Positions 1 to 64,000 of a stretch of DNA of 64,000 nt are shown here, piece after piece. The stretch spans positions 186,001 through 250,000 of the forward strand of contig NZ_JAFFJX010000004.1 of NCBI RefSeq assembly GCF_016924755.1, read 5' to 3'. This DNA is from Longitalea arenae. Its GTDB lineage: Bacteria; Bacteroidota; Bacteroidia; Chitinophagales; Chitinophagaceae. Position 1 is the stretch's first letter, and each line of letters begins with the position of its first letter. The notes under the pieces were generated by a model. It was not told the DNA's origin and searched no databases. It saw only the letters and a list, made by a program, of their open reading frames with translations. Made by a program: the position numbers and the translations under genes.

Positions 1-307
1 TAATGAGCCCTTTGAACTGCTTCCCGTAATCATAGGGATCTGTAATGGCCTCGTAAAAACGCCAAAGCACATAACACAAAGTACCTAACAGTATAAGCCA
101 GATGATTATTTTGCCAATAATATATTCATCAAGAATGGCCAGCAGGCTGCTTTCATCTGCGCCACCATGCCGCACTTTAAGAAACGACAGGATGGCGATC
201 ACGCCAATAGCGCCATAAATGATACCGGTAGCAATGCAGCCGTAGATGGGTAAAAAGTGGATAACCTGTCGTTTGCTTTTGGTGTTCTTCACACGGGCAC
301 TGCTCAT
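1..307 (-). CDS. DUF1206-family membrane protein, N-terminal part (cut by window edge)
   Basis: An open frame starts at the ATG complementary to 305-307 and runs off the left edge, so about 102 residues are visible. The translation shows a basic N-terminus, a first membrane helix containing GIIYGAIGVIAILSF, a polar loop with GGADES, a second helix around IIIWLILLGTLCYVLWRFYEA, and then DPYDYG. This helix pair with a conserved W-R/DP ending is typical of DUF1206 repeats, which usually occur three times in proteins of about 270 residues. The function of the family is unknown to me. A terminator separates it from the exporter operon upstream on the same strand. Confidence 0.7.
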   Translation of the reverse strand, partial: MSSARVKNTKSKRQVIHFLPIYGCIATGIIYGAIGVIAILSFLKVRHGGADESSLLAILDEYIIGKIIIWLILLGTLCYVLWRFYEAITDPYDYGKQFKGLI

Positions 308-400
308 ACAATAATTACGATTTTTCGATACTTTTAATAGCTGCATAAGGCCGCTGAGTACGCTGCCTTGTCAATTAGCAATACTTTTCCAAAATACGCC

Positions 401-445
401 AAAAATAAAAAACCGGAAATGAAAACTATTGTCCACTTCCGGTTT
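401..445 (-). terminator. Rho-independent terminator of the peptide-export operon
   Basis: Read on the minus strand, a 9-bp perfect stem (AAACCGGAA paired with TTCCGGTTT, plus-strand 410-418 and 437-445) is followed by a T-rich run (complement of 401-410). It lies directly after the stop codon of the C39 ABC exporter at 465. Confidence 0.75.
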
Positions 446-464
446 CCTGTAAAAAATAACATTG

Positions 465-2729
465 TCAGCTTGCCTGAAGACTGTCAGCGCTTCCGTTCAT
501 TTCTTTCTTTATTCCATAAACCTGCTGCTCCCACAGGAGGGTGTACGCGCCTCCTTTCGCCAGTAAGGCGGCATGGCTTCCCTCCTCAACCACTTCGCCC
601 TGGTGCAGCACTACGATCTTATCGGCATTCATCACCGTGCCCAGCCTGTGTGCGATCAGTAAGATCGTTTTACCCGTTTTGCGCAAATCGCATAAGGCAT
701 TTTGAATATGTTGTTCAGATAATGAATCCAACGAGGAGGTGGCTTCATCCAGGATCAACAGCTCCGGTTCTTTATACAGGGCCCTGGCAATCGCAATGCG
801 CTGGCGTTGCCCACCCGACAGGTTCATCCCGTTCTCTCCAATATTGGTCATAAACCCGTCGGGCAATGCTTCAATAAATTCCAGGATACCCAACTGCCTG
901 CAGATGCTGATCACTTTCTTCATTTCCGGCTCGAATTCGCCCAATGCAATATTTTCAACAACGGACCCTGCAAAGAGGTGCACTTCCTGCGGTACCACAC
1001 TTACCAATGAACGCAAACTGGCCGGATGTATATACTTAATATCAAGTCCGTTGATCTGGATACTGCCCGATTGCAACGGATAGATATTTTGCATTAACGA
1101 TAAGAGGGTCGTTTTGCCACTCCCACTTTCTCCTACGATGGCGGTGATGGTTCCTTTGTCAATGCTCAGGTTCAATCCATTGAACACATTCACGCGGGTA
1201 CCATACCGGAAATGCACATTCTTAAAACAGATATCCCCCATCTGATCCCTGGTAAGCCTGGTGGTATTGGCGGAAGACTCTACTTCGAGGTCCATAATTT
1301 CAAACAGGCGATCGGCAGCAATGATGGCATCCTGCATTAATTTATTCATTCCAATAAGCGCTATTACCGGTCCTGTAAAATAACCCATCAGCGCATAAAA
1401 ACCTAACAGCTCCCCTGCCGTTAACTGGCGGTTCAGCACATAAACACTGCCGGCCCATAAGAGCACGACGGTAAACAAACCGGAAACAAGCTGTCCGCCA
1501 CTGCCTGCCAACAGCGAATTTTTACCGGAATGATAAACAGTCTGCAGCAACCGCACAAAGCGTGTTTCGGTCTTGATATTTGAATATTCCTCCAAGCCAA
1601 AACGTTTAATGGTGCCTATGGCATTCAGCGACTCCACGAGCTGCGCCTCCAATTCTGCGGAATTCTCCATCAGCTTGCGCTGGGTTCGCTTATTGAATTT
1701 ATTAGAAAAGTAATAGACCAGCGCATACAGCGGCACTACGGTGAATAAGATAAGTGCCAGTTTCCAGTAAGCCGTGAACATCAGTGCAAAGGAAAAAATG
1801 AGAATGAAGCCATTCACTGCCAGGTTAATGAGCACATCGTTCACAAAAACCCTGATCTTGACCGCGTCGTTCATGCGCGAAACAATTTCTCCCACGCGCA
1901 TGGTATCGAAGAACTGCTGCGGCAATCGCAATAAATGTTTATAATAACCCAGGATGAGCCGGGCATCTATTTGCTGGCCGGTTTTCATTGTTAATACTAC
2001 CTTGAAATAATTAATAATGATCTGTACCAGTAAAATGAATATCATCAGCAGGCTCATCAGGTTCAGCAGGTTGCGGTTGCCATCAGGCAAAACATAATCA
2101 ATGATCTTTTGTAAGTAAACAGATGTACAGAGCCCCAGGATCGTATATACCATGGCGCCCAGTATGATCTGTATCAGCATCGGGACATGCGGTTGCAAGA
2201 GCAGCCGGAAACGCTCAGCCACCGAAGTGCTTGCTTTTCCCGGTATAAAATGGTCGGCCGGCGCCAGCAATACCGCAATGCCCGTCCAGATATCTTTAAA
2301 CTCATCTGGTCGCATCAGCTCCATAGTCCCTTTGGCGGGGTCCATTACACGAATGCCTTTCGGCGAAGCTGCATACACTACCACATAATGATGCAGGCGC
2401 TGGTCAATGATCACATGCCCGATAACCGGATGCGGCAGCTTGTAGATACTTTCAAAAGCGCCTTTTACCGCTTTTGCAGAAAATCCAAGCCGGGCAGCTG
2501 CTTCTATCAATCCCAGCACATTGGTGCCCTTAAGATCTGTTCCTGCATATTGACGGATGCGGGCTATAGGAAGCTGCAGTCCATAAAATGCAGCAATGGA
2601 GGCCAGACAGGCCGCTCCGCAGTCTGTGAGATCATGCTGTTTAATGATATACCTGCGGCGCGGCTTCCACCAGCGGTTATGAATGGCCGTCTTTTTTGCA
2701 AACGGCGATGTATTTTGATCAGTGCTCAT
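465..2729 (-). CDS. Peptidase C39-containing ABC exporter (PCAT, double-glycine peptide exporter)
   Basis: This is a fused protease-exporter of the inner membrane that removes double-glycine leaders and pumps the peptide out. The N-terminal C39 peptidase (about residues 25-165) keeps the catalytic set: Cys37 in LTDCGAAC, His114 in HHYVVVY and Asp130 in VMDPAKG. A six-helix ABC transmembrane domain (about 185-460) follows. The ATPase has Walker A GESGSGKTT, signature LSGGQRQRIAIARAL, Walker B LLILDEATSSLD and the switch His in IAHRLG. The length of 754 residues is normal for SunT/LagD/NisT-C39 type exporters. Its start overlaps the end of the HlyD gene by 11 nt, indicating coupled translation. 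The likely substrate is the GG-leader peptide encoded at 3978-4133 in the same transcription unit. No modification enzyme (LanM, radical SAM, YcaO) is adjacent. Confidence 0.93.
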   Translation of the reverse strand: MSTDQNTSPFAKKTAIHNRWWKPRRRYIIKQHDLTDCGAACLASIAAFYGLQLPIARIRQYAGTDLKGTNVLGLIEAAARLGFSAKAVKGAFESIYKLPHPVIGHVIIDQRLHHYVVVYAASPKGIRVMDPAKGTMELMRPDEFKDIWTGIAVLLAPADHFIPGKASTSVAERFRLLLQPHVPMLIQIILGAMVYTILGLCTSVYLQKIIDYVLPDGNRNLLNLMSLLMIFILLVQIIINYFKVVLTMKTGQQIDARLILGYYKHLLRLPQQFFDTMRVGEIVSRMNDAVKIRVFVNDVLINLAVNGFILIFSFALMFTAYWKLALILFTVVPLYALVYYFSNKFNKRTQRKLMENSAELEAQLVESLNAIGTIKRFGLEEYSNIKTETRFVRLLQTVYHSGKNSLLAGSGGQLVSGLFTVVLLWAGSVYVLNRQLTAGELLGFYALMGYFTGPVIALIGMNKLMQDAIIAADRLFEIMDLEVESSANTTRLTRDQMGDICFKNVHFRYGTRVNVFNGLNLSIDKGTITAIVGESGSGKTTLLSLMQNIYPLQSGSIQINGLDIKYIHPASLRSLVSVVPQEVHLFAGSVVENIALGEFEPEMKKVISICRQLGILEFIEALPDGFMTNIGENGMNLSGGQRQRIAIARALYKEPELLILDEATSSLDSLSEQHIQNALCDLRKTGKTILLIAHRLGTVMNADKIVVLHQGEVVEEGSHAALLAKGGAYTLLWEQQVYGIKKEMNGSADSLQAS

Positions 2730-3879
2730 CAGGTATACGGTTAGGGTTTAGCCAATCGTCTGCTTTATCGAACAGCAACTGAAACAGGGTTCTGCGGGTA
2801 ACCAGGAACCGGGCCTGTACCGTCATTCCCTTTTTTATGATACCCTTGTATCCATTCTTCAACCGCAGTACCGGGTCATTGGTTTCACACCATACTTTAA
2901 ATAATGGCTGCCCTTCTCCCAAGTAAACATCCGGGGAAATAGATCTTACTTTACCGGTCACCATGCCCCAAACATTATAATCGAAGGCATCTATTTGCAT
3001 GCGCACCGCCATACCTTCGTGGATATACCCGATATTCTTAGGTGAAACATATATTTCTGCCAGCAGGCCTGAATCGGGGCTCACTTCACCGATCAGTTCA
3101 CCTGCCGTGAGCAGGCTGCCCGGAGCAATTCCTTTTAAATGCTGAATAAATCCAGTGGTGGGGGAAGAAATGGTGTACAGGTTCTGTTCTTCGGTATAAG
3201 CTGTATGGCGTGCCTGTACATCCTTTAACTGCATGTTCAGGGCAGTGAGCTCCGATTGCCATTTGTCGCGCTGTTGTGCTTTGAGCAATGACAATTCGCT
3301 TTGCGCGGTTCTATATGCTGCTTCAAACTTTTCAAACTCGGCGGTAGAGATAATTCTTTCCTGGTACAATTCTTTATAACGGTCGAAATTCTTACGGGCC
3401 ACATCCAGGCGGATGCTAATTTCACTGATCTTACTTCTATAAACGAGCTGTTCCTGTGTATATAATTTAGATCGCAACTGCTGGTTCCTGCCTGCCAGTA
3501 ATTGCTGCAGGTCCTGCTGTTGCCTCAATAACTCGTTCTTTTGCGCGATAACTGCACCCTGTTTATCGTTCACTGAGTTTGCCAATAATTGTATTAAAGG
3601 TGTGCCGGCGGTAACATGATCGTTTTCCCTGACAAGTACTTTTTCTACGGTAGCGGCTACGAGACTCCGTATTTCAGTCCGTTCCCGGGCCGACCGGAAA
3701 AGCCCACTACTTTTAACACTAATATCCACGCGAACGATGAACAGCAGGATAAAAGCTACAATAAACAAACCCAACAACAGCCAATACAAAACAAGGCTGC
3801 CATTCCGGTGATCGCGGTAATGCTTTTCAATATAAAATGAGGCGGCCGATGAAGGATATATCCGGTTTGACCCATGCAT
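2719..3879 (-). CDS. HlyD-family periplasmic adaptor (membrane fusion protein) of the peptide exporter
   Basis: This is the adaptor subunit linking the inner-membrane ABC exporter to an outer-membrane channel. It has one N-terminal membrane helix (about residues 28-50, LLGLFIVAFILLFIV), a lipoyl/barrel-sandwich half (about 65-110), a long coiled-coil hairpin rich in Gln, Leu and Lys (about 110-225), the second barrel half around TTGFIQHLKGIAPGSLL, and a beta-barrel domain ending near residue 365. That is the classic HlyD order. The 386-residue length fits adaptors paired with C39 exporters. The chosen ATG at 3879 is the only one giving a cytosolic tail before the helix; a second ATG four bases downstream is out of frame. 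No TolC-like gene is present, so the outer-membrane partner must be encoded elsewhere. Confidence 0.9.
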   Translation of the reverse strand: MHGSNRIYPSSAASFYIEKHYRDHRNGSLVLYWLLLGLFIVAFILLFIVRVDISVKSSGLFRSARERTEIRSLVAATVEKVLVRENDHVTAGTPLIQLLANSVNDKQGAVIAQKNELLRQQQDLQQLLAGRNQQLRSKLYTQEQLVYRSKISEISIRLDVARKNFDRYKELYQERIISTAEFEKFEAAYRTAQSELSLLKAQQRDKWQSELTALNMQLKDVQARHTAYTEEQNLYTISSPTTGFIQHLKGIAPGSLLTAGELIGEVSPDSGLLAEIYVSPKNIGYIHEGMAVRMQIDAFDYNVWGMVTGKVRSISPDVYLGEGQPLFKVWCETNDPVLRLKNGYKGIIKKGMTVQARFLVTRRTLFQLLFDKADDWLNPNRIPDEH

Positions 3880-3930
3880 GATTTATTGCTGATCTTATTA
3901 ACTGGTAAGCGTTAACATAAGTGATTGTGC

Positions 3931-3963
3931 AAATAGAGGGACAGCATCGCTATCCCTCTATTT
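3931..3963 (-). terminator. Intercistronic hairpin between precursor peptide and exporter genes (possible attenuator)
   Basis: There is a perfect 11-bp inverted repeat, AAATAGAGGGA with TCCCTCTATTT, and an 11-nt loop that can pair further (AGC/GCT). It sits 14 bp after the peptide stop codon and 51 bp before the HlyD start. Only three T residues follow on the minus strand, so it may be a leaky terminator or an mRNA-stabilising 3' hairpin rather than a full stop. Confidence 0.6.
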
Positions 3964-3977
3964 GGCAGGCAGCAACC

Positions 3978-4133
3978 CTACAGGCAAATGCCAATAGAAA
4001 GCTTCACTTTCACTTCAATACCGCCGCAGTCATCATCGTCGCAACGATCTTTGCAGCAGCTTGATCCTAACAGACCTAAGAGTCCACCATTTACTTCTGT
4101 CATTTCCTGGATGGTTAATTCTTGTACTTCCAT
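3978..4133 (-). CDS. Double-glycine-leader precursor peptide, Cys/Asp-rich core (51 aa)
   Basis: This short gene reads ATG (4133) to TAG (3978) with 51 codons. The first 17 residues, MEVQELTIQEMTEVNGG, match the leader consensus recognised by C39 peptidases: Leu at -12, Glu at -8, Met at -7, Val at -4 and GlyGly at -2/-1. Predicted cleavage leaves a 34-residue core. The core starts with a Leu/Gly-rich hydrophobic patch (LLGLLGSS), continues with a Cys/Asp cluster (CCKDRCDDDDC) and ends with an alternating charged/hydrophobic stretch (IEVKVKLSIGICL). It has five Cys, at core positions 9, 10, 14, 19 and 33. It lies directly upstream of the adaptor and the C39 exporter on the same strand. A secreted bacteriocin-like or signalling peptide is the inference; the acidic Asp4 run could also bind metal. 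I do not recognise a named family. Confidence 0.85.
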   Translation of the reverse strand: MEVQELTIQEMTEVNGGLLGLLGSSCCKDRCDDDDCGGIEVKVKLSIGICL

Positions 4134-4575
4134 GATTGATAAGTTAATGATTAAACACTATGCCTACTCTGTTCAAGGGTTTTCGGCATCGCCCTTTTTA
4201 ACCGGTCAAAATATGTATTAGCCGTTGCGTTCGGTCAGCAACAACTCATTTGATCAATAGGATCAGAAGATGGCATCGATAGGAACAAAAGGATGGATTA
4301 CAAAACGGGCTCTAATGGTGACAATCAGGGTCAGGCTTATCAATGCTTTAAAGGGATACATTTATGTCCTGCTAAAGGTATGCCATCATTCATTTTAAAG
4401 TTCTAACTGTAACAGATAATGATCAATGTTAAGAAATGAAAATAAAATTCCCAATCCGGGATGGAGAGAAGATAAAAACAGGTAGCAAATCAATGCTTTA
4501 ATGATACAGAGGTTAAGAACCTACACAAAACGCCCTCTATGTGTGACTATTTTTCAAAAAATGTTTTTTATATTA
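4134..4575 (-). other. 442-bp intergenic region upstream of the precursor peptide
   Basis: This AT-rich stretch should hold the promoter of the peptide-export operon. On the minus strand TATTTTG occurs near 4208-4216, one base short of the TAnnTTTG consensus, so no firm promoter call is possible. A 12-bp direct repeat, ATCAATGCTTTA, occurs at 4339-4350 and 4489-4500, exactly 150 bp apart, and could be a regulator site. I see no second leader-type peptide in the minus-strand frames. Confidence 0.4.
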
Positions 4576-5403
4576 TCAAAATTGCACCGGCTCATCATGT
4601 TTAGCCGCATACGCTTTTTTGTAATCGATGGTTCCAACACGGCTGGCCACATAACGAATGCCCTGCAGGATGTGTTGGATAAAAACCGGATCGCTATAGT
4701 CCTTTTGATCATGGCCCAACACTGTACACCAGGTGTAGCCGCCATCGTAATCGTAGGTCCAAACAGCAGGATATAATTCAGCATAAGCACCGGCATTCTT
4801 TTTAACAAGCGCGGTATCAGCATTGGTTAAGGAAGTCATGTCAAAGGCCATCAGGGTTCTTGGACCGGGATAGAGCTCTTTCGCAAAATACAATTCATCT
4901 TCTTTTATCCATTCTTTTGGCAAACCCACCATGGAAGGATGGCGCGGATCGATGCACTTTACCGTTAGCTTTTGGAATTTGGGGTGCCAGGAAAAAGTGC
5001 CGCCCAACATCATTTTAAACCATTTCCAATTGCGTTCTGTTCCTAACACGGAATGTATACCCACCAGCCCTCCACCCGCTTCTATATACTGCCTGAAAGC
5101 CAGGCGCTGTGCATCGTTGTCAAACACATCGTTGTTGGTACTGGCGAAAATGAGCAGCTTATATTGCTGTAAATTATCGCGGGTCATTACCGCCGGATTG
5201 CTGGAAGTATCTACCCTGAAGCCATAGTGCCGGCCCAATTGTTGAATGCAGCCCACAGCAGCGGGAATGCTGGCATGCACATATCCTTTTCCATTTTTAG
5301 CGTAAACCAATACGGAAAGCTTTTTCCAGTTCAGTTTATCCTGTGAGAAAAGCGGCAGGGCAATCAATAAATATAAGAGGCAGGCAATCGTTTTTTTCGT
5401 CAT
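4576..5403 (-). CDS. Secreted ThuA-domain protein
   Basis: The 275-residue protein has a signal peptide (about 1-20, hydrophobic LLYLLIALPLFS then QD). The mature part is one ThuA-like, class-I-amidotransferase-fold domain. Visible family features are the opening beta strand LSVLVYAKN, the KLLIFASTNNDVF strand, AGGGLVGIHSVLGTE, the GGTFSWHP motif and the WTYDYDGGYTWCTVLGHD segment. In Bacteroidota, ThuA proteins often accompany sugar-oxidation or glycan genes, but the exact substrate is unknown. It lies 33 bp downstream of the endonuclease-like gene on the same strand, so the two may be co-transcribed. Confidence 0.85.
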   Translation of the reverse strand: MTKKTIACLLYLLIALPLFSQDKLNWKKLSVLVYAKNGKGYVHASIPAAVGCIQQLGRHYGFRVDTSSNPAVMTRDNLQQYKLLIFASTNNDVFDNDAQRLAFRQYIEAGGGLVGIHSVLGTERNWKWFKMMLGGTFSWHPKFQKLTVKCIDPRHPSMVGLPKEWIKEDELYFAKELYPGPRTLMAFDMTSLTNADTALVKKNAGAYAELYPAVWTYDYDGGYTWCTVLGHDQKDYSDPVFIQHILQGIRYVASRVGTIDYKKAYAAKHDEPVQF

Positions 5404-5436
5404 TTGACTATGGTTGGCTGCCCAAATTTATATAAA

Positions 5437-6240
5437 TCATTTTAAAACAGTAAACCTGGCCATCACCGGTAAATGATCTGAACCATAATTGTGCGCCCTG
5501 AAGACGCTGTCCTGTATAAAGGAAAGCCGCTTTGGCTGATAAAAGATATAGTCGATCTTCTTTTTCGGCTGCTCCACAGGGATCGTATAGGCGTTCATGC
5601 TGCCAGCATTATTATAATGCTGCAGCAGGTATTGAATGCTTTCTTCCTCAGGCACCGCATTAAAATCACCTCCAATGATCAGGCGCTGTTTTTTCAGCGG
5701 ACCTAACACTTTTACCACTTCCTGCGCCTGGCGCTTTTTTACATCACTGTTCTTAAAATCGATGTGCGTACACCCGAAATAAACGGGCAGTTGGTTAATA
5801 ATGATCCTGGCCACCAATAACTTTCTCGGTTCTGTTGGGATGCCGCTTATTGCCGGCAGCTGATACCCTGTTGCTTTTTCGATGGGGTATTTTGACAAAA
5901 TACCGATCCCGTATGCACCGCCTTCATAAGGGATCGTGCGTTCAAAATGATAATGCATACCCAGCTTTTCCGCCAGCACCTTCAGCTGGTACACCCTGTT
6001 ACTGCGTGCTGTCATACTATCCAGCTCCTGGATGGCCACTAATTCGGCATTGGAAGCTTTAATAGTTGCTATTATGGTATCCAGGTCAATAATGTCTTTA
6101 GACTGCGAAGGCGGATTGGCATGGTGAATATTATAACTTAAAACCGTAATCGGCGTTAAGGGGGCAGCCAGTTTTTGGGTCTGGCTGCAACTCAATGAAA
6201 AAACGCTCAATAAAACAACAATGAAATTACTCTTTAACAT
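5437..6240 (-). CDS. Endonuclease/exonuclease/phosphatase-family lipoprotein
   Basis: The N-terminus is a lipoprotein signal with lipobox VFSLSC, so the enzyme is probably anchored in the cell envelope. The rest is a full EEP fold: LSYNIHHA (first Asn of the active site), QELD (metal-binding Glu), GGAYGIGILSKYP, CTHIDF, GGDFNAVP (Asp-Asn pair) and the closing SDHLPV with catalytic Asp-His. Envelope members of this family usually act as phosphodiesterases on phosphosugars, lipids or secreted nucleic acid; the substrate cannot be told from sequence. It is probably the first gene of a two-gene unit with the ThuA protein. Confidence 0.88.
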   Translation of the reverse strand: MLKSNFIVVLLSVFSLSCSQTQKLAAPLTPITVLSYNIHHANPPSQSKDIIDLDTIIATIKASNAELVAIQELDSMTARSNRVYQLKVLAEKLGMHYHFERTIPYEGGAYGIGILSKYPIEKATGYQLPAISGIPTEPRKLLVARIIINQLPVYFGCTHIDFKNSDVKKRQAQEVVKVLGPLKKQRLIIGGDFNAVPEEESIQYLLQHYNNAGSMNAYTIPVEQPKKKIDYIFYQPKRLSFIQDSVFRAHNYGSDHLPVMARFTVLK

Positions 6241-6473
6241 GTCTTGGTATGGATAATTAAATAATGATAGCGGATTATACTTTGTTAATGAGCCGCAAAC
6301 CTATACAGGCATAAATTTAGAAAGGTAATTTTTATTTTAAGAAATTATAAATAATCAATACCCCAGCTCATCTCATTAACAATCAAACTATTGAAAATTT
6401 ATAGCCCATTATCAAAAATTATTTTTAAGATTTGCAGTAATTTTTAAACGCCCGCTACCCCCTGCCCTTCACT

Positions 6474-6541
6474 AATTATCCTTTCAATCCCGCCAACGGC
6501 TCATTGTAGTTTCCGCTTACCTCCTTGAATACCTAAATTTA
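6474..6541 (+). promoter_or_regulatory. Promoter region of the HK/LytTR operon with a dyad element
   Basis: AATTATCCT (6474) is followed by the dyad-containing block CAACGGCTCATTG (from 6494) and, 40 bp after that block starts, by a -7-like TAAATTTA (6534-6541; consensus TAnnTTTG). TTTC at 6510-6513 is at the right distance for a -33 box. The same parts in the same order and nearly the same spacing occur at 9511-9577. The kinase ATG follows at 6560. Confidence 0.5.
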
Positions 6542-6559
6542 GTTATACGCAAATTGAAC

Positions 6560-8665
6560 ATGCGACTGCTGTTTATGATATTGATACTTGCGCCGGCGGC
6601 GTCTATGGTAACACGGGCCCAAAATGTCGACAGCCTGAAAAAAGCATTATTTACCGCAAAAGATACGAACGAAATTGATTGCCTCAACGCTTTGAGTAAT
6701 GCCTATATACTGCTTGAAAACAAAGATTCTGCTAAATATTATGCTGTCCGGGCCGGTGATCAGGCAAAAGCGTTGAATTACATGTATGGCCTTGCCGTAA
6801 GCCGCTGCCGCCTGTCACAAATTGCCAAACATTTTGATGACGATTTCATCAACTCGGAAAGATGGGGCAAAGAATCGCTTTACTGGTATGAAAAAACAGC
6901 CAAAAAAGAAGGCATCAGTACCGTGTATTACTATCTTGTTTACTCCATATTTGCACAAAGCCGGTTCGATGAAGCCATCTATTATGCAGAAAAAAGATAT
7001 GCCCTTGTTAAAGCGGAAAACAGTTCGTTGGGAAAAATTGAAGCCTTAACCTGGTTGTCGGCTATTTACCGGCAAACCGGGAATTATGAGAAAAGTTTCC
7101 TGATGGCGCGGGAAAGTTATGACTTTGCCAGTGCAGCAAAAAACAAACACTGGATATCGACCACATTATATCATATTGCCCAATTATACGCCCATATAGA
7201 AGACTATCCGAACGCTTTGATCTATTTCAGAAGGGTTCTTCAGATGGATGATGACCATATCAGGAATGAACGGATAAGAGGCGATATAGATATCTGGCTT
7301 AAAATGGAATTTGCAGAGGTTTTCAGCCATTTGAAGCAGTTTGATTCTGCCTGGTATTATTACAGGCTATTCAAACCAACGAAAGACAAGTCAGCTTATT
7401 TACGGGTGTACTGGATCAGTACCGGTGAATGTTATCTTTTACAAAAAGATTATCACAATGCCCTGAAGAACTTTGAACTTGGCCTGGCCGGACATATAAA
7501 ACTCAACGACCGGAATGAGATCATGCGGGCGCTGCTCGATATTGGGAAAACCTATCTGGCCCTGGAGAACAATGAAGCCGCTTTAGAGTATGGACGGAAG
7601 GGATTAGCCATTGCGCTGGAAACCAGGGCCAAACAATTTATCCGGGATGGGTTCCTGATCCTGTCCACGGCCTTCGACCGCATGCAACAGGCAGACAGCT
7701 CAAACTTCTATTACAGGAACTATATTTACTGGAAAGAATCTATAGCCAATGATCAGCTTAAAGCAAAATTTACAGCCTACCGCTACGAGGAGCAGATAAA
7801 ACTGCTTGACAAAGAAAACCAGTTACAGCAACAGCTATTGAAACAATCATCGGAGCATAAAAAAATGCTCACCATTGTCATAGGGCTGCTCTTACTGTTC
7901 GGCATTATTTTTATCAGGTTCATCATGCTGAAAAGAAAGATCCTGCAAAATGAACTGCAGATCCAGAAGCTTGAAAATGACAGGAAGCAGGCTGCATTTC
8001 AACAGCAGGCCACTGAGTTGGAAATGCAGGCCCTGCGCGCCCAGATGAACCCTCACTTTATCTTTAACTGCCTGAGCTCCATCAATAGCTTTATCCTGAA
8101 AAATGAATCGGAAGCGGCTTCTGATTACCTCACCAAATTCGCCCGGCTGATCAGGATGGTGATGCACAACTCGAAAGAAGCAGTGATCACCTTGGAAGAT
8201 GAGCTGGAGATGCTGCAACTGTACCTGGATATGGAAAGGCTCCGCTTTAAAAAAGCTTTTGATTATACAATTACTTTTAAAAATGAAGTAGACGCTTCGT
8301 TCATCTACATTCCTCCGCTTCTGTTGCAACCTTTTGCAGAGAACGCCATCTGGCATGGGCTGCTGCATAAAGAAGGGAAAAAACATCTGAGCATAGCATT
8401 CAGTGAAGAAAATAACCTCTTACATTGTTCCATTGTTGATAATGGCATCGGCCGGGAAGCGGCAACAACAGTGGAAGGCAAATCGCCTGAAAAACAAAAA
8501 TCCATGGGTTTGAAAATCACCCGGCAAAGACTGGCCTTATTCAATGGCGTTAAAGATCTCCAGAATGTACTTGCCATTGAGGACCTGTTCGACCAAGATG
8601 GACGTGCTACCGGTACCAGGGTGCAGCTCACCATCCGCATAAAAAGGAACACGGAACCCGTTTGA
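6560..8665 (+). CDS. TPR-containing LytS-type sensor histidine kinase
   Basis: I chose the ATG at 6560; a TTG two codons upstream is possible but less likely. The product (701 aa) has a signal peptide, a periplasmic TPR array (about residues 30-400) that presumably senses a protein or peptide, a coiled coil, one membrane helix (LTIVIGLLLLFGIIFIRFIML), another coiled coil, and the His_kinase domain with His499 in QMNPHFIFNCLSS. The ATPase domain contains PFAENAIWHG, DNGIG and GLKITRQRL. This layout is typical for Bacteroidota LytS-like kinases paired with LytTR regulators. The partner regulator starts 31 bp after the stop codon, so they form an operon. A shared promoter element suggests autoregulation. 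Confidence 0.93.
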   Translation: MRLLFMILILAPAASMVTRAQNVDSLKKALFTAKDTNEIDCLNALSNAYILLENKDSAKYYAVRAGDQAKALNYMYGLAVSRCRLSQIAKHFDDDFINSERWGKESLYWYEKTAKKEGISTVYYYLVYSIFAQSRFDEAIYYAEKRYALVKAENSSLGKIEALTWLSAIYRQTGNYEKSFLMARESYDFASAAKNKHWISTTLYHIAQLYAHIEDYPNALIYFRRVLQMDDDHIRNERIRGDIDIWLKMEFAEVFSHLKQFDSAWYYYRLFKPTKDKSAYLRVYWISTGECYLLQKDYHNALKNFELGLAGHIKLNDRNEIMRALLDIGKTYLALENNEAALEYGRKGLAIALETRAKQFIRDGFLILSTAFDRMQQADSSNFYYRNYIYWKESIANDQLKAKFTAYRYEEQIKLLDKENQLQQQLLKQSSEHKKMLTIVIGLLLLFGIIFIRFIMLKRKILQNELQIQKLENDRKQAAFQQQATELEMQALRAQMNPHFIFNCLSSINSFILKNESEAASDYLTKFARLIRMVMHNSKEAVITLEDELEMLQLYLDMERLRFKKAFDYTITFKNEVDASFIYIPPLLLQPFAENAIWHGLLHKEGKKHLSIAFSEENNLLHCSIVDNGIGREAATTVEGKSPEKQKSMGLKITRQRLALFNGVKDLQNVLAIEDLFDQDGRATGTRVQLTIRIKRNTEPV

Positions 8666-8696
8666 TAAATTAATGCATGCCTTAATAAAGCAATAT

Positions 8697-9449
8697 ATGA
8701 TCAATGCCATTATAATAGACGATGAACCCTATTGCTGCGAGAGCCTCACCACATTACTGCACCGTTATTGCCCGCAGGTAAACATAGCTGACACCTGTTT
8801 TAGCGGAGCAAGCGCCCTGCAGGCTATAAAGGTGAAAGAACCACAGCTGGTATTTTTAGACATTGAAATGCCGCAGATGAATGGCTTTGAGCTGCTGCAA
8901 AAATTACCTGAAATAAAGTTTCAACTGGTATTTACCACCAGCTATGATCAATATGCCATAAAAGCCATCAGGTTCAGCGCCCTGGATTATTTGCTAAAAC
9001 CTATCGACAGGGATGAACTGCAAAGAGCCGTTCAAAAAGCCATTCAGCACGTTCAACAACCATTGCCACAGCAATTTGAGATCCTGCTGCAAAAAATGAA
9101 GGCGCCCGCAATGACCATTCAAAAAATGGCATTGCCTACCGTGGAAGGTTTGCAAATGATAGCAGTAGACTCCATCCTCAGCTGCTGTTCGAACAGTAAT
9201 TATACCACCCTCCTCACAAAGGATAAACAAAAGATCATTGCATCGCGCACCCTGAAAGAAATAGAGGAAATGCTTGAAGAATATTCCTTTCTTCGCGTGC
9301 ACCATTCTTTTCTTGTAAACCTCAACGAGGTTGACAAATATATTAAGGGAGAAGGCGGCTATCTTACCATGAGCGATGGTTCAACAGTGCCTGTTTCGCG
9401 CAGCAGAAAAGAATTGTTGCTGAAAAAATTACAACCGCATAAACATTAA
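8697..9449 (+). CDS. LytTR-family response regulator
   Basis: The protein has a receiver domain (about residues 1-120) with acidic pocket DDE at 8-10, phosphoacceptor Asp55 in LVFLDIEMP, Thr in FTTSYD and Lys in YLLKPI. A LytTR DNA-binding domain (about 145-245) follows, with RTLKEIEE, FLRVHHSFLVNL and VPVSRSRKELL. I start at 8697 because MINAIIIDDEP is the usual N-terminus of the family; an in-frame ATG at 8673 would add eight residues. It is the output partner of the kinase immediately upstream. LytTR domains bind short direct or inverted repeats, and candidate sites lie at 6494 and 9530. Confidence 0.93.
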   Translation: MINAIIIDDEPYCCESLTTLLHRYCPQVNIADTCFSGASALQAIKVKEPQLVFLDIEMPQMNGFELLQKLPEIKFQLVFTTSYDQYAIKAIRFSALDYLLKPIDRDELQRAVQKAIQHVQQPLPQQFEILLQKMKAPAMTIQKMALPTVEGLQMIAVDSILSCCSNSNYTTLLTKDKQKIIASRTLKEIEEMLEEYSFLRVHHSFLVNLNEVDKYIKGEGGYLTMSDGSTVPVSRSRKELLLKKLQPHKH

Positions 9450-9510
9450 TATGGTGCCGATGATCTATCCGGTTTGCCACCGTAAAGCCCTTTGCTCCCT
9501 GGTTAAGGTC

Positions 9511-9577
9511 AATTATCCTGTATAACCGTCAATGGCTCACTGGCGTTATCGAACGCTATTCCATCAAACTATTTTTG
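9511..9577 (+). promoter_or_regulatory. Promoter of the secreted PepSY-like gene, with the same dyad element as the HK/LytTR promoter
   Basis: AATTATCCT (9511) and CAATGGCTCACTG (from 9530) precede a perfect -7 box TATTTTTG (9570-9577) by the same 40-bp offset seen upstream of the kinase gene. The block contains a dyad: CGTCAATG, centre GCT, then CACTGGCG, whose complement differs from the left arm at two positions. The gene start is 42 bp after the -7 box. Confidence 0.55.
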
Positions 9578-9618
9578 CTCCATTATTCATTTCACCAGTC
9601 AAATTAAAAAGTATAGCC

Positions 9619-10146
9619 ATGAAAAAATGCATTTCTATTGGTCTGGTATTAGCTTTACTGACCACTGTATCGAACAGTACCTTTGCGCAGCTTGCCTTTA
9701 ATAACAAAAAGCTGAGGCCGGCATTTTCTTTTGAAGCCCATAAGTTACCACCCTACGAATCGAAAGATGCTGCAAACATTCATCCAAAAGCAACCGAGAA
9801 CTTTATCACAAGCTATGAAAATGCAACGGATGCAAAATGGACCGTGTTGAAGAACGGCGAATCACTGGTTCATTTCTACAGCGATGGTATTGAAACGAAG
9901 GTGTTTTATACCAGGAAAGGGAAACATGTAGCCACGATCCGCTATTATTCTGAACACACACTGCCAGCTGACGTGCGGCACCTGGTAAAATCCGTTTATT
10001 ATGACTTCAGCATTTTTTTGGTGATCGAGGTCACGCTTAATAATCAAACTGCGTACCTGGTAAAAATGGAAGATAGTAACCGTTTTAAAACGATCAAAGT
10101 AATAGATGGGGAAATGGATGTAATGGAAGATCTGGAAAAATTATAA
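9619..10146 (+). CDS. Secreted PepSY-like protein (DUF2874-type)
   Basis: I use the ATG at 9619, which gives a clean signal peptide (MKKCISIGLVLALLTTVSNS, cleavage after TFA) and a mature part of about 150 residues. The TTG-initiated longer frame has no support. The mature protein carries the Bacteroidota PepSY-like pattern: NFITSYENATDAKWTVLKNG, then a strand giving a Tyr/Phe-containing product (HFYSDGIETKVFYTRKGK), a TLPADVRHLV helix and strands ending in YLVKMED. The role of these small periplasmic proteins is unknown. A paralogue with the same layout lies at 62503. The promoter element shared with the kinase/LytTR operon makes it a probable target of that system. Confidence 0.75.
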   Translation: MKKCISIGLVLALLTTVSNSTFAQLAFNNKKLRPAFSFEAHKLPPYESKDAANIHPKATENFITSYENATDAKWTVLKNGESLVHFYSDGIETKVFYTRKGKHVATIRYYSEHTLPADVRHLVKSVYYDFSIFLVIEVTLNNQTAYLVKMEDSNRFKTIKVIDGEMDVMEDLEKL

Positions 10147-10162
10147 GGTTGATCAAAAAATG

Positions 10163-10193
10163 ACTGTGCCACGTTTTTAAACGGTGGCACAGT
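10163..10193. terminator. Strong hairpin after the PepSY-like gene
   Basis: A perfect 10-bp stem, ACTGTGCCAC (10163-10172) with GTGGCACAGT (10184-10193), starts 16 bp after the stop codon. No long T run follows on the plus strand, so termination efficiency is uncertain. Confidence 0.6.
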
Positions 10194-10269
10194 TAAAACT
10201 TTAAGCAGGCAGGCCCGGTTGGTAGAAGATAAGCGGTACGGCCTTACCTTTGCCAATCAAATTTCTTAC

Positions 10270-11376
10270 ATGAGTTCGCTGCTTAAAGACCTTTATTCTC
10301 CCGCATTTTACGACCGCCTGTCAAATTCATTTGTTCATACGATCGAAGGATTTGATAAAAGGAAATTCAAACGTTTGCTGTTGAACGAGGACTTTGAATC
10401 GATGGAGCTGAAGGAACGCATGAAGTTTACCGCGCGCTGTATGCATGCCTTTATGCCGCAAACCTTTGGACCGGCTAGCATTAAAACGCTGTTTGCCATA
10501 GTTGACCGGTGGCGGAAACATGAATTTCCCCGGGGCGGACTGGAACATATGTTCCTGCCGGATTATGTGGAAACCTTTGGCCTGAACAACTACGACAATT
10601 CCGTCAGGGCATTGGAATATATCACTCAGTATGTAAGTTGTGAGTTTGCGGTGCGGCCCTTTTTGCTTCGATATTATCAACCTATGCTGGCGCAGATGGT
10701 GCGCTGGTCAACACACGAAAGCGAAGCGGTGCGCCGGCTGGCCAGTGAAGGCTCGCGCCCCCGCCTGCCCTGGGCACTTCGGGTACCGGCCCTTGTGGAG
10801 GACCCCGCTGTATTACTTCCGATCCTGGAGAATTTAAAGAACGACCCCTCAGAAACGGTCCGTCGCAGTGTGGCCAACAGCCTCAATGATATTGCGAAAG
10901 ATCATCCCGACCTAGTCATTACGCTTGCCCGTAAATGGCAAGGGATCAACCCCCAGGTAGATGCTGTGATCAAACATGGAAGCCGGACGCTATTGAAAAA
11001 AGGCCATACTGGCATTCTGGCGCATTATGGGTTGGAAAGTCAGCATATAGAGCTGACCGCCCTGGAAGTGCTAACACCGGTTGTGAAGATCGGCAACAGC
11101 TTACGGTTCCGGTTCAATGTAATTAATAATGGGAAAGCGGCGCAGCCGGTGCGTATTGAATATGGTATTTATTACCTGAAAGCGAACGGTACGCTCGCCA
11201 GGAAAGTATTTAAGATCAGTGAACGCCTGTTTCAGCAGGGAGAAGCTGTCACTGTCGAACGGAGCCAGTCCTTTAAACTGATCACAACAAGGACCTTCTA
11301 CCCCGGCGCCCACCAGCTCTCCGTCATTGTTAATGGAGCAGAAAAAGCAATAGCCGGTTTTACGCTCAGGAAATAG
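10270..11376 (+). CDS. DNA alkylation repair protein (AlkC/AlkD-type HEAT-repeat glycosylase)
   Basis: The start ATG at 10270 (MSSLLKDLYSP) is preferred over an upstream TTG. The 368-residue product is all-helical for its first 265 residues, with HEAT-like helices (for example RRLASEGSRPRLPW, PSETVRRSVANSLNDIAKDHP). This is the signature of AlkC/AlkD alkylpurine glycosylases, which excise cationic N3/N7-alkyl purines without base flipping. A C-terminal beta-rich segment (about 270-368) resembles the immunoglobulin-like domain known from the AlkC branch, so AlkC is the better assignment. It stands alone between a hairpin and the HopJ-like gene 46 bp downstream. Confidence 0.85.
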   Translation: MSSLLKDLYSPAFYDRLSNSFVHTIEGFDKRKFKRLLLNEDFESMELKERMKFTARCMHAFMPQTFGPASIKTLFAIVDRWRKHEFPRGGLEHMFLPDYVETFGLNNYDNSVRALEYITQYVSCEFAVRPFLLRYYQPMLAQMVRWSTHESEAVRRLASEGSRPRLPWALRVPALVEDPAVLLPILENLKNDPSETVRRSVANSLNDIAKDHPDLVITLARKWQGINPQVDAVIKHGSRTLLKKGHTGILAHYGLESQHIELTALEVLTPVVKIGNSLRFRFNVINNGKAAQPVRIEYGIYYLKANGTLARKVFKISERLFQQGEAVTVERSQSFKLITTRTFYPGAHQLSVIVNGAEKAIAGFTLRK

Positions 11377-11422
11377 TTATTTTTGCCGGGAAGGACTCAC
11401 ATTTTAAATACATAGTATCTCA

Positions 11423-11764
11423 ATGAAAGAACAACTCACTATCCTGATCAACAAATTAAAAAACAATGCAATCACATTCAAAGAGGTGATTGAATTCATA
11501 GAAAGCTATTATCAGCATCAGCCCACGGCCTTTAAAAATGGCGAAGTGTATAATGAAGCAACGCGGAACCAGGGCAGCGCTAAGGTATTTTCTTTCGCAA
11601 AACTAAATGACCTGAGCAAGGAAGATACACTTTACCTGTTTGCCGAGCACTATCAATCGGTATTGAATACGCCGGATGCATCAGATCACCAAAACATCAG
11701 GCAGTTCATGAAACATGGCTGGCCCGGACTGGTCTTTGAGGGAGAGGCGCTGGTAGCAAAATAA
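11423..11764 (+). CDS. HopJ-type effector-like small protein
   Basis: This 113-residue soluble protein has the HopJ pattern: TFKEVIEFIESYYQHQPTAF, FKNGEVYNEA, NQGSAKVFSFAKL and the DASDHQNIRQFMKHGWPG segment. Its length matches the family. HopJ was named from a Pseudomonas type III effector, but homologues are widespread in free-living bacteria without type III secretion, and none is seen here. A cytosolic housekeeping role is more likely than secretion; the actual activity is unknown. It probably shares a transcript with the upstream glycosylase and ends at a strong terminator. Confidence 0.85.
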   Translation: MKEQLTILINKLKNNAITFKEVIEFIESYYQHQPTAFKNGEVYNEATRNQGSAKVFSFAKLNDLSKEDTLYLFAEHYQSVLNTPDASDHQNIRQFMKHGWPGLVFEGEALVAK

Positions 11765-11777
11765 ATGAACGAATGTC

Positions 11778-11812
11778 AAAAGGCCATGGATCCGGATTCT
11801 ATGGCCTTTTTT
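11778..11812. terminator. Bidirectional terminator between hopJ-like and marR-like genes
   Basis: A perfect 10-bp stem, AAAAGGCCAT (11778-11787) and ATGGCCTTTT (11801-11810), has A and T runs at the two ends. It serves the plus-strand gene ending at 11764 and the minus-strand gene ending at 11835. Confidence 0.85.
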
Positions 11813-11834
11813 ACAAGATCATCATTGTTGTTTA

Positions 11835-12269
11835 TTAACTGCCATTTAAGATCTGCATGATCTCCTGCATATGTTTCACCAGTTCTTTTTGCTTGCTGGC
11901 GGCCAATGGCGTTATCAGCGCATCTACCTGGTCGTTTGACGCACGGTTTAAGGTATGAAAGACTTTAAGGCCTTTTTCCGACAATGCCAGTAAGGATACC
12001 CGGGCGTCGGTAGAGAAATTCTCTTTGTTGATAAGCCCGTTCTTTTCAAATTTCTTCAGGATCCGGCTAACATAGCCTTTATCCATACGCAAGGTAGAAA
12101 CGATCTGTGAAGCGCTTATTTGTTTTCCGGTATATATTTCATAGAGAATGCGTGCTTCCGCCAGCGAATAATCACTGTCGAGCAGGTGACCATCCAGTAA
12201 ACCGATCAATCGGGTGTAGAACCGGTTAAATTCCCGGATGTCCTGAATCAATTTGGTCTTATCCTTCAT
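11835..12269 (-). CDS. MarR-family transcriptional regulator
   Basis: The 144-residue protein has a winged helix-turn-helix of MarR type: LAEARILYEIYTGKQISASQIVSTL, recognition helix region MDKGYVSRILKKFEKNGLI, wing STDARVSLLALSEKGLKVF, with dimerisation helices at both ends. It lies 60 bp downstream of the acetyltransferase gene on the same strand, and a 7-bp hairpin (TGTTGCC/GGCAACA, 12305-12321) sits in the gap. MarR and GNAT domains also occur fused in one polypeptide in other bacteria, which supports a functional pair. A repressor of its own operon is the likely role; the ligand is unknown. Confidence 0.9.
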   Translation of the reverse strand: MKDKTKLIQDIREFNRFYTRLIGLLDGHLLDSDYSLAEARILYEIYTGKQISASQIVSTLRMDKGYVSRILKKFEKNGLINKENFSTDARVSLLALSEKGLKVFHTLNRASNDQVDALITPLAASKQKELVKHMQEIMQILNGS

Positions 12270-12329
12270 GTACTTTGATGCTTTAGAATGTGTATAAGCT
12301 TTATTGTTGCCATCGGCAACATTCTGAAC

Positions 12330-12830
12330 TTAAGCCAGGTGCAGGTCATACCGCCTTTCTACAAGCAGTTTGCCAAAGGCCCTGGACGGCTTTTCTTCGG
12401 TAAGTGTAAAGCCAAACCGGGTGTATAAGCTAATGGCAGCATGCTGTTCATCGGTGGTCCACAGGTAAGCATCTTTCACAGCACGTTGTTTCATGAACGC
12501 GATAAACTCTGACATCAATTTTTTTCCCAGGCCAACGCCTCTGTACTCCGGTAAAAAGATAAAGTACCGCAATTGTATGGCATGCTGCCGGTGCTGGGCA
12601 ACCAGGGCGCCTATGATCCGGCCATGATGTTCACAGATCCAGATGCGGTCCAAGGCCGGGTCATATTGATGGGCAAGTTCTCCCAGTCCGCCTAAAACAT
12701 ATGCTTCAAAGTTTAACCCATAGCCGCATTCCCTGGCATACAGCTCGCCATGCATATAGGCTATATAACCCAGATCGCCCGGAAGCAGCTGGCTCCTTAC
12801 TGTAATATCATTCAATGCAATTGTCTTCAT
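12330..12830 (-). CDS. GNAT-family N-acetyltransferase
   Basis: This single-domain GNAT fold has 166 residues. The acetyl-CoA loop is EYRGVGLGKKLMSEF, matching the R/QxxGxG/A consensus. It is preceded by the strand IQLRYFIFLP and followed by AYLWTTDEQHAAISLYTRFGFT, the usual C-terminal motif. The acceptor substrate cannot be inferred. The gene is first in a two-gene unit with the MarR regulator, an arrangement equivalent to known MarR-GNAT fusions. Confidence 0.88.
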   Translation of the reverse strand: MKTIALNDITVRSQLLPGDLGYIAYMHGELYARECGYGLNFEAYVLGGLGELAHQYDPALDRIWICEHHGRIIGALVAQHRQHAIQLRYFIFLPEYRGVGLGKKLMSEFIAFMKQRAVKDAYLWTTDEQHAAISLYTRFGFTLTEEKPSRAFGKLLVERRYDLHLA

Positions 12831-12874
12831 AATATACCCCCTGTATTATTATTACCAGTTCCCCTTGTTTAATA

Positions 12875-12905
12875 CAAAGTAAATAAAATAGGTTGACTTT
12901 GGCAA
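12875..12905 (-). promoter_or_regulatory. Candidate promoter of the GNAT-MarR operon
   Basis: On the minus strand TTG (complement of 12903-12905), a 20-bp spacer, then TTACTTTG (complement of 12875-12882) match the Bacteroidota -33/-7 layout with one mismatch in TAnnTTTG. The gene start is 44 bp downstream. Confidence 0.4.
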
Positions 12906-13474
12906 CTAATTGTCCTTCCTGCCTGTGTCAGCTGATCATAGGAAACAGGTTTCCTGTTCCCTATTACTATATTATAAATTTTTGCTATTCGCGTTCTTGC
13001 TTTCCTGTAGCCAAAACCGATGATAGCCGGTGATATAGATTGCAAAATCCTGCATGTATAACATCATTGCACATTAAAAACCGCATAAATTGCGTTATTG
13101 CCTTGTTATTGTGCCACTTTTTGCGTTAAACAGCATTATATTTGAAAATAACCACTACGAACTGTTTATGCTTAGAAAGAAGCGTCAGGCACATCTATTA
13201 TACCAGGCAAACCTGCATACCAGGGGTTTATTATGCCTGCTCAGCCACCCGTGTTTTTTAATCATCAACAACATTCCAGGGCTTCCACCCCATGATCAAG
13301 CAGGGCACCCGTATGTCGATCCGGGCATTCAGGCACTATAGGCGCCTGCACGGAACCAGGGCATTTACAGATCAGGACTTATGAAAACAATGCATCTGAA
13401 CCGTTCAATATTAGTATTGAACTGAAAAACCTTTCCGTATTCAACCATCGATTCATTGACCCAAAAAAACTGTT
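12906..13474 (+). promoter_or_regulatory. Long non-coding region upstream of the first SusC gene, with a -7-like box at 13137-13144
   Basis: No convincing gene is seen in these 569 bp. TATATTTG at 13137-13144 is a perfect TAnnTTTG match, but no -33 box is present at the expected distance. If used, it would give a leader of about 325 nt before the SusC ATG at 13475. An 83-codon plus-strand frame inside (13090-13341) shows no family features. Confidence 0.35.
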
Positions 13475-16400
13475 ATGAGAAAATTCATGAGAAAATGGAG
13501 GCTTTTTAGTTTGATCATGATCATTGTGCTCGACATGATCTCGAAGAACCTGATAGCACAAGGAGTTCCTCTCAGCGGAACGGTGCTTTCAGAAGAAGGT
13601 GCACCGCTGCCGGGTGTAACGGTCAGTGTAAGCGGCACCGACCGGGCGGCGCTCACAGATATCAAAGGCAAATTCACCATTACAGCCAATGAAGGCGCCA
13701 TGCTGGAATTCAGCCATGTAGGCTATGTTAAACAAAGGGTAAAAGCCAGCGCCGGCATGGAAATACGTCTATCACTCAGCGCATCAGGCCAGATGCAGGA
13801 CGTGGTGGTTACGGCCATGGGTATTAAAAAGGAAAGAAAGGCATTGGGATATTCGGTCACCGAATTAAATGCGCAGGAACTGATGAAGAATAAAAATACC
13901 AATGTGGTTAACTCCCTGGTTGGTAAAGTGCCCGGAGTAAACATTACCCAGTTCAGCGGTGCAGCCGGCGCCGGGGCGTCTATCACGATCCGCGGTGGTA
14001 ACTCTACGTCGGATGGCAGGCAAAACCAGCCATTATTTGTTGTAGATGGCGTCATTTACGACAATTCAACTTCTGTCACCGGTAATTCCGCTACCGATGG
14101 CGCCACCCGCAGCAATACCACATACTCGAACCGGGTTATGGATATTAACCCCGAAGATATTGAAAGCCTGTCGGTGCTGAAAGGGGCTGCTGCTGCTGCA
14201 TTGTATGGATCAAGAGCAGCAGACGGCGTGGTGATCATCACTACCAAGAAAGGCGCGGAAGGTACGGTAAAAGTGAATGTAGCCAGTAAAGTGATCAGTT
14301 CCTGGGCGAATAAATTGCCCGAAGCACAAACCAGATTTGGGAACGGTTCCTACGCCAGCAACGGGGTCTTCAACGATATCACGTATAACTCCTGGGGACA
14401 GGCCATTGAACCTACAGAAACCGTGTACGATAATATAGGTGATTTCTTTCAGCACGGCATGGTGTATGATAACAATGTAAACGTATCGGGCGGCACCAAG
14501 AACAGCGCTTTCTTTTTATCGGGTTCTAATTTTGATCAAACGGGCATCGTTCCCAACACCGGGTTTAAGAAAACGACCTTTCGTTTTAACGGCGAACAAA
14601 AATATGGCCGTTTGACCCTGAATGCGAACGTCGCTTATTCCATTGCGAAAACTGATAGAACACTCACTACAGCCGGCTTATATAGCGGTGGCGGCAATGG
14701 CGCCATGGGCGCTGTATACAGCTGGCCCCAGGTATTCGACATGAAGCAGTATGAGAACATCGACGGTACCCAGTATCGCAAGTTCGCCGGAACACTTCCC
14801 CTGGAAACCGATACAGACAATCCTTACTGGATCATTAATAAAGACAAATTAACTTCCCAGACCAAACGTATTACCGCAGGCATTAACGGTAATTATAAAA
14901 TTGCCAGCTGGTGGGATATCATTGCCCGTTTAGGCTATGATCAGTACAACACAAATGATTACACGTATATTGCCCCGGGTTCTGCTGTGATCCCCCTGTA
15001 CCAGAACGGCCGCCTGAGCAAAAACCTGAACAGCTATACGTTCATCACAACCACCGTGATGAGTAATTTTCACAAAACATTCGGCGCTTTTGAAACCCGC
15101 CTGATGTTGGGAAGCACTACCGAAAATACCGAATGGGTAAACCAGAATCATTGGGGACACAATTTTATAACTGCCGGTACCATAAGCTTCGGCAACATCG
15201 CAAACACCAATCAATTCTTCAAGGATGCCACCACCCAAAAACGGCTGGTAGGCGCCTATGGTGAATTTGGTATTTCTTATAAAGACATTGCTTATCTCAC
15301 GGCAACCGGACGCAATGACTGGTCTTCTACATTGCCTTTAAACAACAGGTCCTATTTTTATCCTTCCATCAGCGGTTCATTGGTGTTTACAGAACTGTTG
15401 CCTCAAATGCCCCATCTTTCCTTTGGTAAAGTGCGGGCAAGCTGGGCGCAGGTTGGTAAAGACGCCAATCCCTATGCCACCCTTACTTATGTCAATGATC
15501 CGATCATCGTTGGTTCTTTTACCGGCATCGGTAATCAATACACCAGCGGTAATCCTTTTTTGAAGCCTGAAATTCAGAATTCCTGGGAAGTGGGCGGCGA
15601 GCTGCGATTCCTGAATAATCGTATTGGCCTGGACTATACTTATTATCACAGCCAGACAAAAAATCAGATCGCCCAACCGCGTTTGTCCAATGCGAGCGGT
15701 TATATTTTGACGTCTATTAACTCAGGTTCCGTTATTAACAAGGGAATGGAAATAGCCCTTACCGGTAAAGCAATCACAAGAAAGGATTTCGCATGGGATG
15801 TAATGCTGAATTTCTCCTATAACAAAGGCCGTTTGGGCGCTTTCCTGCCAGGCGTAGCTTATTTCTATCCTACAGACGCTCAATTTGGAACCGTAAAAGC
15901 AGCTTCCATTCCGAACGGTGGCTATTTCCTGGGCATGACCGGTACCACCTACTTGCGGGAAACAGATGCGGATAAAAAGGAAATTTCGAATGGACGCTAC
16001 CAGGTAGATCCTACCACCGGATTATACAAACTGAACACCAATAACCCCATCGTAGGTAACCGGGAACCCAGTTTCATCGGGGGCTTTAACAATACGTTCC
16101 GTTACAAGAAATTCATCTTATCGTTCCTGCTCGATTTTCGTAAAGGCGGAGATGTGTATAACGGAACTGAATATGCCATGGTCATAAACGGTTTAAGTAA
16201 AAGAACCCTGGAGAATGACCGTCAATCAGTGACCGTAAGTGGCGTCAACAGTCAGACCGGCGCTGATTTTACGCAAACCTATAATGCAGATCAGTCATAT
16301 ACCATTAACGGAACAACCTATTCCGGCAGGCATATGATCCAACAGTACTGGGCAAACTACGCAGCAAATTCCATGAATTTTATTACTTCCGTGAATTGGG

Positions 16401-16642
16401 TAAAACTGCGTTCGCTGTCGTTAAGTTATGATTTCACCGGTATGTTGAAAAGCAAAAAGATCATCAAAGAACTGTCAGCAACCGCAATAGGCACCAATTT
16501 ATATACATGGACCAATTACAAAGGAATGGATCCTGAAGTTAGTGCAGCAGGCGGAACAGGCGGCTCGGGCTCTACCGGTATCGATTACCTGGGCGTGCCT
16601 GCAGTAGCCAGTTTCACCTTTGGCATAAACCTTACGTTTTAA
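13475..16642 (+). CDS. SusC/RagA-family TonB-linked outer-membrane transporter
   Basis: This is a 1055-residue outer-membrane receptor. A signal peptide (about 1-29, ending NLIAQ) is followed by a carboxypeptidase-regulatory-like beta-sandwich (GTVLSEEGAPLPGVTVSVSGT, about 33-110). The plug carries the family motifs LVGKVPGVNI, ITIRGGNSTS, PLFVVDGVIYDN, DIESLSVLKGAAAAALYGSRAADGVVIITTKKG. A 22-stranded barrel ends in the aromatic strand SFTFGINLTF. It imports oligomers together with its SusD partner, whose start codon overlaps the stop by one base (TAATG). No glycosidase is in the operon, so the substrate is open; a peptide or small glycan is possible. Confidence 0.95.
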   Translation: MRKFMRKWRLFSLIMIIVLDMISKNLIAQGVPLSGTVLSEEGAPLPGVTVSVSGTDRAALTDIKGKFTITANEGAMLEFSHVGYVKQRVKASAGMEIRLSLSASGQMQDVVVTAMGIKKERKALGYSVTELNAQELMKNKNTNVVNSLVGKVPGVNITQFSGAAGAGASITIRGGNSTSDGRQNQPLFVVDGVIYDNSTSVTGNSATDGATRSNTTYSNRVMDINPEDIESLSVLKGAAAAALYGSRAADGVVIITTKKGAEGTVKVNVASKVISSWANKLPEAQTRFGNGSYASNGVFNDITYNSWGQAIEPTETVYDNIGDFFQHGMVYDNNVNVSGGTKNSAFFLSGSNFDQTGIVPNTGFKKTTFRFNGEQKYGRLTLNANVAYSIAKTDRTLTTAGLYSGGGNGAMGAVYSWPQVFDMKQYENIDGTQYRKFAGTLPLETDTDNPYWIINKDKLTSQTKRITAGINGNYKIASWWDIIARLGYDQYNTNDYTYIAPGSAVIPLYQNGRLSKNLNSYTFITTTVMSNFHKTFGAFETRLMLGSTTENTEWVNQNHWGHNFITAGTISFGNIANTNQFFKDATTQKRLVGAYGEFGISYKDIAYLTATGRNDWSSTLPLNNRSYFYPSISGSLVFTELLPQMPHLSFGKVRASWAQVGKDANPYATLTYVNDPIIVGSFTGIGNQYTSGNPFLKPEIQNSWEVGGELRFLNNRIGLDYTYYHSQTKNQIAQPRLSNASGYILTSINSGSVINKGMEIALTGKAITRKDFAWDVMLNFSYNKGRLGAFLPGVAYFYPTDAQFGTVKAASIPNGGYFLGMTGTTYLRETDADKKEISNGRYQVDPTTGLYKLNTNNPIVGNREPSFIGGFNNTFRYKKFILSFLLDFRKGGDVYNGTEYAMVINGLSKRTLENDRQSVTVSGVNSQTGADFTQTYNADQSYTINGTTYSGRHMIQQYWANYAANSMNFITSVNWVKLRSLSLSYDFTGMLKSKKIIKELSATAIGTNLYTWTNYKGMDPEVSAAGGTGGSGSTGIDYLGVPAVASFTFGINLTF

Positions 16643-18657
16643 TGAATGAAAAAAAGCAAACTATGAGAAATTTGAAATATTGCATTTTAGGTTGCCTGCT
16701 TTTACTGGGATCAACATCCTGTAAAAAGTGGCTGGATGTGAATACGGACCCTAATAATCCGAACAACGAAACTGTTTTGGTTCAAAACAGGTTGCCCTGG
16801 ATCCAAAAATTTTACTGTTATACCGCGGGGGTTACGAATTTCCGGACTGCCGCACAGTCGGGCGTTTACTATAGCAATAGTACCGCCGGTAATGCGCTGA
16901 GCACAACATGGACATCCCATACCGGTAATGTCACCCCTTATCAAACCTGGTTTGTAGAAGTCGCTTCCAATCTGAACGACCTGTACAGTTCCGCGCAGAA
17001 AAAGGGCGCCTTTCATTATATGGCTACGGCTGATGTATTCCATGCCCTGGGTTTTATGCAAATGCTGGATGTATATGGTGAAATGCCGTATACAGAAGCC
17101 ATCTCGGGCATAGCAAGTCCGGCATTTGATGATGGCAAAACGATCTACAATGGCTGTATGGCTAAACTAAATGAAGCGATCGATCTGTTCAGCAGAACGC
17201 AGGAAGCCACCGCCCCGCCATTGGCATCAGGAGATATGTGGAATGGCGGCGATGTAAACAAATGGATTAAATTCTGCTGGGGTCTGAAAGCCCGCTATAT
17301 GCTCAAACTGTCAAAAAAATCGGACCTGTACAATGCAGATTCCATTTTATATTGTTTGTCTAAAGGGCCCCAGTCCATTGCCGACAATGTGGTACAGGCC
17401 GGCCTGAATAACAGTACCGTGCTCGATTATTTGATACGTGATCCGGTGGTAACGAACGGCAACTTTAATTATGCAGCCTATGGCAGTAATCAACGCATTT
17501 CAAAATACCATTATGACCTGCTGACCAATATGCGTGGTTCCGGCGTAACAGATCCGCGCATGACGAAAATTGTACCCGCTTCCATGTCTGGTATTCAGGT
17601 AGCCGCCAACGGCAAAGTGATATCGTATACCTGGAACCGTTCTATAGGTGTTGATATGTATGGTGCAGCCACCCGCCTGTCGAAAGGTGGCCCTGCTTCT
17701 ATCCTGACACCGGCTTATGCCAAGGATACCACGACGATAAAGTATACTATCAAGAATGCCGCGGACCGTACCAATTTCATCGCGGCGCAGGTTGCAGCCG
17801 GGCGGCCTTATACCAACGTGGCAGATACGGTAACGGTCACCTACAGGCCGGGATCGATCTTTATAAACAGTCCTAACTACCTTTATGCCGGGGATACTGT
17901 TTATGTAAATATGCGCAGCAGCGCGCTGGCCACATCGGGCATCCCTGCCCAGCCCGAAAAAGACGTCAGTTGGTATCCATCTGGAGACGCCTTTACAGCC
18001 GGCGCCGTGGCTTCTACAGGCTCCTTCCAGGTTCGTCCTGTTTCTGACCAGGAGATCCTTACTTACCATGAAATGTGTTTTATTAAGGCCGAAGTGTATA
18101 TGAGAAAAGGCGATGTTGGCAACGCCTACACAGCCTATAAACAAGGTATCCAGGCGCACCTCGACATGATGCAGGCAAAACTGGCGTCATGGCAGGCCGC
18201 AAGATATACTGATACCAATCCGGATATGGCGCCAATGGCGCAAAGCGCTATCACTGCTTATCTCAGCAGTAGTGCCCTTGCTTCCGGTGCCGGTGATCTT
18301 ACCATGGCCGACATCATGTTGCAAAAATATATTGCCATGGGCTGCAGCATTGAGAACTGGAACGATATGCGCCGCTTTAATTTCAGTGCCGGTAATGTAG
18401 GCGGCTTTGGCGTGGTTTATCCCGGCTATGATCGCGGACCTTTATTTGCCGGCAACGCGCAATATACAGGAGCGGGCAAAACCGATCCCAGGTACTGGCA
18501 ACGCCGTTGGATGTTACCTACTACGCTTGAACTGAACTATAACCTTACCAATGCGCTTGCCATCAACCCGCATGCAGCGGATCCAAATATCTGGAGTATG
18601 CCTGTGTGGTGGGATTGTGCAACCGATGCAGAGTATTATGGGTATCTGCAAAATTAG
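16642..18657 (+). CDS. SusD/RagB-family surface lipoprotein
   Basis: The ATG at 16642 overlaps the SusC stop; a second ATG at 16663 (MRNLKYC) may be the real start. The lipobox LLLLGSTSC precedes KKWLDVNTDPNNPN, a typical SusD-like_2 opening. The 671-residue length is long for SusD because of a beta-rich insertion around residues 330-450. The C-terminal RagB region includes YHEMCFIKAEVYMRKG, MADIMLQKYIAMGCS and NWNDMRRFNFS. The protein acts as a lid on the SusC barrel at the cell surface. Translation is coupled to SusC, and two terminators follow. Confidence 0.93.
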   Translation: MNEKKQTMRNLKYCILGCLLLLGSTSCKKWLDVNTDPNNPNNETVLVQNRLPWIQKFYCYTAGVTNFRTAAQSGVYYSNSTAGNALSTTWTSHTGNVTPYQTWFVEVASNLNDLYSSAQKKGAFHYMATADVFHALGFMQMLDVYGEMPYTEAISGIASPAFDDGKTIYNGCMAKLNEAIDLFSRTQEATAPPLASGDMWNGGDVNKWIKFCWGLKARYMLKLSKKSDLYNADSILYCLSKGPQSIADNVVQAGLNNSTVLDYLIRDPVVTNGNFNYAAYGSNQRISKYHYDLLTNMRGSGVTDPRMTKIVPASMSGIQVAANGKVISYTWNRSIGVDMYGAATRLSKGGPASILTPAYAKDTTTIKYTIKNAADRTNFIAAQVAAGRPYTNVADTVTVTYRPGSIFINSPNYLYAGDTVYVNMRSSALATSGIPAQPEKDVSWYPSGDAFTAGAVASTGSFQVRPVSDQEILTYHEMCFIKAEVYMRKGDVGNAYTAYKQGIQAHLDMMQAKLASWQAARYTDTNPDMAPMAQSAITAYLSSSALASGAGDLTMADIMLQKYIAMGCSIENWNDMRRFNFSAGNVGGFGVVYPGYDRGPLFAGNAQYTGAGKTDPRYWQRRWMLPTTLELNYNLTNALAINPHAADPNIWSMPVWWDCATDAEYYGYLQN

Positions 18658-18682
18658 CAGCATAGATCACAACTAACTATAG

Positions 18683-18716
18683 CATCCTCCCGGTAAACCG
18701 GGGGGATGTTTCTTTT
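18683..18716 (+). terminator. Rho-independent terminator of the first susCD operon
   Basis: A GC-rich hairpin, CATCCTCCCGG (18683-18693) with CCGGGGGGATG (18698-18708, one G-T pair) and loop TAAA, is followed by TTTCTTTT. It lies 26 bp after the SusD stop. Confidence 0.85.
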
Positions 18717-18730
18717 AGATCGGTAAGACA

Positions 18731-18760
18731 AAAAAACCGGACTAATTAGTCCGGTTTTTT
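18731..18760. terminator. Perfect 30-bp palindrome, second (bidirectional) terminator
   Basis: The sequence is its own reverse complement over 30 bp: AAAAAACCGGACTAA on the left and the exact complement on the right, ending in six T on either strand. It can terminate both the susCD transcript and the minus-strand lipoprotein gene ending at 18782. Confidence 0.9.
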
Positions 18761-18781
18761 GTAACGCATGTAAGCCCTTTA

Positions 18782-19480
18782 TCATTTTAAGAGAAACGCT
18801 TTGATATAATCTACTTTATAGGTTGTTTCCGGCGCATCCCCTTTTACCAGATCGAAACCCACATAATCGAGCGAGGTAACAGCGCCGGCTACCAACACAC
18901 CAACCTGGATGTCATTGATGTAAAAAGCCAGTTTACCATCTACCAATGTTATGCGCAGTTTGTTCACCTCATTTAAGGCGCCTTTGATAGCGGAAGAACT
19001 TGTCCAGTTGATCAGCTGAGTAGTGGTTCCATTGATCTGGGAATACACGCGAAATTCTTTTTCACCAACCTGGAAACCGAGAATATAGTTTGCGTCCTTC
19101 ACAGCGAAAACAAGACCGCCTTTATCATACTTATGGCCTGCTACATGCTGTTGCGAAATTTCGATCGCCTGCTTTTTGTCATTGTCGCCAAAAAGTTTTC
19201 TGGATGCCCAGGTTTTGAACATCATGGCGCTGGTGCCCCCATATTTAACCGAAAAAAATCCACCGGATACCGATTTAACCGCCGGACCACTGGTACCTGG
19301 TTGCCATAAGGCTGTGTTGGCATTGTCGAAATTGTCTGTAAAAATAACTGTCTCTTTATCGTTACCCGGAGGGTTGTTATCCTTATCGTCGCCCCCTTTA
19401 CTGCAACTTATTGTAGAAATTGTACATGTGATCAGCGTAAGCAGTGAAATAGTAGACAAAGTTTGGTGCAATTGCTTCAT
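18782..19480 (-). CDS. Lectin-like (LamG/DUF1080-fold) lipoprotein of unknown function
   Basis: This 232-residue protein has lipobox ISTISC followed by a Gly/Asp/Asn linker (SKGGDDKDNNPPGND). The mature domain is a beta sandwich: IFTDNFDNANTALWQP, SGGFFSVKYGGTSAMMF, GGLVFAVKDANYILGFQ, KLRITLVDGKLAFYINDIQVG and a closing strand YKVDYIKAFLL. This pattern is shared by concanavalin-A-like and DUF1080-like domains that bind or cleave sugars. No catalytic set is evident, so carbohydrate binding at the surface is the best guess. It is convergent with the susCD operon and shares the palindromic terminator. Confidence 0.65.
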   Translation of the reverse strand: MKQLHQTLSTISLLTLITCTISTISCSKGGDDKDNNPPGNDKETVIFTDNFDNANTALWQPGTSGPAVKSVSGGFFSVKYGGTSAMMFKTWASRKLFGDNDKKQAIEISQQHVAGHKYDKGGLVFAVKDANYILGFQVGEKEFRVYSQINGTTTQLINWTSSSAIKGALNEVNKLRITLVDGKLAFYINDIQVGVLVAGAVTSLDYVGFDLVKGDAPETTYKVDYIKAFLLK

Positions 19481-19831
19481 AGATCGGTTTGTGTTTGATT
19501 GTGCTAAAATCAGGTTTGTTTATGTAGAAGAACCCGAATGTCAATTATAATGCCAGCTTTTGGTATTTGCGGTTGTATAAGTACGTCAGCTATGCTAAAC
19601 TTATCCAATTGGCAATCATATTATTAAAATTGTCTTTTTGAACGGGTGGATATCAACTGCGGATCCCCTGACTGAATAACCTGCATAACCGCTGGTTAGA
19701 TACAGGACTACACTCATCACGAGGCATCGACTTAAAATGACAGTTCGTCTGGTTTAAAAATTGCTTATATGTTAAACCACTATTTAGGCTTACAGCGCTT
19801 ACATTTATAGCCCCCTAAAGAGGATAAAACC
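19481..19831 (+). other. Divergent intergenic region between lipoprotein and PAS kinase
   Basis: 351 bp without a gene. A -7-like TACATTTA (19800-19807) lies 24 bp before the kinase ATG, without a -33 box at the expected distance. Nothing else is recognised. Confidence 0.3.
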
Positions 19832-22519
19832 ATGATGAATTCATCTGAACCATCAAATAATATAGAGCTGGAGCTGATATATACGCTTGTCAAACAGGCG
19901 CCTGTTGCCATGACCCTGCTAAAAGGTCCCTTGTTCACCGTGGAGATCGCTAACGATAAAGCGTTGGAACTGTGGGGAAAACAATATAATGACGTTATTC
20001 ACCAGCCGGTACTGACCGTTTTTCCAGCGCTGGAGCAGCATGGATTCGGGCAGATCCTTCAGCATGTTCTTTCGACCGGTGAACCTTTTATCGCTCATGA
20101 GTTGCCGGTGAAGATCTCCCGGGGCGGAAAGCCTGAGGCCCTGTTCCTGAACTTCAGATATGAGCCTTTAAGAACTTCCGATAATGAAATTATAGGTGTC
20201 ATAGGCATCGAAACAGACGTCACGGAACAGGTAGCTTCCCGCAAAACGATCGAGGAAAATGAAAGGCGCTCCTTTGAATTGCTGGCGCAGGCTGCAGTTG
20301 GGATCACCGTTTACCAGGGAGAGGAACTTACCGTACTGGTAGCAAATCAAAGTGCGTGTGAGATCTGGGGTAAAAGCCAGGAAGAGTTGGTTGGAAAAGC
20401 GGTGCTTGATATCTCCCCCGAACTTGAGCATTCACCTACTTTTCATATTGTGCTTCAGGTGCTAAGGACCGGAGTACCTTTTGAAGGCCGGGAAGTACCG
20501 ATTGAATTTATCAGGAACGGACAGCTCTATAAGGGTTACTATGATGTAGTATATACCGCCTGGAAAGGAGCGCAGGGCGAGATCAAAGGCGTGATCACCG
20601 TATACACTGAAGTAACACATTCTGTACTTGCCCGTAAGAAAATTGAAGAAAAGGAAGAGCAGCTTCGAATAGCGTTGGAAGGCGGCGATCTGGGCTATTT
20701 CGACTACCGCCCCCAAACCGGAGAATTGATCCTGTCTGACCGGCTGTTGCAGATGTTCGGATTACCCGTTGATAGCGTGGCCAGCCTGGATCTTTTTTTC
20801 AATGTGCTGCACCCCGAAGACCGGGAGCTGGCAAACAAAAGGATCCAGGCCGCGTTGGAACCTGCAAACGGTGGTATTTATGAAAATGAATACCGTACGG
20901 TCGGTATCACCGACGGCAAAGTGCGTTGGCTTCACTCAAAAGGTAAAACAAGTTTCGATGAAGCGAATAAGCCGGTCAGGTTTACGGGTGTGGTTCGGGA
21001 CATCACCCATGAAAAGCTCACCGAAGAAACGGTGCGCGAAAGCGAAGAGCGGTTCCGCGGCACCTTTGAGAATGCGGCTGTAGGCATTGCCCACGTGGGT
21101 CTCGACGGCACCTTTTTAATGGTGAATGACCGCTTGTGCGAAATAGTGGGTTACACGAAGGAAGAACTGTTGGCAAAAAATTTTCAGCAGATCACCCACC
21201 CGGACGATCTGGATGCCGACCTCCACTTCGTAGCAGACCTTATAAGCGGCAGGATAGACACCTACTCCATGGAAAAAAGATATATCCAGAAAAATGGCTC
21301 ATTTATCTGGTCGAACCTTACGGTGTCCATGGCAAAGAAAAGGGATGGCAATCCGGATTATTTTATTGCGGTAATACAGGACATCAGTGAACAAAAACGG
21401 GCTGAAGAAGAAGTTAAACAAAGCGAAGAGCAATTCCGCACACTGGCCGATAATATTCAAAACCTTGCCTGGATGGCGGACAGCGAAGGAGCTATATTCT
21501 GGTATAATCAACGCTGGTATGATTATACAGGCACGACGCCACCGCAAATGGCTGTTACAGATTGGGAAAGCTTCCACCATCCTCAATATACCGATCTCGT
21601 TAACCAGTTTAAAAACGCCTTCAACCAGGGGGAACCTTTTGAACTTACGTTTCCTTTGCGAAGACGCGATGGCAATTACAGGTGGTTCCTGACACAGGTT
21701 TATCCAATCAAAAGCGCCAACGGCCAGGTACTTCGTTGGGTGGGAACAAGCACGGATATTGATGAACATAAGTCGGTTGAAGAAAGATTGGAAAACCTGG
21801 TCGCCGAGCGCACCCGGCAGTTGAAGCGTTCAAATGAAGAACTGCAGCAATTTGCACATGTAGCATCACACGATTTTAAGGAACCGGTGCGTAAGATCAG
21901 GATCTTTAGCAATCATTTAAGCAGTGAATATGGGCGATACCTGCCTGAAAAAGGAATAAATTATCTCGACAAAATTCAAAATGCCTCCGCACGCATTTAT
22001 GAAATGATCGATGCGATATTACAATATTCTTCGTTTGAAGAAGATGATAGGCTGAATGAGGCCGTTAATCTCACAAAAGTGATGAATCAGATCATTACAG
22101 ACCTGGAGCTGGCCATACAGGAGAAAAACGCAAAGATCGAATTCGCTGATCTGCCAACCCTTGAAGGATCGACAATTTTAATGTATCAATTATTCTCCAA
22201 CCTGATCAACAACTCGCTGAAATTCTCTAAACCCAATGTGCCCCCGGTCATTAAAATAAGCTGGCAAGAAGTGGATAAAAACAACATTCAGATCACTTTA
22301 GCCGATAACGGCATCGGTTTTAAAGAGAATTATGCTGAAATTATATTTAAAGCCTTTTCCCGCTTGCATTCCAAAGCGGAATTCGCAGGAACAGGGCTTG
22401 GCCTTTCATTATGCCAAAGGATCGTAGAACGGCACGGCGGCGACATTTATGCGCAAGGGGAAGAAGGGGTTGGCGCTGTGTTTGTGATTACACTTCCGCT
22501 CAGACAGCACGGTACATAA
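19832..22519 (+). CDS. Multi-PAS soluble sensor histidine kinase
   Basis: The 895-residue kinase has no membrane segment. About five tandem PAS/PAC units (roughly residues 15-130, 140-265, 270-390, 405-525 and 530-650) precede the kinase core; PAC endings such as FTGVVRDITHEKL, YFIAVIQDISEQKR and RWVGTSTDIDEHK can be read. The dimerisation helix has His680 in HVASHDFKEPVRKIR. The ATPase has NLINNSLKFSK, DNGIGF and GTGLGLSLCQRIVERHGG. There is no receiver domain and no response-regulator gene next to it, so it is an orphan kinase. The first two PAS units resemble each other and may bind the same small ligand. Confidence 0.92.
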   Translation: MMNSSEPSNNIELELIYTLVKQAPVAMTLLKGPLFTVEIANDKALELWGKQYNDVIHQPVLTVFPALEQHGFGQILQHVLSTGEPFIAHELPVKISRGGKPEALFLNFRYEPLRTSDNEIIGVIGIETDVTEQVASRKTIEENERRSFELLAQAAVGITVYQGEELTVLVANQSACEIWGKSQEELVGKAVLDISPELEHSPTFHIVLQVLRTGVPFEGREVPIEFIRNGQLYKGYYDVVYTAWKGAQGEIKGVITVYTEVTHSVLARKKIEEKEEQLRIALEGGDLGYFDYRPQTGELILSDRLLQMFGLPVDSVASLDLFFNVLHPEDRELANKRIQAALEPANGGIYENEYRTVGITDGKVRWLHSKGKTSFDEANKPVRFTGVVRDITHEKLTEETVRESEERFRGTFENAAVGIAHVGLDGTFLMVNDRLCEIVGYTKEELLAKNFQQITHPDDLDADLHFVADLISGRIDTYSMEKRYIQKNGSFIWSNLTVSMAKKRDGNPDYFIAVIQDISEQKRAEEEVKQSEEQFRTLADNIQNLAWMADSEGAIFWYNQRWYDYTGTTPPQMAVTDWESFHHPQYTDLVNQFKNAFNQGEPFELTFPLRRRDGNYRWFLTQVYPIKSANGQVLRWVGTSTDIDEHKSVEERLENLVAERTRQLKRSNEELQQFAHVASHDFKEPVRKIRIFSNHLSSEYGRYLPEKGINYLDKIQNASARIYEMIDAILQYSSFEEDDRLNEAVNLTKVMNQIITDLELAIQEKNAKIEFADLPTLEGSTILMYQLFSNLINNSLKFSKPNVPPVIKISWQEVDKNNIQITLADNGIGFKENYAEIIFKAFSRLHSKAEFAGTGLGLSLCQRIVERHGGDIYAQGEEGVGAVFVITLPLRQHGT

Positions 22520-22634
22520 ATCGTTTTCAGGAAACAGTTTTGCCACAGGCGGTTGCAGGAAGCAGCCATCAGGGTATTGTTGCGCCATTGATTCTTGGGT
22601 GGCATGCGAATTACAGCACTACTTATAAAAACTT

Positions 22635-23774
22635 GTGGAAAGACTTCCTTTAACAGTCAGGCGCTCGATCGAAATCCTCGGACTGGCGGTTGTTTTCTTT
22701 TTCATCGTTCATGCGGCCAATATCCTTTCTCCGATCTTGCTCGCCTTTTTTCTTACCATTCTGCTTTATCCCCTGTTCAAATGGCTCACCAGAAAAAAGC
22801 TGCCGGAGATGTTGGCTATTGCCATCGTGCTGGTTGTGCTCCTTGCCTGCATGGCGCTGCTCGTATGGTTCATCACCGCCCAATTTTCACGGCTGATCGC
22901 AGATTTCCCTACCCTGAAAGCCAATGTAACGGTGCACCTGGAGCGGCTGAGCAGCTGGATCAACAGCAAGACGAATTTTTCCACCGAGCGGCAGTTGCAA
23001 CTGCTTAACGAGCAAAGCGAGAAATTGGTCAATTTCGCAGGAGGATATGTAAGCGGCATTGCGTCGTCGCTGACCGGACTGTTGATCTTTTTTGGCCTTG
23101 TTCCGATCTACATTTTTCTCTTATTGTTTTATCGCAATCTGCTGCTGCGTTTTGTATTTCTCTGGTACAAAGAAGCTGAGCATGAGCGGGTCAGGGAGAC
23201 GGTGCAGGAAATGCAAAGCATCATAAAAAGTTATTTGGGTGGCCTGCTGCTGCAAATTGCCTATATCACCATCCTGCTCGGGGGCATCTTACTGCTGTTT
23301 GGCATCAAACATGCGCTGCTGATCGGGGTCCTGTTCGCTATTCTTAACCTGATCCCCTACATAGGTGCGCTGATCGGCAACCTCATTGGCGTACTACTTA
23401 CGCTTACTTCCTCAGACCAATTATCGCCCATACTCACTGTACTGATCGCCATTGCCGCCGTGCAATTCCTCGATAATAATATCCTGATGCCTAAGATCGT
23501 CGGCTCCAAGATCCGCATCAATGCACTTACCAGCATAGTAGCCGTTGTTGCAGGTGGGGCGCTCGCCGGTATCTCGGGCATGTTTCTGGCGCTACCGATC
23601 GTGGCCATGCTGAAGGTGGTATTCGACCGTTCTGATCACCTGAAGCAATGGGGGGTGTTATTTGGCGACGAACGGCCTCCCCGGAGTCCTTTTACCTGGC
23701 CGCGCTATCGTAAAGGTTCGCAGGCGGTACAGCAGGAGATCAAACAAACCAGTGGGATCAACGAAAAGAAATAG
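22635..23774 (+). CDS. AI-2E-family (TqsA/PerM-like) inner-membrane permease
   Basis: This is a 379-residue polytopic membrane protein that starts with GTG at 22635. Family features are the N-terminal helices LGLAVVFFFIVHAANILSP and FFLTILLYPLFKWL, a long amphipathic linker (about 100-150), and the C-terminal block with LFAILNLIPYIGALIGNLIG, VQFLDNNILMPKIVGSKIRIN and GGALAGISGMFLALPIVA. Despite the family name most members do not transport autoinducer-2; proton-coupled export of diverse solutes is reported. The last 40 residues are a charged cytosolic tail. It is followed closely by a small conserved-looking gene at 23838. Confidence 0.9.
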   Translation: MERLPLTVRRSIEILGLAVVFFFIVHAANILSPILLAFFLTILLYPLFKWLTRKKLPEMLAIAIVLVVLLACMALLVWFITAQFSRLIADFPTLKANVTVHLERLSSWINSKTNFSTERQLQLLNEQSEKLVNFAGGYVSGIASSLTGLLIFFGLVPIYIFLLLFYRNLLLRFVFLWYKEAEHERVRETVQEMQSIIKSYLGGLLLQIAYITILLGGILLLFGIKHALLIGVLFAILNLIPYIGALIGNLIGVLLTLTSSDQLSPILTVLIAIAAVQFLDNNILMPKIVGSKIRINALTSIVAVVAGGALAGISGMFLALPIVAMLKVVFDRSDHLKQWGVLFGDERPPRSPFTWPRYRKGSQAVQQEIKQTSGINEKK

Positions 23775-23837
23775 TGTTCCCTGATCGTTGGGGGATATAA
23801 AAAGGCGCCCTGGCATAAGTTTTAATCGTTCACGGGC

Positions 23838-24152
23838 ATGGAGAAAGTACTCGTTCAAATCTTTTTGCCGCTGGCAGACAATTCGGGTCAGCGTTTTACC
23901 GGGGATTGGTATATAAATATCAGCCGCCAGCTTAACGAAGGTTTCGGCGGGGTAACCATGTATCAACGGGCGCCAGTAAGCGGACTCTGGAAAGAGGAAG
24001 AAGCGCATACGGTGAAAGATGATCTGATCATTTATGAAGTGATGGCAGACAAGATCGACCCTGGCTTTTGGGCACCGTTCAAAAAACAATTGGAGCAGCA
24101 GTTCCGCCAGGAAAGTATTCTGATCCGGAGTTATCCCATACAGATTCTGTAG
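23838..24152 (+). CDS. Small soluble protein of unknown function (104 aa)
   Basis: An ATG-started frame of 104 residues without signal peptide or membrane segment. It opens with a beta strand (KVLVQIFLPLADNSGQRF), has an amphipathic helix (YINISRQLNEGFGG), an aromatic/charged middle (GLWKEEEAHTVKDDLIIYEVM) and a C-terminal helix-strand (KQLEQQFRQESILIRSYPIQIL). The alpha/beta pattern suggests a small ferredoxin-like dimer. I do not recognise the family. It follows the permease by 63 bp on the same strand and may be co-transcribed. Confidence 0.6.
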   Translation: MEKVLVQIFLPLADNSGQRFTGDWYINISRQLNEGFGGVTMYQRAPVSGLWKEEEAHTVKDDLIIYEVMADKIDPGFWAPFKKQLEQQFRQESILIRSYPIQIL

Positions 24153-24223
24153 ATCAGATCAGTTCGAAGGGCACCTGTTCACCTGCATGCGCCATCGTTC
24201 TTTAAATGCTAAGATCTACCTTT

Positions 24224-24577
24224 TCATTTGTCGGTTCTGATGACGAAAGCTTTTAATGCAGCCAGCTTGCCGTCGCGAAACTGCCATACGTCGCAGTAAG
24301 AGTAATCGACCCAGTTACCATCCTTATCTTTCATAGTTACTATGCCGATAGCCGTTAGATGATCACCCTCCCCAATCAGGTTCTCCACGGTAACCTTTGG
24401 CGGTTCCAGGTAGCTGTCTGCCATCCATTGACGAACGGCTTCCTTTCCTTTTAAGGTTGTATCGCCTACAAAGATCCATTCCGTATCATCTGTGCATAAC
24501 GACAAAAAACCTTCATAGTTCCCTTCAGCAATAGCTGCATTCCCTTTTAACAGGATCTCTTTATTTTTCGCTGTCAT
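24224..24577 (-). CDS. NTF2/SnoaL-like domain protein
   Basis: The 117-residue protein has one cone-shaped NTF2-like domain: N-terminal helix KEILLKGNAAIAEGNYEGFLSLC, TDDTEWIFVGDTTLKGKEAVRQWM, then strands DHLTAIGIVTMKDKDGNWVD and YSYCDVWQFRDGKLAALKAFV. Such proteins are ketosteroid-isomerase-like enzymes or ligand-binding proteins; no specific catalytic residues can be assigned. It lies 78 bp downstream of the GH20 gene on the same strand and could belong to that transcript by readthrough. Confidence 0.8.
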   Translation of the reverse strand: MTAKNKEILLKGNAAIAEGNYEGFLSLCTDDTEWIFVGDTTLKGKEAVRQWMADSYLEPPKVTVENLIGEGDHLTAIGIVTMKDKDGNWVDYSYCDVWQFRDGKLAALKAFVIRTDK

Positions 24578-24655
24578 CTTCTTTGCCCTGTGTTTAAGTG
24601 AATAACACGTAGATAATGCTTTTGTTTACGGGTCATGGATGTATCGCCGGGTTTG

Positions 24656-26257
24656 TCAGGGATTGATGAAACCAGGAACGATGGGTTCAGGATTTTCCCG
24701 GGGCGAAAAAGGATTATAAAAATAAAGCCGGTGCTTTCTGAATAATTCGAGATGCTTTTCGAGCCGCCTGCTGAAACCCGCAAAATCTTTCCTTTTGCTT
24801 TCGGTTGTCCATGACGCTTCTGCCAGCGCCGCGATGCGTGGAAACATCATGTATTCCAGTTTATTTGTCGTTGAAATGCGCTCTGTCCACACCGAACCCT
24901 GCAAACCCAGGACCAACGGTGCATGTTTGGGCTCGTATAACCGGGAGGGCGAAAAATCGTACAATAACTGTAAATGGTTGTAAGCGCCGTCGGGATTCCA
25001 TCTTCTGCCAATGCGCTGCGTTGTATCCTGAACAAAATCGAAGTAAAGTGGGATGCGTGGAGTCAGCACAACGGAAAATCCTTTGGAAAGCGCCAGCTGC
25101 AATTGTTGGGTTCTGTCGTGCCGCCACCAGAATATGATGCTGTTAGCCGGCTCGAATGAGCTGCCGGCCACTTCGTCCCAAAAGAGCGCCTTGTTGTTCA
25201 TCTTTGCCACCGAATCGGCCATGCGCTCGATGAAATAGGTTTCAACAGCTTTCAGGTCGGCCAGCTTTTTATCCTGCATCAATTGCTGCACATCCTTGTT
25301 GGTTTTCCACTGCTCATTACCAAAATGCACTTCATCACCGCCCAGGTGGATCATTTCAGACGTAAAAAGCGCATTGGTCTCTTTGAGAATTGCAGTAAGG
25401 TAGTTATATGTTTCTTCCTTGCCAGGATTAAATGTAAACTCCGGATACTTCCTGGATCCGCCGCCGCTGAATGCAGGATATGCTTTGTTCGCTGCTGCGG
25501 CATGCCCCGGCATGTCAATTTCAGGTATTACTTCTATGAACCGTTGTTTTGCATAAGCAATGATCTCCTTGATCTCTTCCTGTGTGTAGTATTTAGCAGT
25601 TGACAAAGAATCGTGATAAGTTCCAATGCCACCGACTAAAGCAAGCCTTGGGTATTTCTTAATTTCCAAACGCCATCCGGGGTCATCGGTAAGATGCCAG
25701 TGAAACCGGTTAAGTTTATAAAATGCCATCCAGTCGAGTATGAGCTTTACGGTCTCTTTTCCGAAAAAATACCTCGACTCATCCAGCAGAATTCCCCTCC
25801 ATGAAAAGGCCGGCTGGTCTTCAATATCACAACAGCGGATACCGGCAGTAGCGTTTTTGCCGGCCGATTGTTCAATCAGTTGAAGTAAGGAAGTCACTCC
25901 ATAAAAAGCGCCTTCCTGGCTTCTGGCACTTATGCTGATCTCTTTGGGGCTTATGCGCAGTTTATATTCACCTACTGTTTTGCCCGCTCCGGGTAGCCTG
26001 TCAATAACAATAGGTGGCAAGGTGCTTTCTGCCTGAATAGCGAGCGTTCGTCCATTTCTTTCAAGCAATTCCTGCTGCAGGAAATGCGCCTGCTCACGGA
26101 AAGCCGCTTCGCGGATTATAATGGGCGTATGGTCGCTTACAACAAATTCGCCATCCAGGCTGGTAAATTTGTGGGGCAGCGGAATGATAGCTGGCTGCTG
26201 CGGCATGGCCGGGAAACAGGAAGCGACCAATAAGAAAAGAAATAAAATTTTCTTCAT
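24656..26257 (-). CDS. GH20 beta-N-acetylhexosaminidase
   Basis: The 533-residue secreted enzyme has a signal peptide (about 1-20). The N-terminal GH20b alpha/beta domain covers about 22-145 and the TIM barrel about 150-490. The barrel carries family marks LLDESRYFFGKETVKLILDWMA, NRFHWHLTDDPGWRLEIKKYP, EVIPEIDMPGHAAAA and the catalytic Asp308-Glu309 pair in HLGGDEVHFG; in GH20 the Asp assists the substrate acetamido group and the Glu is the general acid. It releases terminal GlcNAc or GalNAc. The start is 22 bp after the GH123 stop, so the two hexosaminidases form an operon, probably for mucin-, glycolipid- or chitin-type glycans. Confidence 0.93.
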   Translation of the reverse strand: MKKILFLFLLVASCFPAMPQQPAIIPLPHKFTSLDGEFVVSDHTPIIIREAAFREQAHFLQQELLERNGRTLAIQAESTLPPIVIDRLPGAGKTVGEYKLRISPKEISISARSQEGAFYGVTSLLQLIEQSAGKNATAGIRCCDIEDQPAFSWRGILLDESRYFFGKETVKLILDWMAFYKLNRFHWHLTDDPGWRLEIKKYPRLALVGGIGTYHDSLSTAKYYTQEEIKEIIAYAKQRFIEVIPEIDMPGHAAAANKAYPAFSGGGSRKYPEFTFNPGKEETYNYLTAILKETNALFTSEMIHLGGDEVHFGNEQWKTNKDVQQLMQDKKLADLKAVETYFIERMADSVAKMNNKALFWDEVAGSSFEPANSIIFWWRHDRTQQLQLALSKGFSVVLTPRIPLYFDFVQDTTQRIGRRWNPDGAYNHLQLLYDFSPSRLYEPKHAPLVLGLQGSVWTERISTTNKLEYMMFPRIAALAEASWTTESKRKDFAGFSRRLEKHLELFRKHRLYFYNPFSPRENPEPIVPGFINP

Positions 26258-26279
26258 GATTTTTAAAAGGGGTGGTTCT

Positions 26280-28013
26280 CTAATTATTGATCACTTTCTT
26301 TACCTGTGCCACCATCTCCGCTGCGTTTGTGGCCGACAACTTTTTTATGTCAAAATTTTTCAATGCCGCTTCCAGTTCCTGCAATTTGCCGGTCTGCTTA
26401 TTACGGGAATACTCTTTTCTCAGCATTTCTATTTTCTCAAAATCCTGGATGCCTTCAACGAGTTTTTCAAAACGGATCGAACTAAGCGGCCCGGGATAGA
26501 TCTGATAGGTGTCGCCAGCCGGCCACGAGGTAAAACGGCTGTCGGTGAGCGGATCTTTTGTCCAGCTATTAAACGCCCATCTCAAATAACCATCCATTTT
26601 GGTTGCTGCCGTATACCATCCTATCCAAACGTGCTCATCGGGAGGAGAAAAAGTAAAACCATTCGGATAAGGCTCCATACAACAGGTATACCATGTGCTG
26701 ATCTTTCCTTCCTTTTTACGCCTCGTCAATACATCCTCAGGGAATTGCCAGCGGGAAGCCACGCAGTAGTCATAAATATCCTTTTCAATTTCCGGATGGT
26801 AATCACCCGCCAATGCGATCCGCCAATCCTTACCGATCGATTTCAATAATGCAATAACAGATTGCATAGCGGCCATTGGTCTTTCATCCATGGCTATAGT
26901 GGTTTTTGCAAACCAGTTCCTGCTTTTTAAATGCGCCGTAAAATCGGTAAGCATCCGCGACCAAAATTCGTTATAGGCGGGGCTACCTATTGGCTGCGTG
27001 AACACGGTATCTTTTCCCAACGCCTCATCATAATACCTGAACTCGATCTTCCAGGGCACCATGCTATAGCAGTTGATCCGGCTACTGATACCACAACTCA
27101 TCACAAATGAAACGTATTTGTCGAACAGGCTATAATCATAGCTCCATTCACCGTTCTTCTTTTTGGTCCATTTGATCAGGCCCGGATAATCATCAAAGGT
27201 TTGATGTCCCCACGGCTCATTTATAATGCTGGCAGTAATTGCTTTCTGACCGGCGCCCGCGAGCATAGTATAATACTTTCTCATTAATGAAAAATGCGCA
27301 TCACTCCAAAGCGGCACCTGGTGCACCCTTGCGATTGCCACGGGATGTTGCCAAAGGTCCAGCTCGAACTGAAACTGATCAGGGGTTGGCAATTTTTTGT
27401 CAATTACATGCAGTGAAATATTCAACACATATTTTTTATCCGCCACCACGGTAACCGTACCTGCATATTCACCCGCTTTTGCATCTGCCGGCACTTTAAT
27501 GCTAAGCCATACCGGTTGCAGGGTGTTGCGCTGAAGTTTCAATGAAGGGAGATCGGTGTTGATGATATCTGCTGCCAGGGAAGAGTCTAATTCGGCGGAT
27601 TTGCGTTTACCGCATCCGGCCTTAAATTCATCGGTCATTACATACTGAACAAAACCGGTAACAATGTTATCTTTTTTGATCACATGGCCCTGCCTGTCTT
27701 TCAAATCGAGGGAAACTACCCTGATATTATCAATATCTTTTTCTGCCCAGATCAGCAGCTGCGTGTGCACCTTCTCTCCTTTCCATGCAGAAATGCGCCA
27801 GGCCGTTTCTTGTTTTATAGCCGGGGCTCCTTCTTTTTTAAAGCGCATACTGCTGCTTGCAAACCCTACAAAAACGGATGATGGAACTTGCTTTCCTGCT
27901 CGTGCATCCCGGGAAGCCATTACGGCGTTCTTTGATCGTATGACGAGACCGGCATCCTGTGCAAAAGAGAAAAAACCGGCTATGAAAGCTGCAATAGTAA
28001 GTATATACCGCAT
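26280..28013 (-). CDS. GH123-type glycoside hydrolase (beta-N-acetylgalactosaminidase family)
   Basis: I start at the ATG at 28013, which gives a signal peptide (MRYILTIAAFIAGFFSFAQ) and 577 residues; the longer open frame only adds an unlikely basic extension. An N-terminal beta-sandwich (about 25-205, including WLSIKVPADAKAGEYAGTV) precedes a TIM-barrel. The barrel has FELDLWQHP, SIINEPWGHQTFDDYPG, RINCYSMVPW, TIAMDERPM with an Asp376-Glu377 pair fitting the substrate-assisted mechanism of GH123, and the C-terminal WAFNSW and YPGP segments. The known GH123 activity is cleavage of terminal beta-GalNAc from glycosphingolipids. It is the first gene of the GH123-GH20 operon. Confidence 0.85.
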   Translation of the reverse strand: MRYILTIAAFIAGFFSFAQDAGLVIRSKNAVMASRDARAGKQVPSSVFVGFASSSMRFKKEGAPAIKQETAWRISAWKGEKVHTQLLIWAEKDIDNIRVVSLDLKDRQGHVIKKDNIVTGFVQYVMTDEFKAGCGKRKSAELDSSLAADIINTDLPSLKLQRNTLQPVWLSIKVPADAKAGEYAGTVTVVADKKYVLNISLHVIDKKLPTPDQFQFELDLWQHPVAIARVHQVPLWSDAHFSLMRKYYTMLAGAGQKAITASIINEPWGHQTFDDYPGLIKWTKKKNGEWSYDYSLFDKYVSFVMSCGISSRINCYSMVPWKIEFRYYDEALGKDTVFTQPIGSPAYNEFWSRMLTDFTAHLKSRNWFAKTTIAMDERPMAAMQSVIALLKSIGKDWRIALAGDYHPEIEKDIYDYCVASRWQFPEDVLTRRKKEGKISTWYTCCMEPYPNGFTFSPPDEHVWIGWYTAATKMDGYLRWAFNSWTKDPLTDSRFTSWPAGDTYQIYPGPLSSIRFEKLVEGIQDFEKIEMLRKEYSRNKQTGKLQELEAALKNFDIKKLSATNAAEMVAQVKKVINN

Positions 28014-28094
28014 CGTTAGGTGGCGCTTGGTTGATAGATAAATTTGAAGGAAATTATTACCGAATGCGCTTCTGTAAGCATCCGGTTCTTTGAA

Positions 28095-28122
28095 CAAATC
28101 TACTTGTTTTTTGAGATGGCAA
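28095..28122 (-). promoter_or_regulatory. Candidate promoter of the GH123-GH20 operon
   Basis: On the minus strand TAGATTTG (complement of 28095-28102) fits TAnnTTTG exactly. TTG (complement of 28120-28122) lies 17 bp upstream, slightly closer than the usual 19-21. The start codon follows after about 80 bp. Confidence 0.4.
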
Positions 28123-28284
28123 CCACTAAACTTGCGCAAACGGTTGCAGCAGGATAGTGCTATCATTTCTTACATCCGCTAATTATTGTTAGATTGTAGA
28201 TCATTGACAGCAACGATCAGGGCCTGCAGTGAACGCTAGGAAATCACATAGAATTAAAGAAAGCATTACAACAAAGATAACACT

Positions 28285-28734
28285 ATGGCAAAAAGTAAAT
28301 TACTGCAAATGCACAATGTCGGCATCGTGGTAGAATCCCTCGATAACGCCATCTCTTTTTTTGCTGAGCTTGGCCTGAAGCTTGAAGGGCGCGGCACTGT
28401 TGAAGGTGAATGGGCGGGCCGCGTAACCGGACTGGGTGATCAGTGCGTGGAGATCGCTATGATGGTTACCCCCGATGGCAACAGCCGGCTTGAACTGTCC
28501 CGGTTTATCACTCCACCGACAATTTCCGATCACAGGACTGCACCGGTGAATGCACTGGGTTATCTGCGTATCATGTTCACCGTTGAGAACATCGACGAAA
28601 TGGTATCCAGGCTCACCCAACATGGTGCTCAGCTCGTAGGTGAGGTGGTTCAGTACGAGAACGTGTACCGGCTCTGTTACATACGTGGTGTTGAAGGGCT
28701 GCTTATCGGACTGGCGGAAGAGCTTAAGAGTTAG
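28285..28734 (+). CDS. VOC-family (glyoxalase/dioxygenase-like) protein
   Basis: The 149-residue protein has two beta-alpha-beta-beta-beta modules typical of the vicinal oxygen chelate fold: MHNVGIVVESLDNAISFFAELGLKLEGRG, then RLELSRFITPP, LGYLRIMFTVENIDEMVSRLTQHGAQLVGEVV and RLCYIRGVEGLLIGLAEEL. The usual metal ligands (His in the first strand, Glu in the last) are present as His11 and the Glu of VEGLLIGLAEE, so a metal-dependent lyase or dioxygenase is plausible. The substrate is unknown. It is a single gene with no obvious partner. Confidence 0.85.
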   Translation: MAKSKLLQMHNVGIVVESLDNAISFFAELGLKLEGRGTVEGEWAGRVTGLGDQCVEIAMMVTPDGNSRLELSRFITPPTISDHRTAPVNALGYLRIMFTVENIDEMVSRLTQHGAQLVGEVVQYENVYRLCYIRGVEGLLIGLAEELKS

Positions 28735-28788
28735 TCAAAACAATTTATTCGACCTACACATAATTCAGCGACCTATAGATCAGCTTAC

Positions 28789-28821
28789 TTCGTGAAATAT
28801 ACTAACTCCACACTATATTTG
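28789..28821 (+). promoter_or_regulatory. Promoter of the FKBP lipoprotein gene
   Basis: A perfect -7 box TATATTTG (28814-28821) is preceded by TTCG (28789-28792) with a 21-bp spacer. The start codon is 20 bp downstream, leaving a very short leader. Confidence 0.6.
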
Positions 28822-28841
28822 TCCCTAAACTTAGAATATAC

Positions 28842-29303
28842 ATGCGTTTGATTACTCTTTTTTTTAGTATGATACTCGTCTTTGTGCTGACGGGCTGTAG
28901 CAATAAGGATAAAGAAGATCATAAATGTACCACAGTGGCAGAAGATGATGCGCAAATGCAAAATTATATTAGTGCAAATGGCATTACAGCTACCAAACAT
29001 GCCAGTGGGATGTATTACCAGATCATTGAGCCCGGCAGCGGTGCAACGCCCACGATCAATTCAACTGTGAAAGCAAATTATATCGGTAAATTCACCAACA
29101 ACACATCTTTCGATGGAGGCGTAGCGAGTTTTCCGTTGGGAGGCGTCATTAAGGGATGGCAAATTGGTATCCCGCTTATCAGGCAGGGAGGAAAGATAAA
29201 ATTGATCATTCCGCCTTACCTGGCTTACGGATGTAATGATTACAGGGGCATTCCCGGTAATTCCGTATTGGTATTTGATGTGGAATTACTGGAAGTGCAG
29301 TAA
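28842..29303 (+). CDS. FKBP-type peptidyl-prolyl cis-trans isomerase lipoprotein
   Basis: The 153-residue protein has lipobox FVLTGC, then a single FKBP domain (about 60-153). It shows GMYYQIIEPGSGATP, VKANYIGKFTNNTSFDGG, the active-site loop GGVIKGWQIGIPLIRQGGKIKLIIPPYLAYG and the closing IPGNSVLVFDVELLEV. Most drug-pocket residues (Tyr in NYIG, Trp in KGWQ, Tyr in LAYG) are kept, so it is probably active. Envelope-anchored FKBPs assist folding of periplasmic or outer-membrane proteins. It has its own promoter and no operon partners. Confidence 0.93.
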   Translation: MRLITLFFSMILVFVLTGCSNKDKEDHKCTTVAEDDAQMQNYISANGITATKHASGMYYQIIEPGSGATPTINSTVKANYIGKFTNNTSFDGGVASFPLGGVIKGWQIGIPLIRQGGKIKLIIPPYLAYGCNDYRGIPGNSVLVFDVELLEVQ

Positions 29304-29413
29304 GCCAGGTGGAAAGCGGAAATGCAACAGGAGCAAAAGTAGTGTCGGCTGCACAGCTAAAATCAGCAGAACTGTTGAATTGTCTACGTCAGTGCCTAAC
29401 GACATACTGCTTG

Positions 29414-29980
29414 TCAGCGGTTCATTATTCTTTCATTTACCGGTTCATAATAAAGAATGACGGCGCCACCGCCAAATGTTTTTGTCTTAATAAGTTTAAG
29501 GGTAATTTTTTCGCTGATGTTTTTAAATAAGGGTAAACCACTTCCTGCAATAACCGGGTGAATACAAAGTTGAAATTCGTCTATTAAATTAAGTTGGGTC
29601 AAAGCTACGATCAAGCTCGGACTGCATACAAAAACGTCTTTACCCGGTTGTTGTTTGAGTTCCAAAACTTCTTTCTCGAGGTCCTGACTTGCTAGTTTCG
29701 CACTTTTCCAATCTACATTTTTCAGTGTGCGGGAAAACACAATCTTTGGGGTATTGTCTATTGCGACTGCAAAATCGTCCATTGCTTTATCACCTGTCGG
29801 ATTTTCCAGTACGGTTCGCCAAAATTCCATAAGCTGGTAGGTTATCCTGCCAAATAAAGCGGTATCAGCACTTCTCAACATGTCAGCGTAATGCTGATGT
29901 ATTTCTTCATCAGGGACACCTGAGGTATGGTCACAAAAGCCGTCAAGCGTCATATTCATTGCTGCAATAACTTTTTTCAT
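29414..29980 (-). CDS. Dihydrofolate-reductase-like (RibD C-terminal domain) protein
   Basis: I start at the ATG at 29980 (MKKVIAAMNMTLDGF), which matches the usual N-terminus of this family; the longer frame adds 20 unsupported residues. The 188-residue Rossmann-like domain has AMNMTLDGFCDH, ALFGRITYQLMEFW, KIVFSRTLKNVDW, DVFVCSPSLIVALTQLNLIDEFQLCIHPVIAGSGLPLF. These are NADPH-dependent reductases related to the RibD/RibG reductase domain. The physiological substrate is generally unknown for the stand-alone members common in Bacteroidota. Confidence 0.88.
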   Translation of the reverse strand: MKKVIAAMNMTLDGFCDHTSGVPDEEIHQHYADMLRSADTALFGRITYQLMEFWRTVLENPTGDKAMDDFAVAIDNTPKIVFSRTLKNVDWKSAKLASQDLEKEVLELKQQPGKDVFVCSPSLIVALTQLNLIDEFQLCIHPVIAGSGLPLFKNISEKITLKLIKTKTFGGGAVILYYEPVNERIMNR

Positions 29981-30093
29981 ATTTTCCTTGTTGTCTGTTT
30001 CGTGGGTTGTATTAAGAATTTGACAATAATTATCGAACACCTTTTCAACTTAAACTGGGAAAGAAATACTGAAATGCAAGCTATTGATTAAAC

Positions 30094-30126
30094 AAAAAAA
30101 GGAAACAATCAGATGATCGTTTCCTT
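30094..30126 (-). terminator. Rho-independent terminator of tmRNA
   Basis: On the minus strand AAGGAAAC pairs with GTTTCCTT (plus 30119-30126 and 30099-30106, 12-nt loop) and is followed by seven T (complement of 30094-30100). It begins 3 nt after the mature tmRNA 3' end. Confidence 0.88.
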
Positions 30127-30129
30127 AAG

Positions 30130-30498
30130 TGGAGGTGACCGGATTCGAACCGGTGTCCAAACATATCCTTCAAAAGCTTTCTACATGTTTATTCCGGCAT
30201 TATTTGTCGGGAAGTAACAGGAACCGGACGAACCAATCACTTCCTTAGCTGAATAGTCTTTTGTAACCGGCACAGCCTACGGTTACAGCATTCTGTATTT
30301 GTTTTGAGTCGGCGGCGGGGCGTGGTAACAGAACGACCTGCCCGGCGGCCCTAATGACTACTTAATCACTGATTAGGCAGCCATGGCAAATTGAGTATTG
30401 CCATTTAATGTTTGAATATTCAGATTTACGTGCTAATTATCCAACGCACGACATGCTTACACCTTCAAAGATCTACGCTGTCAAAACCATACACCCCC
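30130..30498 (-). ncRNA. ssrA: Transfer-messenger RNA (tmRNA)
   Basis: This is a one-piece tmRNA of 369 nt. The 5' end GGGGGTG (complement of 30492-30498) pairs with CACCTCC near the 3' end, and the next bases, GGTTTTGACAGCG, are the conserved D-loop-like region. The 3' tRNA-like part has T-arm ACCGG-TTCGAAT-CCGGT. CCA is not encoded. The tag frame, read on the minus strand around 30373-30402, is GGC AAT ACT CAA TTT GCC ATG GCT GCC TAA, i.e. GNTQFAMAA. The Gly resume codon is inferred from other Bacteroidota tags. tmRNA rescues stalled ribosomes with SmpB and adds this degradation tag. A promoter lies about 120 bp upstream, so the 5' end must be made by RNase P. Confidence 0.93.
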
Positions 30499-30504
30499 GA
30501 TTGG

Positions 30505-30539
30505 GTTTGTGGTTTGTTGTCTGTGGTTTGTGGTTATTT
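30505..30539 (-). repeat. Period-7 array (GTTTGTG family) in the tmRNA leader
   Basis: Five heptamers in register on the plus strand: GTTTGTG, GTTTGTT, GTCTGTG, GTTTGTG and a degenerate last unit. The array sits between the predicted tmRNA promoter and the mature 5' end, only 6 bp from the latter, so it would be transcribed as its complement and removed by RNase P. Confidence 0.75.
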
Positions 30540-30618
30540 CCTTACTGCGGTAACCGGATCACATTCGTCAGCCGCACCGTTCGGCAATACCTAAAGCACA
30601 AAAGCAAACAACAACGTG

Positions 30619-30650
30619 CAAAATTAATGCAATTTTCGAGCTTCTGCCAA
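30619..30650 (-). promoter_or_regulatory. Promoter of tmRNA
   Basis: On the minus strand TTGG (complement of 30647-30650), a 20-bp spacer and TAATTTTG (complement of 30619-30626, exact TAnnTTTG) give a very good Bacteroidota promoter. Transcription would begin near 30612, about 114 nt before the mature tmRNA 5' end. Confidence 0.7.
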
Positions 30651-30831
30651 TATTACACCACTTACTATTAAATTTTCATTTTCAATAACATATCGTCACC
30701 GCTGCTGACAAGAGCCTTTTAGCGCTATTCATTGCGCAGCCGGGCAGAAGCCGAAATTGAACGCGGCCGCAGCCATGGTAGCTCCAGCTATGCCCAATAT
30801 AGGCGCATCTCCTAAATATGGTATTTGAAAT

Positions 30832-30862
30832 AAAAAATGCCCCCGGTTTGGGCGGAGGCATT
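30832..30862 (-). terminator. Rho-independent terminator of rseP
   Basis: On the minus strand AATGCCTCC pairs with GGGGGCATT (one G-T pair) around a 9-nt loop and is followed by six T. It lies 23 bp after the RseP stop codon. Confidence 0.85.
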
Positions 30863-30885
30863 CTTTGAAGATGTATATCCAAACG

Positions 30886-32250
30886 CTAGTTCTTGAATAA
30901 ATATCGCCAGAAATCGAGTCCCAGTGCATAGGCCATAACGCCCAGCAAAAGGATCATACCTGCCATCTGCGCATACTCCATGAATTTATCACTTGGTTTA
31001 CGGCCGGTGATCATTTCATAAAGGGTGAACAGTACGTGTCCGCCATCGAGGGCCGGTATGGGCAGAATATTCATAAACGCCAGTACAATGCTTAGCAGGG
31101 CCGTCATTCTCCAGAAACGTTCCCAATCCCATTTGGCGTCAAACATATTTCCGATGGTCAAAAAGCTGCCGAGCGATTCGCTGGCCTTCACTTCCTTGCT
31201 GGTGAATAACAGTTTAAAGTTCTGCACATTCATGACCAGGGTTTCCCATCCTTTTACAACACCAGCCGGTAAAGATTCAAAAAAGCTGTATTTCTTCACT
31301 TCAAATTTCAGGAACTTATCGGGCGAACGTGGATAGAAGCCAATGCTGGCATCTGCCGTTAAACGCACTTTTACTTCAGCCGTATCGGTTTGATTCCGCA
31401 ATACGGTTAAGGTCACTTCTTTATCCTTATAATTCTTTTTGATATCACTCAGCTCATAAAACGAACTGATGGGCGTGCCGTTGAAGGCAATGATCTGGTC
31501 GTCTTTCTGCAAAGCGCCCAAAGTGAATTTGGCGGTGCTTTTATTGATACTGTCAACTACGGCCGGGAACCGGGGATAAGCAAGCGGATCGCCTTTCCGT
31601 TTTAACAACTGGCTGATGGTGCCTTCCGGTACCGCTACATCCATCTGTTGTCCGTCCCTTACCACCTGAATGGTCTTGGCTTCATTCAGAATTATATTAG
31701 TGCTGATCTGCGAAAAATTCACCACCTCTTTTCCATTTATGGCCGTGATCTTATCGCCGTCCTTCAAACCAATGCTTTTACCCAGGCTGTCGACATATAC
31801 ACCATATACTGCATTTTTAGCAGGCAGGTATTCTTCGCCCCATACCCATAAGATCATGGCGAATAAAAAGAAGCCGAGTATAAGGTTGACCGTAACACCG
31901 CCGATCATGATGATCAGGCGCTGCCAGGGCTTCTTAGCACGAAATTCCCAGGGTTGCGGGGGCAGCTTCATCTGCTCTTTGTCCATACTTTCGTCGATCA
32001 TGCCCGAGATCTTAACATATCCGCCCAGGGGTAACCAGCCGATACCATAAACGGTATCACCGATCTTCTTTTTTACCAGGGAGAACCAGGGATCGAAGAA
32101 CAAATAAAATTTTTCTACCCTGCATTTAAACCATTTGGCGGGCAGAAAATGGCCCATTTCATGTAATATGACGAGGATAGATAAGCACAATATTAATTGC
32201 CCTGCTTTGATACCTACTACTGCCCAGTCTATTGCTAACAATGTGATCAT
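30886..32250 (-). CDS. rseP: RIP metalloprotease RseP (site-2 protease)
   Basis: This is an inner-membrane zinc protease of 454 residues that cleaves substrates within the membrane, typically anti-sigma factors and signal-peptide remnants. The active site is HEMGH (His30, Glu31, His34) in the first helix and LDGGH near residue 400 in the third. Two PDZ-like regions lie in the periplasmic part, one around KDGDKITAINGKEV and one around KDDQIIAFNGTPI. The helix VNLILGFFLFAMILWVWG follows the conserved VNLILG motif. The gene is downstream of dxr on the same strand (108-bp gap), a common arrangement, and ends at its own terminator. Confidence 0.94.
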   Translation of the reverse strand: MITLLAIDWAVVGIKAGQLILCLSILVILHEMGHFLPAKWFKCRVEKFYLFFDPWFSLVKKKIGDTVYGIGWLPLGGYVKISGMIDESMDKEQMKLPPQPWEFRAKKPWQRLIIMIGGVTVNLILGFFLFAMILWVWGEEYLPAKNAVYGVYVDSLGKSIGLKDGDKITAINGKEVVNFSQISTNIILNEAKTIQVVRDGQQMDVAVPEGTISQLLKRKGDPLAYPRFPAVVDSINKSTAKFTLGALQKDDQIIAFNGTPISSFYELSDIKKNYKDKEVTLTVLRNQTDTAEVKVRLTADASIGFYPRSPDKFLKFEVKKYSFFESLPAGVVKGWETLVMNVQNFKLLFTSKEVKASESLGSFLTIGNMFDAKWDWERFWRMTALLSIVLAFMNILPIPALDGGHVLFTLYEMITGRKPSDKFMEYAQMAGMILLLGVMAYALGLDFWRYLFKN

Positions 32251-32358
32251 ATATGCGCTAAATAAGCGGTGTGTTTATTATAAAATAGACCCAAAATATC
32301 GAATAATCCTGCAATTCAGCCAACCGCTCACAAAAATTAACGGAAAAAAGGCCCTTCC

Positions 32359-33528
32359 TTATAGCTTTATCAGTGAGGCAGCAAAATTACGGGCCTCCCC
32401 ATCGCTGTCAAAATATTCTTCCAGCGTGGGTTTTTCAATCACCGGCACGTGCTGCAAGGTGCGTTCTATGAGGTCGGTCATATCTAAAAAGCCAATACGA
32501 TTCCGTAAAAAAGCAAATACGGCTATTTCATTGGCGGCATTCAGCACACAGGGCTGGTTTCCACCCCTGAAAAGAGCTTCGGTGGCCAGTATCAGGTTCC
32601 GGAATGTTTTGGTATCGGGCTCCTCAAACGTGAGCTGACTGGGGTTCTTGAAATTATACCGGGGGAATTGGTTGGGAATTCGGTGCGGAAAGGCCAGCGC
32701 ATACTGAATGGGCAGCTTCATATCAGGCAGTCCCATCTGTGCTTTTATGCTGCCGTCTTCAAACTGTACAAGGCTATGTATAATACTTTGGGGATGAACC
32801 AGTACCTGTACCTGCTCGGGACCCAGGTCGAACAACCAGCGGGCTTCGATCATTTCAAGCCCCTTGTTCATGAGGGTTGCCGAGTCGATGGTGATCTTGG
32901 CGCCCATTTGCCAGTTGGGATGCTGCAGCGCATGGTCGCGTTTTACATTCACCAGGTAATTGGGCTTCTTGCCCAGGAATGGTCCGCCACTCGCCGTCAA
33001 AATAACTTTTTCGATCTTGTTGCGGGTTTCGCCTACCAGGCACTGGAATATGGCGGAATGCTCTGAATCTACCGGGATCACCGGCACCCTTTTTTCAATA
33101 GCCTTCTGCATCACGATATCACCAGCCACTACCAGTGTTTCCTTATTGGCCAGGGCAATGGCTTTTCCTGCATCCAGCGCGCATAGTGTAGGGCGTAAGC
33201 CGGCAAAACCTACTATGGCTGCCAGCATCATATCATAACAATCCATGCCAGCCACATCTTCCAATGCCTGCTCGCCGGCAAATACTTTTATATCGGTGTG
33301 TGAAAGGGCTTCTTTTACAGTGAGGTATTTCTTTTCATCGCCAATAACCACAATATTGGGATTGAATTGAAGGGCCTGCTTTATCAACAGCTCGTCGTTG
33401 CCGAAAGCGGTTAAGATCTCCGCAGTGAATTTGTCGGGATTTGCGGCTATCACTTCCAACGCCTGACAGCCAATTGAGCCTGTTGATCCAAATATTGCAA
33501 TGCGTCTCTGTGGAAAACTGTTCGACAT
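32359..33528 (-). CDS. dxr: 1-deoxy-D-xylulose-5-phosphate reductoisomerase
   Basis: This enzyme makes 2-C-methyl-D-erythritol 4-phosphate, the first committed step of the MEP isoprenoid pathway, using NADPH and a divalent metal. The NADPH-binding motif GSTGSIGCQALEV is near the N-terminus. LANKETLVVAGDIV, VDSEHSAIFQCL, ILTASGGPFLGKK, HPNWQMGAKITIDSATLMNKGLE and HPQSIIHSLVQFEDGS are all intact. The 389-residue length is normal. It precedes rseP on the same strand. Confidence 0.96.
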   Translation of the reverse strand: MSNSFPQRRIAIFGSTGSIGCQALEVIAANPDKFTAEILTAFGNDELLIKQALQFNPNIVVIGDEKKYLTVKEALSHTDIKVFAGEQALEDVAGMDCYDMMLAAIVGFAGLRPTLCALDAGKAIALANKETLVVAGDIVMQKAIEKRVPVIPVDSEHSAIFQCLVGETRNKIEKVILTASGGPFLGKKPNYLVNVKRDHALQHPNWQMGAKITIDSATLMNKGLEMIEARWLFDLGPEQVQVLVHPQSIIHSLVQFEDGSIKAQMGLPDMKLPIQYALAFPHRIPNQFPRYNFKNPSQLTFEEPDTKTFRNLILATEALFRGGNQPCVLNAANEIAVFAFLRNRIGFLDMTDLIERTLQHVPVIEKPTLEEYFDSDGEARNFAASLIKL

Positions 33529-33584
33529 GTTCCGGTTTCAATAATTTGTTTAGTAAGCTTAATCAGACAGCCTTAACGTTAAAA

Positions 33585-35078
33585 CTACTCTACATATTTT
33601 TCCAGTGCCGATGCAATGTTACGATCATTGCTGAGCCGGGGCACTTTATTCTGACCGCCTAATTTACCAATGGATTTCATGTAATCTATGAACCCATGTT
33701 TTTTAACCGGGCGAATATGCAATGGTAACAATATATTGCCAGTGATGAGATCGTTGTAGTAAATGTTCTTTTTGCGCAGATTCACATCCACCTTCTCGGC
33801 AAAACGTTCGAGGTTCTCAGGTTTGTTCTCAAATTCGATGAACCACTCGTGGTAAGATTTTCCTTTGCCCTGCTGAATCATGGGCGCCACAGTAAATTCA
33901 GTGATATGCACGCCTTCTTCTTCTGCGGCTTTTATAAGGCTTTGTTCTACTTCTTCACCAATAACATGCTCGCCAAATGCCGAAATAAAATGTTTGATAC
34001 GACCGGTCACTACCAGCCGGTACGGATTTGTGGAAACAAATTTAACGGTATCACCGATATTATATCCCCATAAACCTGCATTGCTGTTTATGATCAGGGC
34101 ATAGTTCTCGCCCACTTTCACATCTTTCAGCGATAAACGGGTAGGGTTGGCATTGAATATTTCGCCAGCGGGAACAAACTCAAAAAATATACCGCTGTTT
34201 GTGTTGAGTAATAATCCTTCCGCTTCCTGGGAATCCTGGAAAGCCATAAATCCTTCCGATGCGGGAAAGGTCTCAATAGCGGCTATGCGTGCGCCGATGC
34301 TATCGAACAATTTCGTTCTGTAGGGTTCAAAGTTCACGCCGCCATGCACCAGTACCGAGAAATTGGGGAATAATTCCTTGATCTTTTTACCGGTCTTTTC
34401 CATCAGCCTGTCAAAGTACATTTGAGCCCATGGCGGAATGCCGCTTATAAGGGTCATATCCTGGTTAATGGTCTCTGCCACTATTTTATCGAGCTTGGTT
34501 TCCCAATCATCGATACAGTTGGTCTCATAAGAGGGCAACTGATTTTTGCGCAGGTAACTGGGCACATGATGGTTCACGATACCGCTTAAGCGGCCGGTAG
34601 GTATTCCACCAATGCGTTCCAGTTCGGGCGAACCGGATAAGAATATCATTTTACCATCGGTAAACGTGGTATTACCTGATTCGGCAATATAACAGAGCAG
34701 GGCATTACGCGCCGTGTTGATATGGTTGTCGATCGATTCTTTACTGATGGGAATATACTTTACACCACTGGTGGTGCCGGAGGTTTTAGCCAGGTAAATA
34801 GGCAGCCCTTTCCAGAGCACATTGTGCTTGCCTTCCTTGATCTTTTCAATATAGGGCTTGAACTGTTCGTAGTCACGGATGGGCACCGCCTGTACATACT
34901 CTTCGTGCACATTTATTTCCGGTAAACGGTGATCTTTACCAAATTCAGTTGCCTTACCTGTTTTAAGCAGTTCCTTCAGGATGTTTTCCTGGTCTGCTAC
35001 AGCGGTGGCCATGCCCTTTCTGATACCTTTATATATATAATGGGCAAATGGTTTTGCCAGAAACGATTTTATTTTCAT
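33585..35078 (-). CDS. GH3-family (auxin-responsive-type) acyl-adenylating protein
   Basis: The 497-residue protein belongs to the GH3 superfamily of ANL adenylating enzymes, which in plants conjugate amino acids to jasmonate or auxin. Bacterial substrates are largely unknown. Recognisable motifs are the ATP loop AKTSGTTSGVKYIPIS, GGVNFEPYRTKLFDS, ETFPASEGFMAFQ (the Y/F-G-x-S/T-E type loop) and the hinge VVTGRIKHFISAFGEHVIGEEVEQSL. The end matches the family terminus (LPRLSND-like: KVPRLSNDRNIASAL). It lies 56 bp downstream of dxr in the gene order but upstream in transcription, so a dxr co-transcript is possible. Confidence 0.9.
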   Translation of the reverse strand: MKIKSFLAKPFAHYIYKGIRKGMATAVADQENILKELLKTGKATEFGKDHRLPEINVHEEYVQAVPIRDYEQFKPYIEKIKEGKHNVLWKGLPIYLAKTSGTTSGVKYIPISKESIDNHINTARNALLCYIAESGNTTFTDGKMIFLSGSPELERIGGIPTGRLSGIVNHHVPSYLRKNQLPSYETNCIDDWETKLDKIVAETINQDMTLISGIPPWAQMYFDRLMEKTGKKIKELFPNFSVLVHGGVNFEPYRTKLFDSIGARIAAIETFPASEGFMAFQDSQEAEGLLLNTNSGIFFEFVPAGEIFNANPTRLSLKDVKVGENYALIINSNAGLWGYNIGDTVKFVSTNPYRLVVTGRIKHFISAFGEHVIGEEVEQSLIKAAEEEGVHITEFTVAPMIQQGKGKSYHEWFIEFENKPENLERFAEKVDVNLRKKNIYYNDLITGNILLPLHIRPVKKHGFIDYMKSIGKLGGQNKVPRLSNDRNIASALEKYVE

Positions 35079-35274
35079 TGAATCCCGTATTCCATCGTTA
35101 GGAGAAACAAACCTACGTCAATTAGTGAAATGCGCAAAGATTGATTTATTGCAAATCGTTCAAAGCTATAATTAACTCGCTCAATGTCTGAATGTTCACT
35201 GAAGCCCGTTTGTTACCCTTACCGGTTTGCCGGATGCCCGATTTCGCGGCCCCCGGTTGTTGAGGTAATTGCTA

Positions 35275-35320
35275 ACTGGCAACTGGCAACCGGTAACGGG
35301 GCGACTGGTAACCGGCGACT
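35275..35320 (-). repeat. Period-7 array, ACCGGTT/GCCAGTT family in inverse orientation
   Basis: Six to seven units with a 7-nt step (one of 8): ACTGGCA twice, ACCGGTA, ACGGGGCG, ACTGGTA, ACCGGCG. It is the complement of the unit type found at 50031-50186. It lies in the divergent region between the GH3 gene and rplU. Confidence 0.7.
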
Positions 35321-35473
35321 ATTTTTAACGCCTGCCCTGATATAGATCATAAAGGTCGCTGTAAATGGCTAACAATCAATATTTCTCACTAATTTGCAGG
35401 AAAACCGGCCATTTTCGGGGCAAAAACCTGAAAAAAATCTTCGCTAAAGCCTTCTCAATCTGCTGCAAACCCT

Positions 35474-35481
35474 TACCTTTG
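35474..35481 (+). promoter_or_regulatory. -7 box of the rplU-rpmA operon
   Basis: TACCTTTG is an exact TAnnTTTG match 21 bp before the rplU ATG. No clear TTTG is seen at -33, as is common for strong Bacteroidota promoters. The remaining upstream region (35079-35470) holds only the heptamer array. Confidence 0.6.
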
Positions 35482-35502
35482 CACTCCTAATTTTGGAAAC
35501 CT

Positions 35503-35805
35503 ATGTTTGCAATAGTTAAAATCGCCGGACAACAATTTAAGGTTCAAAAGGACCAAACTTTATTTGTACCGCGTGTGGACGGTAAAGCCGGAGACAAAGT
35601 TGAATTTTCTGAGATCCTCCTGTTAGATGATGCAGGTAAACTGTCAATTGGCAGTGCTGTAAAAGGTGCTGTTCAGGCTGAGATCCTCGATCAGGTACAA
35701 GGCGATAAAGTGATCGCTTTTAAAATGAAAAGAAGAAAAGGTTTCCGCAAGAAACACGGTCACCGCACTCACTACACAAAGATCAAAGTAACAGCTATCG
35801 CATAG
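35503..35805 (+). CDS. rplU: 50S ribosomal protein L21
   Basis: 100 residues of bL21: MFAIVKIAGQQFKVQKDQ, FVPRVDGKAGDKVEFSEILLL and the basic C-terminal hook KMKRRKGFRKKHGHRTHYTKIKV, which binds 23S rRNA. It is the first gene of the rplU-rpmA pair, in the usual order and on the same strand. Confidence 0.97.
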   Translation: MFAIVKIAGQQFKVQKDQTLFVPRVDGKAGDKVEFSEILLLDDAGKLSIGSAVKGAVQAEILDQVQGDKVIAFKMKRRKGFRKKHGHRTHYTKIKVTAIA

Positions 35806-35938
35806 TCTCCAACTTCAGATCACAAGCTCCAACGAATCGTTTGGATCCTGCGATCTGGGTTTTGGAATTTTGTTTGGTTCTGTTATTTGTTTTTTGAAGT
35901 TTTAAATAAGTCATTAATAAACTTACAAACAATCTACC

Positions 35939-36196
35939 ATGGCACATAAAAAAGGGGAAGGCAGTGTAAAGAACGGTCGCGACTCACAAAGCAAACGCCT
36001 GGGCGTTAAAATATACGGTGGTCAATCTGCTATCGCAGGTAATATCATCGTTCGTCAACGCGGCACTGTATATCATCCCGGAAAAAATGTTGGTATCGGA
36101 AGAGACTACACCATTTTCGCATTAACTGATGGTGTTGTTGAATTCAGAAAGACCAGGAACGATAAAACTATCGTTAGCGTAGTAGCGGTTGCGTAA
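35939..36196 (+). CDS. rpmA: 50S ribosomal protein L27
   Basis: 85 residues of bL27: [20 protein letters not shown] at the N-terminus, which reaches the peptidyl-transferase centre, then [22 protein letters not shown] and [17 protein letters not shown]. The N-terminus is of the type that needs no proteolytic trimming. It follows rplU by 133 bp and ends at an AT-rich hairpin. Confidence 0.97.
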
Positions 36197-36214
36197 CATG
36201 TTAAGTGTATAGTG

Positions 36215-36243
36215 AATTTTTCACAAAATGTGAAAAATTTTTT
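36215..36243 (+). terminator. AT-rich terminator of the rplU-rpmA operon
   Basis: A perfect 11-bp stem AATTTTTCACA / TGTGAAAAATT with a 3-nt loop (36215-36239) is followed by TTTT. It begins 19 bp after the L27 stop codon. Confidence 0.75.
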
Positions 36244-36271
36244 GGCGGTTTGAAATTAGTTTTTATTTTTA
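36241..36271 (+). promoter_or_regulatory. Promoter of the Lys/Ala-rich peptide gene
   Basis: TTTG (36241-36244), a 19-bp spacer and TATTTTTA (36264-36271, one mismatch to TAnnTTTG) precede the ATG at 36316 by 44 bp. The -33 box overlaps the T tract of the preceding terminator. Confidence 0.55.
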
Positions 36272-36315
36272 CACTAGTTAAATTCTATTTACTAACCGTT
36301 AAAATTCACAAAAAC

Positions 36316-36408
36316 ATGGCAACTAAGAAAAAAGCTGCTAAAAAAGCTGCAAAGAAAGCTGCTAAGAAAGCCGCTCCAAAGAAAAAGAAAGCTGCAAAGA
36401 AGAAATAA
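36316..36408 (+). CDS. 30-residue Lys/Ala-rich basic peptide (histone H1-tail-like)
   Basis: The coding region is ATG to TAA with 30 codons. After MAT it consists only of Lys, Ala and one Pro in repeats of the KKAA type (KKAAKKAAKKAAPKKKKAAKKK-like pattern), with net charge near +17. It resembles the Lys/Ala tails of histone H1-like and HU-extension proteins and probably binds DNA or RNA. It has its own promoter and a strong terminator, so it is an independent and probably well-expressed gene. Low-complexity composition means homology cannot prove function. Confidence 0.7.
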   Translation: MATKKKAAKKAAKKAAKKAAPKKKKAAKKK

Positions 36409-36437
36409 CTTCGGCTTCTTGGAAAGCAAAAAATATC

Positions 36438-36470
36438 AAAGTCCTGAATTTCATTCAGGACTTTTTTTTT
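36438..36470 (+). terminator. Strong rho-independent terminator after the Lys/Ala peptide gene
   Basis: The stem AAAGTCCTGAA (36438-36448) with TTCAGGACTTT (36454-36464), loop of 5, is followed by a continuous T run to 36470. Confidence 0.92.
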
Positions 36471-36587
36471 GTCCCCTTCCATACGCACATCTCTATTCAT
36501 TCCCATCTCTTTCATCAGCTGAAACCAACGGCCAGCCTGCATTCGAAACCGGAGCTTGCGCCGGCATCCTGAAGCCAAGCTTCGCCC

Positions 36588-36685
36588 CATTGACCATTGC
36601 CCATCGCCCATTCACCATTGACCATTGACCATTGCCCATTCACCATTGACCATTCCCCGTTGCCTTTGCGTTAAGCATTTGGCGT
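36588..36685 (+). repeat. Period-7 array, CATTGAC/CATTGCC family running into TTGGCGT-type units
   Basis: Eleven consecutive heptamers in perfect register (36588-36664; unit types CATTGAC, CATTGCC, CATTCAC, CATCGCC, CATTCCC, CGTTGCC) continue without phase change into TTTGCGT, TAAGCAT and TTGGCGT (36665-36685). It lies between the Lys/Ala peptide gene and pyc. The rest of the gap up to 37013 shows no gene I can support. Confidence 0.85.
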
Positions 36686-37013
36686 TACATACCAAGCCTT
36701 GCCCCTAATTGCTTATTTTTACACCGATCTTTAGCATCCCCTCTATTTTACATAAGACTTTATCAGTTTCTGTGAATGGCTTCAAATTATTCTATTGAAT
36801 AAACCTGACCAATAACCCTGGTACCGTTTTTTAATAGTCACATGTGAAAATGTAGTCAATGTGTTTTGTGCCGGATTGTAAAGTGCTATGAAGTATGTTA
36901 ACATTACACCAATAGCCGTTGAAGGCTGAAGGTTAAAAGCGCAACACAACGACAAAAGCGCAAGCTGCAATGCAAACGCCAGGGCCCTTTTGGAACCTTG
37001 GTTCATACATTCG

Positions 37014-37129
37014 TTGAACCTTTGGCATCGAGCTTTGCGCATTCGGCTTTCAGCTTAAGCCTTGAGCATTGAACCTTTGGCGAAGCATTGAGCGTTGCGC
37101 CTGGGCCTTTGGCCCTAAGCATCGAGCCT
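37014..37129 (+). repeat. Degenerate period-7 array, TTGAGCC/TTTGGCC family, upstream of pyc
   Basis: About 17 units, nearly all 7 nt, of the types TTGAACC, TTTGGCA, TCGAGCT, TTCGGCT, TGAGCAT, TGCGCCT and CGAGCCT. The array ends 59 bp before the pyruvate carboxylase ATG and so may be in its leader or promoter region. Confidence 0.65.
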
Positions 37130-37188
37130 TATACCTATTAAAGGGATTTCCTTTATCGATATACAAACAAAAACTACAACTGCTTGTC

Positions 37189-40100
37189 ATGTTTAAAAAA
37201 ATCCTTGTTGCCAACCGGGGCGAAATCGCCATCCGGGTACTACGCGCTGCTACCGAGTTAAACATCAAAACCATTGCCGTTTACACTTTTGAAGACCGGT
37301 ACTCCCTGCATCGTTATAAAGCCGATGAAGCTTACCAGATCGGGAAAAACGATGATCCGCTAAAACCTTACCTCGATATTGAAGAGATCATCCGCGTTGC
37401 CAAACATGAAAAAGCCGATGCCATTCACCCCGGTTATGGTTTTCTGTCAGAAAATGCCCGTTTTGCCCAGCGATGTGCCGAAGAGAACATTGCCTTCGTG
37501 GGGCCCACCGCTCACATTATGGATCAGCTGGGCGATAAGATCGCCGCTAAAAAAGTAGCCAAAACGGCGGGCGTGCCCATGATCGAAGACAGTAAAGCCG
37601 ATATACAAAACATCGAGATCGCTTTACAGGAAGCCCGCCGCATCGGTTTCCCCATCATCATTAAAGCCGCTGCAGGTGGCGGTGGCCGTGGGATGCGCGT
37701 CGTACGCAATGAGGAAGACCTCGAGAAAACAGTGCTGGAAGCCCGTAACGAAGCCAAAACAGCTTTTGGCAACGATACGGTGTTCTTTGAGAAATTCATT
37801 GAATCGCCCAAACACATCGAGGTACAGATCCTCGGCGATCATCATGGTAATATCGTTCACCTGTTTGAACGCGACTGCTCCGTGCAACGCCGCTTTCAGA
37901 AAGTGGTGGAAGTAGCGCCCGCCCTGTCACTGAAAACCGAGACCCGTCAAAAATTACACGAGTATGCCATCCGCATCTGCAAACAGGTACAGTATAACAA
38001 TGCCGGCACAGTGGAGTTCCTGGTCGATAAAGCGGAGAACATATATTTTATTGAAGTAAATCCGCGCATCCAGGTTGAACACACGGTTACAGAAGAAATA
38101 ACCGGTATCGATATTGTAAAAAGCCAGATCCTGGTGGCCCAGGGTTATGCGCTCACCGATCCGCCCATCAATATCGCTTCGCAACAACAGTTACAGATCT
38201 CCGGGGTAGCTATTCAATGCCGCGTTACTACAGAAGATCCATCGAATAATTTCAAACCCGATTTCGGTACCTTGATCGCTTACCGCAATGCCGGCGGCCC
38301 GGGCATCAGGCTCGATGAAGGCAGCTCCTACCCCGGCGTTAGCATCTCCCCCTTCTTCGATTCATTGCTCGTAAAGATCACGGCCAGCGGCCGCAACCTG
38401 GAAGAGACCTGCGACCGCCTGGTGCGTACCTTACGAGAATTCCGCATCCGCGGTGTTAAGACAAATATTCCCTTCCTTGAAAATGTATTACAACATACCA
38501 CCTTTCAAAACGGGCTCGCTACCGTTGATTTTATCGATAACCATGCAGAGCTTTTTCACTTTGCGCCACGGATGGACCGCGGTACCAAAGCCCTTCAATA
38601 CCTGGCCGAGATCATTGTGAACGGCCACCCGGATGTACCTGTTGTAAATCCGGCTATCACTTTCCGCACACCCGTTGTGCCCGATGCCCTGCAACAGCAT
38701 ATTTCCAAGGGCACGAAGGACCGGCTTACCGAAATGGGCCGCGAGGGCTTTGTCGATTGGTTAAAGAAGCATCCCGCCATTCAATATACCGATACCACAT
38801 TCCGCGATGCACACCAGTCGCTGCTCGCAACACGAGTACGCACCACCGATATGCTGAAGGTGGCGGAAACAGTTGCCAAAAATCATCCCGAGATCTTTTC
38901 CCTGGAAATGTGGGGCGGCGCCACCTTCGATGTAGCGCTGCGCTTTTTACATGAATGCCCCTGGCAACGTTTACAACTTATGCGGGAACGTATCCCCAAT
39001 ATCCTGTTCCAGATGCTGATCCGCGGTTCCAATGCCGTTGGTTACACCGCCTACCCCGACAATCTCGTAGATACATTCATTGAAGAAAGCTGGAAGAACG
39101 GCATCGATATCTTCCGCATCTTCGACTCGCTCAACTGGCTCGAAGGCATGAAGGTAAGCATCAATGCCGTTCGCGAAAGAACGGGCGGGCTGGCCGAAGC
39201 CTGTATCTGTTATACGGGCGATTTCCTGGACCCGCAACGCAATCAAAAATTCAACCTGCAATATTATATCGACCTGGCCAAACGCCTGGAAGACGCCGGC
39301 GCCCATATCCTCGGCATTAAAGATATGGCGGGATTGCTAAAGCCCATGCAGGCGGGTATCCTTGTGAGTGAGCTGAAGAAAGCGATCGATATTCCCATTC
39401 ACCTGCATACCCACGACACCTCCTCCATTCAGTCGGCCACCTATTTAAAGGCCATAGAAGCCGGGGTTGACGTAATTGACGTTGCGCTCGCCGCTATGTC
39501 GGGACTTACCTCTCAACCCAATTTTAATTCCATTGTGGCCATGATGAAAGGCCACCCGCGTGAATTGCCGGTGAACCTGCAGTCACTGAATGAGCTTTCG
39601 AATTACTGGGAAGATGTACGCGAATACTACTATCCGTTTGAATCGCAATTAAAAGCCGGTACGGCGGAAGTATTTGATCATGAGATTCCGGGCGGACAAT
39701 ATTCCAACCTACGGCCACAGGCGCGTTCGCTTGGCCTTGAACACCAGTTCAGCAATATCAAGAAGAACTATGTGGTAGTGAATAAACTCTTTGGCGATAT
39801 CGTAAAAGTAACGCCCTCTTCAAAAGTGGTAGGCGACATGGCCCTCTTCATGACAGCCAACGGGTATACGGAACAGGATATTTTCGACAAAGGCGAAACC
39901 CTTTCCTTCCCCGATTCAGTGATCGGTTTATTCCGGGGCGACCTGGGACAAACCCCCGGCGGTTTTCCTGCACCGCTGCAAAAGCTCATTCTCAAAAATG
40001 AAAAAGCCTTTACCGACCGGCCCAACGCCCATTTACATGCGCTGAACCTGGACATGGAATGGAAAAAATTTCTAACGAAATATGGCAAACAGTACAGCCG

Positions 40101-40620
40101 CCTCGATCTGTTGTCGGCCTTGTTTTACCCCAAAGTATTTGATGAATACCACCAGTTCAAAATGCAGTTTGGTGAAGTATATTATGTTCCCTCCCCTGTT
40201 TTCTTCTATGGGTTGAAACCAAATGAAGAAACCCTTATAGAACTGGCGCCAGGCAAAAGCATTCTCATTAAATTTTTGCATACAAGCGGAACCGATGAGA
40301 ATGGCTATAAGCAGGTATTCTTTAAACTGAATGGTCAAACGCGGTCCATTTTTGTAAAGGATAAAAGTTTTACCTCGGTAAAACCCACGCATAAGAAAGC
40401 TGCTGCCGATAACGAGATCGGTGCACCGCTGCAGGGCAAACTGTCTAAAATACTGGTGAAAGCCGGCGAAAACGTTGAAAAGAATACACCTTTATTTGTA
40501 ATCGAGGCCATGAAAATGGAATCGACCATCGTAGCGCCGTTCACGGGCCTGGTGAAAAGCATTTTGCTGAATGAGGGTGTGTTTGTGGAGCAGGACGATC
40601 TGGTGGTGGAGTTAGGCTAG
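37189..40620 (+). CDS. pyc: Pyruvate carboxylase
   Basis: This anaplerotic enzyme makes oxaloacetate from pyruvate, bicarbonate and ATP with biotin. The ATG at 37189 gives the standard start MFKKILVANRGEIAIRVLRA; the longer frame adds residues encoded by the heptamer array. Domains in order (1143 aa) are biotin carboxylase (1-450; PGYGFLSENA, AAAGGGGRGMRVV, VEFLVD, ERDCSVQRR), carboxyltransferase (about 530-800; TTFRDAHQSLLATRVRT, EMWGGATFDVALRFL, IKDMAGLL), the PYC tetramerisation/OADA region (about 810-1060), and the biotinyl domain with biotin-Lys about 1109 in EAMKMES. All key motifs are intact. Confidence 0.97.
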   Translation: MFKKILVANRGEIAIRVLRAATELNIKTIAVYTFEDRYSLHRYKADEAYQIGKNDDPLKPYLDIEEIIRVAKHEKADAIHPGYGFLSENARFAQRCAEENIAFVGPTAHIMDQLGDKIAAKKVAKTAGVPMIEDSKADIQNIEIALQEARRIGFPIIIKAAAGGGGRGMRVVRNEEDLEKTVLEARNEAKTAFGNDTVFFEKFIESPKHIEVQILGDHHGNIVHLFERDCSVQRRFQKVVEVAPALSLKTETRQKLHEYAIRICKQVQYNNAGTVEFLVDKAENIYFIEVNPRIQVEHTVTEEITGIDIVKSQILVAQGYALTDPPINIASQQQLQISGVAIQCRVTTEDPSNNFKPDFGTLIAYRNAGGPGIRLDEGSSYPGVSISPFFDSLLVKITASGRNLEETCDRLVRTLREFRIRGVKTNIPFLENVLQHTTFQNGLATVDFIDNHAELFHFAPRMDRGTKALQYLAEIIVNGHPDVPVVNPAITFRTPVVPDALQQHISKGTKDRLTEMGREGFVDWLKKHPAIQYTDTTFRDAHQSLLATRVRTTDMLKVAETVAKNHPEIFSLEMWGGATFDVALRFLHECPWQRLQLMRERIPNILFQMLIRGSNAVGYTAYPDNLVDTFIEESWKNGIDIFRIFDSLNWLEGMKVSINAVRERTGGLAEACICYTGDFLDPQRNQKFNLQYYIDLAKRLEDAGAHILGIKDMAGLLKPMQAGILVSELKKAIDIPIHLHTHDTSSIQSATYLKAIEAGVDVIDVALAAMSGLTSQPNFNSIVAMMKGHPRELPVNLQSLNELSNYWEDVREYYYPFESQLKAGTAEVFDHEIPGGQYSNLRPQARSLGLEHQFSNIKKNYVVVNKLFGDIVKVTPSSKVVGDMALFMTANGYTEQDIFDKGETLSFPDSVIGLFRGDLGQTPGGFPAPLQKLILKNEKAFTDRPNAHLHALNLDMEWKKFLTKYGKQYSRLDLLSALFYPKVFDEYHQFKMQFGEVYYVPSPVFFYGLKPNEETLIELAPGKSILIKFLHTSGTDENGYKQVFFKLNGQTRSIFVKDKSFTSVKPTHKKAAADNEIGAPLQGKLSKILVKAGENVEKNTPLFVIEAMKMESTIVAPFTGLVKSILLNEGVFVEQDDLVVELG

Positions 40621-40698
40621 CCACCAGCACCTGCCAGATATTCTTTCAACCTAAAAACCTAATTTAGCAGCCAGTTCAAACTTAGAATCACATTAGAA

Positions 40699-42378
40699 AT
40701 GATTGATAACTACTTTATTGCCGATCAATTTTCCCTGCTGGCCAAATTGATGGAAATGCATGGTGAAAATTCGTTCCGGTCGCGAACCTATTCCAGCGCC
40801 GCTTTTGCGATTGAAAAAGTAACGCATCCCCTGGCAGAAATGCCGGAGGAAAAACTGGTAACCATAAAAGGCATCGGCGATTCGGTGGCAAAAAAAGTGA
40901 TCGAGATCCTGCAAACCGGCAAACTCAGTGTGCTGGAAGATACGATCTCCAAAACACCGCCGGGCGTGCTGGAAATGCTTAAAATAAAAGGGCTCGGCCC
41001 TAAAAAGATCGCCACGATCTGGAAAGAAATGGGCATTGAATCGGTAGGTGAGTTATTGTATGCCTGCAACGAGAACCGGCTCCTGCTCTTCAAAGGTTTT
41101 GGTGAGAAAACGCAAAAGAATGTACAGGAATCCATCGAGTTCTATATGAAGAACCAGGGCAGCCACCTGTATGCCGAAACGGAACCTTATGCTGTCGTAA
41201 TTGACGCCACGCTGAAAAAACAATTCCCGCAGCGGCAGTTCGCTCTTACCGGACAATTCAGGCGACAGGCTGAGATCATCGACCGGCTCGAATGGGTGAC
41301 CACCGCTACCAACACGGAATTGCTGGCTTTCCTGGGCGCTAATAACTATACCACCCGCGAAACACTGGAGGATATCTTTTCAGTAATGGGGCCTGAGAAT
41401 GTATTATTGAAATTTTATACGGCCACCCCGGACAATTTCGCTGCGGTGCTCTTCCATACAAGCGGCAGTGAAGAATTTGTCAGCGCCTGCCAGGCCTTGC
41501 CAGGCTGGGGCAAGACCGCTGGCTGCCAGTCGGAAGAAGCCATCTTTACCGCATTGGAATTACCGTTTGTTGCACCGCCCATGCGCGAGCAGGCCACCGT
41601 GCTGAAGACGGTAAAGAACAACCCGGTGAAGCTGATCGAACCCGGCGATATCAAAGGCATTATTCACAGCCACAGCCAATGGAGCGATGGCGTGCACTCG
41701 ATAGAAGAGATGGCAAAAGCCTGTATCGATAAGGGTTATGAATACCTGGTGATCAGCGATCACAGTAAAAGCGCCGCCTATGCCAATGGTTTGACCGAAG
41801 AACGCATTCGCGAACAGCACCGGTATATCGATGAGCTGAATGAAAAACTAAAGCCCTTCAAAATATTCAAGAGTATTGAATGTGACATTCTGGGTGATGG
41901 CGCCCTGGATTATTCCAATAATGTGCTCAGCACGTTCGACCTGGTGATCGCATCGGTGCATTCCAATATTAAAATGACGGAAGACAAAGCCATGATGCGG
42001 TTACTGAACGCGATCCGCAATCCATATACAACCATCCTGGGGCATATGACCGGGCGTCTATTATTGAGCCGTCCTGGTTATCCGGTTGACCATGTAACCA
42101 TTATCGATGCCTGTATCGAGCACCAGGTGGTGATTGAGCTGAATGCACACCCCCGCCGCCTTGATATCGACTGGCGCTGGATTGATTATGCCATCGAGAA
42201 AGGAGTATTGATCTCGATTGACCCCGATGCCCACTCGGTGGAAGGTTATGATGATTGCCGCTATGGTGTACTTGCCGCGCAAAAAGGCGGATTGACCAAA
42301 CAACAGAATCTTAGTAGTTTCACGCTCCGCGAATTTGAAGAATATTTAGCTAATAGAAAGAAAGTTAAGTCAATATAA
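40699..42378 (+). CDS. PolX-PHP family protein with degraded polymerase active site
   Basis: This 559-residue protein has the bacterial PolX architecture: helix-hairpin-helix repeats (about 1-130; TIKGIGDSVAKKVIEIL, KIKGLGPKKIATIW, FKGFGEKTQKNV), a palm-like domain (about 160-300) and a PHP domain (about 320-555). The palm is degenerate. The canonical GSxRR...DxD appears as GQFRRQAEIIDRLEW, so the second Asp is Leu, and the third catalytic Asp aligns to Lys in VLLKFYTAT. The PHP metal ligands look complete: HSHSQWSDG, ISDHSKSA, ECDIL, ASVHSN, GHMTGR, NAHPRRLD, DPDAHS. A 3'-5' exonuclease or phosphoesterase role in repair is more likely than DNA synthesis. Its 3' end is partly duplicated downstream. 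Confidence 0.85.
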   Translation: MIDNYFIADQFSLLAKLMEMHGENSFRSRTYSSAAFAIEKVTHPLAEMPEEKLVTIKGIGDSVAKKVIEILQTGKLSVLEDTISKTPPGVLEMLKIKGLGPKKIATIWKEMGIESVGELLYACNENRLLLFKGFGEKTQKNVQESIEFYMKNQGSHLYAETEPYAVVIDATLKKQFPQRQFALTGQFRRQAEIIDRLEWVTTATNTELLAFLGANNYTTRETLEDIFSVMGPENVLLKFYTATPDNFAAVLFHTSGSEEFVSACQALPGWGKTAGCQSEEAIFTALELPFVAPPMREQATVLKTVKNNPVKLIEPGDIKGIIHSHSQWSDGVHSIEEMAKACIDKGYEYLVISDHSKSAAYANGLTEERIREQHRYIDELNEKLKPFKIFKSIECDILGDGALDYSNNVLSTFDLVIASVHSNIKMTEDKAMMRLLNAIRNPYTTILGHMTGRLLLSRPGYPVDHVTIIDACIEHQVVIELNAHPRRLDIDWRWIDYAIEKGVLISIDPDAHSVEGYDDCRYGVLAAQKGGLTKQQNLSSFTLREFEEYLANRKKVKSI

Positions 42379-42532
42379 GTTGGCGTTTGTGGTTTGTTGT
42401 TTGTGGTTTATGGTTCTTTAATTTATCGTTTTCGATTCTGAAGAATACGTGATTAATAGAAAGAAAGTTAAGTCAATATAGCTTTGCGTTTGTGGTTTGT
42501 GGTTTGTGGTTTATGGTTTTTTAATTTCATCG
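42331..42532 (+). repeat. Tandem duplication of the PolX gene tail plus heptamer array
   Basis: Two copies of about 98 bp (42331-42428 and 42434-42532) share TGAAGAATA, a 23-bp identical block starting AATAGAAAGAAAG, a stop codon (TAA in copy one, TAG in copy two), then GTTTGTG-family heptamers (42385-42412 and 42488-42522) and TTTAATTT. The second copy is outside the coding frame. Confidence 0.85.
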
Positions 42533-42610
42533 GTCCGAACAGTTTCGCAGCTCGCGATTTTTTGAATTTTATAATGCTAAGATTAATGAGAAATGCTGAA
42601 CCTGCGAAGC

Positions 42611-42642
42611 AACAACAAACTATAAACCACAAACCATAAACG
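42611..42642 (-). repeat. Inverted GTTTGTG-family heptamer array before the giant kinase stop
   Basis: Read on the minus strand: GTTTATG, GTTTGTG, GTTTATA, GTTTGTT. It is the reverse-complement partner of the arrays at 42385 and 42488, so the convergent gap between the PolX and kinase genes can fold into a long hairpin on either transcript. Confidence 0.75.
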
Positions 42643-42674
42643 CCATCTACGAAGCTCAATCAACCACCATAGCA

Positions 42675-45600
42675 TTAATTTGCCCTCAACAACGGTATTT
42701 TCACATAGAAAGTCGTTCCTGCTCCTTCTTTGGTCACAAACCAGATCTCTCCTTTTGCCTGTTCAACAATACCTTTACTCATCGCCAGGCCCAGACCGGT
42801 GCCTGATGTTTTGGTCGTGAAATTAGGCGTGAAAATGCGCGACTGGGTTTGTTCAGGAATTCCCTCGCCGTTATCGGTTACACTTACCGTAATATATTCG
42901 CCATTCAATTGTTCATTCATCCGTATGATCCGGTGCTCGCGGTTGGCGCAGGCCTCTACCGCATTCTGCAGCAGGTTGGTGAACAGGCGGTTCAACTGGG
43001 TGCGGTCGGCAAATAACAATACCCGTTGCCCCACGGGCGTCCATTTGAAATCGAGGTTGCCGCCCGTATTGTATAAAGAAGCAAGGGATTGCAACATTTC
43101 ATGCAGGTCGAAGACCTCGTTCTTCGGGTTGCCAATATTCGCAAACTGCGAAAAATCGGAAGCGATCTTCGACAGGTGATCGATCTGTTCTACCAGCGTT
43201 TTCGCCACATTGGTTGTTAGCTTTTTCACATCGGTCTGGTTATTATCGATGGCTTTCTGCAGGTATTGAATGCTCAGCTTCATGGGCGTGAGCGGATTCT
43301 TGATCTCATGCGCTACCTGCCGGGCCATTTGCCGCCAGGCGCCTTCGCGTTCGCTTTTAGCCAGCGCTTCGGCACTTTCTTCCAGCTTTTGCACCATCTT
43401 GTTGTACTCGCGCACCAATACGCCTATTTCATCATCCCGTTTCCAATCGATGGCTTCGTTCACCTTGCGCAGGTTCACTTCACGCATTTTCTGACTGATA
43501 ATGGTAAATGAATGGGCAATCCGGTTAGTGATGATCAGGGCAATACCACCTGCCACCAGGAAGATAAAAGCAATGAGGTTGATCACAGTGACCACAAAGT
43601 TCGAGATCTCCTGCTTCAATTCACCCTGGCTGCTGTAAGAAGGAATATTCAGGAATGCCACGGCATGACCCCGCTCGTTGCGGATAGGGGCATAAATACT
43701 CAGGTAATCCAGTTTCCCCACCTGTTCATTGGTAACGGTTTGTACCTGCTGTAAATGATACAGGCGGTAATAGGCCAGCGGATTCATTTTATTGCTTAAT
43801 ACCCCGCTGATATAAATATTCATATCGGGGTTCGAAGTTACCCGCAAACCTCCGATGGTGTCGTATAAGTTTACATCCATGCCATGCACTTCGGATATTT
43901 CCTGGATCAGCCTTTCCATCTGTTCGCTGAACACCGGTTCGTAAAACACCGTATCATAAGAAAATGAATGGTGCTGGTTGATGTGCGACTGCACCTGGTT
44001 CACCATGATGCCCATGGCACGGGTAAGCCGGTCCTGGTTATTACGCTGGTACCGGTTGATGAAGAACAGGATCGTGGCCACACCGATCACCACAAAGGAC
44101 AGCAAACTCACCATGAGGATGGTGCTATGGATCTGCGACCGGATATTTAACTGAAAGACCTGCTTCAACTCTGACCAGTGGAAGCGGCTGCGGATAATGA
44201 CCGAACTTAACCGGTAAAATGCCAGCAGGAATAAAAAGGTGCTGAACAGGTACGCGAACAAGGTAATGGCCTCGATGAACGTATTGCTTTTACGGGCAAT
44301 GATCACCACCTTGTCGGAGGAAGGCCGGTACCACAATTCTTCAAATGAATTATTGCGGCGCCGTTCAAATTCGTTCTGGGGTATGAGGTAGGGCGACAAA
44401 TGCGTTGGAAAAGCGTAATCATTATAATTCCTTATCAGGTTTCGCGTACTGTCGTAAATGGCGTAGGAATACACGGATGAATACTGCTCGGGCAGCATTA
44501 CATTGGTCTGCTGGAACAATTCGGGTGTAAGCGCTTCATACTTTGAGCGCCGCGGATCGGCCAGAATGAAAAGCGTGCCCAGCTTTTGTTTGTTATTATA
44601 AGCTTCGCGCCTGAAGATGTAAGAGAACTTATCGAAGGACTGCTCAAAATAGCGCATGCCGGGGATGGCTGTTTTTTTACCCTGGATCTGGAAGATGGTG
44701 TTCAGGGTATCGTACGACGCCTGCTGGTCATTGTATAAAGGTGCATCTGCCGAGTCGAAGGTGAAGATGCGTAAATTATACCGGTAATTCAGTTCAATAC
44801 TTTTCTGAACGATGCTGTCTTTGAGGTAGGCATTGGTTTGCGGTTTGCTGAAGCGGCCCATATTCTGCACCACAAAATTGCTATCGAGGTATGCCAGGGT
44901 AACGCTCAGCATATGCTCACTCGAGGGGTCGGCCTGTAAGGCCAGTTTCTCGGCGAAACGTTTGCGTTGTTCCAGCTCAATTTTGCCATTCTCAAAAACG
45001 ATCACGGCCGACATCGAAAAGGAAAACACAAACAGCCAGAATAATACGCCTGACACATTCAACCTTAAATTGTGACCGGCAAAAATGCGCTGCTGCATCA
45101 GCCACATAAAAGCCAGCAGCCATAGCAGTACGTAGAGGTTCAACTCAACAATGCTGTTGTTGCCCGTGAAGGTGAGTATCACCAGGCCGATGCCGGCCGC
45201 TATAATGAACATGAAATAATTACGGTCGCCAACCAGTTTTCCCGATGCGGTGAGTAAGATCTGCGACAGGAAGAAATAACTCAGCGCCAGTGTCGCCAGC
45301 ACCACAAAACCTACGAAGCTGTAGGGCGTTGCAATGAGGCTGAAGAAGTTGGTAACATTGAACGAGATCTTGGCATCTGACACCATGGTTTGCAGGATGG
45401 CCGCAAACGTAAAGGTTACGATCACCAGGGCGCTCACTGCAGCGCCCAGCACCAGCCAGTTCTTCCAGGGCTCCGGGTAGGGGCGTATGGAGGCAACGTT
45501 TATCCGCCGGTTAATAAAAGTGACCACCCAGCAAAACAGGAGGGCATTGATCATGAGATCGCCCAGTGAACTCAATACATAGCTGGAGCCATAGATGGCC

Positions 45601-46550
45601 GGGTCAAACAGTTCAAACTGGCGCAAGGCAAGGATGTCGGGAAAGCCGTAGACGATCAGGCGCAGGGCGCCCAGTACACCGGCGAGCAAACCCACGCCAT
45701 ACCAGGTACCGTAGAGGCGGCCCACATAGTCGGCCAGTTGGTGCAGGAACAAAAACAACAGGAAAAAACCAACGAGCATGACCGATATGACCCAGATATT
45801 ATTGGGTTTGCCATGCATGGTGTTCTGTTGCAGGTAGAACAAAACGTCCCCCGACAAACTTTTTACCGGGAAATCGGTCACCGTATTGGAAATATCAACC
45901 TGCCGGGTAGCGCCTTTCACGCCCAAAAATTCCTTTTGAAGATTTTCGGTTTCCACATTATACTGCCACTTGCGCATCACCGGTATCAGCGCTTCTGCCA
46001 CCAGGCGGCGGTCGTTCCGTAACAACAATACCTTGGCCGTATGCACATAATAGCCGTTCGACAAACGTTCCCAGCGGCTGTTCATACTGTCTTCCGATAC
46101 ATACAGCCCATTGGACAAGCGCTCCATATGGTTGGCCTCGTTGTCTTCCCGGGCTCTTTTTACCGGCAGGATCAGTTGCGTATTCCAGAAAAGCAGCACA
46201 GGCCTTGCGTCATATTCTGTTTCGGTTTCGTCGTAGATGTACAGGCCATATCCCCTTTCCGTATCGAGCAATCGTTGCAGCGTCGCTTCGCTATAGGTTT
46301 GATCAACCAGCGAACCCATTAAGGCGGTGTCACTGGTGATATGCTGAAAGTCTTTTTCCTTTTCCTGTATCCTGTTTTGAATAAGATGGGCAAAATACCG
46401 GGGAGAAGTAACGTCGGTGACATACCTGTTCAAAAAATAGGCAAGTGTAAACAGGCTGATGGCGGCTAATAATGTATATGTCTGCCTGTTTAATAATTTG
46501 TGCTGCAATTGCTTCAAGTATCGGGGTTTTGTTTTTTGATCGAGTTCCAA
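42675..46550 (-). CDS. Giant membrane sensor histidine kinase with HAMP domain
   Basis: The 1291-residue kinase has an N-terminal helix, a periplasmic region (about 45-250), a block of about eight membrane helices (about 255-530), a second extracytoplasmic region (about 540-770), another helix pair flanking a third sensor region, HAMP (TNRIAHSFTIISQKMREVNLRKVNEAI), a HisKA domain with the phospho-His in VAHEIKNPLTPMKLS, and an ATPase with LLQNAVEAC, DNGEGIPE and GTGLGLAMSKGIVEQ. No receiver is attached. The layout recalls NtrY-like kinases and is common in Bacteroidota, where lipid or envelope stress sensing has been suggested. Its start overlaps the mazG 3' end by 37 nt; no other in-frame ATG occurs before the second membrane block. 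Confidence 0.88.
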   Translation of the reverse strand: MELDQKTKPRYLKQLQHKLLNRQTYTLLAAISLFTLAYFLNRYVTDVTSPRYFAHLIQNRIQEKEKDFQHITSDTALMGSLVDQTYSEATLQRLLDTERGYGLYIYDETETEYDARPVLLFWNTQLILPVKRAREDNEANHMERLSNGLYVSEDSMNSRWERLSNGYYVHTAKVLLLRNDRRLVAEALIPVMRKWQYNVETENLQKEFLGVKGATRQVDISNTVTDFPVKSLSGDVLFYLQQNTMHGKPNNIWVISVMLVGFFLLFLFLHQLADYVGRLYGTWYGVGLLAGVLGALRLIVYGFPDILALRQFELFDPAIYGSSYVLSSLGDLMINALLFCWVVTFINRRINVASIRPYPEPWKNWLVLGAAVSALVIVTFTFAAILQTMVSDAKISFNVTNFFSLIATPYSFVGFVVLATLALSYFFLSQILLTASGKLVGDRNYFMFIIAAGIGLVILTFTGNNSIVELNLYVLLWLLAFMWLMQQRIFAGHNLRLNVSGVLFWLFVFSFSMSAVIVFENGKIELEQRKRFAEKLALQADPSSEHMLSVTLAYLDSNFVVQNMGRFSKPQTNAYLKDSIVQKSIELNYRYNLRIFTFDSADAPLYNDQQASYDTLNTIFQIQGKKTAIPGMRYFEQSFDKFSYIFRREAYNNKQKLGTLFILADPRRSKYEALTPELFQQTNVMLPEQYSSVYSYAIYDSTRNLIRNYNDYAFPTHLSPYLIPQNEFERRRNNSFEELWYRPSSDKVVIIARKSNTFIEAITLFAYLFSTFLFLLAFYRLSSVIIRSRFHWSELKQVFQLNIRSQIHSTILMVSLLSFVVIGVATILFFINRYQRNNQDRLTRAMGIMVNQVQSHINQHHSFSYDTVFYEPVFSEQMERLIQEISEVHGMDVNLYDTIGGLRVTSNPDMNIYISGVLSNKMNPLAYYRLYHLQQVQTVTNEQVGKLDYLSIYAPIRNERGHAVAFLNIPSYSSQGELKQEISNFVVTVINLIAFIFLVAGGIALIITNRIAHSFTIISQKMREVNLRKVNEAIDWKRDDEIGVLVREYNKMVQKLEESAEALAKSEREGAWRQMARQVAHEIKNPLTPMKLSIQYLQKAIDNNQTDVKKLTTNVAKTLVEQIDHLSKIASDFSQFANIGNPKNEVFDLHEMLQSLASLYNTGGNLDFKWTPVGQRVLLFADRTQLNRLFTNLLQNAVEACANREHRIIRMNEQLNGEYITVSVTDNGEGIPEQTQSRIFTPNFTTKTSGTGLGLAMSKGIVEQAKGEIWFVTKEGAGTTFYVKIPLLRAN

Positions 46551-47299
46551 ATGGCATCCATTTCCGCCAGGGTCATATCGGCCAGGGCTTTACCCTGCTG
46601 TAATGCCAGTTGTTCCATCCGGGTGAACCGCGAAATAAATTTCTTATTGGTTTTTTCAAGGGCGTTCTCTGCGTCTATCTGCAAAAATCGTGCATAATTG
46701 ATCAGTGAAAACAGCAGGTCGCCAAACTCCTCTTCGATCCGGTGCTGTTCATTGGCGGCTACCGCTTCATGCAGTTCCCGGGTCTCTTCGGCGACCTTAT
46801 CCCAAACCTGGTCGCGGTTATCCCATTCAAACCCTACCTGGCGGGCTTTTTCCTGCAGGCGGGTAGCTTTTACCACGGCCGGCAGCGACAGCGGAACTCC
46901 ACTGAGCACGGACTTCTTTCCTTCTTTTAACTTTAATTTTTCCCAGTTCTGCTTTACTTCTTCTTCATCTTTTACCTGTATATCGCCATAAATATGCGGA
47001 TGGCGGTGAATGAGCTTTTCACAAATGCCATGGATGGCTTCCGCCAGGGTAAACTGTTGTTGTTCAGCGCCTATTTTGGCGTAAAAAACCATATGCAACA
47101 GCAGGTCGCCGATTTCTTCTTTAATGCCCTTCCAGTCGTTGTCGGTAATGGCATCGGCCAGTTCATACATTTCTTCAATTGTCAAAGGCCGCAGGGTTTG
47201 AACCGTTTGCTTCTTATCCCAGGGACACTTCTCGCGCAGGTCATCCATAATTGTTACCAGGCGCATAAATGCATCCGCTACCGCTTGTTGTTGTGCCAT
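46514..47299 (-). CDS. mazG: Nucleoside triphosphate pyrophosphohydrolase MazG
   Basis: The 261-residue protein has two MazG-type helical domains. The first shows CPWDKKQTVQTLRPLTIEEMYELADAI and the metal-binding pattern EEIGDLLLHMVFYAKIGAE. The second shows VAEETRELHEAV and EEFGDLLFSLINYARFLQIDAENAL, followed by KFISRFTRME. It hydrolyses non-canonical or damaged NTPs to NMP and pyrophosphate, and in some bacteria lowers ppGpp. It lies between the DUF3667 gene and the giant kinase on one strand, with a 15-bp gap on one side and a 37-nt overlap on the other. Confidence 0.95.
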   Translation of the reverse strand: MAQQQAVADAFMRLVTIMDDLREKCPWDKKQTVQTLRPLTIEEMYELADAITDNDWKGIKEEIGDLLLHMVFYAKIGAEQQQFTLAEAIHGICEKLIHRHPHIYGDIQVKDEEEVKQNWEKLKLKEGKKSVLSGVPLSLPAVVKATRLQEKARQVGFEWDNRDQVWDKVAEETRELHEAVAANEQHRIEEEFGDLLFSLINYARFLQIDAENALEKTNKKFISRFTRMEQLALQQGKALADMTLAEMDAIWNSIKKQNPDT

Positions 47300-47314
47300 A
47301 TATCAACCAATTTG

Positions 47315-48475
47315 TTAAAATTTAAACACTGCAAATAAAAAGAATGCCGTGAACAGGAAAAGGAGCGACAGGAAAGCGAATGTATTCAGTATAAAGAATT
47401 TGAGCAGTGTTTTTCCCCTGCCCTGCCCATAGAACTTACGCATGGCTTTGTAGGCATACCATACTCCATATAACAATACTGCCGCTTCGAGCCAGCCCAG
47501 CCAGTCCCAGTTCAACGACTCCCGCACTTTCATAATACCAAAGTATATCAACAGGTCAATGAAGGTAAAGATATACAGATATATTAAAAATATGCCGTGT
47601 GTTACATACAGGAACTGCTTGCGCCTGATGTACAACAATTTCAGGTAAAAGGCATAGAGTGGCAATGAAACGAATAGCATATACGGAAATAAATGCGTGA
47701 ATTTCTGCAACAGATCTTTCAGCATGGCGTCCCTGTTGCCATTATACCGCGTTTGCACTTCTATTTCCCGGTGTTTCGCTTTCCGTTCCAGCCAACTGTC
47801 CCGCTCTTTAGCCGGCAACGCCTTCTGTGCAGAATCATACTGGGCAACGCTGCTATATTTCTGATCGGGATTAACAATATTGAACTCGTACCGCGCCTTC
47901 CTTTTCTTTGCCCGCTCAGCTCTTTTCTGTTCTTTTCTTTTCATTTTCTCCTTCCACTCATCGGTTGTTCCGGCGGTATCTGCCTGCAGCGTTGACAGGT
48001 AAGGTTGCACCGCAATGCCAAAGGCATTCTCGATCACAGCAGAATCGTTTTCATCCTTTGCATGCGACAATGCCTGTAATTTGGCCGAATCAAGACTGTT
48101 TTTCGTGACTTCCGCGTCTTCCACTTCTTTTTTCTGCCGTTGCCGGTCAAGCATATTAAAGCTGAAGATGGAATAAAAGATGATAAAGAATACAGCCGAA
48201 GAAAATACATACATCCTGATGGGATGCAGGTAACGGGCACGGCGGCCTTCAATGTATTCTTTTGGCAGAAATCCCGGGCGGGTTATCAAGTACCTGGTAG
48301 TGCTGAAAAATTTGCCGTCGTAATGGGTGATGTCATAAAAAAAGTGGGTGATCAGGCCCCAGACAGTTTCTTTTGGCTCAACATTTTCCTGCCCGCAATT
48401 ATGACAATATCTTCCATGCAGGGCAGTATTACAATTCAGGCAGATCTTCTCATGTCGCTCTTTACTATGTGACAA
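47315..48475 (-). CDS. DUF3667 zinc-ribbon membrane protein
   Basis: The 386-residue protein starts with a four-Cys zinc ribbon (CLNCNTAL and CHNCGQE), then the DUF3667 core THFFYDITHYDGKFFSTTRYLITRPGFLPKEYIEGRRARYLHPIRMY, of which the last part enters a membrane helix. A long charged cytosolic insertion (about 125-245, Lys/Glu/Arg-rich) separates it from four C-terminal helices. This domain family is frequent in Bacteroidota and has no assigned activity. It is first in the mazG-kinase unit. Confidence 0.88.
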   Translation of the reverse strand: MSHSKERHEKICLNCNTALHGRYCHNCGQENVEPKETVWGLITHFFYDITHYDGKFFSTTRYLITRPGFLPKEYIEGRRARYLHPIRMYVFSSAVFFIIFYSIFSFNMLDRQRQKKEVEDAEVTKNSLDSAKLQALSHAKDENDSAVIENAFGIAVQPYLSTLQADTAGTTDEWKEKMKRKEQKRAERAKKRKARYEFNIVNPDQKYSSVAQYDSAQKALPAKERDSWLERKAKHREIEVQTRYNGNRDAMLKDLLQKFTHLFPYMLFVSLPLYAFYLKLLYIRRKQFLYVTHGIFLIYLYIFTFIDLLIYFGIMKVRESLNWDWLGWLEAAVLLYGVWYAYKAMRKFYGQGRGKTLLKFFILNTFAFLSLLFLFTAFFLFAVFKF

Positions 48476-48596
48476 AGCAGAAATTTTAACTAAAAATAAG
48501 GAAACAGGCTATTTTACAGAAAAATTCACAGTTACGTTGTATTATTGGACCAAATTCTTCGTTACTAAAGCGCTAAAAAAATAAGCTGTTTATAAT

Positions 48597-49430
48597 ATGA
48601 CCAGAATCTTGGGGTTATCTCTTCTTATTAGTTTTATTGCTCATACCGCATACAGTCAACATTACTATAATGACCTGGTGATGAGTAACGAAATTGTTAA
48701 AAAAAGGGCAGTATACCAGGCCAACAAAGTAAGATCAGTTAGAATGACCAGCTTTGATAACAACAACCAGCCCATCGAGGGTTTTGGCGGTTCCCAGGCG
48801 GTGGCAGCTAACTATGCTACCATTACTACCGAAACCGCTACCAGCCTCAGTGGCAAAGATGAGATCACGCATTATTTTAACGAGAAGGGACAGCTGACGC
48901 AAAGCATCGATACCACCGACGGCAACAAGGTGATCATTCAATACGCATACGACGCCAATAATCTTATTACCAGTATTACCAATACGTCTTTTTCACCAGG
49001 TGGTTATACCACCAGGGAACAACACCTGTGGTTCTATAACCAGGCCGGTAAACCGGAAAAGATGCTGAAAATAAAGAACAGCACAGACACCACCGTCGTG
49101 ACTTTTAAACTGGATGAAAAACAGAACGTGGCGGAAGAAAGAAGCGTACATGGCGGTGTTGAACAACCGGTGATCTATTATTATCACGACGACAAAGGCC
49201 GTTTAACCGATGTGGTAAGGTATAATAACCGCGCAAAAAGGCTGTTACCTGATTATATTTTCGAATATGATGATGCCGGCCGCATTGCGATGATGCTGGT
49301 AACTACTGCCGGCGGCGCTGATTACCAGAAATGGATGTACAAATACGATGAAAAAGGATTGAAGCAGCGGGATGAGTGTTACGGGAAGAATAAGATGTTG
49401 ATCGGGAAGATTGAATACAGCTATAGATGA
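48597..49430 (+). CDS. Secreted YD/RHS-like repeat protein
   Basis: The 277-residue protein has a signal peptide (about 1-20, ending TAYSQ). The mature part has several short beta-hairpin repeats of the YD type: ITHYFNEKGQLTQSI, IQYAYDANNLITSI, YYYHDDKGRLTDVV, FEYDDAGRIAMML and WMYKYDEKGLKQRD. Such repeats form carbohydrate-associated beta shells in RHS proteins, but there is no toxin or core domain and the protein is short. The function is unknown; many Bacteroidota genomes encode similar stand-alone periplasmic proteins. It is divergent from the DUF3667 gene and followed by an octamer array and a terminator. Confidence 0.75.
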   Translation: MTRILGLSLLISFIAHTAYSQHYYNDLVMSNEIVKKRAVYQANKVRSVRMTSFDNNNQPIEGFGGSQAVAANYATITTETATSLSGKDEITHYFNEKGQLTQSIDTTDGNKVIIQYAYDANNLITSITNTSFSPGGYTTREQHLWFYNQAGKPEKMLKIKNSTDTTVVTFKLDEKQNVAEERSVHGGVEQPVIYYYHDDKGRLTDVVRYNNRAKRLLPDYIFEYDDAGRIAMMLVTTAGGADYQKWMYKYDEKGLKQRDECYGKNKMLIGKIEYSYR

Positions 49431-49433
49431 TGT

Positions 49434-49489
49434 GCTGATTTGCTGATTTGCTAATGTGATAATGTGATAATTTGATAATGTGATAATGA
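49434..49489 (+). repeat. Period-8 tandem array (GATAATGT family)
   Basis: Seven octamers in perfect register: GCTGATTT twice, GCTAATGT, GATAATGT, GATAATTT, GATAATGT, GATAATGA, then degenerate copies to about 49530. It begins 4 bp after the stop codon of the YD-repeat gene. Confidence 0.8.
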
Positions 49490-49586
49490 AATACAATGAA
49501 TACAATGCGATGATGTGATAATACAGGCAAATGGCGGGATGTCATAATAGCCACTGAAGGCCGGACAAGTTGTGATAATGAAATTC

Positions 49587-49623
49587 AATGGGCAATTTGC
49601 TAATGCAGATTGCCCATTTTTGA
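49587..49623 (+). terminator. Rho-independent terminator of the YD-repeat gene
   Basis: A perfect 10-bp stem AATGGGCAAT (49587-49596) with ATTGCCCATT (49609-49618) and a 12-nt loop is followed by TTTGATTT. The arm contains the same GCCCATT core as one of the heptamer families. Confidence 0.75.
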
Positions 49624-49671
49624 TTTCAATATTATTCGGTTTAAGCAGTATTTCAACGCTCTATCCGCCTG

Positions 49672-49995
49672 TTACCAGATCTCGATAGCGGCTTCCATTT
49701 GACGGTCGCCGGAAACCTTTATAACCAGCTTACTGGCAATGAAGCTATTGCCTTTATATTCGGGAGAAGCGGAATAGCTCAGGTTATGGCCGGCCGCCAG
49801 CAGCTCTTCAATGATACCATCAATACGCGCTTTCTCTTCCACCACAAATCCGGGTACATAGATGATGTTCATAGCAAGATCCTGTCCGCCCCAGTCCAAT
49901 GGCATTAAATGTAGTTTCACCAGCTCCTTACGGGCATATAATTGCTCGGCTTTCTCGTAGCTGTCGATATGGGAATAATCCGGGGAATGCTGCAT
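49672..49995 (-). CDS. Small soluble protein of unknown function (107 aa)
   Basis: A 107-residue acidic protein without signal peptide or membrane helix. The N-terminal helix HIDSYEKAEQLYARKELVKLHL leads into strands LMPLDWGGQDLAMNIIYVPGFVVEEK, a helix ARIDGIIEELLAAG and two final strands ending in ASKLVIKVSGDRQMEAAIEIW. The compact alpha/beta pattern looks real, and the codon use resembles its neighbours. I do not recognise the family. It stands alone between the heptamer array and a terminator of the opposite strand. Confidence 0.65.
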   Translation of the reverse strand: MQHSPDYSHIDSYEKAEQLYARKELVKLHLMPLDWGGQDLAMNIIYVPGFVVEEKARIDGIIEELLAAGHNLSYSASPEYKGNSFIASKLVIKVSGDRQMEAAIEIW

Positions 49996-50030
49996 CGTAT
50001 TGCGTTGAGGGGCACAAGTTACAAAATGGT

Positions 50031-50321
50031 TACCAGTTGCCGGTTACCGGTTACCAGTTGCCGGTTGCCGGTTCGCCGGTTACCGGTTACCAGTTGCCGG
50101 TTGCCGGTTCGCCGGTTACCGGTTACCAGTTGCCGGTTACCGGTTACCAGTTGCCGGTTACCAGTTACCAGTTACCAGTTACCAGTTACCGAGTGGCCGA
50201 GTGGCCAATTGACCATTGACCATTGCCCATTGACCATTGACCATTGACCATTGCCCATTGACCATTGACCATTGACCATTGACCATTGCCCATTGCCCAT
50301 TGACCATTGACCATTGCCCAT
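50031..50321 (+). repeat. 41-unit period-7 array joining two heptamer families
   Basis: Direct reading gives 41 contiguous units over 291 bp: 37 of 7 nt and 4 of 8 nt. Units 1-23 are of the types TACCGGT, TACCAGT and TGCCGGT (one TACCGAG). Units 24-25 are transitional octamers (TGGCCGAG, TGGCCAAT). Units 26-41 are TGACCAT or TGCCCAT. A 36-bp higher-order block of five units (50045-50080) is repeated at 50081-50116. The array lies between two minus-strand genes and produces repetitive frames (TSCRLPV-like) that should not be annotated as proteins. Confidence 0.95.
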
Positions 50322-50362
50322 TGCATCCCTGCAACCTGTAATCTAAAACACTTCCATCGCAT

Positions 50363-52939
50363 TTAATGCGCATTGCTCACTGACTTCTTCGGCCAGACAA
50401 GGCTGGTGATATAGGCCACCAACACACAAATAAGCACAGCTGCGGCCGGATACAGGAAGAAATTGATGACCCCTGCGGCCTGAATGAAATACAAACTGAT
50501 GGCGCTGACAATAAAGCCGGTAATAATTCCGGCGCTATGCACGCGCGGAAAGAAGATTCCGGCCACAAACATACCTGCCAAACAGCCACCGAATAAACCG
50601 ATGATCTTGATATACTGATCCCAGATGGAGGCATTGCGCAGGTACACCATGTACACGGCAATCAAACATCCCAAAGCACCGAGGATTACCGTTGTCCAGC
50701 GGGCAAATACAAATCGCTGTTTATCGGTGCTCGCTGGGCGTGCACTCTGGTAAAAATCGGTGGTGATCACCGTAGCAATGGAATTCATGCTGCTGCTGAT
50801 GGTCGACATGGTGGCTGCGAACAAACCAGCGATCACCAGTCCGGCCAGGCCCGTAGGCAATTGATTACTGATATACCAGGGAAAAACATCATCAGTACGG
50901 CCATGCGGGTTCAATGCGGCGGGATGATGCCGGTAATACACCCATAACGCGGTTCCCACGCTGAAAAAGATGAGGGAAGCGGGTATTACCAGGATGGCAT
51001 TGGTATAGATCGATTTTTTTGCTTCTTTTTCGGTAGATGTGGTAAGATAACGTTGCACCACCACCTGGTCTGAAGAATAAGTAACCAGCTGCGTTAGAAA
51101 ACCACCCACAAAAACCACCCACAATACCGGCTCGGTGATGGTCCAGTCGGTAATGGCTAAGCGGAATTTGTCGTGGTCCATGGCCTCGGTGAATAATTGT
51201 CCGAACCCGCCATTCAGCGAGCCGGCGATAAAGAACAAGGTAGCCAGTGCGCCACCCAGCAATACACCAACCTGCATTACTTCGGTCCACACCACGGCTT
51301 CAATACCGCCCGATACACTGTACGCCGTAGTGATGAGGCTGGTGCCGATAATACAGATGAAAATATTGATACCGGTCACTGCACTCAGCACCAGGGCAGG
51401 CAAATAGATGACAATGCCCAGGCGGCTTACCTGGAAGAGAACAAAAGTTAAACTGCCCAGCCATTTTACCTGGCGGTTGAAGCGGATGTTCAGGTATTCG
51501 TATACGCTGGTGAGCTTTAGTTTGCGGAAATAAGGCAGATAGAAATATACTACGATGGGCGCCACCACTACGATCATTACATTGTTCAGCAAATAAACCC
51601 AATCGGTAGCATAGGCTTTGGCCGGAATGGCAATAAAGGTAAGCGCACTGAGTTTGGAACCGAAGATGCTTAAGCCGGCTGCCCACCAGGGAATTTTTCC
51701 GCCGCCAAGAAAGAAGCCACTGGTGGTTCGCTGCATATTGCGTGACACAATAACACTAATGGCAATGACCAGCAGAAAATAAATGCCCACGATCGTCCAG
51801 TCTAACAGGCGGAACCCCCCGGGCGGCTGCACCGGTGTGGCCATTAAGACGCGGTTGGTGCGGGTGCCTGGGCGTACTTCGCCGCCTGGCAGCACGAGAT
51901 TGCCATTCCAGACAACGGCCGTGGTGGTTACCGGCGCCCAGGTACTGGCCAGGGGATTACTGGCGGCATCTGCTTTTTTATCGGTAATTACCTGGCCGAT
52001 GGTGCTCCAGCTATCGGTTAATGAATTATACATTACTACTTCCCGCGAAAAGCCCGGATGTTTTTCTTTCAGGGTCGCATTCTGGTCGAAATAATTTCCA
52101 TTATCACCACCAAATAATAACAAGTGTGTTTGCCCGGTAGTGAAGGCTGGTGAAGGTGCTGCCGCTACAGATTGCGGACAATCTGCAATGCGGCTCCAGC
52201 CGTTACCGGGTATGTATTTGTAAGCATCTTTTAAGAAACTGCGGCGAACGCTGCTGTCACCTGCCTGTTTTGAAATAGACACGCCGCTGATCAAGTAGAA
52301 AGCGCCTTCCTGGGTACCGGCCACTGCCAGCATCCTGGCTGGTCCGGGCCAGCTTTCCAATATGGTCCATTTGCGTTGGGCAGCAGGCGCCGCCAGGTCC
52401 ATTACCCAGAAATTTTTTTCCGCCTGCGTAGCCGTTGGCGATGTTATACCACCGGCAATATAGAATTTGGTTCCAATGATAAGACCACATGCATTCGCCA
52501 AAGGCGCGGGTAAAGCGGGCAGGTTCTCGGTTTCAATACGGCCATTTTTGTAACGCAGCAAAAACACCTCGCTATAATGTTTTTGGGCATCACTGCCGCC
52601 GGCAAAAATCACCCCATCCTGAAAAGTACAGGATACGCCATATGCAAGCGGATGCGGTAATTTACCCACCTGTTTCCAGTTGCCATCCGGCTGTTCCAGC
52701 ACATATATATTGTCGTACCAGGTTTTAACGCCGCCATTCCAGGGGGCGCCAGCGCCGAAATTGGAACCGCCTGCTACCAGTAAGGCGCCGTTCGATACGC
52801 CGGCAAAAGATCCGGCCAGGCCCGTTTGGTCAGGGATAGCAGGTAACTGGCTCCATTGCAGGTAGGTTTTGGTGGAATCCTTTCCGAAGCTGGTTAAACT
52901 TACAAGGAGAAAAATTATATGGAAGAAGCTTTTTTTCAT
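50363..52939 (-). CDS. Kelch (NanM-like mutarotase) - sodium/solute symporter fusion
   Basis: The 858-residue fusion has a signal peptide (1-19) and a periplasmic six-bladed Kelch propeller (about 28-365; GALLVAGGSNFGAG, GVIFAGGSDAQKHYSEV, KFYIAGGITSPTATQAE, HLLLFGGDNGNYFD, GNLVLPGGEVRPGTRTN), close to the cyclically permuted NanM mutarotase type. A sodium:solute symporter of about 13 helices follows (about 378-850; FFLGGGKIPWWAAGLSIFGSKLSALTFIAIPAKAY, TSVYEYLNIRFN, GGIEAVVWTEVMQ, MSTISSSMNSIATVITTDFY). In context it should convert alpha- to beta-N-acetylneuraminate and import it with sodium. It is last in the sialic-acid operon, 105 bp after nanA. Confidence 0.9.
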   Translation of the reverse strand: MKKSFFHIIFLLVSLTSFGKDSTKTYLQWSQLPAIPDQTGLAGSFAGVSNGALLVAGGSNFGAGAPWNGGVKTWYDNIYVLEQPDGNWKQVGKLPHPLAYGVSCTFQDGVIFAGGSDAQKHYSEVFLLRYKNGRIETENLPALPAPLANACGLIIGTKFYIAGGITSPTATQAEKNFWVMDLAAPAAQRKWTILESWPGPARMLAVAGTQEGAFYLISGVSISKQAGDSSVRRSFLKDAYKYIPGNGWSRIADCPQSVAAAPSPAFTTGQTHLLLFGGDNGNYFDQNATLKEKHPGFSREVVMYNSLTDSWSTIGQVITDKKADAASNPLASTWAPVTTTAVVWNGNLVLPGGEVRPGTRTNRVLMATPVQPPGGFRLLDWTIVGIYFLLVIAISVIVSRNMQRTTSGFFLGGGKIPWWAAGLSIFGSKLSALTFIAIPAKAYATDWVYLLNNVMIVVVAPIVVYFYLPYFRKLKLTSVYEYLNIRFNRQVKWLGSLTFVLFQVSRLGIVIYLPALVLSAVTGINIFICIIGTSLITTAYSVSGGIEAVVWTEVMQVGVLLGGALATLFFIAGSLNGGFGQLFTEAMDHDKFRLAITDWTITEPVLWVVFVGGFLTQLVTYSSDQVVVQRYLTTSTEKEAKKSIYTNAILVIPASLIFFSVGTALWVYYRHHPAALNPHGRTDDVFPWYISNQLPTGLAGLVIAGLFAATMSTISSSMNSIATVITTDFYQSARPASTDKQRFVFARWTTVILGALGCLIAVYMVYLRNASIWDQYIKIIGLFGGCLAGMFVAGIFFPRVHSAGIITGFIVSAISLYFIQAAGVINFFLYPAAAVLICVLVAYITSLVWPKKSVSNAH

Positions 52940-53044
52940 ATTGCATTACATTATGGCTGGTAGTAAATGGTAAGTGACTAGCTATTTACCACCAGCCATT
53001 CAGCGTTTCACGCCTGTTCATCACTATTATTCAAATCGATTCCC

Positions 53045-53989
53045 TTAAGACACTACACTTGCCGCTTTCGGCTTACATACCCAATCAAAGAAACCGATAC
53101 TTTTCAGGTCAGCTTCGAGTAACCTGTATTCATGTTCTTTAAACGGATTCAGCGGAAAACGCACGTTGCCACAGTCACAGCCGATCAGTTTCATCATCGC
53201 TTTTTGCGCCCGCAAACCGCCATACTTTACGATCACCCGCACCATTTCTACAGAAATATATTGCAGGCGCTGGGCCTCTTTCAGATTACCCCGCTTGAAT
53301 TCTTCCATGAGCGCATTGTACAATGGCGCAATGAAATTATAGGTGCTGCCGATGAATCCTTTGGCGCCGGTAGCCAGCGCGCCTAAAAGCATTTCGTCGG
53401 TGCCGTATAATATATCGTATTTATTATTGCTGAAGTTAACACATGCCTGGTAATCGTGGATCAGCGGTGCCGTATATTTGATCCCGGCAAAAGAAGGAAT
53501 GGCCTCCCCTGCTTTTTCCAGCAGTTTTACCATGTCGAGACTGATACCGGTGAGCGCCGGAATATTGTAATAATATAACGGTAAAGCGGGTGCGCCTTTA
53601 GCGATTTCCTGCAGGCAGGCTACCAGCAGATCGATGGAATCTACCTTAAAATAGGTTGATGGCGTTGCGGAAATATAGTCAGCGCCGATCTCCTGTGCAT
53701 GGGCTGCCAGTTGCCGGGCTTCGGTAATACTGTTATGCCCCACGTGCACAAACACCAGCAATCTTTTATTGGCTGCTTTCACAAATGCGGCTGCCAATTG
53801 TTTTCTTTCTTCCGTGGTCAGGGACGGTCCTTCGCCAGTGCTGCCGCAAACAAACATGCCTTTTACCTTATTATCAATTAACAGGTTCACTACATCGGGT
53901 ATCTTACTGAAATTGATCGTTCCATCAGGATGCATGGGTGTAAAGGGTGCAGATATTAATCCATTAAGATGGCTCATGTGTGTGCTCAT
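53045..53989 (-). CDS. nanA: N-acetylneuraminate lyase
   Basis: This DHDPS-superfamily class I aldolase has 314 residues. It carries the NanA-type substrate loop GSTGEG (49-54), catalytic Tyr141 in YYYNIPALTG, Schiff-base Lys171 in FAGIKYTA and the GTDEMLLGALATGAKGFIGSTYN segment. It splits N-acetylneuraminate into N-acetylmannosamine and pyruvate in the cytosol. It is 18 bp downstream of the sialidase gene, which fixes the pathway. The usual next enzymes (N-acetylmannosamine epimerase and kinase) are not in the window. Confidence 0.93.
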   Translation of the reverse strand: MSTHMSHLNGLISAPFTPMHPDGTINFSKIPDVVNLLIDNKVKGMFVCGSTGEGPSLTTEERKQLAAAFVKAANKRLLVFVHVGHNSITEARQLAAHAQEIGADYISATPSTYFKVDSIDLLVACLQEIAKGAPALPLYYYNIPALTGISLDMVKLLEKAGEAIPSFAGIKYTAPLIHDYQACVNFSNNKYDILYGTDEMLLGALATGAKGFIGSTYNFIAPLYNALMEEFKRGNLKEAQRLQYISVEMVRVIVKYGGLRAQKAMMKLIGCDCGNVRFPLNPFKEHEYRLLEADLKSIGFFDWVCKPKAASVVS

Positions 53990-54007
53990 TATATTGTATT
54001 AAAAAAT

Positions 54008-55171
54008 TTATTGGGTCAACAATTCCCTGGCATTCAGTTTTTGAAAAACAATGGTCTCATAGGGTCTGTTCTTTCCTGCTTCGTATAAACAAATGATGCT
54101 TCCATCGGGTGAAACAGCCATACTTGAATAAGCGGAAGGCCCTGCATGCAAAGTGCGGATGACCGGCCAGGTCTTTCCTTCATCATAACTGGCCCTGATG
54201 GTCATGTTGATCCGTTTGGCGGAAGCAGGGTTCAGGAACAGCATTGTACTTTTCGTTTTTTTCGTTGGCCAGGCATAGCGAATAATACTGGCCTGGCAAA
54301 CCGGTTCCATCAGCTCTGGTACATCAACGGGGCCCGTCCAGCTAATGCCACCATCATAACTAATGGCATGGGCGCGGCAATTGCGTTGAAAATAAGAGCG
54401 CATGTTCATGAGCAGGGTGCCATTACCATCTGCCACTTCCACCACCTGGCACTCGTTCATCTTGGGCGTAATGGTGCCACCTAATTGCCAGGTAGCGCCA
54501 TGATCGTCACTGTAGATACTATGCGAGCCCATTGACAAATGTCCCTGTGCTGGAATAGTGGTTGAATCGTCATAACTAAAGTCGCAGGGTATTACCAACC
54601 GGCCTTTGTGCGCACCATTCTTTATTTGAATGCCAATGCCCGGACCCGTTGCATACCAGCCCCATTCCTTTTTCTTGGTAGTAGCGGTAATATTTTCCGG
54701 CGCCGACCAGCTAAGTCCATCATCCTTGCTCCTGCTGATCCACACGGTGCGCGTACTGCGGCTTAGCTTTTTATTGATGGCTTCTTCTTTGTCATCGCCC
54801 AGGTTATGACACATGATCAAACAAATAGTACCTGTTTCTTCATCTACTACCGGACAGGGATTACCACAGGTATTGGTACTGTCGTCCCAGATCACCTGCT
54901 GTTTACTCCAGGTACGACCACCGTCTGTTGAGCGTTTTACTAACATGTCAATATCACCGGCATCGGCGGCGTTGTTCTTCCTGCCTTCGCAGAAAGCCAA
55001 CAAAGTGCCTTTGGTGGTAGTTACAATCGCCGGGATCCTATAGCTTTTATAGCCGTCTGTACCTGAAACGAAGAGCGAAAGGGTGTCGGGTTTCGTTTGG
55101 GCACAAACGGGAGTGCTTCCACTTATGAGTGTAATAAAACCAATGAACAGGAAAAATCTTACTATTTTCAT
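54008..55171 (-). CDS. nanH: Exo-alpha-sialidase (GH33)
   Basis: The 387-residue secreted enzyme has a signal peptide (about 1-24). The sialidase beta propeller shows the arginine motif YRIPAIV (Arg45) and five Asp boxes of the SxDxGxxW type: STDGGRTW, SKDDGLSW, SDDHGATW, SYDGGISW, SYDEGKTW. The acidic region NAADAGDIDML supplies the acid/base Asp, and the late Tyr of SAYSSMAV is the candidate nucleophile. It releases terminal sialic acids from host or environmental glycoconjugates. The start lies 4 bp after the preceding DHDPS-like stop, so translation is probably coupled. Confidence 0.93.
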   Translation of the reverse strand: MKIVRFFLFIGFITLISGSTPVCAQTKPDTLSLFVSGTDGYKSYRIPAIVTTTKGTLLAFCEGRKNNAADAGDIDMLVKRSTDGGRTWSKQQVIWDDSTNTCGNPCPVVDEETGTICLIMCHNLGDDKEEAINKKLSRSTRTVWISRSKDDGLSWSAPENITATTKKKEWGWYATGPGIGIQIKNGAHKGRLVIPCDFSYDDSTTIPAQGHLSMGSHSIYSDDHGATWQLGGTITPKMNECQVVEVADGNGTLLMNMRSYFQRNCRAHAISYDGGISWTGPVDVPELMEPVCQASIIRYAWPTKKTKSTMLFLNPASAKRINMTIRASYDEGKTWPVIRTLHAGPSAYSSMAVSPDGSIICLYEAGKNRPYETIVFQKLNARELLTQ

Positions 55172-55175
55172 GGCG

Positions 55176-56156
55176 TTAATCTGTCTGTTTTTTATTTATC
55201 TCCTGGAGGGCGGGTGCTTCTGCATGCAGCAGGAAAAACTCCGACATCATTTCATGTGCTATCGCCTGCAGTTTGGTTACTTCGCCTTCATCGATGCCTT
55301 TGTAGGGCCAGCGTAAACGGGTACCTACATGCGACCAGCCGCCGATAGCTGCGAGTAATTTATCCGCCGCCTGGTTGCTATAGCCGTGGATACTGATAAA
55401 AGGTTGAATGTACTGGCTCATGAACAATTGGATCCATTTCTCAATGTTCAATGCCCGCGGCAGATCGGTCAACATCAGTTCATACCATTGTTGCGCTGCC
55501 GCGGGATGCAAACAGGCGACATTTGAATAAGCGCCATGAGCGCCTAAACTGATCCCCGTTGCCAGGTGGTGGCCGGGAACAAAGATCGAAATTTCGGGCG
55601 CCCATTTTTTCATGGCTGTATACCAGGCCGCATCTCCACCTACGGTCTTACAACCTACCAGGTTGATGCCGGCTTCTTTCAGCTGGTAAAATTCTTCAGG
55701 CGTCAATCTCTTTTTGGCATGGGGCGGATTGTAGAGCACCAAACCAACAGGTGCTGCTATTTCGGTTAATACCTGCAGATAGTAAATCACTTCCCGCATC
55801 GCCGGGGCCGACCAATCGGGCAGGATCACCTGGATGGCGCCGGGCTGCAGGGCTGCTGCCCGCTTTACGCGCTCGCGCGCCATCACCGGACTGGTATGAC
55901 AGGCGCCGATCTGAAAAGGCAATCCGGCGTTTTTACATTTATCGGCCAGGATATTACTGACGGTATCGAACTCCTCCTCGGTTTGATTATAGAACTCGCC
56001 CGCCGTGCCGTTTGAATAGATGCCATCCACCCGCATGCGGATCAAGAAATCTATTTCTTCCGACAGCTTATTGTAATTAATACTGTCATCGTCATTAATC
56101 GGTAATAACAAAGTGGCCCAGTTACCTCTTATATCTGCTGCCTGTAGTGGTTTCAT
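55176..56156 (-). CDS. Second DHDPS-superfamily aldolase of the sialic-acid operon
   Basis: The 326-residue class I aldolase differs clearly from the NanA paralogue two genes downstream. It keeps Tyr142 (LYNPPHAKKR) and Schiff-base Lys170 (VGCKTVGGD), but the substrate loop is SNGTAGEF and the C-terminal region (EKWIQLFMSQYIQPFISIHGYSNQAADKLLAAIGGW) is of another subfamily. An activity on a related 2-keto sugar acid is likely. A short hairpin (CCCC-TGAA-GGGG, 56163-56174) sits just before the start codon and could affect its translation. It lies between susD and the sialidase. Confidence 0.85.
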   Translation of the reverse strand: MKPLQAADIRGNWATLLLPINDDDSINYNKLSEEIDFLIRMRVDGIYSNGTAGEFYNQTEEEFDTVSNILADKCKNAGLPFQIGACHTSPVMARERVKRAAALQPGAIQVILPDWSAPAMREVIYYLQVLTEIAAPVGLVLYNPPHAKKRLTPEEFYQLKEAGINLVGCKTVGGDAAWYTAMKKWAPEISIFVPGHHLATGISLGAHGAYSNVACLHPAAAQQWYELMLTDLPRALNIEKWIQLFMSQYIQPFISIHGYSNQAADKLLAAIGGWSHVGTRLRWPYKGIDEGEVTKLQAIAHEMMSEFFLLHAEAPALQEINKKQTD

Positions 56157-56295
56157 TGTATACCCCTGAAGGGGGAAATAAGTTTAATATTCAAATTCTT
56201 TATTGTTACCCGGGCGTCGTGCGACCGTCAGTTGCGGATGCTCACGCTGAAGGGCAAGCCCCTGATAATGCAGCTTACAGGTCTTTGCCTGTTAA

Positions 56296-57768
56296 CTAAT
56301 AGCCATCCGTTTGACGCAATTCGCCGTTATTCGCCAATACGTTGGCAGCCAGCGGCCAGTACAGGGGCGTGGTCTTTCCAACCAGGTTGGGTACATAGGT
56401 GTATACATTGATGGTTCCGCCTTTATGGAAACGCACCAGGTCATACCAGCGCTTGTTCTCAAAGAATAATTCACGGCCACGCTCATCCAGGATCTCTTTT
56501 TCGACACTAGGTCTGTCGGCACCGCCGGTATAATTACCGATGCCTGCCCGGGTACGGGTCTTGTTCAGGTATTCAATGGCCTTGGTGGTATTGTCGATAC
56601 CGGCGTAGGCTTCCGCCGCCATCAGGTATACTTCCGCGAGGCGGTAGAGGATGACATCATTATCGGGCACCCGGTCATCAGCATATTTATTACCGGGCAA
56701 TTTGGTGATCCAGGAAATTTTGGGAGTAGTACCCTGCCTTTCGGTGATCCAGGTAAACGGAATGCGTTTGTCATTCACCGCGAACAGGGCTTTTGATTTT
56801 GCACTGATCTGGTAAGCGCCCTGGCCGTTGGCTGTAGTGATGCAATAAGGGAGGCTATCCTTGTTCGTGGCGCCGGCAATACCTGCTTCGTAAGGCAGGG
56901 CATTGATGGCGTAATTGTTAAAGCTCTCATCGCGGTTAAAATAGGCAGCGATGATGATCTCGCTGTTGGCGCGTGAAGTAGTTACTTCTTTAAACTCTGT
57001 GCGCAGGGCAAGACCAGCTGTTTTTTCTACCTCGATCACTGCAGCAATAACATCGTTGAAATCACCGGCGCCGCCGCCCAGCACTTTGGCGCTCCACAAT
57101 TTGGCATCTGCTTTCAATGCCTGCGCTGCCACGTAGGAGAAACGGTATTTACTGGAGATCGTTTTCTCAGGGAAAAGGCTTATTGCCTGATCGAGGTCGG
57201 CTATGATCTGCTTCATTACATCGGGTGCTTTCGACCGGGGCAATTGAGGCACATGTTCATCAGTGATGGCTTCAAGCATTAACGGCGTGTCGCCGATAAT
57301 GCGGATGAGGCTGAAATAAATGTAAGCCCGCAAAGTATAGGCTTCTGCCATCACTTTTTTCTTCGCATTTTCATTGGTAAAGTTAAAGTTCCCGATCCTG
57401 GCCAGTAACAGGTTACAGTTGCCAATGGCCTTGTACCAGTTGGTGTAATCGAAGGCGCCGGTAGTAGGGGTTATATTGTGCGTCCACGCCTGCGTGAAAC
57501 GCGAGTTCAGCGCAGAGATCAGTTCCTCGCTGCGCTCCGTTCCATAGGTAATATTATTAGCTATACCGGTGATGTTCTGTGGACCGGTTCGGGCCGATCC
57601 CCGCAGGTACATATATATTCCGACCACGTAGGGCTCAAAATCACTTTCATTTTGAAAATAGTCGGCATCGGTAATATTCGAATCTGTTTTTGCTTCGAGC
57701 AATTTCTCGCAACCAGTGCCTATCAACAGCAAACAGCAAGCTGTAATTAAAAGAAATAATCTGTTCAT
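56296..57768 (-). CDS. SusD/RagB-family lipoprotein of the sialic-acid operon
   Basis: The 490-residue surface lipoprotein has lipobox LLLIGTGC and the standard SusD opening EKLLEAKTDSNITDADYFQNESDFEPYVVGIYMYLRG. TPR-like helices (KKKVMAEAYTLRAYIYFSLIRIIGDTPL) and the RagB C-terminus (LYRLAEVYLMAAEAYAGI, AIEYLNKTRTRAGIGNY, ILDERGRELFFENKRWYDLVRF) are complete. It captures the ligand, presumably sialylated glycans or free sialic acid, for the SusC partner 33 bp upstream. Confidence 0.94.
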   Translation of the reverse strand: MNRLFLLITACCLLLIGTGCEKLLEAKTDSNITDADYFQNESDFEPYVVGIYMYLRGSARTGPQNITGIANNITYGTERSEELISALNSRFTQAWTHNITPTTGAFDYTNWYKAIGNCNLLLARIGNFNFTNENAKKKVMAEAYTLRAYIYFSLIRIIGDTPLMLEAITDEHVPQLPRSKAPDVMKQIIADLDQAISLFPEKTISSKYRFSYVAAQALKADAKLWSAKVLGGGAGDFNDVIAAVIEVEKTAGLALRTEFKEVTTSRANSEIIIAAYFNRDESFNNYAINALPYEAGIAGATNKDSLPYCITTANGQGAYQISAKSKALFAVNDKRIPFTWITERQGTTPKISWITKLPGNKYADDRVPDNDVILYRLAEVYLMAAEAYAGIDNTTKAIEYLNKTRTRAGIGNYTGGADRPSVEKEILDERGRELFFENKRWYDLVRFHKGGTINVYTYVPNLVGKTTPLYWPLAANVLANNGELRQTDGY

Positions 57769-57801
57769 ATGTTGTAATTACAATCGTTATGAATAAGTTT
57801 A

Positions 57802-60800
57802 TCAGAACCTCACGGTGGCGCCTAAGGAAAACTGACGGGGGCGCGGGTAACCGATGGCATCGAAGCCGCTGTAGGTTTCCGGATTCACACCTTCATACCG
57901 GGTAAGATAACCGATATTATAAATGCTGCCGAATACATTCACACCGGCAATACGTGCTTTCTTCACGAGCTCTCTTGGTAACTCATAACCCAGGTATATT
58001 TCACGGAAGGCCAGGAAATCGCCTTTTTCAAACATGGTGCTTACGTCGACCCCATAAGAGTTATTGGTTCCAACGGCGGTAACCTGGCGAATGTAATTGC
58101 GCTGACCAAAATCAAAATCGGCAAAAGAAAAGCGGGCGTATTTCTTGCCTACATCACCGGGCTGTTTCCAGATGTCATCGCCCAGCGCTTCTGCGGGTGC
58201 GCCTTCATTAAATGCCCGGCCCTGCCCTAACGACCTGGCCAGTGCGCCATTGCTGATCACATGCCCCAGGGCATAGTCCATGGCGAACCGTAATGTAAAG
58301 TTTTTATAGGTAAAGGTATTTTGCATACCACCGATCTTATCGGGCGCCCGGAAACCCATGAACACCATGTCGCGGCTATCGATGACATTATCTTCATTCA
58401 GATCGGCCCAGATATAATCACCGGCCCTTTTACCCAGGGCCTGCCCCGCAGGCGAAGCCATCAGGTCTTTTTTACCCCAGGCAGCTGCTTCTGCATCTGT
58501 TGAGAAAATGCCTTCTACTTTAAAGGCATATAAACTGTAGGGCCGTTCACCTTCAGCAAAACCGCCTACTTCCACTTCGGTCTTTGAACCCGGATCGTAT
58601 ACCGTGCCACCATTCTGGCGGTTCTTGGCCCGGCCATTATCCGGCAGGTCAACAATTACGGTACGGTTCAGTGCAAAAGAGAAATTGGTTTTCCATGTAA
58701 ATTCCCTGTATTTTAAAACAGTGGCGGACAGTTCCACTTCAACGCCCCTGTTCCTTAATGTTCCGTTGTTATAAGTAATGTTGGCGAATGGCCCTTCCAG
58801 TGGCAATGGTTTCGACGCGATCCTGTCTTTGGTAAGCTTGTTATAAAAATCAACGGTCAATGTAATGCGGTTTTGCAGGAAAGCGGCATCAAAAGCCAGG
58901 TCGGTGGTTTGGGTAGATTCCCATCTTAACCGCGGATTGGCGAGGTTATCGCGCACGATGCCAGACGCTTGTGCATAGGTGGTACCTAAATAACTTCCAT
59001 AGGTATCGCCCAGGTCCAGGTCATTTAAACCGGCTGTACCCCAGCTGGCCCGCAGCTTCAATGCGTTGATCCATTTGCTGCGCCAGAATGCTTCATTATG
59101 CAGGTTCCAGCCCACTGATAAAGCGGGGAAGGTTGCGTACTTGTTTCCCGGCGCGAAATAAGAGAAGCCGTCATACCGCAGCGAACCGCTTAGCAGGTAT
59201 TTATTATCGTAGTCATAACTGAACTGACCAAAATAACTGGCTGATCTCCTTTCTACGAGGGTCGTTTTCAGATCGGTCACATTGGTTACCGTTTGCCCGT
59301 TCACAATTGCGGTGGTAGGTTCTTCAATGGTATATACGTAATCATTGGTAGCGCGTTGTGAGCCCACCGTTATAATGTTCCTTTGTTCCCGGGTATAGTT
59401 GAAACCTGCCAGCACGCTGAGATTATGATCGCCAAAAGAACGGTCGTACTGCAGGATCTGGTCAACCATCAACTGGCGCATGTTATTGGTGTTCTCATAC
59501 TTCTGGCGGTTGGTAGGCATCTGCGGTAAACCAGGGAATGATTTCCGGAACAACATGTTGCGTTTATCATCCAGGATATAGGAAACCGATGGCCTGAAAT
59601 GCAGCCCCTTCAGTATGGTAAGGTCTCCAGCCAAACGGGAAATAATACGTTCGGTATTCACGCGTACATCGTCGTACTTCAGGGTATGAAAACGGTTGCG
59701 GGTGGTTTGTACTTCCCCGAATGCAGGCGTACCATCATCGCGGAAGATACGGATCAGGGGCGTAATACGGGTACCCCGCACAAGGTCATTGGTATACGAT
59801 TCAACATAGTTCGGGATCACATTCTGGTAATTCACCTGGGCATCGAGCTTGAAATTTTTGGTAACCTTGAAACCAAAATTGCCCAGTACATTATATCGCT
59901 TGTAGTTGGTTCCTACCAAAATACCTGCCTGGTCAACATAACCCAGCGACACATTGTAGTTAGCATTCTCGCCGCCACCGGTCACACTGGCATTATAGTT
60001 ATCAGAGATGCCGGTATTCCATAAGAGGTCCTGGTAATTATTATCTGCGTAAAGCAAGCGGGTACCGGGATTGATAGGGTCATCCATTACCTGCCAGCCT
60101 TTCGCCAGCAGATTGTCGACATACTCCTGCCCTTCTACGGCCACGATATTGTCGTATAATGCGGTTAAATTAATGGAGTTGTTATATTCGCCTTTTTGCG
60201 TAAAGACCTTGGTGCCGGCAGAGAATCCACCCTGGTTCAAAAGGTTGTCTTTATTGAGGGGATCGCTGGTGTTTTTGACAGTGGTACGCGCCAGTGCGAG
60301 ATACTCTGTTGCGCTTAAATAATCATAATCTCGCATTTGTGTTTCCCAGTTGCGGCGATAATTGAAAGTGACAACCGGTTTTGCGCCAAACTTGCCCGAC
60401 CGGGTTTTAATGACAATTACGCCATTAGCGCCACGGGCGCCATAGGCCGCAGTAGATGCAGCGTCTTTCATTACCTGTAATGATTCGATATCATCGGGAT
60501 TCACATCATTCATCGATGACCTGAACACCCCGTCGATCACAAACAAGGGACTTGAATTATCGACAGAACTGTTGGCATCGCCCTCTCTGGTACCCAAACC
60601 GGTGCCATAGGCATTCAGTTTGGTGCCGCCGCGAATAAGGATATTATTGGCCCCTGAACCCGGTTGTCCATTTACAATAGGTACCGAAACTCCGGCCAGT
60701 TTTCCCTGGATGGCCTGCACCGGGTTCGGGTTTGGGGTATTAACCATTTCTTCGGCAGCCAGCTTCGATACAGCGGCGGCCGTTTTATTACGGGTTTGTG

Positions 60801-61143
60801 TCATGTACCCAACCACCACTACATCAGTAAGCGAAGTGGCTTCAGCGTCGAGTGATACATTCACCACCTGCTGGCCGTTGATAGCCACTTCTTTTGGCTG
60901 GGTGCCTATGTATGAAAATACGAGGGTATCATTCAATGAATTTACCCTGAGCTGAAACTGACCGTTGTTACCCGTAACAGCGGCCTTGTTCGTTCCTTTA
61001 ACTGTAACAGTTACATTTGAAAGCTTTTCGGCTGTGGAGGTGGTGGTAACGGTACCTGTAACAACGGGATTGGTTTGCCCGAAGCCCATCGCACTTATCA
61101 ATAACCAGCAACCAGTGAATAGCCAGGAGAGGATCTTTTTCAT
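57802..61143 (-). CDS. SusC/RagA-family TonB-linked transporter of the sialic-acid operon
   Basis: The 1113-residue outer-membrane receptor has a signal peptide (about 1-22), a carboxypeptidase-like N-terminal domain (VTGTVTTTSTAEKLSNVTVTVKGTN) and a plug with IQGKLAGVSVPIVNGQPGSG, ILIRGG, PLFVIDGVFRSSMNDVNPDDIESLQVMKDAASTAAYGARGANGVIVIKT. The barrel ends in FSLGATVRF. It is the first gene of the operon, with a near-perfect promoter and a palindromic site just upstream. It is divergent from the FadR-type regulator gene. Confidence 0.95.
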   Translation of the reverse strand: MKKILSWLFTGCWLLISAMGFGQTNPVVTGTVTTTSTAEKLSNVTVTVKGTNKAAVTGNNGQFQLRVNSLNDTLVFSYIGTQPKEVAINGQQVVNVSLDAEATSLTDVVVVGYMTQTRNKTAAAVSKLAAEEMVNTPNPNPVQAIQGKLAGVSVPIVNGQPGSGANNILIRGGTKLNAYGTGLGTREGDANSSVDNSSPLFVIDGVFRSSMNDVNPDDIESLQVMKDAASTAAYGARGANGVIVIKTRSGKFGAKPVVTFNYRRNWETQMRDYDYLSATEYLALARTTVKNTSDPLNKDNLLNQGGFSAGTKVFTQKGEYNNSINLTALYDNIVAVEGQEYVDNLLAKGWQVMDDPINPGTRLLYADNNYQDLLWNTGISDNYNASVTGGGENANYNVSLGYVDQAGILVGTNYKRYNVLGNFGFKVTKNFKLDAQVNYQNVIPNYVESYTNDLVRGTRITPLIRIFRDDGTPAFGEVQTTRNRFHTLKYDDVRVNTERIISRLAGDLTILKGLHFRPSVSYILDDKRNMLFRKSFPGLPQMPTNRQKYENTNNMRQLMVDQILQYDRSFGDHNLSVLAGFNYTREQRNIITVGSQRATNDYVYTIEEPTTAIVNGQTVTNVTDLKTTLVERRSASYFGQFSYDYDNKYLLSGSLRYDGFSYFAPGNKYATFPALSVGWNLHNEAFWRSKWINALKLRASWGTAGLNDLDLGDTYGSYLGTTYAQASGIVRDNLANPRLRWESTQTTDLAFDAAFLQNRITLTVDFYNKLTKDRIASKPLPLEGPFANITYNNGTLRNRGVEVELSATVLKYREFTWKTNFSFALNRTVIVDLPDNGRAKNRQNGGTVYDPGSKTEVEVGGFAEGERPYSLYAFKVEGIFSTDAEAAAWGKKDLMASPAGQALGKRAGDYIWADLNEDNVIDSRDMVFMGFRAPDKIGGMQNTFTYKNFTLRFAMDYALGHVISNGALARSLGQGRAFNEGAPAEALGDDIWKQPGDVGKKYARFSFADFDFGQRNYIRQVTAVGTNNSYGVDVSTMFEKGDFLAFREIYLGYELPRELVKKARIAGVNVFGSIYNIGYLTRYEGVNPETYSGFDAIGYPRPRQFSLGATVRF

Positions 61144-61176
61144 AAATGGCTTTGTCGTTAGTTTTGCAATACGTAG

Positions 61177-61191
61177 TTATGTTCTACATAA
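61177..61191. promoter_or_regulatory. Perfect palindrome at the predicted susC transcription start (candidate operator)
   Basis: TTATGT-TCT-ACATAA is a 15-bp site with 6-bp perfect arms. It lies 3 bp downstream of the -7 box, over the expected start point (about 61187). Its size and place suit repression by the divergently encoded FadR-type regulator. Confidence 0.6.
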
Positions 61192-61193
61192 TA

Positions 61194-61224
61194 CAAATAT
61201 AGAACTATCCTTATTTCTTCCAAA
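61194..61224 (-). promoter_or_regulatory. Promoter of the sialic-acid operon
   Basis: On the minus strand TTTG (complement of 61221-61224), exactly 19 bp, then TATATTTG (complement of 61194-61201) is a full consensus Bacteroidota promoter. The leader to the SusC ATG is about 45 nt. The rest of the 387-bp divergent region (61225-61530) shows only TACTTTTG at 61518-61525, a -7-like box very close to the regulator ATG. Confidence 0.8.
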
Positions 61225-61530
61225 TATTTTTGCCCGTGAATTTGGGCCTGATATTTTTGTAACCTGTTCCCCGCATTGCGCCGCTGCCTGGAAAAGTAAC
61301 TGGACTTCCTCTGCCATCACTGTATAGAATGCAGTTTTTCAATACTTTAAATAATTAAATACACAGGAATGCCGCTTTTTCGAACAAGGGCAGAAACCGC
61401 CATGAACGATCAGGGGACTACCGGTTCACGCAATCGATTGACTAACCCGCAGGGACCGTTCGGCGCCGCTAAATACCTAATTTCCATTAAGTCTTACATA
61501 TTGAACTAACTTTTTATTACTTTTGAGATT

Positions 61531-62226
61531 ATGAGTATTGACAAAGATCTTTTTAAGCTTAAGCCGATCGCCTATACCACGATGGCCGATCAGGTGGAGA
61601 ACCACCTGCGCGAGTACATCATAAAACGTTCCATTAAACCAGGAGACCCTATTCCCAAGGAAACTGAGATCGCACAGGCGCTGGGCGTAAGCCGGAATGT
61701 TGTGCGCGAAGCCCTCAGCCGCCTGCGGATGCTGGGAATGATCGAGTCGCGCAAGAAAAGAGGCATGATACTCACCCAACCAGATGTTATGAAAGGTTTG
61801 GAACTGATCATCCACCCTACCATTCTCGATGAAAATGTTCGAAAACAATTGTTCGAGCTGCGGCTCGTACTGGAAGTAGGCCTTGGTGATCTTTTATTCC
61901 GCCGGAAATCGGATGAGCATCTGAAGAAGCTCGATGCCATTGTAGAACGCGAGCACAAAGCCACCACACAAATTGAACGCATCCGCTGCGAAGTTGATTT
62001 TCACTCTACCTTATATGAAATGGCCGGTAATGACACCCTGAAGCGTTTCCAGGATATTCTAATGCCGGTTTTCGAATATGTAGTGGAATACGAATCCAAG
62101 CTGGATCATACTTCCGTAGGATCGGTAACCCATGCCGACCTGGTTAAAATATTATATAGCAACAATGCCGAAGCATATCCGAATGCAATGCGTAAACATT
62201 TGATGCCACACCTCGATCATTTATAG
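61531..62226 (+). CDS. FadR-subfamily GntR regulator (likely sialic-acid regulator)
   Basis: The 231-residue protein has an N-terminal GntR winged helix (about 15-85; MADQVENHLREYIIKRSIKPGDPIPKETEIAQALGVSRNVVREALSRLRMLGMIESRKKRG) and an all-helical FCD ligand domain (about 95-230). The FCD domain shows ELRLVLEVGLGDLLF, EVDFHSTLYEMAGN (Asp and His metal ligands) and HADLVKILYSNNAEAYPNAMRKHLMPHL. Metal-dependent FCD regulators such as NanR bind sugar acids. Its divergent position beside the susC promoter suggests that it represses the sialic-acid operon and is released by N-acetylneuraminate or a downstream metabolite. Confidence 0.9.
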   Translation: MSIDKDLFKLKPIAYTTMADQVENHLREYIIKRSIKPGDPIPKETEIAQALGVSRNVVREALSRLRMLGMIESRKKRGMILTQPDVMKGLELIIHPTILDENVRKQLFELRLVLEVGLGDLLFRRKSDEHLKKLDAIVEREHKATTQIERIRCEVDFHSTLYEMAGNDTLKRFQDILMPVFEYVVEYESKLDHTSVGSVTHADLVKILYSNNAEAYPNAMRKHLMPHLDHL

Positions 62227-62280
62227 GTTTTCAATACACTGTTGTTCCTGTGATTGAAGATCTGCGTTCATTTAAAAAGA

Positions 62281-62399
62281 GTTTATGGTTTTTGGTTTAC
62301 CGTTTATGGTTTCCTGCACATAAACGGCCTGATTATTGCCCATTGCTCCCCGCTAAGCAAGAGCAATTGCCTGTTGCTGATTGTCAATTGCCAGTTGTG
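62281..62399 (+). repeat. Two short period-7 arrays after the regulator gene
   Basis: GTTTATG-family units (five, 62281-62315) are followed after a gap by AATTGCC, TGTTGCT, GATTGTC, AATTGCC and AGTTGTG (62365-62399). They occupy most of the 276 bp between the regulator and the PepSY-like gene. A weak -7-like TAGAGTTG (62463-62470) follows. Confidence 0.7.
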
Positions 62400-62502
62400 C
62401 TCTTGGTTAACCCGCTGTTAATCGAACCATTTCGCCACAACCATCCTGCCTTTCTATCGTCATAGAGTTGCAAAAACAACATGAACGCTAAAAAACAGAA
62501 GT

Positions 62503-63090
62503 ATGAAACATGTAATTATTATCGGCAGTATGTTATTATTTACGGCTATATCGGCGTTTTCACAGGAGATCCTGACCTTGAATGATCCAATTTTTCCTGT
62601 ATCCCATAAATTACACAAAGAACAAAGGGAAGAGAACCGCGCCATCAAGAGAGAAAAAGCAGGCAGCACGCCCAGCTATAGCACCGAACAACATTTCTTC
62701 ACCGATTTTCCCAATGCCGCGCATGTACAATGGAAACGGATCGGTTATGAAGAAGCGGCTTTTACCCTGAACGGAAAGGACATGAAAGCTTTTTATGACT
62801 ATGATCATGCATTGATCGGCACCACAACCACCGCCGACTATACCGATCTTCCCGCTAATGCACAAAAGGAAATAGCCAAGCGCTACAGAAATTTTATACC
62901 ACAGTTTGTTATCCTGTTCGATGACAATGAATATAATGCCACCGATATGATGTTATATGGCAATGCCTTCGACGGCGCGGACAATTACTTTGTAGAACTT
63001 TCGAATAACGACAAGACGATCGTTGTGCAGGTTACCATGGAAGGATTAGTAACTTTCTTTAAGGACATTTCCTATAGTAATGTTAAATAA
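62503..63090 (+). CDS. Secreted PepSY-like protein, paralogue of the one at 9619
   Basis: The 195-residue protein has a signal peptide (MKHVIIIGSMLLFTAISAFS). A basic linker (HKEQREENRAIKREKAG) precedes the PepSY-like domain: FFTDFPNAAHVQWKRIGYEEAAFTLNGKDMKAFYDYDHALIGTTTTA, a helix DLPANAQKEIAKRYRNF, and strands DNYFVELSNNDKTIVVQVTMEGLVTFF. The order of elements matches the 9619 protein (damaging-free Asn/Asp-Ala-x-Trp start, aromatic strand, helix, two strands), although identity is low. It is followed by a long hairpin and a receiver-domain gene. Confidence 0.72.
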   Translation: MKHVIIIGSMLLFTAISAFSQEILTLNDPIFPVSHKLHKEQREENRAIKREKAGSTPSYSTEQHFFTDFPNAAHVQWKRIGYEEAAFTLNGKDMKAFYDYDHALIGTTTTADYTDLPANAQKEIAKRYRNFIPQFVILFDDNEYNATDMMLYGNAFDGADNYFVELSNNDKTIVVQVTMEGLVTFFKDISYSNVK

Positions 63091-63097
63091 CCACTGA

Positions 63098-63136
63098 TCG
63101 CTACAGGTTTCCGCATAAGGCGGCAACCTGTAGCGA
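63098..63136. terminator. Long hairpin between PepSY-like and receiver-domain genes
   Basis: A perfect 12-bp stem TCGCTACAGGTT (63098-63109) with AACCTGTAGCGA (63125-63136) is extended inside by CCG/CGG. It begins 8 bp after the stop codon. No T run follows on the plus strand. Confidence 0.65.
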
Positions 63137-63189
63137 AAATAATTGTTATGTAACACAATTATTGTAGCAAATTGTCATTAATACATTTT

Positions 63190-63690
63190 ATGAAGGGGGT
63201 TACTATATTACTGGCAGAAGATAATTTGGTGTTGGGCCTTTTTGTTAAACGGGTGTTACAGCAGGCCGGTTACCGGGTTTGGTTTTGTTCAAATACATCC
63301 GAAGCCTGGCAATATTATGCTGATAAAAACCCCGACCTGGTATTGCTGGATAATAATCAGTCGGTACAGACCAACCTCTTACTGGCCCATCGGATCAGGA
63401 AGGACAATAAATTGATACCAATACTTTTTCTGTCAGGCAAGACCTATGAGGAGGAAGTATATGAAAATATCTGGCCGCAGCAGCAGCCCGAACCTCATGG
63501 CCGGGAAGCCCTCAGCGAAGCAAAATTACTGGAGAACCTGAATAACATGCTGCCGGTAGCAGCGCCGCCTGCCGCGGTGGCGCCGGTATACGATGCAAAA
63601 GGAATGAAATGGTGCAGCCCCGAAGATATTCTGATCCTTACCAGTTTCTTTGAGGCTTCAGTGCATTTGAGAGAATATGTTCCTAATTAG
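63190..63690 (+). CDS. Single-domain response-regulator-like protein with a C-terminal extension
   Basis: I use the ATG at 63190 (MKGVTILLAEDN); the longer frame begins with TTG. The 166-residue protein has a receiver domain (about 1-115) with the acidic pair in LLAEDN, phosphoacceptor Asp in PDLVLLDNNQS and the Ser/Lys pair in LFLSGKTYEE. Then come a Pro/Ala-rich linker and a short C-terminal helix (PEDILILTSFFEASVHLREY). No output domain is seen. It probably works as a phosphorelay or protein-interaction receiver; the cognate kinase is not adjacent. Confidence 0.8.
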   Translation: MKGVTILLAEDNLVLGLFVKRVLQQAGYRVWFCSNTSEAWQYYADKNPDLVLLDNNQSVQTNLLLAHRIRKDNKLIPILFLSGKTYEEEVYENIWPQQQPEPHGREALSEAKLLENLNNMLPVAAPPAAVAPVYDAKGMKWCSPEDILILTSFFEASVHLREYVPN

Positions 63691-63765
63691 CTCAGGCTTT
63701 AAATAAAAATATGAGGCAGGGAATATAAGATCGCCTACCTCATAATCTACACTTCTTACATCGTG

Positions 63766-64000
63766 CTATTGGGTATTCATACTTGTGTTATTGGGTATTA
63801 ATACCGTTTGATGTGTTTCCACAAAATCCTTGAAACCTCTTATTTCGTCTTCGATGATCCTTTTGAACACCGGTGTAAATAACCGGGCCACCTGTTCGCC
63901 GGCTTTGCCCAAGGGCGCATGATAAGTAAGCACTACATCAACGGTAGTTCCTTGTCCGCCCAATGAGTCGCGGAAACCTACTTTACCTGCATTATCGATC
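63766..64000 (-). CDS. SRPBCC (polyketide cyclase/dehydrase-like) protein, C-terminal part
   Basis: An open frame enters from the right edge without a start codon and ends at 63766; 77 residues are visible. The segment VGFRDSLGGQGTTVDVVLTYHAPLG, then AGEQVARLFTPVFKRIIEDEIRGFKDFVET, is the typical last strand pair and long C-terminal helix of SRPBCC/cyclase-dehydrase proteins, which bind hydrophobic ligands. The N-terminal half is outside the window. The 75 bp before the receiver gene hold only a weak inverted repeat (ATGAGG/CCTCAT). Confidence 0.8.
   Translation of the reverse strand, partial: IDNAGKVGFRDSLGGQGTTVDVVLTYHAPLGKAGEQVARLFTPVFKRIIEDEIRGFKDFVETHQTVLIPNNTSMNTQ

Follow-up and report, generated by a model that had tools for sequence, protein, structure and literature searches.

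A candidate three-gene secretion unit for a small Gly-Gly-leader peptide of Longitalea arenae, headed by a DUF805b RNA

The 64-kb stretch of Longitalea arenae DNA analysed here (the window) carries a unit of three genes that appears to be a type I secretion system dedicated to one small peptide. We propose, with a probability of about 0.45 for the reading as a whole, that this unit is controlled by a DUF805b RNA and a hairpin and that its product serves in competition, in the manner of microcins or Cdz. In the mechanism that we envisage, a DUF805b pseudoknot at the start of the mRNA would set expression, while the hairpin 3' of the peptide gene would stop many transcripts and leave the peptide in excess over the exporter. 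The Gly-Gly (GG) leader, to judge from its residues, fits the pocket of C39 domains like the operon's own, and the peptide is very probably exported through C39 cleavage: the exporter would cut after Gly17 and the 34-residue core would pass the HlyD adaptor and a TolC-type channel of the genome, its cysteines probably being oxidised outside the cytoplasm. The weakest step, that the product acts as an extracellular competition peptide, is our leading reading of function and a guess; the Leu/Gly-rich start of the core may enter or coat membranes, while the remainder would change from genus to genus. Much is known of GG peptides that have a C39 exporter of their own in Gram-positive bacteria and Enterobacterales; those of Bacteroidota have, to our knowledge, received less study. 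The unit described here is small, patchily spread and limited to three genes; its core differs from genus to genus, an immunity gene was looked for and not found, and an orphan regulatory RNA stands before it. Two questions become directly testable with it: which role GG peptides play when they lack an immunity gene, and what is sensed by the DUF805b RNA.

The first-pass annotation had assigned to the peptide its own HlyD adaptor and a C39-ABC exporter with an intact Cys-His-Asp triad, and this assignment holds. The genes for the exporter (465-2729, minus strand; 754 aa, C39 domain at about 2253-2651) and for the HlyD-family periplasmic adaptor (2719-3879, minus strand; 386 aa) lie downstream of the peptide gene on the same strand and overlap each other by 11 nt. 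The exporter contains the Pfam domains Peptidase_C39 (113 bits), ABC_membrane and ABC_tran, scores 544.4 bits against TIGR01193 (peptide cleavage/export ABC transporter; cut-off 523.85) and aligns over nearly its whole length with PCAT1 (PDB 4ry2, E = 6.7e-172), its Cys37, His114 and Asp130 lining up with the PCAT1 triad, without which a C39-like domain would be unable to cleave. The same triad and leader-pocket logic is found in PCAT1 and LahT-type C39 exporters, but the window exporter belongs to a Gram-negative system with HlyD, and modification enzymes are absent from the unit. The adaptor matches Pfam HlyD_3 with 58.3 bits (cut-off 22.2) and reaches 149.3 bits against TIGR01843 (type I secretion adaptor), below the cut-off of 208.65. 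Candidates for the channel are numerous, with 31 matches to the Pfam OEP (TolC-type) domain over the cut-off in the same genome.

The precursor gene (3978-4133, minus strand, stop codon included) encodes 51 aa, made up of the leader MEVQELTIQEMTEVNGG (4083..4133, minus strand; 17 residues with a Gly-Gly end) and the core LLGLLGSSCCKDRCDDDDCGGIEVKVKLSIGICL (3981..4082, minus strand; 34 residues). The core opens with LLGLLG, continues with a Cys/Asp cluster and then with the alternating stretch IEVKVKLSIGIC, and the peptide ends in LSIGICL. All residues originally claimed for the leader (Leu-12, Glu-8, Met-7, Val-4 and Gly-2/-1) can be read from this ORF, as can the 34 residues, five cysteines and Asp4 run claimed for the core. 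Hydrophobic pockets for leader positions -12, -7 and -4 are described for LahT150 (PMC6363468), and Leu-12, Met-7 and Val-4 of the window leader match these positions, from which we infer its recognition and cleavage by the C39 domain. Among the ATG ORFs of 30-130 aa in the whole window, the peptide gene alone fits a strict GG-leader pattern, against a chance mean of 0.083 over 60 trials with first-order Markov sequences of window size. From its Longitalea luteola counterpart the gene differs at 14 of 32.5 synonymous and 7 of 120.5 non-synonymous sites (dN/dS 0.094), with purifying selection in leader and core, and the small ORF is confirmed by this sequence comparison as a real coding gene under purifying selection. 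The peptide matched 0 families in a Pfam search and nothing in a plasmid search, and a pLDDT of 45.7 leaves its predicted structure uninformative.

Conservation of the small ORF beside homologous exporters had been put forward with the first-pass annotation as its own test, which did not refute it. In all eight Chitinophagaceae loci with an HlyD above 450 bits, the closest ones, a GG-leader ORF lies directly 5' of HlyD on the same strand, with 23-101 nt between the peptide stop codon and the HlyD start. The T. ferruginea peptide was missed by a first GG pattern and found in the ORF list and with a looser one, for which a Markov model predicts 0.008 ORF ends per given 250-nt stretch and Markov sequences give 2.1 ORFs per 64 kb per strand (5 and 1 in the real window); because the looser pattern is weak on its own, the argument rests on position before HlyD. 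At the corresponding position L. luteola encodes a peptide with 90% identity to that of the window, and N. populi one with 57%. A scan of the whole collection with the peptide confirmed no relative, and since it missed these two peptides, although their records are in the collection, its negative is uninformative and HlyD was used as query instead. Peptide-only searches of the family gave real loci outside the genus in G137, G298, G215 and G145, and score and position suggest that the remaining matches outside the genus are chance ones, judged together rather than inspected one by one. The distribution is patchy, the exporter being present in three of ten genus genomes searched, that of the window among them (absence meaning none at E 1e-100; one of the seven genomes without it is 61% complete).

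By alignment, the three-gene order is kept in close relatives while the predicted exported core differs. The leader is kept among relatives and the core is not; a Leu/Gly motif just after GG is common to the family peptides, and the rest of the core is without alignment. The sole NCBIfam match of the window peptide was to TIGR03949 (class IIb bacteriocin, lactobin A/cerein 7B), with 13.0 bits over leader residues 4-18 only, and the N. populi peptide reached 20.6 bits, both below the cut-off of 21.5. Against TIGR01847 (bacteriocin leader domain, cut-off 15.7) the window peptide had no match at E 1, and among the 10 relatives' peptides scanned those of G137 (18.6 bits; scanned without the first Met) and L080 (16.3 bits; the other exporter clade) passed. 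This wider family of Leu/Gly-motif peptides, the DUF805b RNA leader and the hairpin 3' of the peptide gene were absent from the earlier annotation.

The DUF805b cis-regulatory RNA (RF02914; 4161..4196, minus strand) lies 27 nt 5' of the peptide start codon and was detected with 46.5 bits (gathering 35.6, E = 5.5e-12), also over gathering in a scan of the whole window. The element has the same conserved GAAAA and GAGTAGG blocks as other DUF805b RNAs; an H-type pseudoknot (GCC/GGC) shows covariation across 38 DUF805b elements, and the window element is predicted to fold as such a pseudoknot. Here the RNA heads GG-peptide operons. In eight Chitinophagaceae genomes, most DUF805b elements precede ORFs with an export-type start, many of them small, and their products can therefore be sought in the medium. 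In a class-wide sample of 29 elements (the loci given for best matches, one per genome), the next ORF was labelled Sec in 15 cases, GG in 2 and other in 11, with none in 1, these labels being crude patterns and not a signal-peptide predictor, and 10 next ORFs were closed and of at most 150 aa. Membrane proteins are counted under Sec, including three rhodopsin-like ones (L157, L158 and L174), and of the two ORFs labelled GG one encodes a 305-aa DUF2589 protein, which is no GG peptide. Given this mix, the export bias seen in Chitinophagaceae is no general rule, and since DUF805b precedes many unrelated genes across the class, the RNA says little on the function of the peptide.

As regards function, the unit resembles class II microcin systems (microcin V/CvaAB-TolC) in its small GG precursor, its C39 ABC exporter with the triad and its membrane fusion protein, and differs in the Bacteroidota host, the position of the peptide as first in a three-gene unit and the RNA leader. 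The small precursor with a GG/GA leader and the combination of PCAT, membrane fusion protein and TolC expected of this class are both present, the TolC-type matches lying elsewhere in the genome, but a nearby cognate immunity protein is lacking among the genes common to the eight loci. No gene beyond the three-gene unit was found in common among these loci in the fetched flanks, from which fast-changing or locus-specific genes would escape, and hence no conserved immunity gene; within these limits, the initial observation that the unit has no maturation or immunity gene stands. An immunity gene is part of the description of class II microcins, and such genes are said to be hard to find by homology (PMC9746304), so that the window may have a locus-specific one. 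As a candidate for immunity we weighed and rejected a membrane protein that lies past the exporter end and extends to window position 346 (L035 5481-6347): it is shared with L. luteola and N. populi, and because in N. populi it lies away from the operon, beside a ThuA-like gene (label by eye), it was taken as chromosomal context.

The Cdz system of Caulobacter (CdzABCDI) also has a GG-type leader and a type I exporter with adaptor, and in both families there are Gly-rich small peptides and exporters more conserved than the peptides. The window peptide is unlike Cdz in bearing cysteines, in its hydrophobic end and in that no immunity gene was found, the immunity protein CdzI being needed in Cdz (PMC5380434). 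The same paper gives Cdz-like proteins 60-151 residues, a leader end G[G/A/S] and an uninterrupted glycine zipper flanked by Pro or a charged residue (PMC5380434); the window leader has such an end, but the precursor is 51 aa long and the core keeps Gly20-x3-Ser24 only. Membership in Cdz was rejected on length and glycine zipper. In weighing the competition reading, we counted in its favour the eight of eight loci, the triad, the selection, the OEP matches, the Leu/Gly motif, the leader match of the G137 peptide, the patchiness and the hairpin, and against it the immunity gene not found at eight loci and the anionic core. The net charge of the core is -2 by letter count, in contrast to many pore-forming bacteriocins, which are not anionic.

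It is unlikely, though worth serious weight, that the product is instead a C39-exported non-toxin, a surface or matrix peptide aiding adhesion or biofilm by analogy with EbfG1-4/PteB of Synechococcus elongatus. EbfG1-4 are GG-motif proteins that are exported with the C39 transporter PteB and act in biofilm (PMC4997328), and this precedent shares with the window small GG-motif proteins and the need for a C39 transporter; it is cyanobacterial, has a four-gene ebfG set and resembles the window on grounds other than the cores. The absence of a detected immunity gene in the eight loci, the Gly/Leu-rich, alternating cores, which suit aggregation, and the export-type ORFs that mostly follow DUF805b in the eight Chitinophagaceae genomes speak for such a role, whereas the core diverges between genera more than expected for a structural protein and is short at 34 residues. 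A broader claim, that the DUF805b pseudoknot controls small exported Chitinophagaceae peptides, Sec- and C39-routed alike, and that the window peptide represents an undescribed GG family with its own exporter, no immunity gene and a surface or signal role rather than a toxic one, is as a whole likewise unlikely.

It seems improbable that the peptide acts as a signal outside the cell, to be detected by a sensor. GG peptides serve as signals in Gram-positive bacteria, and histidine kinase-like and response regulator-like genes (6554-9449, plus strand; labels by eye) are present in the window, but a receptor that is kept together with the operon was not found, and this pair was rejected as receptor because it was not found among the ORFs common to the other seven loci (fetched flanks). 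Just as improbable is a Cys/Asp core that binds metal, for metal capture or defence. In favour of such a role, the cluster is CCKDRCDDDDC in the window peptide and its L. luteola counterpart reads CCKDRCCDDDC, but little of it is left in N. populi (Cys26, Cys27, Cys50 and a run rich in Asp), and the unit is without a metal gene. The cysteines number five in the window, six in L. luteola and three in N. populi, and there are 0 in the nine further family peptides that were aligned. The odd Cys number and the acidic cluster, to which the first-pass annotation gave weight, thus vary between close relatives and define no class; the five cysteines and Asp4 are, in the peptides aligned, a local trait. 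Finally, although conservation is strong in the flanking DNA as well, an untranslated ORF in DNA conserved only for regulation is highly improbable in view of the 14 synonymous against 7 non-synonymous changes, an in-frame three-codon indel and the GG-leader ORFs in the corresponding position of eight loci.

Returning to the control proposed for the competition peptide, a scan for sigma-70 type promoters gave 10 sites against 10.4 expected, with no excess over chance. A terminator-like stem-loop with a 17-pair stem and a T run follows the exporter (407..448, minus strand), as a consensus match only, 7 such sites being found against 5.7 expected. Between the peptide stop and the HlyD start lies a further stem-loop (3930..3964, minus strand), terminator- or attenuator-like, and the region 3920-3977 folds with -29.3 kcal/mol (z -6.05 against 200 shuffles). 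A long hairpin is likewise found 3' of the peptide gene in 11 of the 12 family peptide genes inspected, for the relatives by minimum-energy fold only.

The 51-codon frame at 3978-4133 on the reverse strand, which the first-pass annotation had proposed as a peptide gene, is present as first described: its 17-residue leader carries Leu-12, Glu-8, Met-7 and Val-4 and ends in Gly16-Gly17, and the genes for HlyD (2719-3879) and the C39 exporter (465-2729) follow downstream on the same strand. For LahT150, published work describes a hydrophobic groove that takes residues -4, -7 and -12, Glu-8 being dispensable (PMC6363468). A strict double-glycine (GG) leader pattern, applied to ATG ORFs of 30-130 aa, had this gene as its single match in 64 kb, and over 60 trials with equally long first-order Markov sequences it gave a mean of 0.083 matches. 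Compared with its Longitalea luteola ortholog (90% identical), the gene shows 14 synonymous and 7 non-synonymous differences (32.5 and 120.5 sites) and a dN/dS of 0.094 (core alone, 0.087; leader, 0.104); compared with Niastella populi (57% identical), dN/dS is 0.32. Given these dN/dS values, which rest on small numbers, and an in-frame indel of three codons in the peptide-gene comparison, a translated gene fits, and as judged from the sequence this ORF is a real gene. The peptide has no match in Pfam, and its sole NCBIfam match, TIGR03949, is sub-threshold.

The unit of peptide, HlyD and exporter is conserved. HlyD was matched at 1e-60 in 40 of 394 family genomes and the exporter at E 1e-100 in eight of 59 genomes (own included in both): the genome of the window, two of the nine other genus members and five family members. 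At all eight places where HlyD scored above 450 bits (the window, L. luteola, N. populi, Terrimonas ferruginea, Filimonas zeae and the Chitinophagaceae relatives G137, G145 and G298) a GG-leader ORF immediately precedes HlyD on its strand, its stop 23-101 nt away, so that the small ORF sought beside homologous exporters was indeed found; by chance, any one 250-nt stretch of Markov sequence would contain the end of 0.008 ORFs of a looser pattern. Where the exporter scores lower, the sequence fetched around it holds in several cases a different GG peptide at another position, rich in Gly/Leu and often larger; in others no GG peptide was found there. In Nitritalea, three GG peptides of similar look precede a related HlyD.

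Among 12 aligned peptides (nine from Chitinophagaceae and three from Nitritalea) only Met1, Glu5, Leu6, Glu10, Asn15, Gly16 and Gly17 are invariant. Most have a Leu/Gly motif right after GG, such as LLGLLG or LLGGLLGG, past which the cores could not be reliably aligned. The Cys/Asp richness that had drawn attention to the window peptide is present, but it is a local trait, seen only within the genus: the core has five Cys in the window, six in L. luteola and three in N. populi, which keeps Cys26, Cys27 and Cys50 and has an Asp-bearing stretch in place of a Lys-bearing one. When ten relatives' peptides were scanned (nine of the family, one of the other exporter clade; Nitritalea, L041, entered with its third peptide alone, and one family peptide was left out), none reached TIGR03949, all Pfam matches, including PF10439, were below cut-off, and the bacteriocin leader model TIGR01847 was passed by the G137 peptide and the other-clade peptide.

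The exporter (754 aa) aligns over residues 25-736 with PCAT1 (4ry2; E 6.7e-172), Cys37, His114 and Asp130 falling in the triad columns; it contains the ATPase motifs and scores above the TIGR01193 curated cut-off. Pfam HlyD_3 recognises the adaptor, whose TIGR01843 score stays below cut-off. No gene for a TolC-type channel lies within the operon; such channels exist in the genome, since 31 Pfam OEP domain matches are over cut-off, and in T. ferruginea a 437-aa protein, TolC-like by eye, follows the exporter. The exporter is predicted to cleave the precursor after Gly17, the core would leave via HlyD and a TolC-type channel, and its Cys would become oxidised.

In a comparison of eight loci (BLASTP, E 1e-6, ATG ORFs of at least 35 aa), for which the peptides themselves are too divergent to be picked up, only HlyD and C39-ABC were common to all. 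Other multi-locus ORFs lie across the coding sequence of the exporter or HlyD in other frames or belong to flanking genes common to genus members only, and one flanking ATPase-like gene (locus L035, 2273-3403) has 26-31% identity to the exporters. The comparison therefore revealed no immunity or modification gene conserved across the eight loci, in agreement with the initial description, although a locus-specific or fast-changing one would escape this comparison. Elsewhere in the genome that carries the window (locus L034, G000:C34:18000-36000, at 8021-14877) there is a second C39 place, probably a modified-peptide cluster, with radical SAM/SPASM-like, glycosyltransferase-like and LanC-like ORFs and a 110-aa C39 ORF that ends in a stop codon ahead of a separate ABC transporter ORF (labels by eye, except for C39).

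In its workings the unit parallels class II microcin export, but no counterpart of the immunity gene described for those systems was found here (PMC9746304). It also resembles the Caulobacter Cdz system, but the window peptide lacks three of that system's four sequence features (PMC5380434). As EbfG/PteB of Synechococcus elongatus shows, such GG peptides need not be toxins (PMC4997328), and any activity of the present peptide would be a guess.

Upstream of the peptide gene, at 4161-4196 on the reverse strand, lies a DUF805b RNA (Rfam RF02914), which scores 46.5 bits where 35.6 is the gathering score. In a scan of ten loci, further elements over this score precede the peptides in L. luteola and N. 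populi, the second peptide of G298 and the third of Nitritalea. Of 22 upstream regions inspected, 11 contain its GAGTAGG block, six of these leaders being recognised by sequence only: the block precedes 11 of the 12 close-family peptides, all but the first of G298, and is absent before the ten peptides of the other exporter clade (one region only 85 nt). We conclude that the three genes form a real, conserved unit for the export of a GG peptide, as yet without a name and led by a regulatory RNA that may control its expression; its connection with this RNA and the lack of an immunity gene, rather than the local Cys/Asp oddity, are worth following. Just upstream of the element, a palindrome-like GACCGGTT at 4200-4207 is a possible operator, with GACCGGTC in L. 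luteola and TCCGGTC in N. populi as counterparts. In the second exporter clade (L031, L077 and L080), hydrophobic GG peptides lack the DUF805b block, and several of their upstream regions have another common motif around GGTTAGGTAA (by eye).

Beyond the helix of the Rfam model, GCC before GAAAA can pair with GGC after GAGTA, forming a pseudoknot. All three pairs can form in 36 of 38 elements, the first being G-C in 31, A-T in three, C-G in two and unpaired in two. Over the 38 aligned elements (36 distinct), which include orthologs and hence represent fewer events than cells, 89.9% of the cells of the two helices are paired and their covariation score is 0.469 (shuffles, 0.132; slid versions, at most 0.115); in the pseudoknot helix two pairs are changed on both sides and one is invariant.

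Between the peptide gene and HlyD, the 58 nt at 3920-3977 fold into a hairpin (-29.3 kcal/mol, z -6.05), of which one pair is altered on both sides in L. luteola (GGGA/TCCC to GGAA/TTCC). By minimum-energy fold alone for all but the window, a long hairpin, unlike in sequence between genera, lies behind 11 of the 12 peptide genes inspected, all except the first of two in G298. This would suit a partial terminator, giving peptide in excess of exporter.

DUF805b is over cut-off at eight places in the genome that carries the window (11 at E 0.01), and seven relatives gave 32 matches at E 1e-7; in the control set two archaea gave matches, not over cut-off. After the 38 elements (eight own and 30 of these 32), the next ORF, 8-67 nt away, has a Sec-type start in 25, is GG-type in six and other in five, with none in two, and 28 ORFs are at most 150 aa, as judged by crude Sec/GG rules; among 45 non-overlapping window ORFs of at least 100 aa, a floor that depresses the small-gene count, 18 were Sec-type, nine at most 150 aa and one both. 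At E 1e-8 the element occurs in 106 of 295 genomes (own included), and class-wide its targets are more mixed, with rhodopsin-like and DUF2589 genes among them. The name DUF805b was not mentioned in the literature searched, nor DUF805 in the eight papers inspected, out of 152; a study of 224 RNAs is the likely source of the motif.

Small Sec-type-start peptides led by DUF805b occur at ten fetched loci (L109, L111-L115, L120, L121, L127 and L129), and among those scanned four (L109, L114, L115 and L120) match DUF6520 below cut-off. At L136, L147, L149 and L171 the element is directly followed by further small peptides that contain Cys and carry a GG or similar motif: two related genomes have one of 66 aa, L. 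luteola one of 65 aa with four Cys, and a class member one of 48 aa. A tmRNA lies elsewhere in the window (30127-30498, reverse strand, 131.8 bits). At L157, L158 and L174, DUF805b lies 18-20 nt before a 249-aa ORF, which at L157 matches Bac_rhodopsin with 154 bits and at the other two looks alike by sequence.
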